Source: Nitrospirota bacterium (GTDB lineage Bacteria > Nitrospirota > Thermodesulfovibrionia > Thermodesulfovibrionales > JdFR-88). From it: 37,790 bases of DNA. Under the pieces are notes generated by a model that was not told where the DNA came from, made no database searches, and worked only from the letters and a program-made list of their open reading frames with translations. Each line of letters starts with the position of its first letter. Position 1 is the stretch's first letter. Position numbers and translations under genes: made by a program. The stretch spans positions 1 through 37,790 of the forward strand of contig JAJYJB010000016.1 of the NCBI GenBank assembly GCA_021789735.1. Reading direction: 5' to 3'. Positions 1 through 37,790 of the stretch are shown piece by piece.

Positions 1-268
1 GGAGGCCCTTGGCGGCGCGCTCATAGGCACAATCATCACCGGGCTCTTCCAGGCGGTGGCGATGACCAGCGGCGGCGGCGCATGGGACAACGCCAAGAAG
101 TTCATCGAGGACGGCGCTTACGGCGGGAAGAAATCCGATGCGCATAAGGCGGCCGTGACCGGCGACACCGTTGGCGACCCCTATAAGGACACCGCGGGCC
201 CGGCCATCAACCCGATGATCAAGGTCGTGAATATCGTGGCGCTTCTCATCGTGCCCCTGCTCCATTAA
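1..268 (+). CDS. hppA: Membrane-bound H+-translocating pyrophosphatase, C-terminal end (5' truncated by window)
   Basis: The reading frame is open from base 2 to the TAA at 266-268 and gives the last 88 residues of a membrane pyrophosphatase. This enzyme couples pyrophosphate hydrolysis to proton (or sodium) pumping across the inner membrane. The visible part holds the family's highly conserved C-terminal signature: [10 protein letters not shown], then [27 protein letters not shown] and a last hydrophobic helix ending VALLIVPLL. These Asp/Lys residues belong to the cytoplasmic PPi-Mg binding site. The start lies outside the window. The residue that separates K+-dependent from K+-independent types is also upstream, so the subtype cannot be called. 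A strong terminator follows. Confidence 0.96.
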
Positions 269-301
269 AAGGGGCCTCAAGAGGCGTTTTTTCCTGAACT
301 G

Positions 302-354
302 AAAAAGGCCGGAAGAAGAAAAGTAAAAAATCTTCTCCCGGCCTTTTCTTTTTT
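302..354 (+). terminator. Intrinsic terminator after hppA
   Basis: A 17-base arm at 303-319 pairs with 331-347 with a single mismatch (AAAAGGCCGG... against ...CCGGCCTTTT). A T-rich tract runs to 354. The A-tract on the 5' side means it could also work on the other strand. It begins 34 nt after the hppA stop. Confidence 0.9.
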
Positions 355-975
355 AAAAAATATGGCCCTTCAGGTTTTATTGTGAGGGGGCGGCATTCGT
401 TGCGCGCGGCCGCCGTCTCCGCAGCCAGGCACGCAGTGGCGGTTTTTATAATTGTGACCGGCCCCATTATCTTGCCGCGTGTAGAGGTATTATTTGCCGG
501 ACGTACAAAAAGGCATCAATGTTTTCGTCTTTGTTTGTTTTTTGTATACAGTGAAAAAATCAGGACGCCAGCCGCCAAAATGTCTTTGAGCGTTCTGTCT
601 TGCCGTGTTTTTTCTGCGAGGTCCATACAACCCTTATGAGTATTTTTTATCAAGCGTGATGAAAGCTGTCAAGCAAAAATTTTCGGTCGTCATACCGGGT
701 GCTAGCCGGTTTTAGACAAGTTGTGCGGGAAGGCAGCAGCGTACGGTTGCAATGTGTCCTGCGTGACCACGTTTTTTTTAGGCTGGCCGTGGCTTTCCGC
801 CCTCATTGGCTGGTCCGGAGAAAATTGACATTATACTGTCGTAAATTTGGCATTTTTTGGCCTGTTCTGACTGTTATCAATGTAACCCCGGGTAAAATCA
901 TCATTTTCATTTTTGGCGCGGTTTATGCAATGATAAAAATAGAGAAAGTTGAGTGGCAGGAGATTTTTTGAAGCC
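355..975. other. 620-bp intergenic stretch with no convincing gene
   Basis: The stretch between the hppA terminator and the small Cys-rich gene is locally AT-richer than its neighbours. The short open frames in it have no ribosome-binding site, no recognisable motif and no protein-like composition, so no gene is called. The left part (371-440) matches a block at 26835-26905. A TTGACA at 826-831 is present, but no good -10 sits at the right distance, so no promoter is claimed. Confidence 0.6.
371..440 (+). repeat. Dispersed repeat, left block, copy A
   Basis: This block starts CAGGTTTTATTGTGAGG. It matches 26835-26905 over about 70 bp; the best-conserved core is at 408-432 (GGCCGCCGTC, then CCGCAGCCAGGCAC), with one base inserted in the other copy. 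Both copies lie just downstream of a gene end and an A/T-rich tract. Its partner right block is at 1255-1305. Confidence 0.6.
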
Positions 976-1161
976 ATGGTCGACAAAGACTCGGAACATC
1001 TCTGGGATGATTTCAGGCGCTCTGATGAAAAAAAGGCCGGATGCAGATTGTGTGAGAACAAGGGGTGTCCGGAATTCATCGAAATCGAAGATTGCATCAC
1101 CAGCAGGCTAGATATTGAACGCATATATTATTGCCCGCGTTGCGGGCGCAAGCTGGACTGA
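976..1161 (+). CDS. Small Cys-rich, zinc-ribbon-like protein of unknown function
   Basis: This would be a 61-residue acidic/basic protein with six cysteines: C23 and C26 (CRLC), C31 (GCP), C40, and C53 and C56 in a terminal YYCPRCGRKL knuckle. The paired CxxC knuckles are typical of a structural zinc site. No family is recognised. The ATG at 976 has an AGGAG at 958-962, a rather long 13-nt spacing; a TTG at 949 would add nine residues. It is the only credible gene in a roughly 1.1-kb stretch of otherwise non-coding DNA, and it sits between the two repeat blocks of copy A, so it may be cargo of that element. The cysteine pattern favours a real gene, but its small size keeps this tentative. Confidence 0.6.
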   Translation: MVDKDSEHLWDDFRRSDEKKAGCRLCENKGCPEFIEIEDCITSRLDIERIYYCPRCGRKLD

Positions 1162-1254
1162 TTTGCCCCGGCGGGGCGTGCCTGCCCCATCTGATCGCCG
1201 GAATTGGTCCGCTTAAGTTTATGCAGGTTGGGCTGAGCGAAGCGAAACCCTCGC

Positions 1255-1305
1255 CTCCGCGGGTCTTGGCCCCCGCGTAAAATCAGGGTGGGTTTTAAAA
1301 AATAA
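1255..1305 (+). repeat. Dispersed repeat, right block, copy A
   Basis: A 15-base exact match (CGCGGGTCTTGGCCC at 1258-1272) to 27045-27059 is followed by a looser match ending GGGTGGGTTTTAAA, against GGGTTGGGTTAAAT in copy B. Here it lies about 850 bp from the left block; in copy B the gap is about 170 bp. Confidence 0.5.
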
Positions 1306-1430
1306 ACTGGACGGGATCCGCCCATAAGAATCCTCGAAAAGCCAAAAAAAATTTAAAAGTCTATCTGCCCATCTGTCTGCCCGTCACGTATTTCCTGTAC
1401 TTGAAAATAGAGGTGGCCCCCATTGCCCCT

Positions 1431-2264
1431 TTATTGCTTATACATCATCTCCCGCGCCGGGAAAAGCATCCACTTCTCACCCGGCCCAAACGTCCACTGA
1501 TAGGCGAAATAGCCAAGTATCTCATTTGGCCCGTGGATGTCCTTTCCCACGGAAAAAAGTATGTGGTGCTCATCGCTCAGGTTGTAGTAACCTCCCGCGT
1601 TGACCAGGGTCTCATCGCTTTGCCCGTCCGCCTGGGGCCCGTGGCTGAAGACCTCGGCGCCAAGGGTGAGCTTCTCCGAGAGGTCGCGCTGCAGAAGCCA
1701 GCCGCCAAACAGGAAGCTCCTGTTGCCGGTCCCGGGATGGTATTCTACGCCTCCTCCTCCGCAGGTGGTCCATGGCCCATGGCTCTTCCGTATCCAGACC
1801 GGCAGATAGAGGTTCGCGTTTGGCTCATCGAGGCCGGGCGAGGTATGCGTTGGCAGATGCAAAAGTGGGAATATGCCAACCTGCGGACGCCACCCGGTTT
1901 CTTCCTCGTGTATGAAGCGGTACTTTACGCCAAGCTCCAGGTTTCCAAGGCCATACTGAGCGGAGCCGTCGCCCGGCGCGTTGTAGGCCATCGGCACCAG
2001 CAGGTGGAGCTGGACATCCGGGACGACGCCATAGTTGACCTCGAAGTGCGGCATCGTGCCCACCACGTCGCGCTGCCTGTCGCGGGACCACTGGGAGGCT
2101 ATGTAGACCTCCCAGTGCCTGTACTTGACGGGCACGGGGTCGTCCGTAAAAAAGGGGGGCCCGGCCCAGGCACGCACCTGCGCAAGCAGCACCAGCAGGC
2201 CCGGCAAAAAGACACAGAAAAAAAAGAAAAAACCTGTTGCGGCAACAGCGGGTGGCCTTCTCAT
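1431..2264 (-). CDS. Outer-membrane beta-barrel protein, phenol-degradation MetA-like (transporter-type) family
   Basis: This 277-residue exported protein has a long hydrophobic signal segment (about residues 8-33, with a run of Phe) ending near AWAGPPFFTDDP. The body is rich in alternating aromatic/polar segments, such as VEYHPGTGNRSFLFGGWLLQ and ILGYFAYQWTFGP, as in outer-membrane barrels. The mature start with TDDP and the VPDVQLHLLVPM segment resemble the family often annotated transporter / MetA-like (PF13557 type). The protein at 17612-18376 has the same architecture (TDDAY, ADIVLTLPY), so the two look like paralogues. The start has a good GAGGAG nine bases upstream. It is divergent from a CDF metal exporter. 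A role in passage of small molecules or metals is inferred; the substrate is unknown. Confidence 0.75.
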   Translation of the reverse strand: MRRPPAVAATGFFFFFCVFLPGLLVLLAQVRAWAGPPFFTDDPVPVKYRHWEVYIASQWSRDRQRDVVGTMPHFEVNYGVVPDVQLHLLVPMAYNAPGDGSAQYGLGNLELGVKYRFIHEEETGWRPQVGIFPLLHLPTHTSPGLDEPNANLYLPVWIRKSHGPWTTCGGGGVEYHPGTGNRSFLFGGWLLQRDLSEKLTLGAEVFSHGPQADGQSDETLVNAGGYYNLSDEHHILFSVGKDIHGPNEILGYFAYQWTFGPGEKWMLFPAREMMYKQ

Positions 2265-2355
2265 GAAAACGGTCTCCTCTATAAAGTGAAAAGGAGGTGA
2301 TCAGGATCTTATAAAGCATATGATAGCAGGTCATGTTTTGCGGGGACTGGGGGAT

Positions 2356-2386
2356 GCAAAACCGTTTTGTTTATGCTGGGTTTTGC
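2356..2386. promoter_or_regulatory. Inverted repeat in the divergent omp/CDF intergenic region
   Basis: GCAAAACC at 2356-2363 pairs exactly with GGTTTTGC at 2379-2386. An overlapping shorter palindrome (CAAAACCGTTTTG) lies at 2357-2369. It is placed 25 nt before the CDF start, between two divergent genes, so it could be an operator for a metal-responsive repressor such as the Fur-family protein encoded nearby. No known site consensus was matched. Confidence 0.4.
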
Positions 2387-2410
2387 CCGGGCTCGTGATA
2401 TCATAAAGTC

Positions 2411-3343
2411 ATGCCGGAAAAAGGGCATGCGCATGAGCACCATCATGACACCGAGAAAAGGCTCGCCCTGAGCCTTGTGCTGACGCTCGTTGTCATGCTT
2501 GCGGAGGGGGCTGGCGGTTATTTCGCAAACAGCCTGGCCCTGCTGAGCGACGCCGGCCACATGTTCACGGACTCCTTCGCCCTGGGCCTGAGCCTGATAG
2601 CGGCCCGGATAAGCAGATGGTCGCCGGACCGCAGGGCCACTTTCGGCTACCAGAGGGTCGGCCTGCTCGCCGCACTCATAAACGGGGGCAGCCTGTTTGT
2701 CATCTCCTTTGTCATATTCGGCGAGGCCGTAAAACGTTTCTCCGCTGCGCCTGCCATAGACACCAGGCTTATGGCGGGGATGGCGACCGTGGGGTTTGCC
2801 GCGAACATGGCCATGGTGCTCATTCTCAGGCACGGGCACAGGGACCTAAACATAAAAAGCGCCTGGCTGCACGTGGTGGGGGACGCCCTTTCTTCCTTTG
2901 GCGTTATTGTGGCCGCCGTTGTGATAATATTTACCGGCTGGCGCTATGCGGACCCCCTGGCGAGCGTTTTGATAGGGGCCATAATCCTTGTGGGCGGGCT
3001 GAGGGTGGTGAGCGAGGCGGCCCATGTCTTTCTGGAGCTCGCGCCCAAGGGGTTCAACGTGGAGGCGGTCGCAAAGGAGATCTGCGATTTTCCGGGGGTC
3101 ATGGGCGTGCACGACGTGCACCTGTGGGCCATAACCAGTGGACAGGTGATGTTTACCGCGCACGTATGGGTAAGTGACGAAAAGCTTAGCCACGTGCAGG
3201 GGCTGAGCGCCCGCCTTAAACAGAGGCTCGCGGAGATGGGCATAGACCACGCGACCCTCGAGTTCCAGTGCAGCGAGTGCGAGGACAAGGGGATATACTG
3301 CGAGCTCAGAGAGGTGCCCGAAGAGCACATGGAACATGAGTAG
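2411..3343 (+). CDS. Cation diffusion facilitator (CDF) metal/H+ antiporter, CzcD/ZitB type
   Basis: This 310-residue inner-membrane protein exports divalent metal (usually zinc, also cobalt or cadmium) in exchange for protons. A His-rich N-terminus (HAHEHHHD) precedes six transmembrane helices. The transport-site residues are present: D47, H50 and D54 in LLSDAGHMFTD (helix 2) and H154/D158 in LHVVGD (helix 5). The HDxHD pattern suggests a zinc-type exporter. The cytoplasmic C-terminal domain (about 210-295) has VHDVHLW and ends in a Cys/His-rich tail (CSECEDKGIYC). No strong ribosome-binding site is visible. Downstream lie a small membrane protein and a Fur-family regulator, suggesting a metal-homeostasis cluster. 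Confidence 0.93.
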   Translation: MPEKGHAHEHHHDTEKRLALSLVLTLVVMLAEGAGGYFANSLALLSDAGHMFTDSFALGLSLIAARISRWSPDRRATFGYQRVGLLAALINGGSLFVISFVIFGEAVKRFSAAPAIDTRLMAGMATVGFAANMAMVLILRHGHRDLNIKSAWLHVVGDALSSFGVIVAAVVIIFTGWRYADPLASVLIGAIILVGGLRVVSEAAHVFLELAPKGFNVEAVAKEICDFPGVMGVHDVHLWAITSGQVMFTAHVWVSDEKLSHVQGLSARLKQRLAEMGIDHATLEFQCSECEDKGIYCELREVPEEHMEHE

Positions 3344-3420
3344 AAGACCCGGCCCCGGATGCCCTTTTTAGGGAAATGTTTTTAAAATAAGGCGATATAA
3401 AGGAGGCGCAGGGAAAAGAT

Positions 3421-3882
3421 ATGTGGATACCGCTTCTTGCCGCGCTGCATGTGGCCACCGTGGTGCTCTGGATAGGCGGAGTGGGGTTCGTGACCGTTAT
3501 CATCTTCCCCCTCATAGCGAGGATGACAGATTCCTTCGAGGCGGTCATGCTCTTTCAGGGTGTCGAGCACCGTTTCGCAAGGCATGCGAAGATCTATGTG
3601 GCGCTCACCGGCATAACGGGGTTTCTGCTGCTTTATTTCACCAGGCTCTGGTACCTCATGTTCACGTGGCAGGGCCTGGGCATCACCCTGATGTTCATAG
3701 CATGGTTTTTTTATCTCCTTGTGCTTATCTTTGAAAAGAGGATATTCAAAAAGCTGTTCAGCTCTCCGGAAAAGTTCGACCAGAAAAAAGTTTTTGCCAT
3801 ACTCGGCATTTTCCACTGGGTAGTGCTTGGGATAAGCATGCTGGCCGTTTTCGTGGGCGTGTGGTGGGCCCACGCGGGCTGA
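3421..3882 (+). CDS. Four-helix integral membrane protein, possibly CopD-like
   Basis: This 153-residue protein is almost wholly hydrophobic, with four likely transmembrane helices (about 3-28, 60-80, 84-108 and 128-150) and short basic loops. The start HVATVVLWIGGVGFVTVI, with a conserved His in the first helix and a second His (FHWVVLGISM) in the last, recalls CopD-type membrane proteins that handle copper or haem-like ligands. No firm family signature is seen. A good AAGGAGG precedes the ATG. It lies 77 nt after the CDF gene and is probably cotranscribed with it. Function is unknown; a link to metal handling is inferred from context. Confidence 0.75.
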   Translation: MWIPLLAALHVATVVLWIGGVGFVTVIIFPLIARMTDSFEAVMLFQGVEHRFARHAKIYVALTGITGFLLLYFTRLWYLMFTWQGLGITLMFIAWFFYLLVLIFEKRIFKKLFSSPEKFDQKKVFAILGIFHWVVLGISMLAVFVGVWWAHAG

Positions 3883-3900
3883 TTCCTCCGGCAGAAAAAT

Positions 3901-3930
3901 TTGACAGGCGGAAAGGCTGTTTTTTAAAAT
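3901..3930 (+). promoter_or_regulatory. Sigma-70-type promoter of the fur-family gene
   Basis: TTGACA at 3901-3906 (perfect -35) and TAAAAT at 3925-3930 (5/6 match to the -10) are 18 nt apart. The expected transcript start, near 3937, falls within a few bases of the ATG at 3940, so initiation there would be leaderless, whereas the internal ATG at 4027 would have a normal leader. Confidence 0.75.
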
Positions 3931-3939
3931 TCTCTCTTT

Positions 3940-4479
3940 ATGATTGAGATCAAAAGGACCATAGGGACGTCCAGAAAAGAAAAAGCTTCCGGGTCTCCCA
4001 AAAAGGAGAAGCCGGACAAGACGGGCATGAACAAGGAAGAGCGGCGGATCTTTGAGGAGCACATAGCGGCCCGCGGGTTCAGGATGACCCGCCAGCGGGG
4101 GCTTATCCTGGACATCTTCCTTAAAAAGGAGGGCCATCTTTCCCCGGAGGAGCTCTATGCCCTTGTAAAGACGAAAGACCGCACGGTGGGCAGGGCCACC
4201 GTCTACAGGATGCTGCGCCTGATGAAAGAGGCGGACCTGGCCAGGCAGGTCAACCTTGGTGACGGGCTGGCCAGGTACGAGCACAAATACGGCCACGCGC
4301 ACCACGACCACCTCATATGCCTGCGCTGCGGCAAGGCGATAGAGGTGCTGGATTCGGACATAGAGGCGCTGCAGGAGAAGCTTGCCAGAAAACACGGCTA
4401 CACCCTGACAGGCCACCAGATGGACCTGTTTGGCCTGTGTCCGGACTGCCTGGAAAAAGAAAAAGGGAAGAACGGGTAG
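3940..4479 (+). CDS. Fur-family metal-dependent transcriptional regulator
   Basis: This ferric-uptake-regulator family protein is a dimeric repressor that binds DNA when loaded with metal. The DNA-binding domain includes RMTRQRGLILDIF, SPEELY and the recognition helix region GRATVYRMLRLM. The dimerisation/metal domain has the HAHHDHLIC segment, CLRCGK, and a C-terminal CPDC; together the two CxxC pairs make the structural Zn site. From 3940 the protein is 179 residues, with an unusual Lys/Ser-rich head of 29 residues. From the ATG at 4027 it is 150 residues, the normal family size. No ribosome-binding site precedes 3940, so the start is unsettled. Whether it is Fur, Zur or PerR cannot be read from sequence; the adjacent CDF exporter leans towards zinc. 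Confidence 0.92.
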   Translation: MIEIKRTIGTSRKEKASGSPKKEKPDKTGMNKEERRIFEEHIAARGFRMTRQRGLILDIFLKKEGHLSPEELYALVKTKDRTVGRATVYRMLRLMKEADLARQVNLGDGLARYEHKYGHAHHDHLICLRCGKAIEVLDSDIEALQEKLARKHGYTLTGHQMDLFGLCPDCLEKEKGKNG

Positions 4480-4638
4480 CCCGGCGGCTGACAAAAAACA
4501 AAGGGGCCCCCTTGCTTGGGCTGCGGCGCGCGGAAAAAAGGCATTGCTCGCGTTTTTTAAAAAAATTATTCAGCTTCCCGAAATGAGACGCAGCCTAAAG
4601 ATCGGCCCGACAGGTTTTTTGTTATAAAGGAAAAGTGA

Positions 4639-4644
4639 TATAAT
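4639..4644 (+). promoter_or_regulatory. Probable -10 element (TATAAT) upstream of the PfkB kinase gene
   Basis: A perfect TATAAT lies 75 nt before the kinase start. The -35 region at the right distance is only TTTTTG, so the promoter is plausible but weakly supported. Confidence 0.45.
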
Positions 4645-4718
4645 CAACTCGTTTGGCCGGCCTTTTTTATTTTGCATTTGGCAAAAAAATAAAAAATCTC
4701 AAAAGCGAGGTGTTTTGG

Positions 4719-5627
4719 ATGGGGATACTGGTGGTGGGCTCGGTGGCGCTCGATACGGTCAAGACCCCGTTTGGAAAGGCGGACGAGGCCCTTGGCGGCT
4801 CTGCCACGTACTTTTCCACGGGGGCCAGCTATTTTACCGACGTGCGGGTCGTCGCCGTTGTCGGCCAGGACTTTCCTGAAAAGCACATCAACTTCCTGAA
4901 GACGAAACGTGTGGACTTAAGCGGCCTGAGCCGCGTGCCTGGAAAGACGTTCAGGTGGGAGGGCTTTTACGACTACGACCTGAACAAGGCCCATACGCTG
5001 AGGACGGAGCTTAACGTGTTTGAGACCTTCAAGCCGGAACTTCCCGAGCAGTACCGGGACTCCGAGATCGTCTTTCTGGCCAACATAGACCCCGAGCTGC
5101 AAAAAAGCGTCCTCGGACAGGTGAGGAAGCCAAGGCTTGTTGCGGCGGACACCATGAACTTCTGGATAGAAAACAAAAAACCCCAGCTCCTGGAGACGCT
5201 CAAGCTGGTCGACATACTCACCATCAACGACGCCGAGACAAGGGAGCTGGCGGGAGAGCCGAATCTCGTAAAGGCGGCCAGGAAGATACTTTCCATGGGG
5301 CCAAAGACCCTCATAGTAAAGAGGGGCGAATACGGGGTGCTCATGTTCAACGGGGGCAGCACCTTCTCTGCGCCCGCCTATCCGCTTGAGACGGTATTCG
5401 ACCCGACGGGGGCAGGCGACACCTTTGCGGGCGGGTTCATGGGTTATGTTGCCAGCACGATGGACTGGTCCGACGGCAACCTCAGGAAGGCGCTCGTTAT
5501 GGGAAGCTGCATGGCTTCTTTCGCCGTGGAGGATTTCAGCCTTGGGGGCATATCGAGCCTTGATTACAAGGAGATTGAGGGGCGCTTCAGGGAGTTCAAA
5601 AAGCTGTCCCATTTCGAGGACCTTTAA
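4719..5627 (+). CDS. PfkB/ribokinase-family sugar kinase
   Basis: This 302-residue cytoplasmic kinase would phosphorylate a sugar or nucleoside with ATP. The N-terminal substrate-side glycine motif is GGSATYFS. The C-terminal PfkB signature DPTGAGDTFAGGF carries the anion hole and catalytic Asp. The VKRGEYG strand and DILTINDAE segment are also typical. The ATG at 4719 is chosen because MGILVVGSVALD is the canonical start of the first strand and an AGCGAGG lies 8 nt upstream; a longer frame from 4653 has no such support. The substrate cannot be assigned. It stands alone and runs convergent with ftsY. Confidence 0.92.
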   Translation: MGILVVGSVALDTVKTPFGKADEALGGSATYFSTGASYFTDVRVVAVVGQDFPEKHINFLKTKRVDLSGLSRVPGKTFRWEGFYDYDLNKAHTLRTELNVFETFKPELPEQYRDSEIVFLANIDPELQKSVLGQVRKPRLVAADTMNFWIENKKPQLLETLKLVDILTINDAETRELAGEPNLVKAARKILSMGPKTLIVKRGEYGVLMFNGGSTFSAPAYPLETVFDPTGAGDTFAGGFMGYVASTMDWSDGNLRKALVMGSCMASFAVEDFSLGGISSLDYKEIEGRFREFKKLSHFEDL

Positions 5628-5672
5628 GACCTGTCTCAAAATCGCTTCCGGCTGCAAGAGGCTGAACGCGCG
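5628..5672. repeat. Single end of the dispersed TIR-type repeat
   Basis: GACCTGTCTCAAAAT... followed by GGCTGCAAGAGGCTGAA closely matches the left end of the element at 32112-32289. It starts at the base after the kinase stop and lies in the 53-bp convergent gap before the ftsY stop. No right end is present here. Confidence 0.7.
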
Positions 5673-5680
5673 TCTTCTTT

Positions 5681-6583
5681 TTATCCGAAGAGGGCGTCTA
5701 TGAAGTCTTTCGGATCAAAGTCCCTGAGGTCTTCGACCGCCTCCCCAACGCCGATAAGCTTTATCGGGATGCCCAGCTCCCGCTTGATGCTGAAGACTAT
5801 GCCGCCCTTGGCCGTGCCGTCCAGTTTTGTCAGGGCAATGCCCGTGACCGCTATGGCCTGGTTGAAAAGCTCCGCCTGCCTCATGGCGTTCTGGCCGTTG
5901 GTCGCGTCCACCACCAGGAGCGTTTCCTGCGGGGCGTCGGGCATGGCCTTCTGGATCACCCTTCTGACCTTTTTCAGCTCCTCCATGAGGGGGGTCTTCG
6001 TGTGGAGTCTTCCCGCGGTGTCCACTATCACGACGTCCGCGCCCCTTTTCTTTGCCGCCTCAACGGCGTCAAAGGCAACGGCAGCCGGGTCGCCGCCCGC
6101 CTGCTGTTTTATTATCTGCGCCCCGGTCCTTTGAGACCATATCTCAAGCTGCTCTATGGCTGCAGCCCTGAAGGTGTCCGCCGCGGCCAGGACCACCGAG
6201 CGTCCTTCCTGGGTGAACCTGGAGGCAAGTTTGCCGATGGTCGTGGTCTTGCCGGCCCCGTTCACCCCAATGGTAAGGATGACGAAGGGTTTTTCCCCGA
6301 AGAGCACCAGCGGCTCCGGCCTGCCAAGCAGGCCCGTCATCTCCGCTTTTAAAAATTCCCTTGGCGAGCCAGCCTTTTTTATCTCGCTTTTTTTCTCGCC
6401 CAGGGACTCCACTATGCCGGATGCGGTCTTCACCCCGATGTCCGAGGAGATAAGGAGCTCTTCCAGCTCCTCGAGGCTTTCCTCGTCCAGCGCCTTGCCC
6501 GCCGAAAATATGTTGTCTATGCCGCCCATCAGGCTGGCCCTGGTCTTCTCCAGACCTTTTTTAAGCCTGTCAAAAAGTCCCAT
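5681..6583 (-). CDS. ftsY: Signal recognition particle receptor FtsY
   Basis: FtsY is the membrane-associated SRP-receptor GTPase. It docks Ffh-ribosome complexes and delivers nascent inner-membrane proteins to SecYEG. The 300-residue protein has the short MGLFDRLKKGLEKT amphipathic head and helical N domain (to about 85). The G domain follows, with GVNGAGKTTTIGKLA (P-loop), the ADTFRAAAIEQLE insertion-box motif, DTAGRLHT and TKLDGTAKGG. It lacks the long acidic A domain of the E. coli protein, as do many other FtsY proteins. AAGGAG lies 11 nt before the ATG. It is convergent with the PfkB gene and divergent from nagZ. Confidence 0.97.
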   Translation of the reverse strand: MGLFDRLKKGLEKTRASLMGGIDNIFSAGKALDEESLEELEELLISSDIGVKTASGIVESLGEKKSEIKKAGSPREFLKAEMTGLLGRPEPLVLFGEKPFVILTIGVNGAGKTTTIGKLASRFTQEGRSVVLAAADTFRAAAIEQLEIWSQRTGAQIIKQQAGGDPAAVAFDAVEAAKKRGADVVIVDTAGRLHTKTPLMEELKKVRRVIQKAMPDAPQETLLVVDATNGQNAMRQAELFNQAIAVTGIALTKLDGTAKGGIVFSIKRELGIPIKLIGVGEAVEDLRDFDPKDFIDALFG

Positions 6584-6679
6584 TTAAAAATTTTCTCCTT
6601 CTGGTGTGTCCTTTTATGATAAGGCGTTTTACGGGGAATTAGCAAACTGAAGCGGTCCGGCATCGGGTAATATAAGAGA

Positions 6680-8179
6680 ATGCCTCAAGACAAGAGTGGT
6701 AGCAAAAACCCTTATGAGTTCCTGATGCCGCGCATGGAGGGGGCCGAGCTTGAGAAAGACCCCTCCAGGTACGCCGCCCTGGTGGACAAGGGCGTGGCGG
6801 GGTTCATACTTTTTGGCGGCAGGCTGGAGGCGGTGAGGGCGGGCATAGCGGAGCTTCAAAAGAGGGCCCCGGCTCCGCTCCTGATCGCCTCGGACCTGGA
6901 GCGCGGACTGGGCCAGCAGGTCGCGGGCGGCACGCTCCTGCCCTGGGCGATGGCAATAGGCTCTGCGTACAGGGCGGGCATCGGGGAGGAAGTCCTCAGG
7001 CGCGCTTTTTCAGGCCTTGCCGCCCAGGCCAGGTGGGCGGGCATAAATATGGTATTTGCCCCCGTGCTGGACATAAACTCAAATCCCGGCAACCCGATAA
7101 TCGCCTCACGCGCCTTTGGGGAGGACGCCGAGACCGTCTCCGCTCTGGGGGCCATGATGGTCCAGGAGATAGAAAAACAGGGCGTCCTGGCCTGCGGGAA
7201 ACATTATCCGGGGCACGGGGACACCACGGAGGATTCGCACTCCGCCATGCCCGTGGTGAACAAGGCGATCGAGGCGCTGGAGGAGTTCGAGCTGAAACCG
7301 TTCCGGGCCGCTATCGGGGCAGGGGTTTCCGCCATAATGACCGGCCATCTGAAGGTCCCTTTTATAGACCCTTCGGGGCTTCCGGCGACACTGTCCAAAT
7401 CCGCCATCGGATATCTGAGGGGGCAGATGGGTTTTAAAGGGCTCATAGTGACCGATGCCCTGAATATGGCAGGCACCGGGATGAAAGAGGAGGAGGCGGC
7501 CGTTCTGGCCCTCGAAGCCGGCGCAAACATACTCCTTCACCCCCTGGACCCGGACAGGACCGCCGGATTTCTAGTTGAACACGCTGCGCCCTGGCGGGCG
7601 GCACATCCTGCGTCCGGTCCGGACGGCTCCGGCCTGCTGAGGGAAAAAAGAAATTTTTTCCGCCGTTGCAAAAAAACAAAAACACCCCCAAGCCCTCCGG
7701 ATTTCGAAGGTGACAGGGAACTGGCCGCTCAGATCGCGCTAAAGGCGATCAGGGCCCAAGGGGAATTTTTTATTTCAGCATCAGGGAGGCTAAGGACGGG
7801 CGGGCTTACCGTGGTGCTGCTGTCGGACAACCCCAAGTCGCTTTTGCCTTTTACCGGGGCCCTCGGTGAGCTGTCGCCCAAAACAAAGGTGCTGGTGAAC
7901 CCGCTGGACGGCCTTGAAAAAAACAAAAATCTTTTTCCCCGCGATAAAGGGGAGCTGCTGGTCGCGGTCCATTCCACCCCGGAGGCATGGAAGCCCCCGA
8001 CCGCCGGGCTCAGGGAAAACATAGAGAGGTTCCAGGCGCTCAGGCCCCAGGCGGTCTGGCTTTCTTTCGGGAACCCCTACATGGTCCCTTGCGGACAGGA
8101 CCGCCTGCTTACTTATTCGGACACCCCGGAGATGCAGAGGGAGATGGCAAGGCGGATAGCGGCGGGGCGGCTGATCTAA
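6680..8179 (+). CDS. Glycoside hydrolase family 3, beta-N-acetylhexosaminidase (NagZ-like)
   Basis: GH3 enzymes of this type remove N-acetylglucosamine from muropeptides in cell-wall recycling. The catalytic barrel (about 1-320) has SDLERGLGQQV, the PVLDINSNPGNP segment and the NagZ hallmark KHYPGHGDTTEDSH, whose His acts as acid/base in NagZ. VTDALNM carries the nucleophile Asp. At 499 residues it is longer than cytoplasmic NagZ (about 340). After the barrel comes a basic low-complexity linker (about residues 310-345, Arg/Lys then Pro-rich), then a second alpha/beta domain resembling the C-terminal GH3 domain. No signal peptide is seen. The ATG follows TAATATAAGAGA with no clear ribosome-binding site. 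It is convergent with the P-II-like gene, whose stop lies 12 nt away. Confidence 0.9.
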   Translation: MPQDKSGSKNPYEFLMPRMEGAELEKDPSRYAALVDKGVAGFILFGGRLEAVRAGIAELQKRAPAPLLIASDLERGLGQQVAGGTLLPWAMAIGSAYRAGIGEEVLRRAFSGLAAQARWAGINMVFAPVLDINSNPGNPIIASRAFGEDAETVSALGAMMVQEIEKQGVLACGKHYPGHGDTTEDSHSAMPVVNKAIEALEEFELKPFRAAIGAGVSAIMTGHLKVPFIDPSGLPATLSKSAIGYLRGQMGFKGLIVTDALNMAGTGMKEEEAAVLALEAGANILLHPLDPDRTAGFLVEHAAPWRAAHPASGPDGSGLLREKRNFFRRCKKTKTPPSPPDFEGDRELAAQIALKAIRAQGEFFISASGRLRTGGLTVVLLSDNPKSLLPFTGALGELSPKTKVLVNPLDGLEKNKNLFPRDKGELLVAVHSTPEAWKPPTAGLRENIERFQALRPQAVWLSFGNPYMVPCGQDRLLTYSDTPEMQREMARRIAAGRLI

Positions 8180-8191
8180 AGGACGGAGAGG

Positions 8192-8494
8192 TCAGGCCAG
8201 TTTTTCCCTTGTCCTTATCTCCACCTGGTAGTCAAGCGGGACCACCGAGATGATGCCGTCTCCCGGCTGGCCCATGCGGCTGTGCTCCAGGATGGCTTGT
8301 ACGACGTCATCTGCCCGCTCATCGCTTACCACGACCTCAAGCTTGCTGTGAATGGTGTAGGGCCTTTCCAGATCAAAACCCTCCCCGACGCCTCTTACCT
8401 CGGAGAAGGTCACGCCTGAAACGCAGCACATCTTCAGCGCGTTAACCACCTTCTGCGCCGAGACGGTCCTTATTATCGCAGTGACCAGTTTCAT
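8192..8494 (-). CDS. P-II-like (GlnB-family) signalling protein with shortened T-loop
   Basis: P-II proteins are small trimers that sense ATP/ADP and 2-oxoglutarate and bind partner enzymes, transporters or regulators. This 100-residue protein shows the fold clearly: MKLVTAIIRT, VSGVTFSEVRGVG, KLEVVVSDERADDVVQAIL, then GDGIISVVPL and a basic end EIRTREK. Between the second and third strands, where GlnB has a long T-loop with the uridylylated Tyr, only about 12 residues remain, so the classical regulatory loop is cut short. No amt, glnA or other nitrogen gene is nearby. The start at 8494 was chosen because it gives the family N-terminus; an in-frame ATG at 8572 would add 26 unrelated residues. 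The leader carries a strong structure (8534-8590). Confidence 0.88.
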   Translation of the reverse strand: MKLVTAIIRTVSAQKVVNALKMCCVSGVTFSEVRGVGEGFDLERPYTIHSKLEVVVSDERADDVVQAILEHSRMGQPGDGIISVVPLDYQVEIRTREKLA

Positions 8495-8533
8495 TTTTTT
8501 ATTGGTTCTTCCGTGAATACTGAGTGCCTGGCC

Positions 8534-8590
8534 GCGGGAGGTTTTTTGGCGGCCCAAAAAACGTAGCATCAAAACAAAAATGCCTCCCGC
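8534..8590 (-). promoter_or_regulatory. Three-way-junction structure in the leader of the P-II-like gene
   Basis: An outer 8-bp stem pairs GCGGGAGG (8534-8541) with CCTCCCGC (8583-8590). Inside it are a perfect hairpin, TTTTTTGG-CGGC-CCAAAAAA (8542-8561), and a second, weaker 4-bp hairpin, GCAT...ATGC (8566-8569 with 8580-8583, sharing one base with the outer stem). On the minus strand it ends 39 nt before the P-II-like start, so it would be in the 5' leader. No T-tract follows the outer stem on that strand, which argues against a plain terminator. No known riboswitch consensus was recognised. Confidence 0.5.
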
Positions 8591-8626
8591 CCCACAAACA
8601 TAAAAAAACCTGAAGGGTCTTTTTGT

Positions 8627-9064
8627 TTAGACCGTGTCTATGTACTCGAAGACCTCTTTTTCAAGCCGTTCGACGGTCTGCTCGCAATTGCGGGCCAGCC
8701 CGCAGATCTTCTGGGCGTTCAGGTCGGTCACGTACGAGCGGCTGAAAAACTCCCTGAAGGCCAGATATCCGGCCAGGGAGTTGTTGAGCTCGGGCGGCAC
8801 AATGCCAAGCTCCAGCGCCTTTTTAAGTACTATTTCAGCCCGCCCGTCTTCGGCCTGCGCGGGGTTAAGGGAGTCAAATATGAGGAGCTGTTCAAGGACC
8901 CGCTCCACACCCTGGTAGACGCTGAACAGGAACGCCCCCATGGCCGCCGTCTCCTTGAGCTCGTATGTCTTGTCTTCAACGCAGAAGGATGAGAGCGTGC
9001 CTGCAAGGCCTTTCAGCTTTTCAAACTCGGTTTTGCAGAAAACTTTCAGTTCGTCCTTGTCCAT
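8627..9064 (-). CDS. HepT-like HEPN-domain protein with altered active site
   Basis: This 145-residue all-helical protein resembles the HepT-like branch of HEPN ribonuclease toxins, which normally pair with MntA-type nucleotidyltransferase antitoxins. The fold cues are the helix FSVYQGVERVLEQLL and the C-terminal REFFSRSYVTDL. In active HepT the motif is R-x4-H-x-Y. Here the spacing and the Arg and Tyr are kept, but the His position is Arg (R-EFFS-R-S-Y), so RNase activity is doubtful. No nucleotidyltransferase gene is adjacent. The gene starts 7 nt after the ruvB stop and is probably the last gene of the ruv transcript. No clear ribosome-binding site is seen, so translation may be coupled. 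The family call is moderate; the residue change follows from it. Confidence 0.65.
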   Translation of the reverse strand: MDKDELKVFCKTEFEKLKGLAGTLSSFCVEDKTYELKETAAMGAFLFSVYQGVERVLEQLLIFDSLNPAQAEDGRAEIVLKKALELGIVPPELNNSLAGYLAFREFFSRSYVTDLNAQKICGLARNCEQTVERLEKEVFEYIDTV

Positions 9065-9071
9065 TTTCGTT

Positions 9072-10085
9072 TCAGAACAGTCCTTTCGGGATTTTTAATC
9101 CAAGGTGTTCGTAAGCCGCTTTTGTGGCCATCCTGCCTCTGGGCGTCCTGTCTATGAGGCCCTCCTGGATGAGGAAGGGCTCGCAGACCTCCTCCAGAGT
9201 GTCTTTTTCCTCCCGTACGGCTGCCGAGAGGGTCTCTATTCCCACCGGGCCGCCCCGGAACTTCTCTATTATCGCAAGTAGCAGTTTTCTGTCCATGTCA
9301 TCAAGCCCCTTTTCATCCACTTCCAGGGCCGCCAGTCCGGTCCTTGCGCTTTCGATATCAATTATACCGCTTCCCTTCACCTGGGCAAAGTCCCGCACCC
9401 GCTTTAAAAGCCTGTTGGCTATGCGCGGGGTGCCCCTGGAGCGTGAGGCTATCTCGGCTCCCGCATCCTCCCTTATCCCGGCCCCCAGGATGCCAGCGGA
9501 GCGCATTATGATCTGCTTCAGGTCCTGGGGGACGTAGAACTGAAGCCTGCTCACTATGCCGAAGCGGTCCCTGAGCGGAGAGGTCAAAAGGCCGGTCCTC
9601 GTGGTTGCGCCCACAAGGGTGAAGCGCGGCAGGTTCAGCTTGAGGGTCCTGGCGCTTGGCCCCTGGCCGATGATGATGTCCAGCTGGTAGTCCTCCATGG
9701 CCGGGTACAGCACCTCCTCCACGGTCCTTGGCAGCCGGTGGATCTCGTCTACGAAGAGAATGTCGAACTCCTGGAGGTTCGTGAGGATCGCGGCTAGGTC
9801 CCCCGGCCGCTCAAGCACGGGGCCGGAGGTGCTTTTTATGTTCACGCCAAGCTCCGCCGCTATGATGTTTGCAAGCGTTGTCTTGCCAAGCCCCGGCGGC
9901 CCTGAAAAAAGCACATGGTCCAGCGATTCCCCCCTGGCCTTTGCCGCCTCGATATAGACCTTAAGGTTCTCCTTAAGCTTCTCCTGGCCGATAAAATCCT
10001 CAAAATTCTTTGGCCTCAGGGTTATGTCGAAGGCGCCTTCCTCAGCCTTGGGCCTGGGGTCAAGCGGACTGTCTTCAAGCCTCAA
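9072..10085 (-). CDS. ruvB: Holliday junction branch migration helicase RuvB
   Basis: RuvB is the hexameric AAA+ motor that pumps DNA through the RuvA-bound Holliday junction. The 337-residue protein has [12 protein letters not shown], Walker [13 protein letters not shown], Walker [10 protein letters not shown], sensor 1 [18 protein letters not shown], and the winged-helix C-terminus with RTPRGRMAT, which contacts DNA. The start is TTG; it is supported by AAGGAG 8-9 nt upstream, and no better ATG exists. It follows ruvA by 21 nt in gmhA-ruvC-ruvA-ruvB order. Confidence 0.98.
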
Positions 10086-10106
10086 AAATCTGTCTCCTTC
10101 CCCTTT

Positions 10107-10679
10107 TTAATGCCCGGTCAGCTCTTTAAGCGCCCCTTTAAGGAGCCCTTCAAGGCCTCCCTCCGCGCCTTTTTCCGCCTTTTCAAGCGCCTTCTGGGCT
10201 TCTGTCTTCCTGTATCCCAGGTTCACAAGCGCGGAGAGCGCGTCCTCGAAGGCGGCGTCCCTCAGGTCCGCTGTCATCGAGGGCAGCTTCTGCTTAAGCT
10301 CCAGTATTATGCGCGCGGCGGTCTTTTTGCCGACGCCAGGCACCCTGGAGAGCGCTGCGGTGTCCTCGGCCTCCACCGCCTGCCTGAAACTCTCACCCGG
10401 CAGGCCGGAAAGGACATTAAGGGCAAGCTTCGGGCCTATCCCGTTTACGCCAAGAAGTGTGGAAAAAACCTGTTTTTCATGCGGCGACAGAAACCCGAAG
10501 AGCTTTATGCTGTCTTCCTTCACATGGGTGTGGATATGGAGGAAGATTTCCACGCCCTGCTCGGGCAGGTTCGCGGCCGCGCTTGAGGGCACGAAGACCT
10601 CGTAGCCCACCCCCTGCACATCCACTATCACCCCGTCGGCGCGCTTGCTTAAAAGCCTTCCCCGGAGGCTGCCTATCAT
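10107..10679 (-). CDS. ruvA: Holliday junction DNA-binding protein RuvA
   Basis: RuvA tetramers hold the Holliday junction in a square-planar form and load RuvB. The 190-residue protein has the N-terminal OB fold (MIGSLRGRL, VDVQGVGYEVFVP), two helix-hairpin-helix motifs (LLGVNGIGPKLALNVLSG and LSRVPGVGKKTAARIILELK) and a small C-terminal domain that touches RuvB (ALVNLGYRKTEAQKAL). Its ATG overlaps the ruvC stop in an ATGA, so translation is coupled. Confidence 0.98.
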   Translation of the reverse strand: MIGSLRGRLLSKRADGVIVDVQGVGYEVFVPSSAAANLPEQGVEIFLHIHTHVKEDSIKLFGFLSPHEKQVFSTLLGVNGIGPKLALNVLSGLPGESFRQAVEAEDTAALSRVPGVGKKTAARIILELKQKLPSMTADLRDAAFEDALSALVNLGYRKTEAQKALEKAEKGAEGGLEGLLKGALKELTGH

Positions 10680-11227
10680 GTCGCCGCCCTGCCATCATTT
10701 TTTACGGTTTTGGTTTTGCCCCTTGCCTGGTCAAAATCCTGCCTGTTCAAGTGGCAAAAAGCCAGGGCCAGGGCGTCCGCCCCGTCGGTGCTGGGAGAGA
10801 AGCCAAGGCCAAGGAGCCTTTTTATCATCTCCTGGACCTGGTATTTTTCAGCCCTGCCGTAGCCTGTCACCGCCTTTTTGACCTCCAGCGCGCTGTATTC
10901 GTAAACGGGCACGCCTCCGTTTGCCAGCGCCAGGAGGGCAATGCCCCTGGCATGGCCAAGGCTCAGGGCAGCCTTCGCGTTTTTGGCAAAGAATATCTTT
11001 TCCACCGCGCCCGCCTGCGGGGAAAGCTCTTCTATCAGGGAGCTGAGCCCCTCGAAAAGCTCCATCAGCCTGCGCTCCAGCGGAGCGGACTTCGTCATGC
11101 CGATCCTGCCGGAGCTCACATAGACGCAGCTGTTGTTTTTTCCCTTCCTTACCAGGCCGTACCCGCAGTAGATGCTGCCCGGGTCTATGCCCAGGACCAG
11201 CCCCGGCGAGTCCGCCCGGCAAGCCAT
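10676..11227 (-). CDS. ruvC: Crossover junction endodeoxyribonuclease RuvC
   Basis: RuvC is the dimeric RNase H-fold resolvase that cuts Holliday junctions symmetrically. It is 183 residues from the ATG at 11227. The catalytic acids are in place: Asp in LVLGIDPGS, Glu in AVEKIFFAKN, and the C-terminal pair in STDGADALALAFCH. The TGYGRAEKYQVQEMI segment is the usual DNA-contacting part. A longer frame upstream runs into gmhA and lacks homology, so 11227 is preferred. The last four bases overlap the ruvA start. Confidence 0.97.
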   Translation of the reverse strand: MACRADSPGLVLGIDPGSIYCGYGLVRKGKNNSCVYVSSGRIGMTKSAPLERRLMELFEGLSSLIEELSPQAGAVEKIFFAKNAKAALSLGHARGIALLALANGGVPVYEYSALEVKKAVTGYGRAEKYQVQEMIKRLLGLGFSPSTDGADALALAFCHLNRQDFDQARGKTKTVKNDGRAAT

Positions 11228-11258
11228 TTCGGGCCGGGCCGCGGCACCATCTTTTTTG

Positions 11259-11846
11259 TTATTTGCGCTTGCGGGGCGCCTCAAAGAGTATCTCCTCGAC
11301 CATCTGGCAAAGGATATGCCCAAGGGTGATGTGGGTCTCCTGTATCCTGGGCGTTTCCTGCGAGGGCACCACAAAAGCGAACTCCGCTTTTGAGGCGAAC
11401 TTCACCCCCTTAAGGCCGGTAAGGGCCACCGTCCTCAGCTTTTTTTTCCTTGCCACGTCCATCGCCTTAAGTATGTTCGGGGAGCCGCCGCTGGTGGAAA
11501 TGGCCATGGCCACATCGCCCTCCTCGGCCAAGGCCTTCAGCTGTTTTGCATATATGTCGGAGAAATCGTAATCGTTGGCAATGGATGTGATCACGGCCAT
11601 GTCCGTATTGAGCGCCAGCGCGGGAAGCGGGGGCCTTTCCATCTTGAGCCTGTTGGCGAACTCTGCCGCGATATGCGAGGCGTCGGTGGAGCTGCCGCCG
11701 TTTCCAAAAAGCAGCAGCTTCTTGCCCATGCTGAAGGACTCCGCTATCATCCGGGAGACTTCCTCTATGAGGGCCGCGTTTTCCGCGGCGAACTTCATCT
11801 TTACCTGCGCGCTTTCATCAAACGCGCCCAGAATTTTTTCTTTCAT
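11259..11846 (-). CDS. gmhA: Phosphoheptose isomerase (sedoheptulose 7-phosphate isomerase)
   Basis: GmhA converts sedoheptulose 7-phosphate to D-glycero-manno-heptose 7-phosphate, the first step towards the heptose of LPS inner core. The 195-residue SIS-domain protein shows the phosphosugar loop GNGGSSTDASHIAAE, the second loop STSGGSPNILKA and the C-terminal metal/active-site segment TPRIQETHITLGHILCQ. The start at 11846 (MKEKILGAFDES) fits the family; the frame upstream adds 38 unrelated residues. DiaA, a SIS homologue in DNA replication, is the main alternative, but the His/Glu-bearing C-terminus favours GmhA. It is the first gene of the ruv-containing operon, 31 nt before ruvC. Confidence 0.93.
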   Translation of the reverse strand: MKEKILGAFDESAQVKMKFAAENAALIEEVSRMIAESFSMGKKLLLFGNGGSSTDASHIAAEFANRLKMERPPLPALALNTDMAVITSIANDYDFSDIYAKQLKALAEEGDVAMAISTSGGSPNILKAMDVARKKKLRTVALTGLKGVKFASKAEFAFVVPSQETPRIQETHITLGHILCQMVEEILFEAPRKRK

Positions 11847-11968
11847 CTGATTAAAACCTTTTTTTCTTTCATCCTGTTTAAAACAACCGTCCCGCCCCGC
11901 GTTCAGGACTTTTTTGTAATTCAAGGCCCAGTTTTTCATGCGGGCCCCTGGATCTTTCACCCGTTAAA

Positions 11969-12027
11969 GCGCGTGCCTGAGGGCGGCAGAAAAGCCGCCG
12001 GCCCCCGGCTTCCGGGCGCCCACGCAC
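11969..12027. other. GC-rich cruciform / three-way-junction sequence upstream of gmhA
   Basis: An outer stem pairs GCGTG (11971-11975) with CACGC (12021-12025). It encloses two hairpins: GGCGGC-AGAAAA-GCCGCC (11982-11999), and GGC-CCCGG-loop-CCGGG-GCC (12000-12020, with one mismatched base pair). It lies in the divergent gap between gmhA and the HU gene. It could be a leader structure of the gmhA-ruv transcript, a REP-like element or chance in GC-rich DNA. Confidence 0.4.
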
Positions 12028-12124
12028 CGCGATACATTTTAAATGCTCGCTTTAAGGGCTGTCAAATGCGCGAAACCCTCGCTATTAGTGGCTTTCAGAG
12101 GTTTTTTGCGGCCGGGGAAAATTC

Positions 12125-12153
12125 TTGACAAACTCTTTTTCTTCCTGTTAGCT
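12125..12153 (+). promoter_or_regulatory. Probable promoter of the HU gene
   Basis: A perfect TTGACA (12125-12130) is followed 17 nt later by TTAGCT (12148-12153), a weak -10. This places the transcript start about 30 nt before the HU start codon. Confidence 0.5.
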
Positions 12154-12189
12154 TATTTCGGCTTAAACATCTAAAAAGGGGGGTAGTAG

Positions 12190-12462
12190 ATGACAAAAAC
12201 CGAGCTAGTGGACAAGATATCGTCTCAGGCCGGGCTTTCCAAGGCGGATGCAGGCAGGGCTCTCGATGCGACTCTCGAAGGCGTGAAAGCGGCGCTCAAG
12301 AAGGGCCAGAAGGTCACGCTGGTGGGCTTCGGGACCTTCTTCGTAAGCAAGCGCAAGGCCAGGAAAGGCCGCAACCCGCGCACCGGTACCGAGATAAAAA
12401 TACCCGCGATGAAGGTCCCCAAGTTCACAGCAGGCAAGGGGCTCAAGGACAGCATCCGTTAG
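12190..12462 (+). CDS. HU-family histone-like DNA-binding protein
   Basis: HU dimers bend and compact DNA with little sequence preference. This 90-residue protein has the full HU fold: [21 protein letters not shown], then [28 protein letters not shown] with the DNA-binding arm, then [19 protein letters not shown]. The conserved Pro at the arm tip is replaced by the RNPRTG context usual in HU. IHF subunits are related, but the sequence fits HU better. A run of six G lies 7 nt before the ATG as ribosome-binding site. It has its own promoter. Confidence 0.95.
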
Positions 12463-12527
12463 CCTGGCCACCGGGAAAAAGAAAAAGAGAGCATCTTTGG
12501 GGCAGGGATTTTTGAATTTTCTTTCTG

Positions 12528-13259
12528 TTAAAGGAGAAGGCCGCCTGTGGGGTCTTTTCGGAGGACTTTTGAATCCCTGCCTTTCTCCAGAACGTCCACT
12601 ATCCTGAACAGGGATTCCTCATGCAGTTTTTCTATCCGGCCGCTTTTAAGCGATGATATGAAAACGGGGGCGGAGCGCGGCGGCCTGGTTCCGCTCAGTC
12701 CGGAAAAAAGCACCATCCCCTTGAATATTCTCTTGTTGGTCTTGAAGGAGAAAAGCGGGCTCTCAAGGCACCTCTCGACCAGGATGTCCCCCCGCCTCTG
12801 CACCTTTCTGTCTATGCTCGTGGCCATTAACCAGTAGTGCCTGTCTATAAGGCCGTCGGCGCGCAGCTCAAGATATGTATGGCCGATGTTCTTTTTCCCG
12901 TTTGTCAGAAGGGAATGTGAGACCGTGTCGGCCGCAAGGTGGCTCAGGTAGCCAAGGCCGAAGGCCTGCTCCGGCTCCGTCCTGGCGTCCTCCAGAAGCT
13001 CGAACCCGACGTCCCAGTTGTGGGGGTTTTTTTCTTTCGGCAGGTATTTCTTGGCGAAGATGATGTCTGCCATGATGTTGCCGTATAGGTAGTCCTGCCT
13101 GAACTTCTTTATCAGGGCGTAAGCGGACCCGGGCAGGGCCGACGCGCCAGTGAGAAAGACCTCGGTCCCAAGATAGATATGCGTGATCGGTCCCCAGGCA
13201 TAGGCATGGGAGGGCAGGAAGAAAAGAAATATGAAAACCGTCAACGCACAGATAAGCAT
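12528..13259 (-). CDS. Secreted zinc-dependent phospholipase C-like protein
   Basis: This 243-residue exported protein resembles the Zn-dependent phospholipase C / S1-P1 nuclease fold. The signal peptide (hydrophobic 2-19, cut after SHAYA) exposes a mature N-terminal Trp (AWGPITH), which in this family binds zinc. The other ligands are visible in order: His of GPITH, Asp of NIMADII, His of NPHNWD, His and Asp of YLSHLAADTVSH, and His/Glu of HTYLELRAD. The protein would act in the periplasm or outside on phospholipids or another phosphoester. The ligand set is complete, so it is likely active; the substrate is unknown. It is convergent with HU and divergent from hfq. Confidence 0.85.
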   Translation of the reverse strand: MLICALTVFIFLFFLPSHAYAWGPITHIYLGTEVFLTGASALPGSAYALIKKFRQDYLYGNIMADIIFAKKYLPKEKNPHNWDVGFELLEDARTEPEQAFGLGYLSHLAADTVSHSLLTNGKKNIGHTYLELRADGLIDRHYWLMATSIDRKVQRRGDILVERCLESPLFSFKTNKRIFKGMVLFSGLSGTRPPRSAPVFISSLKSGRIEKLHEESLFRIVDVLEKGRDSKVLRKDPTGGLLL

Positions 13260-13338
13260 TTAAAATACTCTGAACGGCCATAAGCCGCCGCTTCCATAAT
13301 ATAACAGAACGGGGAGGATTTTGGAATAGCGCCCGCCC

Positions 13339-13367
13339 TTGCGGTAAAAAATGATTAGATTTAAAAT
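13339..13367 (+). promoter_or_regulatory. Possible hfq promoter
   Basis: TTGCGG (13339-13344), 17 nt, then TAAAAT (13362-13367). The -10 is good; the -35 matches only in its first half. The leader would be about 40 nt and include the GCCCCGCCGGGGC palindrome at 13383-13395. Confidence 0.4.
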
Positions 13368-13382
13368 AAAAAATAAAAGAAA

Positions 13383-13395
13383 GCCCCGCCGGGGC
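13383..13395 (-). terminator. GC palindrome with T-rich tail on the minus strand
   Basis: GCCCCGCCGGGGC is followed on the minus strand by TTTCTTTTATTTTTT. As a minus-strand terminator it would sit between hfq and the divergent phospholipase gene and stop antisense transcription; on the plus strand it would be a hairpin in the hfq leader. Confidence 0.4.
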
Positions 13396-13414
13396 AATAA
13401 AAAGGGGGAGGGAA

Positions 13415-13651
13415 ATGGGCGCCGACAATAATATAAAAACACAGTCGCTTCAGGACGCTTACCTGAACAAGCTAAGAAAAGAGAAGGTGCCGGTAGTAAT
13501 CTACCTGACAAACGGGATAAGGCTGAGGGGCATAATAAAGGGTTTTGACAATTTCGTTGTCATGCTCAAAGGCTCCACAAGCCAGCTTATCTACAAGCAC
13601 GCCATATCGACCATCCTCCCGGAAAAGGAGATGGAGGCCGACTTCGAGTGA
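13415..13651 (+). CDS. hfq: RNA chaperone Hfq
   Basis: Hfq is the hexameric Sm-like protein that helps small RNAs pair with mRNAs. This 78-residue form has Sm1 ([27 protein letters not shown], with the Gln that binds RNA on the proximal face), [10 protein letters not shown] and Sm2 ending in [10 protein letters not shown], the hallmark of Hfq. It has almost no C-terminal tail, in contrast with enterobacterial Hfq (about 100 residues). A purine-rich AGGGGGAGGGA precedes the ATG. The Nudix gene follows within 20 nt; the common neighbours miaA and hflX are absent. Confidence 0.98.
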
Positions 13652-13670
13652 TGCCTCCGGGTGCGATCGA

Positions 13671-14075
13671 GTGACTGGCGGGCAAAAAAGGGGCCCTGCA
13701 CCCACGGTGGACATCATAATCGAGTACGGGGAGGGCATAGTGCTTGTGGAGAGAAAATTCCCCCCGCACGGCTGGGCGCTTCCGGGGGGGTTTGTGGATT
13801 ACGGGGAAACCCTGGAGGACGCCGCGCGCAGGGAGGCCAGGGAGGAAACGGGGCTTGAGGTGGAGCTCCTGAGGCAGATGCACACGTATTCGGACCCTGG
13901 GAGGGACCCCAGGCAGCATACAATAAGCACGGTCTTTGTTGCCAAAGGGGAAGGCACGCTCGTTGGCGCAGACGACGCGCTGCGGGCCCAGGTTTTCAGG
14001 CGCGAAGGGCTCCCCTCGCCCATCGTGTTCGACCATACGGACATATTGACCGATTATTTCGAAGGGAGGTATTAA
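13671..14075 (+). CDS. Nudix hydrolase
   Basis: This 134-residue protein hydrolyses a nucleoside diphosphate linked to another moiety. The complete Nudix box is present (G-x5-E-x7-REAREETGL, in [29 protein letters not shown] order), so it should be active with Mg. The segment [20 protein letters not shown] resembles ADP-ribose pyrophosphatase-like or NUDT1-like enzymes, but substrate specificity cannot be read. The GTG at 13671 is the only start after the hfq stop that keeps the first strand. The Shine-Dalgarno is weak, suggesting readthrough coupling from hfq. Confidence 0.9.
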
Positions 14076-14086
14076 AAAACCGGGAC

Positions 14087-14755
14087 ATGCTTAAGTTAAT
14101 GACCAAGCACGGCAAGTATTTTTATGTGCTCTTTGTGGTGATCATCATTTCCTTCATCTTCTGGGGCATTGGCGGGATGCGCAGCGGCAAGAACAACCAG
14201 GTGATTGCCACGGTGGACGGCACCAATATACCAATCACCCAGTTCTGGCGGGCATACCAGAGGGCGGAGGACAGCGTCAGGAACACATATGGGGATAAAT
14301 TCGACGACAAGATGAAGAAGGCCCTCAAGATGCAGGTCCTGGCGGGCCTGGTCGGGGATGAGATGCTTTACCATGCGGCCAGCTCCGAGGGCATCACCGT
14401 GACAAATGACGAGCTCCGGGCGGTCATAGAGTCCGAGCCCGCGTTCAGCCAGGGCGGGGCGTTCAGCAGGAGAGTTTATTTAAATGTGCTCAGGATGAAC
14501 CGCATCACGCCGCAGCAGTATGAGTCTTCCCTCAGGCATCAGCTCCTGGTGGACAAGATGCGCAGGATGATCGAAGACCCGGTTGAGCTGTCCCCTGCAG
14601 AGCTTGCCTCCATCCCTCCCAAGCTGAACGCCCAGGCGGTCACGGCGCTTAAGGGAACGCTCCTTAACATGAAGCGCCAGCGCGCCCTGTCTTCCTTCCT
14701 TGATGGGCTCAGGAGCAGGATGAAGGTCACTGAGAACACGGGCCTTATATCGTAG
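14087..14755 (+). CDS. SurA/PpiD N-terminal-domain protein, membrane anchored, no PPIase domain
   Basis: This 222-residue protein has a short basic head, one transmembrane anchor (YVLFVVIIISFIFWGIGG), then a SurA_N-type chaperone domain in the periplasm: IATVDGTNIPITQFWRAYQR, LAGLVGDEMLYHAASSEGITVTNDELRAVI, FSRRVYLNVLRMNRITPQQYE. The C-terminal NMKRQRALSSFLDGLRSRM matches the closing helix of such domains. The parvulin domain of PpiD (about 620 residues in E. coli) and SurA is absent, so this would be a chaperone without isomerase activity. The start has only weak ribosome-binding support; an ATG at 14099 is an alternative. It lies 11 nt after the Nudix gene. Confidence 0.85.
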   Translation: MLKLMTKHGKYFYVLFVVIIISFIFWGIGGMRSGKNNQVIATVDGTNIPITQFWRAYQRAEDSVRNTYGDKFDDKMKKALKMQVLAGLVGDEMLYHAASSEGITVTNDELRAVIESEPAFSQGGAFSRRVYLNVLRMNRITPQQYESSLRHQLLVDKMRRMIEDPVELSPAELASIPPKLNAQAVTALKGTLLNMKRQRALSSFLDGLRSRMKVTENTGLIS

Positions 14756-14784
14756 AATGGGCAGCGTTTTCGCCTGCCCATTCT
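14754..14784 (+). terminator. Hairpin at the end of the hfq-Nudix-SurA_N run
   Basis: AGAATGGGCAG and CTGCCCATTCT form a perfect 11-bp stem that starts within the TAG stop. There is no T-tract after it, so it may stabilise the 3' end or need Rho. Confidence 0.6.
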
Positions 14785-14840
14785 AACCGCCTTTACCGCA
14801 GGAGATGCCTGCCGAGGGCGCCTCTTCCCGCGCTGCCCGT

Positions 14841-14888
14841 TTTTTTGAAGCTCTTCAAAAAACCGCATTTGGCCCGCTGTGGCGGGCC
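14841..14888. repeat. Two tandem perfect palindromes in the intergenic region
   Basis: TTTTTTGAAG-CT-CTTCAAAAAA (14841-14862) is followed 8 nt later by GGCCCGC-TGTG-GCGGGCC (14871-14888). Neither is followed by a T-tract on the plus strand, but the first could work as a terminator in either direction. It lies between the SurA_N gene and the cbi promoter. Confidence 0.5.
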
Positions 14889-14961
14889 TGCGGAAAAGGC
14901 TTGACCACCGGTGTCCGGGCATTCTTTGACCGGGCAGAGGTGGCAGGTCGAAAAACCGGAA

Positions 14962-14990
14962 TTGACTTTCATGGCTGCTTCTGATTAAAT
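14962..14990 (+). promoter_or_regulatory. Promoter of the cobalamin-riboswitch operon
   Basis: TTGACT (14962-14967) and TTAAAT (14985-14990) are 17 nt apart, 5/6 and 4/6 matches. Transcription would start near 14997, right at the 5' edge of the riboswitch. Confidence 0.65.
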
Positions 14991-14995
14991 GTACT

Positions 14996-15162
14996 CAGGT
15001 TTACAGGTGCCCTAGGGGCATAAGAGGGAATCCCGTGGAAATCGGGAGCGGTCCCGCCGCTGTAACCGGGGACAAACCTTCAGTCAAAGCCACTGTGCCT
15101 TATAAAAGGCATGGGAAGGCGAAGGTGAGGACGAACCGGGAGCCAGAAGACCTGCCTGCAAA
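14996..15162 (+). promoter_or_regulatory. Cobalamin (B12) riboswitch aptamer
   Basis: All core landmarks of the adenosylcobalamin aptamer are present in order: ACAGGTGCCC, then GAGGGAATCCCGTG, GGAGCGGTCCCGCCGCTGTAA, AAGCCACTG, GGGAAGG, GAGGACGAACCGGGAGCC and the B12 box ending AGAAGACCTGCC at about 15158. It precedes cbiM and should shut the operon off when cobalamin is plentiful. The GAGAAG-GAA-CTTCTC hairpin just after it (15173-15187) may belong to the switching region. Confidence 0.97.
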
Positions 15163-15249
15163 CGGTTTCTGAAGAGAAGGAACTTCTCGCGGAAGAAGGA
15201 AGGATGGGGATGGTAAACCCGTCCGCAAGGGATGAAGCAAACTGGGTGC

Positions 15250-15292
15250 AATCCCGATGGCTGTCACCGGCCATCGGGATTTTTGTTTTTTT
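15250..15292 (+). terminator. Riboswitch expression-platform terminator
   Basis: AATCCCGATGGC (15250-15261) pairs exactly with GCCATCGGGATT (15270-15281) over an 8-nt loop, followed by TTTGTTTTTTT. It lies about 90 nt after the B12 box and 20 nt before the cbiM start. This fits control by premature transcription termination. Confidence 0.93.
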
Positions 15293-15312
15293 AACCAAAA
15301 AAGGAGGCATCT

Positions 15313-16011
15313 ATGCACATCGAAGACGGGATCCTGCCGCCCAAGGCCTGGGGGTTCTGGTACGCAGTTGCAATGCTGTTCATTATTCCGGGGGTCAGAG
15401 AGATCAAAAGGCGCGTGCGGGAGAACCTGTCTTACAAGCCGTTTCTTGCCATGGTCGGGGTTGCCGTCTTTGTGATCTCGGCCATGCATTTGCCGGTCCC
15501 GGTGACCGGTTCCTGCTCCCATCCCTGCGGCACGCCTCTTGCGGCCATAGTGATCGGCCCGTTCGCAACGGCTGTGATATCGGCCATAGTGCTTTTTTTC
15601 CAGGCCATTTTTCTTGGGCACGGAGGCATCACCACCATAGGGGCCAACGATTTCTCAATGGGCATAGTCGGCGGCATTTCCGGCTATCTTTGCTGGAAAT
15701 TCCTCAGGCGTCTCAATTCCCCCTTATGGCTGGCCGGCGGCGTGGCCGGTTTTGTTGGCGACGTGATGACGTATCTTACATCGGCCTTCGAGCTGGCCTG
15801 GAGCCTGCATGGCCATATTTCGCTTCTCAAACAATGGATGATCTTTTTCGCGGGGTATGGGCCGACGCAGTTGCCGCTGGCCGTTGCCGAGGCCGTTTTC
15901 ACAGCCGCCGTGTTGCAGGTGATGTACAACCGCAGGCCGGACCTGCTGCCGGGCGTGACGGGCAGGAAAAAGATATTCAGTGAGACCGGAAAGGCTGAGG
16001 CGAAAGGATAG
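15313..16011 (+). CDS. cbiM: Cobalt ECF transporter substrate-binding membrane subunit CbiM
   Basis: CbiM is the metal-binding S component of the CbiMNQO energy-coupling-factor transporter. The start MHIEDGILPPKAW carries the conserved N-terminal Met-His whose amino group and His ligand the metal. About seven membrane helices follow, with AMHLPVPVTGSCSHPCGTPL, GPFATAVISAIVLFFQAIFLGHGGITTIGAN and the NDFSMGIVGG segment typical of CbiM/NikM. The 232-residue length is normal. AAAGGAGG precedes the ATG. The riboswitch upstream points to cobalt rather than nickel. Confidence 0.96.
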   Translation: MHIEDGILPPKAWGFWYAVAMLFIIPGVREIKRRVRENLSYKPFLAMVGVAVFVISAMHLPVPVTGSCSHPCGTPLAAIVIGPFATAVISAIVLFFQAIFLGHGGITTIGANDFSMGIVGGISGYLCWKFLRRLNSPLWLAGGVAGFVGDVMTYLTSAFELAWSLHGHISLLKQWMIFFAGYGPTQLPLAVAEAVFTAAVLQVMYNRRPDLLPGVTGRKKIFSETGKAEAKG

Positions 16012-16017
16012 GGTGAT

Positions 16018-16344
16018 ATGAAGAAGAATAAGGACAGCAAGGCAGAAACTGTCGCCTGGTTTGATCCCTTTACGCGCTGGATGCTGATAGTCATGTTCGC
16101 ATTGCTTGCAATAATTTTTGTTGCGGCAAAATACATGAACTTGCATCACATGCTTGGCGGCGGCACGGACGATACGGTAAACGCCATGGCCTCCAGGGTG
16201 GCCGATGCGAAGGCCGCACACCCGTTCGTCAACTTGCCAGGCGACGCCCAGGTCGGCGCATTTTCCGTGGCCAACTTCTTTGCGGGCATGATCGTTGGGC
16301 ACAATTGGAAAAAGCTGTTTGAAAGGGAGAAAGAGGACCTCTAG
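16018..16344 (+). CDS. CbiN-like small membrane subunit
   Basis: This 108-residue protein has two membrane helices (about 17-38 and 81-95) joined by an extracytoplasmic loop of about 45 residues, the topology of CbiN. CbiN's loop inserts into CbiM and helps load cobalt. Sequence similarity to classical CbiN is low; the call rests on topology and on its place between cbiM and cbiQ. AGGGTGAT lies just before the ATG, 6 nt after the cbiM stop. Confidence 0.7.
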   Translation: MKKNKDSKAETVAWFDPFTRWMLIVMFALLAIIFVAAKYMNLHHMLGGGTDDTVNAMASRVADAKAAHPFVNLPGDAQVGAFSVANFFAGMIVGHNWKKLFEREKEDL

Positions 16345-16345
16345 C

Positions 16346-17140
16346 ATGCAGTATGTCGCATTTGACGGGCAGCCGGGCACGACGTATCTTAACCGCCTGG
16401 ACGGGCGTGTCAAGACAAGCGTCCTTTTAAGCGCCATAGTCATTGTCACTGTTCTGACCAGATGGCCCCTGGTGGCAGGCGTCCTGCTCGCCGCCCTGGC
16501 CCTCATGTACACGCTTCACCTGCCGCTTAAAAAAGTTTTATGGCGCATGTCCGTCCCCTTTGGCGTTGCCTGGCTGGTGCTCCTGAGCCTGATATTCACT
16601 ACCGGCCACACGGTCATTGGCGCAATTAAATTCTGGCATATTTCATTGCCCACCTACCGGGAGGGCATAACGCTTGGTTTCCTGATAATGCTCAGGATCC
16701 TTGCGGCGGTCTCCCTGGCCATGCTGCTTTCTTTCTCAACCCCGATGATCGAGATCCTGGCCACGCTCCGGCTTTTTAAAGTGCCGGGGATCATCCTTGA
16801 CCTGGCTGACATGATCTACCGGTACACGTTCTCACTGGGGGAAATAGCCGCGACCATGCGCAAGGCCCAGCGCGCCCGCGGGGGAGAAGGACAGCCATGG
16901 CACCGGCAGGCCAGAGACACTGGAATGATTGCAGGGAACCTGATGATAAAGGCTTTTGACCGCAGCGTCAGGATCTATAAAGCCATGCTGTCCAGGGGAT
17001 ATGATGAAGACGCCAAAACGCCGCCCCATTATACCGCTCCCGTACCGGCCAAGGATATCCGTGCCGGCGTCCTGGCAGGGTTGGCGCTGCTGTCGCTTCT
17101 CATTTGCAATTTTGCGATCGGCTGGAAAGCGCCGCTATAA
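16346..17140 (+). CDS. cbiQ: Cobalt ECF transporter transmembrane coupling subunit CbiQ
   Basis: CbiQ is the T component that couples the ATPases to CbiM. The 264-residue protein starts at MQYVAFDGQPG, one base after the CbiN-like stop. It has membrane helices around 30-75, 105-135 and the last 20 residues. Between them are the cytoplasmic coupling helices with the paired Ala-Arg-Gly type motifs KAQRARGGEG and AMLSRGYDED, which contact the ATPase. The coupling motifs are intact although no intact ATPase gene follows. Confidence 0.94.
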   Translation: MQYVAFDGQPGTTYLNRLDGRVKTSVLLSAIVIVTVLTRWPLVAGVLLAALALMYTLHLPLKKVLWRMSVPFGVAWLVLLSLIFTTGHTVIGAIKFWHISLPTYREGITLGFLIMLRILAAVSLAMLLSFSTPMIEILATLRLFKVPGIILDLADMIYRYTFSLGEIAATMRKAQRARGGEGQPWHRQARDTGMIAGNLMIKAFDRSVRIYKAMLSRGYDEDAKTPPHYTAPVPAKDIRAGVLAGLALLSLLICNFAIGWKAPL

Positions 17141-17143
17141 AGC

Positions 17144-17331
17144 ATGGATTTAATAAAACTGTCATCTGTAAGTTTTGTATGTCCGGATGGCGCGCAGGCC
17201 CTGACCGGCGCCTTGCGGAATTGCTGGAACGGGAAGGGCAATGCCGGTTCCCGCCGCTCCCGCTTGCCATAGGGCAGGCAAGGAAAGCCCTCCTTAAACA
17301 AATGGCGAAGCGGAAAGCCTGCACCGAATGA
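17144..17331 (+). pseudogene. cbiO: Probable collapsed cbiO (ATPase of the cobalt transporter)
   Basis: From the ATG at 17144, four bases after cbiQ, the frame reads MDLIKLSSVSFVCPDGAQAL, a convincing first strand of a CbiO ATPase (usual form: short head, VSF.YPDGT.AL). It then loses similarity and stops at a TAG within about 43 codons. The frame one base back reads LAELLEREG...RFPPLPLA...ARKALLKQ to a TGA at 17329-17331, which resembles the tail of CbiO/EcfA proteins. That stop overlaps the next start as ATGA, as a real gene end would. No Walker A, signature or Walker B motif remains. The simplest reading is an internal deletion of about 190 codons with a frame change. The tail match is inference. 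Confidence 0.6.
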
Positions 17332-17591
17332 ACTACAAATATTTCATCCACCGGGACTGCAGTTTTTTCCCTTGCCATGACCTTGAGGAATGGAGGTCCT
17401 GCCTTTTTTGCTGGTGCCCGCTTTATCTTCTGGACTGCGGCGGGAATTTCACTTTTAAAGGCGGTTTTAAAGGCGGCATAAAAGACTGCTCGGGCTGCAC
17501 TATCCCCCATACCGAGGAGGGATATGACTACGTCCTTCAAATTATAAAAAATAGCATGAGGCAGGAAATTACCGGGGACCCTTTCAATTGA
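17328..17591 (+). CDS. Cysteine-rich small-domain protein of the cobalt operon
   Basis: This 87-residue protein matches the Cys-rich small domain (PF04071 type): YKYFIHRDCSFFPCH, then CLFCWCPLYLLDCGGNF, KDCSGCTIPHTEEGYDYV. It has nine cysteines plus two His, enough for one or more metal sites. The domain is often found with cobalamin biosynthesis or cobalt genes, which agrees with its place here behind the B12 riboswitch. Its biochemical role is not established; metal delivery or storage is a guess. The ATG overlaps the stop of the cbiO remnant. Confidence 0.88.
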   Translation: MNYKYFIHRDCSFFPCHDLEEWRSCLFCWCPLYLLDCGGNFTFKGGFKGGIKDCSGCTIPHTEEGYDYVLQIIKNSMRQEITGDPFN

Positions 17592-17611
17592 CAGCGGGGA
17601 AAAGCACATAT

Positions 17612-18376
17612 ATGACGAAACATCATAAATATTTAATGGTCTTCTTTTTTATCGCGGGTTTCTGTTTGGTCTCCGCGCGGGCCTATGCCACCCATCCCCT
17701 TATAACGGATGACGCCTATACCCAGGGGGCAGGCAATAAAGAGGCGGAACTTGACATGGAGTATTCAATGAATGCCGATGGACAATTCGAGCAGCGGGTC
17801 TTTCAGCTCAAATCCATCATTTCTTATGGGACATCCCAAAATGCCGACATTGTCCTTACCTTGCCCTACTGGTTTCTTCGTGAGGACGGACAGGGAGCTG
17901 ATGGCATTTCCGATGCGAGCCTGGAATACAAGTGCCGGTTTTATGAAAAGGGCCATCTTCTGATGGCCTTGAAACCGGGCATTTCCTTCCCCACGGGGGA
18001 TGCCGCCCAAGGCCTTGGCGCGGGCAGGCCCAATTACTGGATCACGCTGATAAACACTTTGGAGGCAAAACCGGACCTGCTTTTCCATGCCAACGCGCAG
18101 TTCATTTACCAGCCAAACACTTCAGGGTATATAGAGAAGGCCTTTAGCCTTACCGTGGCCGCAGAATACCGGTTTGCTAAAAAAATGAGACTTGTGGGCA
18201 ACATTGGCACAGGCAACAACCCCGGCACGGTCAGCCTCACGCCCAAAAATTTCATTCTCGCGGGCCTGGTCTATTCCCCTGCCGGAAGCTTCGATATAGA
18301 TGGCGGGATAAAGGCCGGGTTCAGCCGGCCTGAGGACAATTATGGACTTCTTTTTGGGCTTACAAAGAGATTTTGA
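17612..18376 (+). CDS. Outer-membrane beta-barrel protein, MetA-like family, in the cobalt operon
   Basis: This exported protein of 254 residues has a signal peptide (KHHKYLMVFFFIAGFCLVSARAYA, cut before THPLITDDAY). The rest is amphipathic strands: ADIVLTLPYWFL, LMALKPGISFPTGDAAQGLGAG, LTVAAEYRFAKKMRLVGNIG, and a final strand ending in Phe (LLFGLTKRF), the usual outer-membrane sorting signal. It is related to the protein at 1431-2264. A TTG at 17588 overlapping the previous stop is an alternative start; 17612 gives a cleaner signal peptide. No terminator separates it from the cbi genes, so it may be the outer-membrane entry route for cobalt or another corrin-related solute. This is inference from position. 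Confidence 0.75.
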   Translation: MTKHHKYLMVFFFIAGFCLVSARAYATHPLITDDAYTQGAGNKEAELDMEYSMNADGQFEQRVFQLKSIISYGTSQNADIVLTLPYWFLREDGQGADGISDASLEYKCRFYEKGHLLMALKPGISFPTGDAAQGLGAGRPNYWITLINTLEAKPDLLFHANAQFIYQPNTSGYIEKAFSLTVAAEYRFAKKMRLVGNIGTGNNPGTVSLTPKNFILAGLVYSPAGSFDIDGGIKAGFSRPEDNYGLLFGLTKRF

Positions 18377-18390
18377 ATTTACGCTTTTTT

Positions 18391-19902
18391 TCAGACCTTT
18401 TCGAAATCTATGAACCCGGCCTCCACGTCCACATGGACCAGCCTCACCTGCACCCTGTGCCCGACATCCAGCCCCTGGTAACCAGAGACCACCTTTCCTT
18501 CCACCGGGGGATGAAGCAGGCGTGCCCATGTGCCCTTCGGGCCCGCCCCGGTTACTATCGCGTCGAACCTCTGGCCTATCCGGGACTCAAACAGCAGCGC
18601 CGCGGCCGATTTGCCCACGCGCCTTTCGACCTTTTTGGCCGCGTCCTCTTCCCTGGTGCAGTGCGCCGCCAGCTCTTCCAGGCCGGAGGACGGATACGGC
18701 ACCGGTGTTTTTGCCAGCGCAGCCTTCAGCAGGCGCTGGGTTATGAGGTCCGGGAACCGGCGGTTAGGGGCGGTCGAATGGCTGTAGCCCCTTACCGCAA
18801 GGCTGAAGTGCCCGTCCCACTGCCTCTCCCCAGGGATGTCCGCGGCGTATTCGCCCGGCCCCAGAAGCTTTATTATGCTAAGCGAAAGGTCGGGGAACCT
18901 TAGGGCGTCTTTGGCCTGGGCCTCCATCAGGAAACGCTCCAGCGCGACCGCATCCGGGGTTTTTGGCAGGGAATGGCCGTGTTCCGTTGCGAGCTCGACG
19001 ATCCTGTCCCATCGCTGCGGCCTCCGGACCACCCGCCTGAGCGACGGAAGCCCCCTCGCCGCCAGGAACCTGGAGGCCACACTGTTTGCCGCGATCATGA
19101 AATCCTCTATCAGGTCGTTGGCCCTGTTTTTTGCCCTTATGTCCAGGTCTATAATGACGTCCTGTTCGAAGCGCGGGCTGGCCTCGACGGTCTTCAGGCT
19201 GAGCGCCCCGTGCTCATGCCGCCGCCTCTTCATTTTCTGGGCGGTGCGGTCCTGGAGGCGCAGGTTCTCTTCGAGCCCGCTTACCGCCGCCGCCCGGGCA
19301 GGGACGGGCCCCGGGCCCTCAAGCCAGGCGGCCAGGCTGTTATAGGCAAGCTTTGCCCGGTTTCGCACAGCCGCCTCATAAATGTCGTAGTTTCGCACCG
19401 AGCCGTCGGCGCCCACGGTCATTTCCATTACCACCGCACGCCGGTCTTCATCCTGGTTCAGGGAGGTGAGGCCTTCAGACAGTTTTACGGGCAGCATGGG
19501 AAAGATCACCGCGGGCGTATAGACGGAGGTCGTGTTATGGGCGGCATGCCGGTCCAGAGGGGAGTCCATACTTACGAGGGCGTCAACGTCGGATATGGCG
19601 ACGAAAACCAGCACGTCGCCGCCGCCCAGGTCCCTGGCCGCTGTAAGCTGGTCCAGGTCCCGTGAGTCGTCGTTGTCGATGGAGGCCCACGGGAGCCCGC
19701 GCAGGTCCCGGAGGCCGGCCCGGTCCGCGCCCGCGGGCAGGCTGATCCCGTCCAGTTGGGCAAGGGCATCGGGGGAGAAGTCCGGCAAAAGGCCGCGCTC
19801 AAGCATCGCCCGCCGCGCTATGCCCCTCAGTATCGCCCTGTGGTCCCCTTTATGGAAATGGTTTATTTTTATCTGAGCGCTCCTCACCCGGATATTATGC
19901 AT
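18391..19902 (-). CDS. RNB-domain exoribonuclease (RNase II/R family), short form
   Basis: This family degrades RNA 3' to 5' by hydrolysis. The 503-residue protein contains the RNB catalytic core: ASIDNDDSRDLDQL holds the metal-binding aspartates, followed by VFVAISDVDALV, YTPAVIFPMLPVKLSEGLTSL and ILP-like downstream blocks, then RGYSHSTAPNRRFPDLITQRLL. A C-terminal S1-like region follows (FDAIVTGAGPKGTWARLLHPPVEGKVV). The two N-terminal cold-shock domains of RNase II/R are absent, leaving a short Arg-rich head (HRAILRGIARRAMLERGLLPDF). Such short RNB proteins are known in several deep lineages. It is convergent with the cobalt operon, 14 nt apart. Confidence 0.93.
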   Translation of the reverse strand: MHNIRVRSAQIKINHFHKGDHRAILRGIARRAMLERGLLPDFSPDALAQLDGISLPAGADRAGLRDLRGLPWASIDNDDSRDLDQLTAARDLGGGDVLVFVAISDVDALVSMDSPLDRHAAHNTTSVYTPAVIFPMLPVKLSEGLTSLNQDEDRRAVVMEMTVGADGSVRNYDIYEAAVRNRAKLAYNSLAAWLEGPGPVPARAAAVSGLEENLRLQDRTAQKMKRRRHEHGALSLKTVEASPRFEQDVIIDLDIRAKNRANDLIEDFMIAANSVASRFLAARGLPSLRRVVRRPQRWDRIVELATEHGHSLPKTPDAVALERFLMEAQAKDALRFPDLSLSIIKLLGPGEYAADIPGERQWDGHFSLAVRGYSHSTAPNRRFPDLITQRLLKAALAKTPVPYPSSGLEELAAHCTREEDAAKKVERRVGKSAAALLFESRIGQRFDAIVTGAGPKGTWARLLHPPVEGKVVSGYQGLDVGHRVQVRLVHVDVEAGFIDFEKV

Positions 19903-20107
19903 CTTTCAGAGGCGATCTGGAAAAAATTCCCGGTGGCAGGGACAAAGAAAATGCGATGGAAAAAACTGGCGCTGACTGGTCAAAAACGGCAGACCTGAAT
20001 GAAGGAAAAAGCGGAAGCAGGCATTTTTTCGAGAAAAAATAAAACCCTCAGAGTATTTTTTTAAAAAAAGCAGGGCCGGGGAGCAAAAAGAGGCGGGCCG
20101 TGAGGGA
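19903..20107. other. Intergenic gap with A/T palindromes
   Basis: ATTTTTTC-GA-GAAAAAAT (20023-20040) is a perfect 8-bp inverted repeat, and a TTTTTTTAAAAAAA lies at about 20060. They follow the end of the coiled-coil gene on the minus strand and may act as its terminator. No gene is seen. Confidence 0.45.
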
Positions 20108-20818
20108 TCAGCCGCCAAGCTGGTCCCGTATCTGCTGCTTCTCGTCAAGAAGCCTCTGCTTTTCCTCCTTGAGGCGGGGCAGGACGTTGGTCTCCATGTC
20201 CTTTATCTTTTCCTCCAGGTCCTGTTTATCAATGAAGTTGGCCTGGACCATCTGGTGCTCCTGCGGGCTCAGAAACTGCAGGTACTGCTGGTTTGCCACA
20301 AGCGGGCTTTCGCCAGCCGCGATGGCCCGCTGCCTGCCTATGTTGAAAAGGTTCTGTATGCGGAGCATCACTTCCTGGTACTGGTCTTTAAGCTTCTGGT
20401 ACTCCGCTTCCTTTTCCTTTATCTTTTGCAGCTGCCTGTCGATGCCGGCAAGCCTGTCCTTGAGGGCCTTTTTCTGCCCGGATGAGGGGCCAGGCTGCGA
20501 GACTTGAGGGGTGGTCTTCTCTGTAGAGGGCGGCGTATATGCGGGGGCCGCAAAAGCCCCGCCTTCCTCCTTGTATTTCTCTATTTTTGAGATGTCTTTC
20601 ACCGGGATGCCCACGGTACCGCCGCCCATCGGGAACTCGATGTTGCCGTCCGAGCGCTCGTAGGAGCCGATGCCGCTTATGACGGAGCCGTTCTTAAGGT
20701 ATATCCGGTATGCGGCATGGGCCGGCTTTGCAAACAGAAAAAAGGCCGCAGAAAAGAGAAAAAAGAAAGAGAGCAAAAACGCGGACTGTATGGACGGGTA
20801 ACGTTTCATCGGTGTCAT
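20108..20818 (-). CDS. Exported coiled-coil protein of unknown function
   Basis: This 236-residue protein has a signal peptide (AFLLSFFFLFSAAFFLFAKPAHA). A small beta-rich module follows (YRIYLKNGSVISGIGSYE through VGIPVKDISKIE), resembling an Sm-like or barrel strand pattern, then a Pro/Ser/Thr linker. From about 110 a long charged helix is probably coiled coil (LAGIDRQLQKIKEKEAEYQKL, then LEEKIKDMETNVLPRLKEEKQR). It probably sits in the periplasm. Its ATG overlaps the uvrC stop as ATGA, so the two are translationally coupled; an ATG at 20809 is an alternative start. No family is recognised. Confidence 0.8.
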   Translation of the reverse strand: MTPMKRYPSIQSAFLLSFFFLFSAAFFLFAKPAHAAYRIYLKNGSVISGIGSYERSDGNIEFPMGGGTVGIPVKDISKIEKYKEEGGAFAAPAYTPPSTEKTTPQVSQPGPSSGQKKALKDRLAGIDRQLQKIKEKEAEYQKLKDQYQEVMLRIQNLFNIGRQRAIAAGESPLVANQQYLQFLSPQEHQMVQANFIDKQDLEEKIKDMETNVLPRLKEEKQRLLDEKQQIRDQLGG

Positions 20819-22647
20819 TCTAGCATATTTTTATTTGGGGAGAGGGTGTTTTTTATCACCCTGGCAAGCTCCGGCCCTATGCCGGGCACGGAGGCGATCT
20901 CCTGCTCATCGGCCTGCCTGATGGCCTCCAGGCTGCCAAAATGCCTCAGAAGCTCGAACCGCTTCTGCCTGCCTATGCCCTTCACCGATTCAAGCGGTGA
21001 GGAAAGCATGCTCTTGCCGCGCAGCCTCTTGTGGAACCCGATGGAGAAGCGGTGCACCTCGTCGCGTATCCTCTTTAGAAGGAGGGAGGAAGGGCTTCCG
21101 TCCTCTATGTTGACCGGAAGCTCAGCGCGCGTGGTAAAGACGCGGTCGGGGTCCTTGGCCACCGCAACCACTCCGGAGGCGGGCTGGAGGGCAAGCCCGT
21201 AGACCGCCCTCATGGCCGCCTCAAGCTGGCCCTTCCCGCCGTCTATGACCACAAGCTCCGGGGCCGCATCGGCAAGGCCCGGAAGGACCCTGGAGACCGT
21301 CTCCTCCATCATTGCGTAATCGTCCATCTTGCCGCCCGGGACGGTCTTTATCTTTACGTGGCGGTAGAGGTCCTTCCTGAACTCGCCATCCGCCCAGTAT
21401 ATGAACCCTCCCACGGGCTGCGCACCCTGCGTGGTGGATATGTCGAAGGCCCCGATGCTTGCGGGCGCCTTTTTAAGATGGAGCCTTTCCTTCAGGGTCT
21501 CGAGCGTCTTTTGTTCGGGTGAGGCGGCCTTTGCCCGGAGCACCTCAGCCGCGTTGCGCTCCGCCATCCGAAGCAGGTCCTCCTTTTTCCCCCGCCTTGG
21601 CACAATTATCTTCACCCTGCCCTGCCTCTTGCCGGAAAGCCATGCCTCAAGGGCTGCGGAGTCATCAGGTTTCGCGGCAACAAGCACCTCCGCCGCGGGT
21701 ATTATCTCCTTTGCGTAGAAGGTCTCCATGAACCCGGCCAGCAGCTCCCCTGCCGGCATATGGGTTTTTTCGCCGTCTGGGGCATAGTGGGGCAGGTAAA
21801 AATCCTTGACCCCTATCATGAGCCCCCTGCGTATGAAAAACATCTGGAAGGCCAGGCGGGCCCCCTCCGCCGCATATCCGATCACGTCTATGTCGCCAAA
21901 ACCCGGCTGGACCACCTTCTGCTGCTCGAGCGCCCTTTTGAGCGCCTCTATCCTGTCCCTGAGCCTTGCCGCGTCCTCATAGAGCTCCTCTTCGGCAAGC
22001 TTCTTCATCTTGGCCTCAAGCTCCTTCAAAAGGCCCTGCTTTTTCCCCTCAAGAAAAAGCCTTACCTGGTTTACCGTCTTTGCGTACTCCTCCTGTGAAA
22101 GACTGCCGCCGCAGGGGGCCGGGCACCTGCCCATCTGGTGCTGGATGCAGGGGCGCATCTTCTTGTCCAGCCGGTAGCGGCAGGGCCTTAGGCCAAAATG
22201 CCTGCGCACGAAGGCCAGCGTCTCCCACATCGCGCTTGCCGGGATGAAGGGGCCAAAATAAAGGGCCCCGTCGCGCAGTGTCCGCCTCACTACCTCAAGC
22301 CTCGGCCAGGGCTCGTTTATCGTGAGCTTCAGATAGGGATAGTTCTTGTCGTCCCGGAGGACCACGTTGAAGGGCGGCTTGTACTGTTTTATCAGGTTGG
22401 CTTCCAGGATAAGGGCCTCAAGCTCGCTGTCCGTCACGACATAGGAGAAGTCGCGCACCCTCCGGACCATGCCCTGCTTGCGCTCGTCCAGTGTCCTTTC
22501 AGCGCCGCTCTGGAAATAGCTCCTCAGGCGGTTCCTCAGGCTCTTGGCCTTGCCCACATACAGGACCTTCGCCGATTCGTCCTTGAATATGTAGACTCCG
22601 CTTTGCTGCGGGGTTTTTCTGAGCTTTTCCTCTAATGATGCGTCCAT
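20815..22647 (-). CDS. uvrC: Excinuclease ABC subunit C (UvrC)
   Basis: UvrC makes the 3' and 5' incisions beside a UvrAB-bound lesion in nucleotide excision repair. The 610-residue protein has the GIY-YIG domain (SGVYIFKDESAKVLYVGKAKSLRNRLRSYF), a UVR motif that binds UvrB (EEELYEDAARLRDRIEALK), the RNase H-like 5' nuclease region (GAFDISTTQG, LVVIDGGKGQLEAA, IRDEVHRFSIGFHK) and tandem helix-hairpin-helix motifs (LLRHFGSLEAIRQA, IASVPGIGPELARVI). AGGGGGCGC lies just before the ATG. The coiled-coil gene downstream overlaps it. Confidence 0.98.
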   Translation of the reverse strand: MDASLEEKLRKTPQQSGVYIFKDESAKVLYVGKAKSLRNRLRSYFQSGAERTLDERKQGMVRRVRDFSYVVTDSELEALILEANLIKQYKPPFNVVLRDDKNYPYLKLTINEPWPRLEVVRRTLRDGALYFGPFIPASAMWETLAFVRRHFGLRPCRYRLDKKMRPCIQHQMGRCPAPCGGSLSQEEYAKTVNQVRLFLEGKKQGLLKELEAKMKKLAEEELYEDAARLRDRIEALKRALEQQKVVQPGFGDIDVIGYAAEGARLAFQMFFIRRGLMIGVKDFYLPHYAPDGEKTHMPAGELLAGFMETFYAKEIIPAAEVLVAAKPDDSAALEAWLSGKRQGRVKIIVPRRGKKEDLLRMAERNAAEVLRAKAASPEQKTLETLKERLHLKKAPASIGAFDISTTQGAQPVGGFIYWADGEFRKDLYRHVKIKTVPGGKMDDYAMMEETVSRVLPGLADAAPELVVIDGGKGQLEAAMRAVYGLALQPASGVVAVAKDPDRVFTTRAELPVNIEDGSPSSLLLKRIRDEVHRFSIGFHKRLRGKSMLSSPLESVKGIGRQKRFELLRHFGSLEAIRQADEQEIASVPGIGPELARVIKNTLSPNKNMLE

Positions 22648-22695
22648 TTGCGCCCCCTGGAGAGCCGGAGACCGGAAGCCGGGATTTTTTTAAAT

Positions 22696-22713
22696 CAAAA
22701 AGGGCCCTTTTTG
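22696..22713. terminator. Perfect 18-bp palindrome between murA and uvrC
   Basis: CAAAAAGGGCCCTTTTTG reads the same on both strands and is followed by an A/T-rich stretch. It lies 53 nt after the murA stop on the minus strand and could end that transcript, though with no loop bases its hairpin must open at the centre. Confidence 0.4.
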
Positions 22714-22766
22714 CGCTGCCCGGCTCGCAGCCCCTGGCAAAAAACCGGCTGCCAGCCTGTCCTCTG

Positions 22767-24017
22767 CTAACTTATCCTCTGCACGCTGGCCCCGAGGGCC
22801 GCGAGTTTCGTCTCCATGTGCTCATAGCCCCTGTCCAGGTGGTATATCCTGTGCACCACGCTTTCGCCCCTGGCCGCAAGGGCCGCAAGCACCAGCGAGG
22901 CGCTTGCCCGGAGGTCTGTCGCCATGACCTCGGCCCCTTTCAGCGCGGGCACGCCTTTTACCGTGGCGATGCCGCCCTGCAGCTCTATCCCCGCCCCCAT
23001 CCTTACAAGCTCGGAGGCGTGCATGAAGCGGTTCTCAAAGACCGTCTCGTTTATGACGCTCGTGCCGCCGGCCACGCACATGAGCGCCATGAACTGGGCC
23101 TGCACGTCCGTGGGGAACCCGGGGTACGGCATGGTGGTGATGTTCACGGAGTCCGGCCTGCCGCTGCCCTGGACCTTGAGCCCTCCCGGGGTCTTTTTCA
23201 CCTGGGCCCCTGTTTCGCGCAGTTTTATCGAGACGGCGTCCAGGTGTTCGGGCACAACGTTTTTTATGACTATGTCGCCGCCGGTTATGGCCGCGCCCAC
23301 CGCAAAGGTGGCGGCCTCTATGCGGTCCGGTATCACGTCATGGCTGTACGGCTTGAGCTCATCCACCCCTTCTATCTCTATAAGGCTGCCGCCCGCGCCC
23401 TCTATCTTTGCCCCCATCGAAGAAAGCGCTGCGGCAAGGTCCAGCACCTCGGGCTCCCGCGCGGCGTTCTCAAGGACGGTCACCCCTTTGGCAAGCGCCG
23501 CGGCCATCATCAGGTTCTCGGTGCCTGTCACGGTCGGCACGTCAAAATATATGGAGGTCCCCTTGAGCCTTTTTGCCTTCAGGAGCACGTAGCCGCCTTC
23601 AAGCTCCACGGAGGCGCCCATCTTCTCAAGCCCGGCCAGATGCATGTTTATGGGCCTGGCCCCTATGGCGCATCCCCCGGGCAGGGAGACCTTTGCCCTT
23701 CCGTGCCTGGCCGCAAGCGGCCCAAGCACCAGCACGGAGGCGCGCATCGTCTTCACAAGATCATACAGGGCCGAGGGGTTGTTGAGGCCGGAGGTGTCTA
23801 TCTCCGAGCGGCCGTCCCCGAAATAGTAGCGCGCACCCATGCTCTCCAGCAGCGCGCCCATCGTGCTGACGTCCCTGAGCGCGGGCACCCCCCGAAGAAC
23901 GCTCTTGCCTTCCGCCAGGATGGCCGCGGCCATGATGGGCAGGCTCGCGTTCTTCGAGCCGCTTACCGTTACCGTTCCCTTAAGCGGCCTGCCGCCTTTT
24001 ATCCGCAGTTTTTCCAT
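22767..24017 (-). CDS. murA: UDP-N-acetylglucosamine 1-carboxyvinyltransferase MurA
   Basis: MurA transfers enolpyruvate from PEP to UDP-GlcNAc, the first committed step of peptidoglycan synthesis and the target of fosfomycin. The 416-residue protein has [10 protein letters not shown] (Lys22-type substrate contact), the active-site loop [14 protein letters not shown] with the catalytic Cys, so fosfomycin sensitivity is expected, and [15 protein letters not shown] with [15 protein letters not shown] near the C-terminus. Length and domain order are normal. The Shine-Dalgarno is weak (AAGAGAC). It stands upstream of uvrC on the minus strand, divergent from glgP. Confidence 0.98.
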
Positions 24018-24117
24018 TGTCTCTTTTAGGATAACATATCGGTTTGAAGGCCTTGGACACCCGTGCGTAACGGTTTCCGGCAGGCCCCCGCCAGCCTAAA
24101 TTTATAAAAAATTAGTC

Positions 24118-24123
24118 TATAAT
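24118..24123 (+). promoter_or_regulatory. Probable -10 element of the glgP promoter
   Basis: A perfect TATAAT lies 65 nt before the glgP start. There is no good -35 at 17 nt, so it may need an activator. The leader then includes the AAGGAGG ribosome-binding site at 24178-24184. Confidence 0.45.
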
Positions 24124-24188
24124 GGAGGTAACCAGGCTCCTTTTCAGTGTGGTGGCATTAAAAACCTTTTTTACTTGAAGGAGGATTG

Positions 24189-26801
24189 ATGCATAGGCCG
24201 GATAAAGGGAGCAAAGGAGACATTAAAAAGCAAAAGCTGCCCCCCTGCGAGGGCCAGGGGCCTGAGCAGGTGGAGGGTTTTGATTCCCTGGCCCAGCTTG
24301 CCCTCGACATGCGCTGGTCTTTCAACCACTCCGATTACGAGGTCTGGAGGAAGATAGACCCGGTCCTTTGGGACCTTACCGGAAACCCGTGGGTGATACT
24401 TCAGACCGCCTCCAGGCAGCGGCTGGAAAGCGTGCTTTCGGACCCTGATTTCCGCAGGAAGATAGACCACCGGCTGAAGGCAAGGCGAAAGGCCATCGAG
24501 ACCGGCGGGACGTGGTTTGAGCATGAGCACCCGCGCTCCCCGCTCACCTCTGTTGCCTACTTCAGCATGGAATTCATGCTGAGCGAGGCCCTGCCCATAT
24601 ATTCGGGCGGGCTTGGCAATGTGGCAGGCGACCAGCTTAAGGCGGCAAGCGACCTGGGCGTGCCCGTCGTGGGCATCGGGCTTCTTTACCAGCAGGGATA
24701 TTTCAGGCAGGTCATAGACAAAAGCGGCTCTCAGCAGGCCTTTTTCCCTTACAACGACCCTAACCAGCTTCCCATAACGCCGCTTCGCGAGCCCAACGGG
24801 GAATGGCTTCGCCTGAAGATCGCATTCCCCGGCTGCCTTGTATGGCTGCGCACCTGGCAGGTGCAGGTGGGCACGGTGAGGCTTTACCTGATGGACAGCA
24901 ACGACCCGGCCAACTTCCCGCCGCACAGGGGCATAACCGGAGAGCTTTACGCGGGAGGCCCGGAGCTGCGCCTTATGCAGGAGATGGTGCTTGGGATGGC
25001 CGGGTGGCAGCTGCTTGAGAAACTGGGCATCAAACCGGAGGTCTGCCATCTGAACGAAGGGCATGCGGCCTTTGCCGTGCTCGAGCGGGCGCGGTCTTTA
25101 ATGAAGCGGACCGGGCTGCCATTCGATGCCGCCCTGGCCTGCACGCGGGCGGGAAATGTGTTCACCACCCACACGCCGGTGGCCGCCGGTTTCGACCGGT
25201 TCCATCCGTCACTGATGGAGCAGTATCTCGGAGAGTACGCCACAAACAGGCTTGGCATCCCGCTTAAGAAGCTGCTGGCCCTGGGCCGGGAAAACGCGGA
25301 AGACGAAGGCGAGCCCTTCAACATGGCCTATCTTGCCGTGCGGGGCAGCCGTGCGGTTGGCGGGGTAAGCAGGCTGCACGGCCAAGTGAGCAGGCGCATC
25401 TTCCAGCCCCTGTTCCCCCGCTGGCCGCATGAAGAGGTGCCGGTGGGGTATGTCACCAACGGCGTGCACATGCCCACATGGGATTCGACCGAGGCGGACC
25501 AGCTCTGGACAAAGACATGCGGAAAAAAGCGCTGGGAAGGCGAGGCAAAGGTCCTGGAGCAGAAGATGGCCCGCGTATCCGATGAAAGCCTCTGGCGGTT
25601 CCGGAACGCCTCCAGGGCGGCGCTCATCAAATACCTGCGCCAGCGCCTCATGCAGCAGCTTGCGGTCTCTGGCGCGCCGGCCCGGGAGGTGGAGGCCGCC
25701 AAAACCGTGTTTGACCCTGGCGTGCTGACGATCGGTTTTGCCCGCCGCTTTGCGGCATATAAAAGGCCTACCCTGCTTCTCCAGGACCAGGAAAGGCTGC
25801 TGCGCCTGCTGACTCACCCGGACAGGCCTGTCCAGCTCTTTGTGGCCGGAAAGGCGCACCCGGCCGACGGACAGGGACAGGACATGATACGGCAGTGGAC
25901 GCAGTTTTTGCGCAGGCCGGAGGCCGCCGGGCGCGCCGTCTTCCTTGGCGATTACGACATGCTCCTGACCGCGCGCCTGGTGCAGGGCGTGGACGTCTGG
26001 ATAAACACGCCCAGACGGCCATGGGAGGCCTGCGGGACAAGCGGGATGAAAGTGCTTGTGAACGGGGGGCTCAACCTGTCGGAGCTTGACGGCTGGTGGG
26101 CGGAGGCCTATGCTCCCGAGGCGGGATGGGCGCTTGGCGACGGCAACGAGCACGGCGATGACCCGGCGTGGGACGCCGCGGAGGCCGATGCCCTTTACAC
26201 GCTTTTGGAGCAGAAGGTGGCCCCGTGTTTTTATGCGCGCGAAAAAGGCACCCCCGTGCAATGGGTGTCCATGATGAGGGAGAGCATGGCCAGGCTCACG
26301 ACCCGTTTTTCGGCAGACCGCGCGGTCTGCGATTACACGGAGAAATTTTATCTGCCCGCAGCCGCGGCCTACATTGGACGCGCCCAGGGCAAGGGCGCGG
26401 CCGCTTCAGCCATCTCAAAGAGGATCATCCGGCTGGATGAGGAATGGCCCAAACTGCGGTTTGAACTGGTGGCGGCAAGCACTGAGGGCGGCGGAAAAGA
26501 GAAGGACAAGGAGCACGTTATTGAGGCCCGTGTTTACCTTGGCGGGCTGGAGCCCGGAATGGTCCGTGTGGAGCTTTACGCCGAAGGCATCAACGGCGGA
26601 GGTCCGGTTCATTACGAGATGTCCCGCAAGGGGCCCGGGCCCGGAGCTGAAAAAGGAGTTTTTTGTTTCAGCGCAAGGGTGCCCGCAAAGCGCCCCGCCG
26701 GAGACTACACCGCCCGTATAGTTCCGGCTGAGACCGCCCCAGGGGAGGCCTGCGGCATAGCCGTGCCTCTTGAGGCGCCCCATATCCTATGGCAGAAATG
26801 A
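24189..26801 (+). CDS. glgP: Alpha-glucan (glycogen) phosphorylase, DUF3417-containing type
   Basis: This enzyme releases glucose 1-phosphate from glycogen or maltodextrin with phosphate, using pyridoxal phosphate. The 870-residue protein has the N-terminal DUF3417-type domain (FDSLAQLALDMRWSFNHSDYEVW), YFSMEFMLSEALPIYSGGLG and EGHAAFAVLERAR, followed by the GT35 core: GFARRFAAYKRP, VFLGDYD and the PLP-lysine region WEACGTSGMKVLVNGGLNLSELDGWWAEAY. After about 725 comes an extra C-terminal domain with a GGGKEKDKE charged linker and beta-strand-like segments. The ATG at 24189 follows AAGGAGG. It heads the glgP-xfp-ackA set. Confidence 0.95.
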   Translation: MHRPDKGSKGDIKKQKLPPCEGQGPEQVEGFDSLAQLALDMRWSFNHSDYEVWRKIDPVLWDLTGNPWVILQTASRQRLESVLSDPDFRRKIDHRLKARRKAIETGGTWFEHEHPRSPLTSVAYFSMEFMLSEALPIYSGGLGNVAGDQLKAASDLGVPVVGIGLLYQQGYFRQVIDKSGSQQAFFPYNDPNQLPITPLREPNGEWLRLKIAFPGCLVWLRTWQVQVGTVRLYLMDSNDPANFPPHRGITGELYAGGPELRLMQEMVLGMAGWQLLEKLGIKPEVCHLNEGHAAFAVLERARSLMKRTGLPFDAALACTRAGNVFTTHTPVAAGFDRFHPSLMEQYLGEYATNRLGIPLKKLLALGRENAEDEGEPFNMAYLAVRGSRAVGGVSRLHGQVSRRIFQPLFPRWPHEEVPVGYVTNGVHMPTWDSTEADQLWTKTCGKKRWEGEAKVLEQKMARVSDESLWRFRNASRAALIKYLRQRLMQQLAVSGAPAREVEAAKTVFDPGVLTIGFARRFAAYKRPTLLLQDQERLLRLLTHPDRPVQLFVAGKAHPADGQGQDMIRQWTQFLRRPEAAGRAVFLGDYDMLLTARLVQGVDVWINTPRRPWEACGTSGMKVLVNGGLNLSELDGWWAEAYAPEAGWALGDGNEHGDDPAWDAAEADALYTLLEQKVAPCFYAREKGTPVQWVSMMRESMARLTTRFSADRAVCDYTEKFYLPAAAAYIGRAQGKGAAASAISKRIIRLDEEWPKLRFELVAASTEGGGKEKDKEHVIEARVYLGGLEPGMVRVELYAEGINGGGPVHYEMSRKGPGPGAEKGVFCFSARVPAKRPAGDYTARIVPAETAPGEACGIAVPLEAPHILWQK

Positions 26802-27117
26802 AAATGGGACAAAAATTAAAAAAATGATTTTTTTCAGGGTTTTGTGTGAAGGCGGGTGTGATCCGCTGCGTTGGGCCGCCGTCTTCCGCAGCCAGGCACA
26901 CTGTAGTCCCGGCGCGGCTCAAATGAATACGGCAAACGGCTGCCGCCGCGCTATTTGCAGGGGTCGCGGCGGCCCTGCGCTCACATCACCCGCCTCTCAG
27001 TCTCGTATCCGGGGGGTTTTTGCCCCGCACAGTGAGAAGGGCCACGCGGGTCTTGGCCCGTTCTTGAAATCGGGTTGGGTTAAATGAAATGGCATAAAAG
27101 GAAAAAAACCGGCGGAA
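26802..27117. other. 316-bp glgP-xfp gap holding dispersed repeat copy B
   Basis: The left block is at 26835-26905 (core 26874-26899) and the right block at 27040-27085 (exact 15-base core 27045-27059). They match 371-440 and 1255-1305 in the same order and orientation. No inverted ends were found. The interior (about 26906-27040) has GC-rich inverted segments but no credible gene. The gap interrupts an otherwise tight metabolic gene set. Confidence 0.55.
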
Positions 27118-27135
27118 ATGGAGGGTATTGATCTC

Positions 27136-29586
27136 ATGAAAGTCCTCGAACAAGAAACCAGGAAACAGAAACAGAAGCTTTCCAGTGAAGAGGTGCGCCT
27201 GATGAACGCGTACTGGCGGGCGGCAAACTACCTTTCCGTGGGCCAGATATACCTGTATGACAACCCGCTTTTAAAGGAGCCGCTTTCGCTCAAGCACATA
27301 AAGCCAAGGCTCCTTGGCCACTGGGGCACAACGCCCGGCCTCAATTTCATATACGTACATCTGAACCGGGTGATAAAGGCCAGGGACCTGAACGTCATAT
27401 ACGTGTGCGGCCCCGGGCATGGCGGGCCGGGGATGGTGGCCAACACGTACCTGGAGGGCACCTACAGCGAGATATACACGGATATATCCCGGGACGAGGC
27501 CGGGATGAAGAAACTCTTCAAGCAGTTTTCGTTCCCGGGCGGCATACCCAGCCACGACGCGCCTGAGACCCCGGGCTCCATAAACGAAGGCGGAGAGCTT
27601 GGCTATTCGGTGTCCCATGCCTTCGGGGCGGTGTTCGACAACCCGGACCTGATAGCGGCCTGCGTGGTGGGCGACGGCGAGGCCGAAACGGGCCCGCTTG
27701 CCACCGCCTGGCATTCAAACAAGTTCCTGAACCCCAAAACCGACGGCGCGGTGCTGCCAATCCTGCATCTGAACGGGTACAAGATAGCAAATCCCACCGT
27801 GCTTGCCAGGATAAGCCACGAGGAGCTGGAGGCCCTGTTCAAGGGCTATGGCTACAAACCTTATTTTGTCGAGGGCTCGGACCCGGAAGCCATGCACCAG
27901 CTTATGGCGGCGACGCTCGATACCGTCCTTGATGAGATAGCCGCAATACAACGGGAAGCCAGGGAGGGTGGAGAAAAAGAAAAAGCGCCACGGAAAGGCC
28001 AAAAGGGACAAGCGGAGCAAAAGGGCAAAAACCCGAGGTGGCCGATGATAGTGCTGCGCACCCCAAAGGGATGGACCGGCCCGAAAGAGGTTGACGGCCT
28101 GAAGACGGAGGGCTTCTGGAGGTCCCACCAGGTGCCTGTCACCGATATGCAGTCGAAACCAGGCCACGTAAAGCTGCTGGAGGACTGGATGAGGAGCTAC
28201 AGGCCGGAGGAACTTTTTGACGAAGACGGGAGGCTGGCGCCGGAGCTTGCGGAGCTTGCACCCAAGGGCGACAGGCGCATGGGGGCAAACCCGCACGCAA
28301 ACGGCGGGCTTCTGCTTAAGGACCTGAGGATGCCCGATTTCAGGGACTACGCGGTGAACGTTCCAGGGCCGGGCCAGTCGGTGGCGGAATCCACCAGGGT
28401 GATGGGCCGCTTTTTGCGGGACATAATGCGCTTGAACAGCAAGCAGCGGAACTTCCGGGTGATGGGGCCCGACGAGACGGCCTCAAACAGGCTGGACGCG
28501 CTGTTTGAGGTCACGGACCGCTCATGGATGGCTGAGATACTGCCTGAGGACGAGCACCTGGCCCCGGACGGAAGGGTGATGGAAATACTTAGCGAACACA
28601 CCTGCCAGGGCTGGCTGGAGGGGTATCTGCTTACCGGCCGTCATGGGCTGTTCTCCTGCTACGAGGCCTTCATCCACATAGTGGACTCCATGTTCAACCA
28701 GCACGCGAAGTGGCTTAAGGTGGCCGGCATGGAGATACCCTGGAGGCGCCCGGTAGCATCGCTCAATTACCTCCTTACCTCCCATGTATGGCGGCAGGAC
28801 CATAACGGTTTTTCCCATCAGGACCCCGGGTTCATAGACCATGTTGTGAACAAGAAGGCGGAGGTCGTGCGCGTCTACTTTCCGCCTGATGCCAACACCC
28901 TCCTTTCGGTGACGGACCATTGCCTCAGGAGCCGCAACATGGTGAACGTCATTGTGGCGGGCAAACAGCCCCAGCCACAGTGGCTGGACATGGAGTCGGC
29001 CATCAGGCACTGCACGGCTGGGATTGGCATCTGGGAGTGGGCAAGCAACGACATGGGGCAGGGGCCGGATGTGGTAATGGCCTGCTGCGGGGACGTCCCC
29101 ACGCTGGAGACGCTGGCCGCGGTGGAGCTTTTGCGGAAATACGCGCCGGAGCTAAAGGTTAGGGTGATAAACGTTGTGGACCTGATGACGCTCCAGCCAA
29201 AGGAGGAGCATCCCCATGGCCTCTCCGGACAGGATTTTGACGTCCTCTTCACAACGGACAAGCCTGTCATATTCGCATACCACGGCTACCCCTGGCTCAT
29301 ACACAGGCTCACGTACAGAAGGACCAACCACAAAAATATCCACGTGCGCGGATACAAGGAGGAGGGCACGACGACGACCCCCTTCGACATGGCCGTCAGA
29401 AACGACCTGGACCGCTTCCATCTGGTCTCCGATGTGATAGACCGGGTGCCCAAACTTGGCCATATGGCGGCCTATGCGAAGCAGGCGATCCGGGACAAGC
29501 TCATCGAGCACAAGGAATACATATCCAGATACGGCGAGGACATGCCGGAGATAAGGGAATGGACTTGGACGGTAAACCGGTCCTAG
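27136..29586 (+). CDS. xfp: Xylulose-5-phosphate / fructose-6-phosphate phosphoketolase
   Basis: This TPP enzyme cleaves xylulose 5-phosphate (or fructose 6-phosphate) with phosphate to acetyl phosphate plus glyceraldehyde 3-phosphate (or erythrose 4-phosphate). It is recognised by [68 protein letters not shown], the TPP motif [21 protein letters not shown], and [14 protein letters not shown]. It carries a Lys-rich insertion of about 20 residues before [16 protein letters not shown], where family members have a short loop. The ATG at 27136 has GGAGGG 10 nt upstream; an ATG at 27118 would add six residues. The end overlaps ackA by 28 nt. Confidence 0.97.
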
Positions 29587-30821
29587 TTTTTAATCTGGGT
29601 TCCTCTTCCCTGAAATTCTCCATGTTCCTGATGGGATGCGGGAGCGGGGACAGGGAAAAACTGCTTGTCTCCGGCGCGGCTGAGCGCATCGGACTTGAAG
29701 GAGGCCGTCTTTGGGTGCGCGTGCGGGGCGCTCCGAAAAAAGAAAAAGACCGGGAAGAACGCGGGCCGGGAGATGATGGGCAACTGGAGGAAGACAAGGA
29801 GGCCCATTTCCCCGGCCACGAGGAGGCCGTGCGCGCAATATTTGATGCGCTGGACCGCCTGGGCGGAGAAAAGAAATACGGGGTGCCCAAAAAACCCTTG
29901 GCGGTGGGCCACAGGGTAGTGCACGGCGGGCCGGAGCATGCGGCCCCGGCGCTGGTGGACCCCCGGCTTATCAGCGAGCTCAAGGAAAAGGTCCCGTTTG
30001 CGCCGCTGCACCTGCCAAACGAGATACGGTGCATGGAGGCGGTCGCCAGACATTACCCGGAGCTCCCGCAGGCCGCATGTTTCGACACGGCCTTTCACGC
30101 CGGCATGCCGGAGGTCGCCCGGCGTTTTCCCCTGCCCGCGTCCTTCCACGAGGCTGGCATACTGAGATACGGGTTTCACGGGTCGTCCTATGAGTACGTC
30201 GTTTGCGCCCTCGGGCCCGAGGCCAAAGGAAGGGTGATAATAGCGCACCTGGGAAACGGCGCCAGCATGGCCGCGGTCAGGGACGGAAGGTCTGTGGACA
30301 CGACCATGGGGTTCACGCCCGCAGGCGGCTTCATGATGGGCACACGAAGCGGGGACCTGGACCCCGGGGTTCTGCTTTATCTTATGTCCCGGAAGGGTTT
30401 TGGTTTTTCCGTGGGAATGCTGGATGACCTGGTGAACCACCGGGCGGGGCTGTTTGGGGTGTCCGGGGTGAGCCCCGACATGAAAACGCTGCTTGAAAAA
30501 AGGGGGCAGATTCAAGCGGCGGCCCTTGCGGTGGACATGTTCTGCTACCAGATAAGAAAAAGCATAGGGGCGTTTGCCGCGGCCCTTGGCGGAGTGGACA
30601 CGCTTGTCTTCACGGGGGGCATCGGAGAGAAGGCGGCCCCGGTGCGCTGGCAGGCCTGCCTCGGCCTGGAGCACATAGGCATCAGCCTCGACGCGGCAAG
30701 AAATGACCGGAACGAGGCCGTCATTTCCGCGCCGGACTCGAAGTGCAGGGTAAGGGTGATGGAGACCAACGAGGACCTCGTGATCGCAAGGCATACGATG
30801 AGGCTGATCGCGGGCCGCTGA
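29559..30821 (+). CDS. ackA: Acetate kinase
   Basis: AckA converts acetyl phosphate and ADP to acetate and ATP. The 420-residue protein has [12 protein letters not shown] (conserved Asn), GHRVVHGG (Arg), [10 protein letters not shown] (His), CFDTAFH (catalytic Asp), [10 protein letters not shown] (His), [20 protein letters not shown] (Arg) and [10 protein letters not shown] (Glu), so the active site is complete. The second His of the usual GFHGTSH is Tyr here. A charged insertion of about 27 residues (Lys/Glu/Gly-rich, around 65-92) is unusual. It starts inside the xfp 3' end, which supports coupled production: phosphoketolase makes its substrate. Confidence 0.97.
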
Positions 30822-30971
30822 AAAACAGGCCGCTGTACATTTTCCTTGTTTTTTGCTTTGAAAAAATCCCTGAAGAGTCAAAGTCTGTCTGCGAGAGCGG
30901 TGTAAAGGCCTTCCGCATGGCGTTTTTGCTTACCGAGACGGGCCCCATGTCTCTTCTGAAGAATTATATGG
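30822..30971. other. Convergent gap between ackA and the CheY-like gene
   Basis: A GAGAC-n9-GTCTC inverted repeat lies at about 30937-30955. No clear terminator or gene is seen. Confidence 0.4.
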
Positions 30972-31346
30972 CTAGGCCATTTCTTCTATCTTTGACCTGA
31001 GGCTGGAAATGTCTGTCGGCTTGTTGAAAAAAAAGGAGGGGACTATCCTATTGATCCTTTCTTTCATGTCTTCATATGGGTATCCGGAGATGAATATGAT
31101 GGGGACCTTCCGGCTTTCGTGTATCTTTTCCGCGGCCTCTATGCCGTCAAGCTGGCCCTTTATCCCTATGTCCATTATTATGAGGTCCGGCTGCGCTTCC
31201 TTTGCCGTCTTTATCGCCGCCTCCGCGGAGGAGACCGGCTTTAAGACCTCAAAATCCCACATCTCAAGCAGATCGAGCAGGTTGAGGGTGAATATAATCT
31301 CGTCTTCCACTACCAGGATCTTTTTCTTTTTGCGCGGCGCACTCAC
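30972..31346 (-). CDS. Single-domain response regulator (CheY-like receiver)
   Basis: This 124-residue receiver domain has no output domain. The acidic pocket is VVEDE (E14, D15), the phospho-acceptor is D59 in LIIMDIGIKG, the conserved Ser is S87 in IFISGYP, and the Lys is K109 in FFNKPTD. The DGIEAAEKI segment is common in receivers tied to PAS sensor kinases. The GTG at 31346 is chosen because a GAGG lies 5 nt upstream and it removes a 45-residue extension with no homology. No kinase is adjacent on this strand; the PAS kinase at 34602-36179 and the LuxR-type regulator at 31612 are candidates for the same pathway. Confidence 0.9.
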   Translation of the reverse strand: MSAPRKKKKILVVEDEIIFTLNLLDLLEMWDFEVLKPVSSAEAAIKTAKEAQPDLIIMDIGIKGQLDGIEAAEKIHESRKVPIIFISGYPYEDMKERINRIVPSFFFNKPTDISSLRSKIEEMA

Positions 31347-31611
31347 ACTGTCCTCACTCTCTTTTAAAACAAAAAATCTTTCCCCGGAAGATAGGCGCTG
31401 CGCCGCCCAAAAAACGTTTAAGATTAGCATGTTGCATTCATTAATTCCATACTTTATTTGGGGTATATAAATAAAAGGCAACTAAAAATTATAATTTTTT
31501 GGCCTGGTGATAGAATTAAAGTGAGAGAAAAAGACAAGATTCCGACTGTGCCGTGCAGGTCCTCTGTGGCTTAGGGATGGCCGCTGTGATCCTTGTTAAT
31601 GAGGGGGAAAA

Positions 31612-32112
31612 ATGGACCAAATTGCGGCGAAGATAAGGGACTTCCTGGAAGAGATGGAAAAACTCCAGGGTGAGACTGCCTGCATATCCGTTGACGAAGA
31701 AGGCAAATACTGGCTGAATACGCAGGCAAAAGAGTTCATTGAGTCTAATGCGATATCCCTCAAGGATTTCATTCCATGGCTCAAAGCGGTCTCATCACAG
31801 TTTGACAACCTTTCATACGATGGCGTAAAAGTGAGCATGCTCCGTATGCCCAAAAACACAATAATATGCCTTCGGCAGAAAGAAGCCGGTGAAAAAAAGA
31901 CCGAGGCGCGGCTCACCGCGAAAGAAAGGGAGGTCCTGGGTCTGGTGAGCAAGGGCCTGACAAACAAGCAGATCGCAGGGACGATGAATATAAGCCCCTC
32001 CACCGTAAACGTGCACCTGGACCACATCTACCGCAAACTTGGATGCTCAAACAGGGTTGAGGCCTGTTTCACAGGGCTTCAAAAAGGCCTTTTCCTGCCC
32101 CAGGAGCATTAG
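31612..32112 (+). CDS. LuxR-type HTH transcriptional regulator
   Basis: This 166-residue protein has a C-terminal LuxR/FixJ helix-turn-helix (about 100-160): LTAKEREVLGLVSKGLTNKQIAGTMNISPSTVNVHLDHIYRKLGCSNR, with all usual positions. The N-terminal 95 residues (DFLEEMEKLQGETACISVDEEGKYWLNTQAKEFI...) have no receiver Asp; the pattern could be a degenerate PAS-like sensor. GAGGGGGA precedes the ATG. It is divergent from the CheY-like gene. The target is unknown. Confidence 0.88.
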   Translation: MDQIAAKIRDFLEEMEKLQGETACISVDEEGKYWLNTQAKEFIESNAISLKDFIPWLKAVSSQFDNLSYDGVKVSMLRMPKNTIICLRQKEAGEKKTEARLTAKEREVLGLVSKGLTNKQIAGTMNISPSTVNVHLDHIYRKLGCSNRVEACFTGLQKGLFLPQEH

Positions 32113-32289
32113 GACCTATCTCAGAATTCCTTTTGGCTGCAAGAGGCTGAAATCGCTGCATACGGCGTCATCAAGGCAAAACCGTCCTCAACGCAGCCCA
32201 GCTGCGCCTCCGGGCGGTTTCCCCTTTCTTCCTTGTCTGCCATAACTTCATCTCTCTTTCGCTTCAAAATCAATTTTTGAGACAGGTCC
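32112..32289. mobile_element. MITE-like element with terminal inverted repeats
   Basis: The element starts GGACCTATCTCAGAATT, within a base or two of the LuxR-type stop, and ends AATTTTTGAGACAGGTCC; the inverse of the end matches the start with two mismatches over about 17 bp. Length is about 178 bp with no open frame. Its left 40 bp, including GGCTGCAAGAGGCTGAA, recur at 5628-5672, and a further left end (GGACCTATCTCAAAAAA) lies at 32291-32307. No clear target-site duplication was found. It lacks a transposase, so it would be non-autonomous. Confidence 0.65.
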
Positions 32290-32307
32290 TGGACCTATCT
32301 CAAAAAA
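32272..32307. repeat. Head-to-head element ends forming a 16-bp hairpin
   Basis: TTTTTGAGACAGGTCC and GGACCTATCTCAAAAA (with one mismatch) face each other across 1-2 bases. It sits in the convergent gap before the pcrA-like stop and, with its A/T tails, could serve as a terminator for both strands. Confidence 0.6.
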
Positions 32308-32333
32308 CCAGAGACTGTTTCTTTTTCCTTCAG

Positions 32334-34394
32334 CTACCCGTCCAGCATCTCCCTCATCCTTGCAAAGAAGGCCTTTACCTTTGCCTCCTGCTGCTCGGGG
32401 TCTTCAGGCTCCGCGTCCTCGATCCTCCTTATGGCATCGCCTGGCAGCTCTTCGAGGAACCTTGAAGGGGTGAGCGGAGTAAGCTTTCCGTATTTCATTC
32501 TGTAACGGGCGCAGGTGAGATAAAGCTCTTTCATGGCCCTTGTTATGCCTACGTAGAAAAGCCTCCTTTCCTCTTCAATGTCCTCTCCTGGAAGGGCCGA
32601 TTTCCTGTGCGGCAGGATGTCCTCCTCCAGGCAGGCGATGAACACCACCGGGAACTCAAGCCCCTTTGCCGAATGGAAAGTGGTCAGGACTACGCCGAAA
32701 GGCCTCTCTTCTTTTTCAGCCGGGGCGCTGTCCAGCGCGAGTTCCTCAAGGAAGCCCTGGAGCGTGGGTGTTTTCCCCGCCTCCGGGTTTTCAAGGAGCG
32801 CCCTTTGCTCATAATCATGGAGGGACTGGATGAAGTTCTCCGCGTTTTCCATCCGCCTGAAGGCCATCTCCTGGGACTTGTAGAGCTCGTCGATATAATC
32901 GTTAAAACGTATCTCCCCGGCGAGGGCACTGAAGGCCGCGCCCATCCCGCCACGCTCTTTGAACAGGCCTGAGTATCTTTCTATCATGAGGGCAAAGGAC
33001 CGGGCGGCTTCGGCCTGCCTTGCGGGCACGCCCGCCTCATCAGCCCTCTTGAACGCCTCCAGAAGGTTCTCCATGGAGCGGTCCCTGGCGAACCCGGCCA
33101 GTTTGCCGGTGGTTGAGGAGCCAAGGCCCCTCTTGGGGACGCTTGCGGCCCGAAGAAGGCTCAGGTTGTCCGAGTTGTTGGCTATCACCTTCAGGTATGC
33201 CGCCAGGTCCCTGATCTCCTTCCTGTCGAAATAGCTGGTGCCTCCGACTACCGTATAGGGTATGCGCTGGGCCCGCAGGGCCTCCTCGAAAGGTTTTGAG
33301 AGGGTGTTTGCCCTGTATATTACCGCGAAATCCTCGTAGGCCAGTTTTTTCTCGAACTTTAGCTGCGCGATCTGGCCCGCTATCCACTGCGACTCCTCCT
33401 CCCCGTTTTCCGCCCTGTACAGGCGGACCCTTGGCCCGTCCCCCCTGTCCGTGCGAAGGGACTTTTCCATCCGCCTGGAATTGTTTTTTATGACGCCGTT
33501 TGCGGCCTTCAGGATATTGCCAAAGGAGCGGTAGTTCTGCTCCAGGCGCACGACTTTGGTGCCCGGGAAGTGCCGCTCGAAATCAAGGACGTTGTTCAGG
33601 CTCGCCCCTCTCCAGCCGTAAATGGACTGGTCGTCGTCGCCCACCACGCAGATGTTTTTCCTCTCTCCCGCCAAAAGCTTCAGTATGTCGTACTGGACCT
33701 TGTTGGTGTCCTGGTACTCGTCCACCATTATGTACTGAAACCTCCTGTGGTACCTTTCAAGGGCCTCGGGGTGCTCCCTGAAGAGCCGGAGAGTGAGAAG
33801 AAGCAGGTCGTCAAAGTCCACCACGTTTAATGACCTCATCGTCTCCTGGTACCTTGGAAGCAGGTCTTCCGAGAGCGCCTCCACATCGAAATTGTCCTGT
33901 CCGCCCTTTGGCGCCTTCGTTTTTTTGTCATCGCTGAAGCCGTTTTTGAACCTGCTTATCTTCTCAAGCACATCCTCCGGCTTAAAACTCTTCTCAAACA
34001 CCCTTATGTCGCTAAGCAGATGCCTGAGCAGCGAGACCTGTTCCCCGGTGTCGTAGATGGTGAAGTCCCTGCGGTAGCCAAGGGCCTCTATCTCCCTCTT
34101 AAGGATGTTCAGGCAAAGGGAATGGAAAGTGGATATCACGGGATGGCCCGCGCCCTTGCCCCCAAGCAGCGAATGCACGCGTTCCTTCATCTCCTGCGCG
34201 GCCTTGTTCGTGAAGGTCACGGCCAGGATGGAGGCGGGCGGCGTCCCCAGGCGCACAAGATACGCCACCCGCATGGTTATCACCCTGGTCTTGCCGGAGC
34301 CCGCTCCCGCAAGCACGAGCAGCGGCCCCTCCGTGCTGGTGACCGCCTCTTTCTGGGCCGGATTAAGCCGGTCCAGCTCAGTGTCTATCTTCAT
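32334..34394 (-). CDS. UvrD/PcrA/Rep-family DNA helicase
   Basis: This is a 3'-5' superfamily-1 helicase for repair and replication restart. It is 686 residues from the ATG at 34394, which has AAGGAG 3-4 nt upstream. The helicase motifs are clear: LNPAQKEAV (Q), AGAGSGKTRV (Ia/Walker A), VDEYQDTN (II), VGDDDQSIYGWRGA (III), LEQNYRS (IV), FHSAKGLEFPVVF (V) and EERRLFYVGITRAMKELYL (VI). The C-terminus ends after a Glu/Pro-rich stretch. Length is close to PcrA, but it lacks a clear Tudor-type tail, so pcrA, uvrD and rep cannot be separated. A longer upstream frame has no support. Confidence 0.95.
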   Translation of the reverse strand: MKIDTELDRLNPAQKEAVTSTEGPLLVLAGAGSGKTRVITMRVAYLVRLGTPPASILAVTFTNKAAQEMKERVHSLLGGKGAGHPVISTFHSLCLNILKREIEALGYRRDFTIYDTGEQVSLLRHLLSDIRVFEKSFKPEDVLEKISRFKNGFSDDKKTKAPKGGQDNFDVEALSEDLLPRYQETMRSLNVVDFDDLLLLTLRLFREHPEALERYHRRFQYIMVDEYQDTNKVQYDILKLLAGERKNICVVGDDDQSIYGWRGASLNNVLDFERHFPGTKVVRLEQNYRSFGNILKAANGVIKNNSRRMEKSLRTDRGDGPRVRLYRAENGEEESQWIAGQIAQLKFEKKLAYEDFAVIYRANTLSKPFEEALRAQRIPYTVVGGTSYFDRKEIRDLAAYLKVIANNSDNLSLLRAASVPKRGLGSSTTGKLAGFARDRSMENLLEAFKRADEAGVPARQAEAARSFALMIERYSGLFKERGGMGAAFSALAGEIRFNDYIDELYKSQEMAFRRMENAENFIQSLHDYEQRALLENPEAGKTPTLQGFLEELALDSAPAEKEERPFGVVLTTFHSAKGLEFPVVFIACLEEDILPHRKSALPGEDIEEERRLFYVGITRAMKELYLTCARYRMKYGKLTPLTPSRFLEELPGDAIRRIEDAEPEDPEQQEAKVKAFFARMREMLDG

Positions 34395-34601
34395 GGTCTC
34401 CTTAAGCTTTTTCAACAAACAAAAACCCTTCCTGGCTGATCCATAAATGCAGGCAGATATTTTTGCACGAAGCCGGAAGAGGAAGCAAATTTCCCTTTTT
34501 CGCACGTACGCCACTCCATGAATGTTTTTGTTTTTGCCGTTAAAAACCCGGCGGGCGGACCGCGGACATTTTTCAAGAACAATTTTTATAAATCAGTTAT
34601 A

Positions 34602-36179
34602 ATGAGTCACCAACTCCGCAACCGGGACACACACAGAGAGAGCGTCTTGATACAGCATTTGTTCGATAATTCCGGCTTTCTGCAAAGCGTCTTTGATGCC
34701 GTCCCTTCTTTCCTGTTCATCGTGGACCCGGAGGCCCGCATACAGCACCTGAATGCCGCCGCGCTCTCGCTGCTGGAGACGGACAAAAAGCACGTCCTGT
34801 ATAACAGGTGGGGCGAGGCGCTGCACTGCGTTCATGCCACGGAGGCCCCGGGGGGCTGCGGACACGCGGCGGCCTGCAGGAACTGCGTCATAAGGAACTC
34901 GGTAAACAAAGTATTTAATGGGCAGAACGTCCGCCGGGAGACGGTAAAGCTGGGCATGTTTGCGGGCTCCCGGATCGAGGAAAAATATTTTGCGCTGACC
35001 ACGGCCCCATTCAGCCATATGGAGGGGAAGTTTGCTCTTATCGTGCTGGAGGACGTGACCAGGGAGAAGATGTTTGAGGAGTCGCTTGAGCGGAGGGTGG
35101 CCGAGAGGACGGCCGAGCTTGCCGAAAGCGAAGAGCGCTACAGGAAGGTGCTGGAGACCGCCCAGGAGGGCATATGGTTTCTGGACCCCGAGGCAAAGAT
35201 AATCTTTGCGAACCGGGGCATGGCGCTGATGCTTGGCGCAAGCAAGGAGGAGCTTTTGGGGCGCTCCGCCTATGATTTCATAGAGGAGTCCTGCCTGCCG
35301 GAGTTCCGCGCGAGATTTTTTTTCGAGAGGCAAACGGGGCTGGCCGAACAGTCCGACCTCAGGCTTAAAGGCAGGGACGGCTCCATCATATTTGCGATAA
35401 TGTCCGTAAACCCGCGGCTGGACGGAGATGGCCGGTTCATGGGCTATGTGATCATGGTCTTGGACATCACGGAGCGGCGGCGCCTGGAGTCTATCGCCCA
35501 GGCGGCCAGTCTTATGGACAACTTGGGATATGTCTTCAGCGGCGTAAGGCATGAGCTTGGAAACCCGATAAACACCCTTAAGATAACACTGGCGGTCCTT
35601 GGGAAAAACTTCGAAAACTTTTCCGCCGAAAAAACAAAAAATTTCCTTGACCAGGCCTCGGCGGAGATAGGCAAGATGGAGTTCCTGCTGAAATCCCTGA
35701 AGAATTTCAACATGTATGAGCACCTGGAGCCCGAAAATACCGGGCTGTCCGCCTTTTTTGAAAAATTCCTTGCCCTGGTGAAAGAGGATTTCAGGCGGAA
35801 GGGCATAGAGATCGAGACGCTTCTGCCGGGTGACGACGTTTCGGCCAATGCCGACCCGAGGGCGCTGCAGCAGGTGCTGTTAAACCTGATGACCAACGCC
35901 GCGGACGCGCTTGAGGGGATGCCCCAGCCGGCCATAAAAATAAGTGTCCGGAAGACAAAGGGGGCGGTCCTGATAGAGGTGGAGGACAACGGCCGCGGGA
36001 TATCCGAAAAAGAATTTAAAAACCTCTTCAAACCTTTCTGCACGACCAAGCCAAAGGGCACCGGACTGGGTCTTGCGATAGTCAAGAAGATGATGGTAAA
36101 GATGCACGGAGACGTGGAGATAAAAAGCCGGGAGGGAAAGGGGACAACCGTAAGGCTCCATCTGCCCCCGGGCCTTTAG
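34602..36179 (+). CDS. PAS-domain sensor histidine kinase
   Basis: This 525-residue soluble kinase has no membrane segment. PAS 1 (about 22-160) includes SFLFIVDPEARI and a four-Cys cluster: ALHCVHATEAPGGCGHAAAC then RNC. A short coiled coil (ESLERRVAERTAELAESEERY) leads into PAS 2 (about 180-300; VLETAQEGIWFLDPEAKIIF). Then come the H-box VRHELGNPINTLK and the ATPase domain with N-box LNLMTNAADALE, G1 EVEDNGRGIS, and G2 KPKGTGLGLAIVKKMM. The start is uncertain: the ATG at 34602 lacks a clear ribosome-binding site, an ATG at 34518 would add 28 residues, and a TTG at 34647 is possible. Its partner regulator is not adjacent; the CheY-like protein at 30972 is one candidate. Confidence 0.92.
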   Translation: MSHQLRNRDTHRESVLIQHLFDNSGFLQSVFDAVPSFLFIVDPEARIQHLNAAALSLLETDKKHVLYNRWGEALHCVHATEAPGGCGHAAACRNCVIRNSVNKVFNGQNVRRETVKLGMFAGSRIEEKYFALTTAPFSHMEGKFALIVLEDVTREKMFEESLERRVAERTAELAESEERYRKVLETAQEGIWFLDPEAKIIFANRGMALMLGASKEELLGRSAYDFIEESCLPEFRARFFFERQTGLAEQSDLRLKGRDGSIIFAIMSVNPRLDGDGRFMGYVIMVLDITERRRLESIAQAASLMDNLGYVFSGVRHELGNPINTLKITLAVLGKNFENFSAEKTKNFLDQASAEIGKMEFLLKSLKNFNMYEHLEPENTGLSAFFEKFLALVKEDFRRKGIEIETLLPGDDVSANADPRALQQVLLNLMTNAADALEGMPQPAIKISVRKTKGAVLIEVEDNGRGISEKEFKNLFKPFCTTKPKGTGLGLAIVKKMMVKMHGDVEIKSREGKGTTVRLHLPPGL

Positions 36180-36570
36180 CGCCCCTTTTCCTGAAGTCTG
36201 TGACTCTCGTTACAAATCTCAAAAAAATAATTTTCAACTGTAGGTTGCCTGCACAACTTCCGGCTGGCCTCGGCAACACTTTTTTCCCCTCTGTTTTGTA
36301 ATGTTTTCCGACATATTAAGGAAAATTTTACACTTTTAATTTTTTAAACAAAAAAATATTTTTTTTTCCGTTGCAACCTTCAATTGGTAGACAACCCCCT
36401 TAGATTCCGCAAGAATACAATCCCATAAAAGGGGCGGATTTATTAAGCAACTGAGGATTGCGGTCCGGCAAAAGTGGTTGGGGTAAAACATTTTTGCGGA
36501 TTAAAGATAGATCCGGGGCCAGTCGATAAGTATTGCTGAGAGCTATCCAAAAGCGGGGGGTATTTCCGGA
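36180..36570. other. 391-bp AT-rich intergenic region before the TPR lipoprotein
   Basis: This stretch is unusually AT-rich, with poly-T and poly-A runs around 36320-36370. A GTTGCC/GGCAAC stem with a 22-base loop (36244-36277) and a run of T after it may end the kinase transcript. No confident promoter was found for the downstream gene; sites were tested for a sigma-54 GG-N10-GC pattern and did not fit. No gene or known riboswitch is recognised. Confidence 0.5.
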
Positions 36571-37790
36571 TTGCTTAAATTCAAAAGTTTTGGTGTCTGT
36601 TTGGGGGCTCTGCTGCTTCTTTCCGCCTGCCATCCCATGACCAAGGAGCAACTGCTTGCCAAAGGGACCCAATGCCTTGCGAAAGGGGACCCCAGGGGTG
36701 CGGCCATTTACCTGTCGAAGGCCCTTAAAAAGGACCCCGGTTTCACTGCTGCGGGGCTTAAGCTGGCCCGGGCCTACGAAGAACTTGCCAAATTCGATTC
36801 GGCAACCGGCCAGATCGAAGACATCCTTAAGAATGACCCCTCCAACATAAAGGCGCATATAGAGCTTGCGAGGGTTTACCTGGAGCAGTCAAAACCGGAC
36901 CAGGCGCTTGCAGAGCTGAAAAAGGTCCCGTCCCCGGCATCATCCGGCGCCGCGGCGCTTGAAGAAGACGGATGGGCATACGCCCTCAGGAAGGACTATC
37001 CGACGGCCCTTTCCTTTTTCCAGAAGGCGCTGCAGGGGGGCGGCAATTATGTTGAGATCAATCTCCTGATGGCCAAGGTGTATGACCAGATGAATGATAT
37101 GGGAAATACAAGGGAAGCGCTGAACTGCGTTTTCAGGAAGGACCCGTCCAATCCGCAGGCCATCCAGCTTTTTGCCGCGTTGCAGCTAAAGGCAAATGAC
37201 ATAGACGGGGCCATTCAGACGTATGCCAGGGCCGGCAAAAACGACCTTGCCGCGAGGTTCAGGGAGGGTATGCTTCTTGTTCTGAGAGGCAGGCAAGGCC
37301 AGGCGGACAGTGTGGCGGACGGCATCATCTCCGATTTCGCCCACAGGCCTGAAGGCTACCTGGTCAAGGGTTTTTCCCTTTGCAGCCTGAAAAATTACAA
37401 CGGGGCCATTGAATACCTGCGGAAATCGATAACCATGGGCGAAACGCCCCAGGCACATTTTTATCTGGGCCTATGCTTGTACCATCAGAACGAACTGGAG
37501 CTCGCATATAACGAGCTTGACAGGGCGGCCGCCATGGACCCTTCGTTTGCTGCCGCCAGGAACCTGGCGGGGCTTATCCTTTTAAGGCAGGGGAGGGTTG
37601 ATGAAGCCATATCCCAGCTCAAGCAGCTCACCGGAAGCGGTCAGGGCAACGCCTTTTCCTACGATATCCTTGGCGGCGCCTATGCGGCCAAGGACATGTA
37701 CAGTTCCGCCCTGGACGAGCTTGGCCGCGCAACGGCGATGGATCCCTCGCTCAAGCAGGCCTACATCCAGAAAGGGTTGCTGCTGATAGA
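36571..37790 (+). CDS. TPR-repeat lipoprotein, possibly PrsT-like (3' truncated by window)
   Basis: The frame is open from a TTG at 36571 to the end of the window (406 codons and counting). The signal peptide LKFKSFGVCLGALLLLSAC ends in a lipobox LSAC with the lipidated Cys at residue 20. Serial tetratricopeptide repeats follow: KGDPRGAAIYLSKALKKDPG, SNIKAHIELARVYLEQSKPDQALAEL, NGAIEYLRKSI, NELELAYNELDRAAAMDPS and AKDMYSSALDELGRATAMDPS. A GCGGGGGG lies 10 nt before the TTG. The lipobox plus long TPR array resembles the TPR lipoprotein PrsT of exosortase/PEP-CTERM systems, but other TPR lipoproteins fit too. The rest of the operon would decide it. Confidence 0.8.
   Translation, partial: MLKFKSFGVCLGALLLLSACHPMTKEQLLAKGTQCLAKGDPRGAAIYLSKALKKDPGFTAAGLKLARAYEELAKFDSATGQIEDILKNDPSNIKAHIELARVYLEQSKPDQALAELKKVPSPASSGAAALEEDGWAYALRKDYPTALSFFQKALQGGGNYVEINLLMAKVYDQMNDMGNTREALNCVFRKDPSNPQAIQLFAALQLKANDIDGAIQTYARAGKNDLAARFREGMLLVLRGRQGQADSVADGIISDFAHRPEGYLVKGFSLCSLKNYNGAIEYLRKSITMGETPQAHFYLGLCLYHQNELELAYNELDRAAAMDPSFAAARNLAGLILLRQGRVDEAISQLKQLTGSGQGNAFSYDILGGAYAAKDMYSSALDELGRATAMDPSLKQAYIQKGLLLI

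Follow-up and report, generated by a model that had tools for sequence, protein, structure and literature searches.

An apparent deletion remnant of cbiO in a cobalt ECF operon, and pruned operons of the same type within its genus

Cobalt transporters of the ECF type have been described in several arrangements. In the available text of a survey, M, Q and O are present in almost all predicted Cbi/Nik systems (PMC2667541), and the parts of a review drawn on here name CbiM and CbiN as the minimal proteins needed for transport (PMC7689651). According to extracts of two further papers, Geotalea carries a cbiMNQO operon behind a B12 riboswitch (PMC13119186), and the A-T modules of ECF transporters may be dedicated or shared (PMC3246461). 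A literature search, judged by titles and the beginnings of abstracts and with most subscription journals outside its coverage, found no split or ATPase-less cobalt operon.

The operon described here lies in a stretch of DNA of 37,790 nt (the window). Genomes (G) and contigs (C) used for comparison are written together, as in G001:C23. The window comes from a close relative of G001, because the DNA flanking the operon matches that genome at 87-91%; the match to G002 is 72-80%. In G001, the closest genome, the corresponding site on C27 does not carry the operon: 5.5 kb separate its SurA-like and RNB genes, and this interval has other genes (a radical SAM gene with a B12-binding domain, a P-type ATPase gene).

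The operon consists of a riboswitch, cbiM, a cbiN-like gene, cbiQ, the place of cbiO, a PF04071 gene and a PF13557 gene, in this order (Table 1). The initial annotation had described cbiM, the CbiN-like gene and cbiQ as intact behind a B12 riboswitch, and the matches to PF01891, PF02361, TIGR02454 and RF00174 agree with this. CbiM and CbiQ, two defining parts of a group I CbiMNQO system, are thus present, as is the B12 riboswitch, which is common in this group but does not define it; a dedicated CbiO with Walker A and signature motifs is missing from the operon. The window CbiM is 98% identical to that of G001:C23. The CbiN-like reading frame had no Pfam match at E 0.001, and even at E 10 none to CbiN. 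Among its 105 homologues, nine bear the JGI name 'cobalt/nickel transport protein' and every listed row is devoid of a Pfam domain, so this may be a CbiN family for which no model exists. Elsewhere in the window (1401-4494), a 277-aa reading frame has a cation efflux gene (PF01545) and a Fur-family gene (PF01475) close by. By eye this frame resembled the PF13557 gene, but it has no Pfam match, and the likeness is thus unsupported by Pfam.

Table 1. Features of the cobalt operon, with positions in the window
Feature	Position	Strand	Evidence
Cobalamin (B12) riboswitch, RF00174	14988..15173	+	cmscan 120.7 bits, gathering 31.5
cbiM, cobalt S component	15313..16011	+	PF01891 E 2e-56; TIGR00123 185.3 bits, cut-off 184.15
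CbiN-like small membrane protein gene	16018..16344	+	place between cbiM and cbiQ; homologue names
cbiQ, T component, 264-aa ORF	16346..17140	+	PF02361 E 3.7e-38; TIGR02454 149.3 bits, cut-off 111.8
5' cbiO remnant, codons 1-22	17144..17209	+	tblastn residues 1-21 (17144-17206), 71% identity, E 1e-4
3' cbiO remnant, codons 245-283 and stop, other frame	17212..17331	+	tblastn 39 residues (17212-17328), 72%, E 9e-13
Cysteine-rich small protein gene	17328..17591	+	PF04071 E 8.8e-22; start overlaps cbiO stop as ATGA
PF13557 (Phenol_MetA_deg) family gene	17588..18376	+	PF13557 E 1.2e-7; taken as the final gene of the operon

Between the cbiQ stop (17140) and the PF04071 start (17328), the place of cbiO is occupied by 188 nt from ATG to TGA (17144-17331). 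The initial annotation had reported a cbiO remnant of this length, which is real, although it starts at the ATG at 17144 and not at 17141. Compared in all frames with CbiO proteins (tblastn), both fragments align: the ATG frame opens like CbiO and the other frame ends like its tail, with the TGA overlapping the ATG of the PF04071 gene, as had been noticed from the sequence. With the register fixed, the 22 residues of the N-terminal fragment score 63-79 against ten intact CbiO, and for each of the ten this score was reached by none of 5000 shuffles. The reported lack of Walker and signature motifs also holds, since none of the six frames of 17100-17340 has a Walker A or signature pattern. A tblastn search of the window with three CbiO queries found no further CbiO, the best other match having an E value of only 0.27. 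A 75-aa open frame across the remnant was considered as a known small protein and discarded, as a protein search gave two candidates and none at E <= 10; the same search gave no sign of a second assembly of the junction.

Relatives show what is missing. Locus L001, which is the operon of G001:C23, has an intact CbiO of 283 aa between cbiQ and the PF04071 gene, the same two genes that flank the remnant, and so bears out the internal deletion that had been proposed for this site and supplies the full-length cbiO of a close relative. Compared with the 852-nt cbiO of L001, the window lacks 664 bp, which correspond to codons 23-244 less two bases. Because 664 cannot be divided by three, the frame changes within the remnant. 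The L001/L004 operon is the closest to that of the window, with a DNA identity of about 90% that starts at the riboswitch and extends almost to the end of cbiQ, and L001 and L004 are identical to each other over 3200 nt of operon; both records are titled 'Nitrospirae bacterium'. An intact CbiO also follows cbiQ in L002 and L003 (titled 'Deltaproteobacteria bacterium'), G001:C64, G006:C4, G008, G010, G012 and G013. Both ends of the gene are left, the middle is absent and an intact orthologue is found at the same place in a relative, as in a pseudogene. On this comparison, 17144-17331 is almost certainly a deletion remnant of cbiO.

The remnant differs at three residues that are invariant in the ten intact CbiO, Y13C, T17A and T263A; Y13 is presumably the A-loop tyrosine. 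Three to four residues that are invariant across the nine others are broken in the remnant and zero to two in the intact copies. Decay was also sought by codon position. The ratio of changes at positions 1 and 2 to those at position 3 is 0.27-0.40 for the remnant, which falls inside the range of intact pairs (0.23-0.48), and no separation was obtained. The broken residues are some sign of decay, and because of the codon-position ratio the deletion may be too recent for decay of cbiQ to have followed.

The genus of G002 is represented here by four genomes (G001, G002, G005 and G006) and the family by 12. Eight genus operons, including that of the window, are covered from cbiM to beyond cbiO. 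Three pieces of G002 were left out of this count: C122 has the same sequence as G001:C23, C207 ends inside cbiM and C78 starts inside the PF04071 gene. M, N, Q and O are all present in G001:C23, G001:C64 and G006:C4, and the remaining five of the eight are pruned, that is, part of MNQO is missing. The cbiO gene is missing in the window and in G005:C51, where all that follows cbiQ is about five codons from the start of cbiO and some 60 bp. Both cbiQ and cbiO are missing in G001:C50 and G006:C17, in which the opening codons of cbiQ lead straight into the PF04071 gene at similar junctions. In G005:C55 cbiM is reduced to its start and cbiQ is gone, the cbiN-like gene and cbiO being retained. G001:C50, G006:C17 and G005:C55 represent one chromosomal place, as both flanks align. 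RF00174 is found upstream of all eight operons. In six of them it is no more than about 230 bases from cbiM or what is left of it; in G001:C64 and G006:C4 the distance to cbiM is about 2.6 kb. In the family beyond this genus, a single operon of this type occurs in each of G008, G010, G012 and G013, and all four are complete; the rest of the family (G007, G009, G011 and G014) has only a distant CbiM, at most 43% identical. Of 101 genomes drawn in a survey of the order, seven have this type of CbiM (E <= 1e-60) and seven this type of CbiQ (E <= 1e-30).

Some further observations were made at these loci. Two MAGs have the same operon sequence over 3200 nt, at G001:C23 (L001) and G002:C122 (L050), while other DNA of the two MAGs is 87-91% and 72-80% like the window, respectively. 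One of the two contigs may be binned wrongly, probably G002:C122. At L044, L045 and L049 a divergent operon with distant CbiM-like genes adjoins pruned cbi operons; that of L044 also has CbiQ- and CbiO-like genes (24-39% identical across these loci), and the divergent operon may encode a nickel-type ECF system. A stretch of about 40 bases in L043 (~4100-4140) occurs at many places in G002, G005 and G006 with 78-95% identity, like a small dispersed repeat.

The two operons of G005 are complementary, C51 having MNQ and C55 N and O, each behind RF00174. The CbiO of C55 is the sole CbiO of this genome above the NCBIfam cut-off (213.0 against 211.8 bits; the next scores 164.2), and its Walker A, signature and Walker B motifs are all present. 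Its private changes number 11, against 16, 10 and 12 in three intact operons, which suggests that it changes no faster than intact CbiO. DNA flanking C51 is 76-80% like G001 and G006, as expected within the genus. G005 may be incomplete and a full operon missing from it, since it has 34 tRNA matches against 38-43 in three sister genomes. As we read these sequences, G005 would be the clearest natural case of one complex made from two operons.

Compared with G001:C23, the CbiQ of the window has a dN/dS of 0.21, and with nine others the values are 0.12-0.20. Among pairs of intact operons the range is 0.17-0.31, the upper value being that of G012 and G013, and the highest of all pairs is G005:C51 with G008, at 0.34. 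Private changes in CbiQ number 6 in the window and 16 in the intact operon of G001:C23 (15 ambiguous), and 12 in G005:C51 and 9 in G008 (15 ambiguous). The window CbiQ has ARG at the first and SRG at the second of the sites that we take to be its coupling motifs, the second being ARG in the ten others compared. CbiM of the window and of G001:C23 give a dN/dS of 0.03, and the MN-only operons G001:C50 and G006:C17 give 0.08 for CbiM and 0.11 for CbiN.

The history of the losses was addressed with gene trees. The CbiQ tree groups the window with G001:C23 (SH-aLRT 96) and G005:C51 with G008 (91). As both partners have cbiO, this suggests two independent losses, in the window and in G005:C51. The tree of CbiM and CbiN keeps the pair of the window and G001:C23 (99), but G005:C51 is not with G008, which groups instead with G006:C17 (96); the PF04071 tree has no branch above 76. 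The gene behind PF04071 differs too. The window, G005:C51, G001:C50 and G006:C17 have a PF13557 gene at this position, and G010 has a distant one (40%), whereas L001 (4569-7760) continues with another cobalamin riboswitch and genes for a TonB-dependent receptor and a periplasmic binding protein. Given these conflicting trees and different neighbours, copies of the operon may have exchanged sequence after a single older loss. In a mosaic check, for which the plainly wrong part of the window alignment to G001:C23 and G008 beyond about 17180 was unused, the remnant resembled G001:C23 no more than it did G008 or G010. For the PF04071 gene, however, dS is lowest with G001:C23 (0.34 against 0.54-1.04).

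Four explanations were weighed, and the weight given to each is our judgement and was not computed. We consider it rather probable, by analogy with the sister genomes, that CbiO is supplied in trans to the CbiQ of the window. The window cbiO would have lost codons 23-244 through the 664-bp deletion with its shift of frame; another operon of the same type in the organism would provide an intact CbiO, so that the loss could be tolerated. This CbiO would join the window CbiQ in one complex made from parts of two co-regulated operons, and a dedicated (group I) transporter would shift toward a shared (group II-like) motor. An ATPase encoded elsewhere is favored by the sister genomes because G001, G005 and G006, besides a pruned operon, all keep at least one intact cbiQ and cbiO of the same type. 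The search for a CbiO of the organism itself covered the 37,790 nt of the window; among the sister genomes, G005 has an intact cobalt-type cbiO at a locus other than that of its MNQ operon. Pruning in five of eight operons within the genus, against none among the four single-copy operons of the family outside it, also speaks for supply in trans, as does a window CbiQ that is open over 264 codons with a dN/dS of 0.12-0.21. A deletion too recent for cbiQ to have decayed, the SRG motif of this CbiQ, the value of 0.34 for G005:C51, the possible incompleteness of G005, and the minimal set named in the review together with the MN-only operons, which fit CbiMN alone, would speak against it. More broadly, and with an assurance that falls somewhat short of even, the genus may be on the way from a dedicated cobalt ECF transporter to a distributed one, with riboswitch-controlled MNQ, MN and N-O operons and a shared pool of CbiQ and CbiO driving several CbiMN pairs.

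It is less likely that CbiMN alone imports cobalt and that Q and O are lost stepwise, the window being an intermediate on the way to MN-only operons and its CbiQ a leftover. The homologous junctions of the MN-only operons at the same chromosomal place in two genomes, the constraint on their CbiM and CbiN, the minimal set of CbiM and CbiN named in the review (PMC7689651) and the SRG motif would all fit. However, G005:C55 retains cbiO without cbiM and cbiQ, and G005:C51 retains cbiQ; these two genes are open and not clearly faster than intact copies, and at least one intact cbiQ and cbiO of the same type is kept in each of G001, G005 and G006. That the operon is a spare copy in decay, with cbiO lost first, the rest to follow and no role in cobalt uptake, seems improbable. 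The same-type paralogous operons of the sister genomes and the broken invariant residues of the remnant would agree with it, but the riboswitch is present, the reading frames of cbiM, the CbiN-like gene, cbiQ and the PF04071 and PF13557 genes are all open, and CbiM and CbiQ give a dN/dS of 0.03 and 0.21, respectively, against G001:C23. An assembly artefact, in which two paralogous operons collapsed and a full cbiO was lost, is very improbable. The source is possibly a metagenome, similar paralogous operons exist in the sister genomes, and the identity to G001:C23 of about 90% until about 17050 drops to 68% over the next 120 bases, with the same drop against other operons. Nevertheless, the remnant has changes of its own at residues invariant in ten CbiO, and separately assembled genomes show other deletions in the same genes.

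These natural operons of a single genus, with their different lost subunits, bear directly on whether cobalt S components require an ATPase of their own, can borrow one or do without, and the MNQ and N-O operons of G005 would mark one way in which ECF modules could pass from dedicated to shared. Compared with described systems, the window resembles group I CbiMNQO in its CbiM and CbiQ, both recognized by curated models, its CbiN-like gene, its gene order and its B12 riboswitch. It differs in that its A component is a 188-nt remnant, while group I has its own CbiO in the operon. Group II ECF transporters use one A-T module for several S components, and a CbiO from another operon would likewise make subunits common to several loci; in the window, however, T stays with S and A alone is missing. 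With CbiMN lacking Q and O, the likeness is in the MN-only operons of G001:C50 and G006:C17, whereas the window has an open cbiQ and the sister genomes have Q and O elsewhere.
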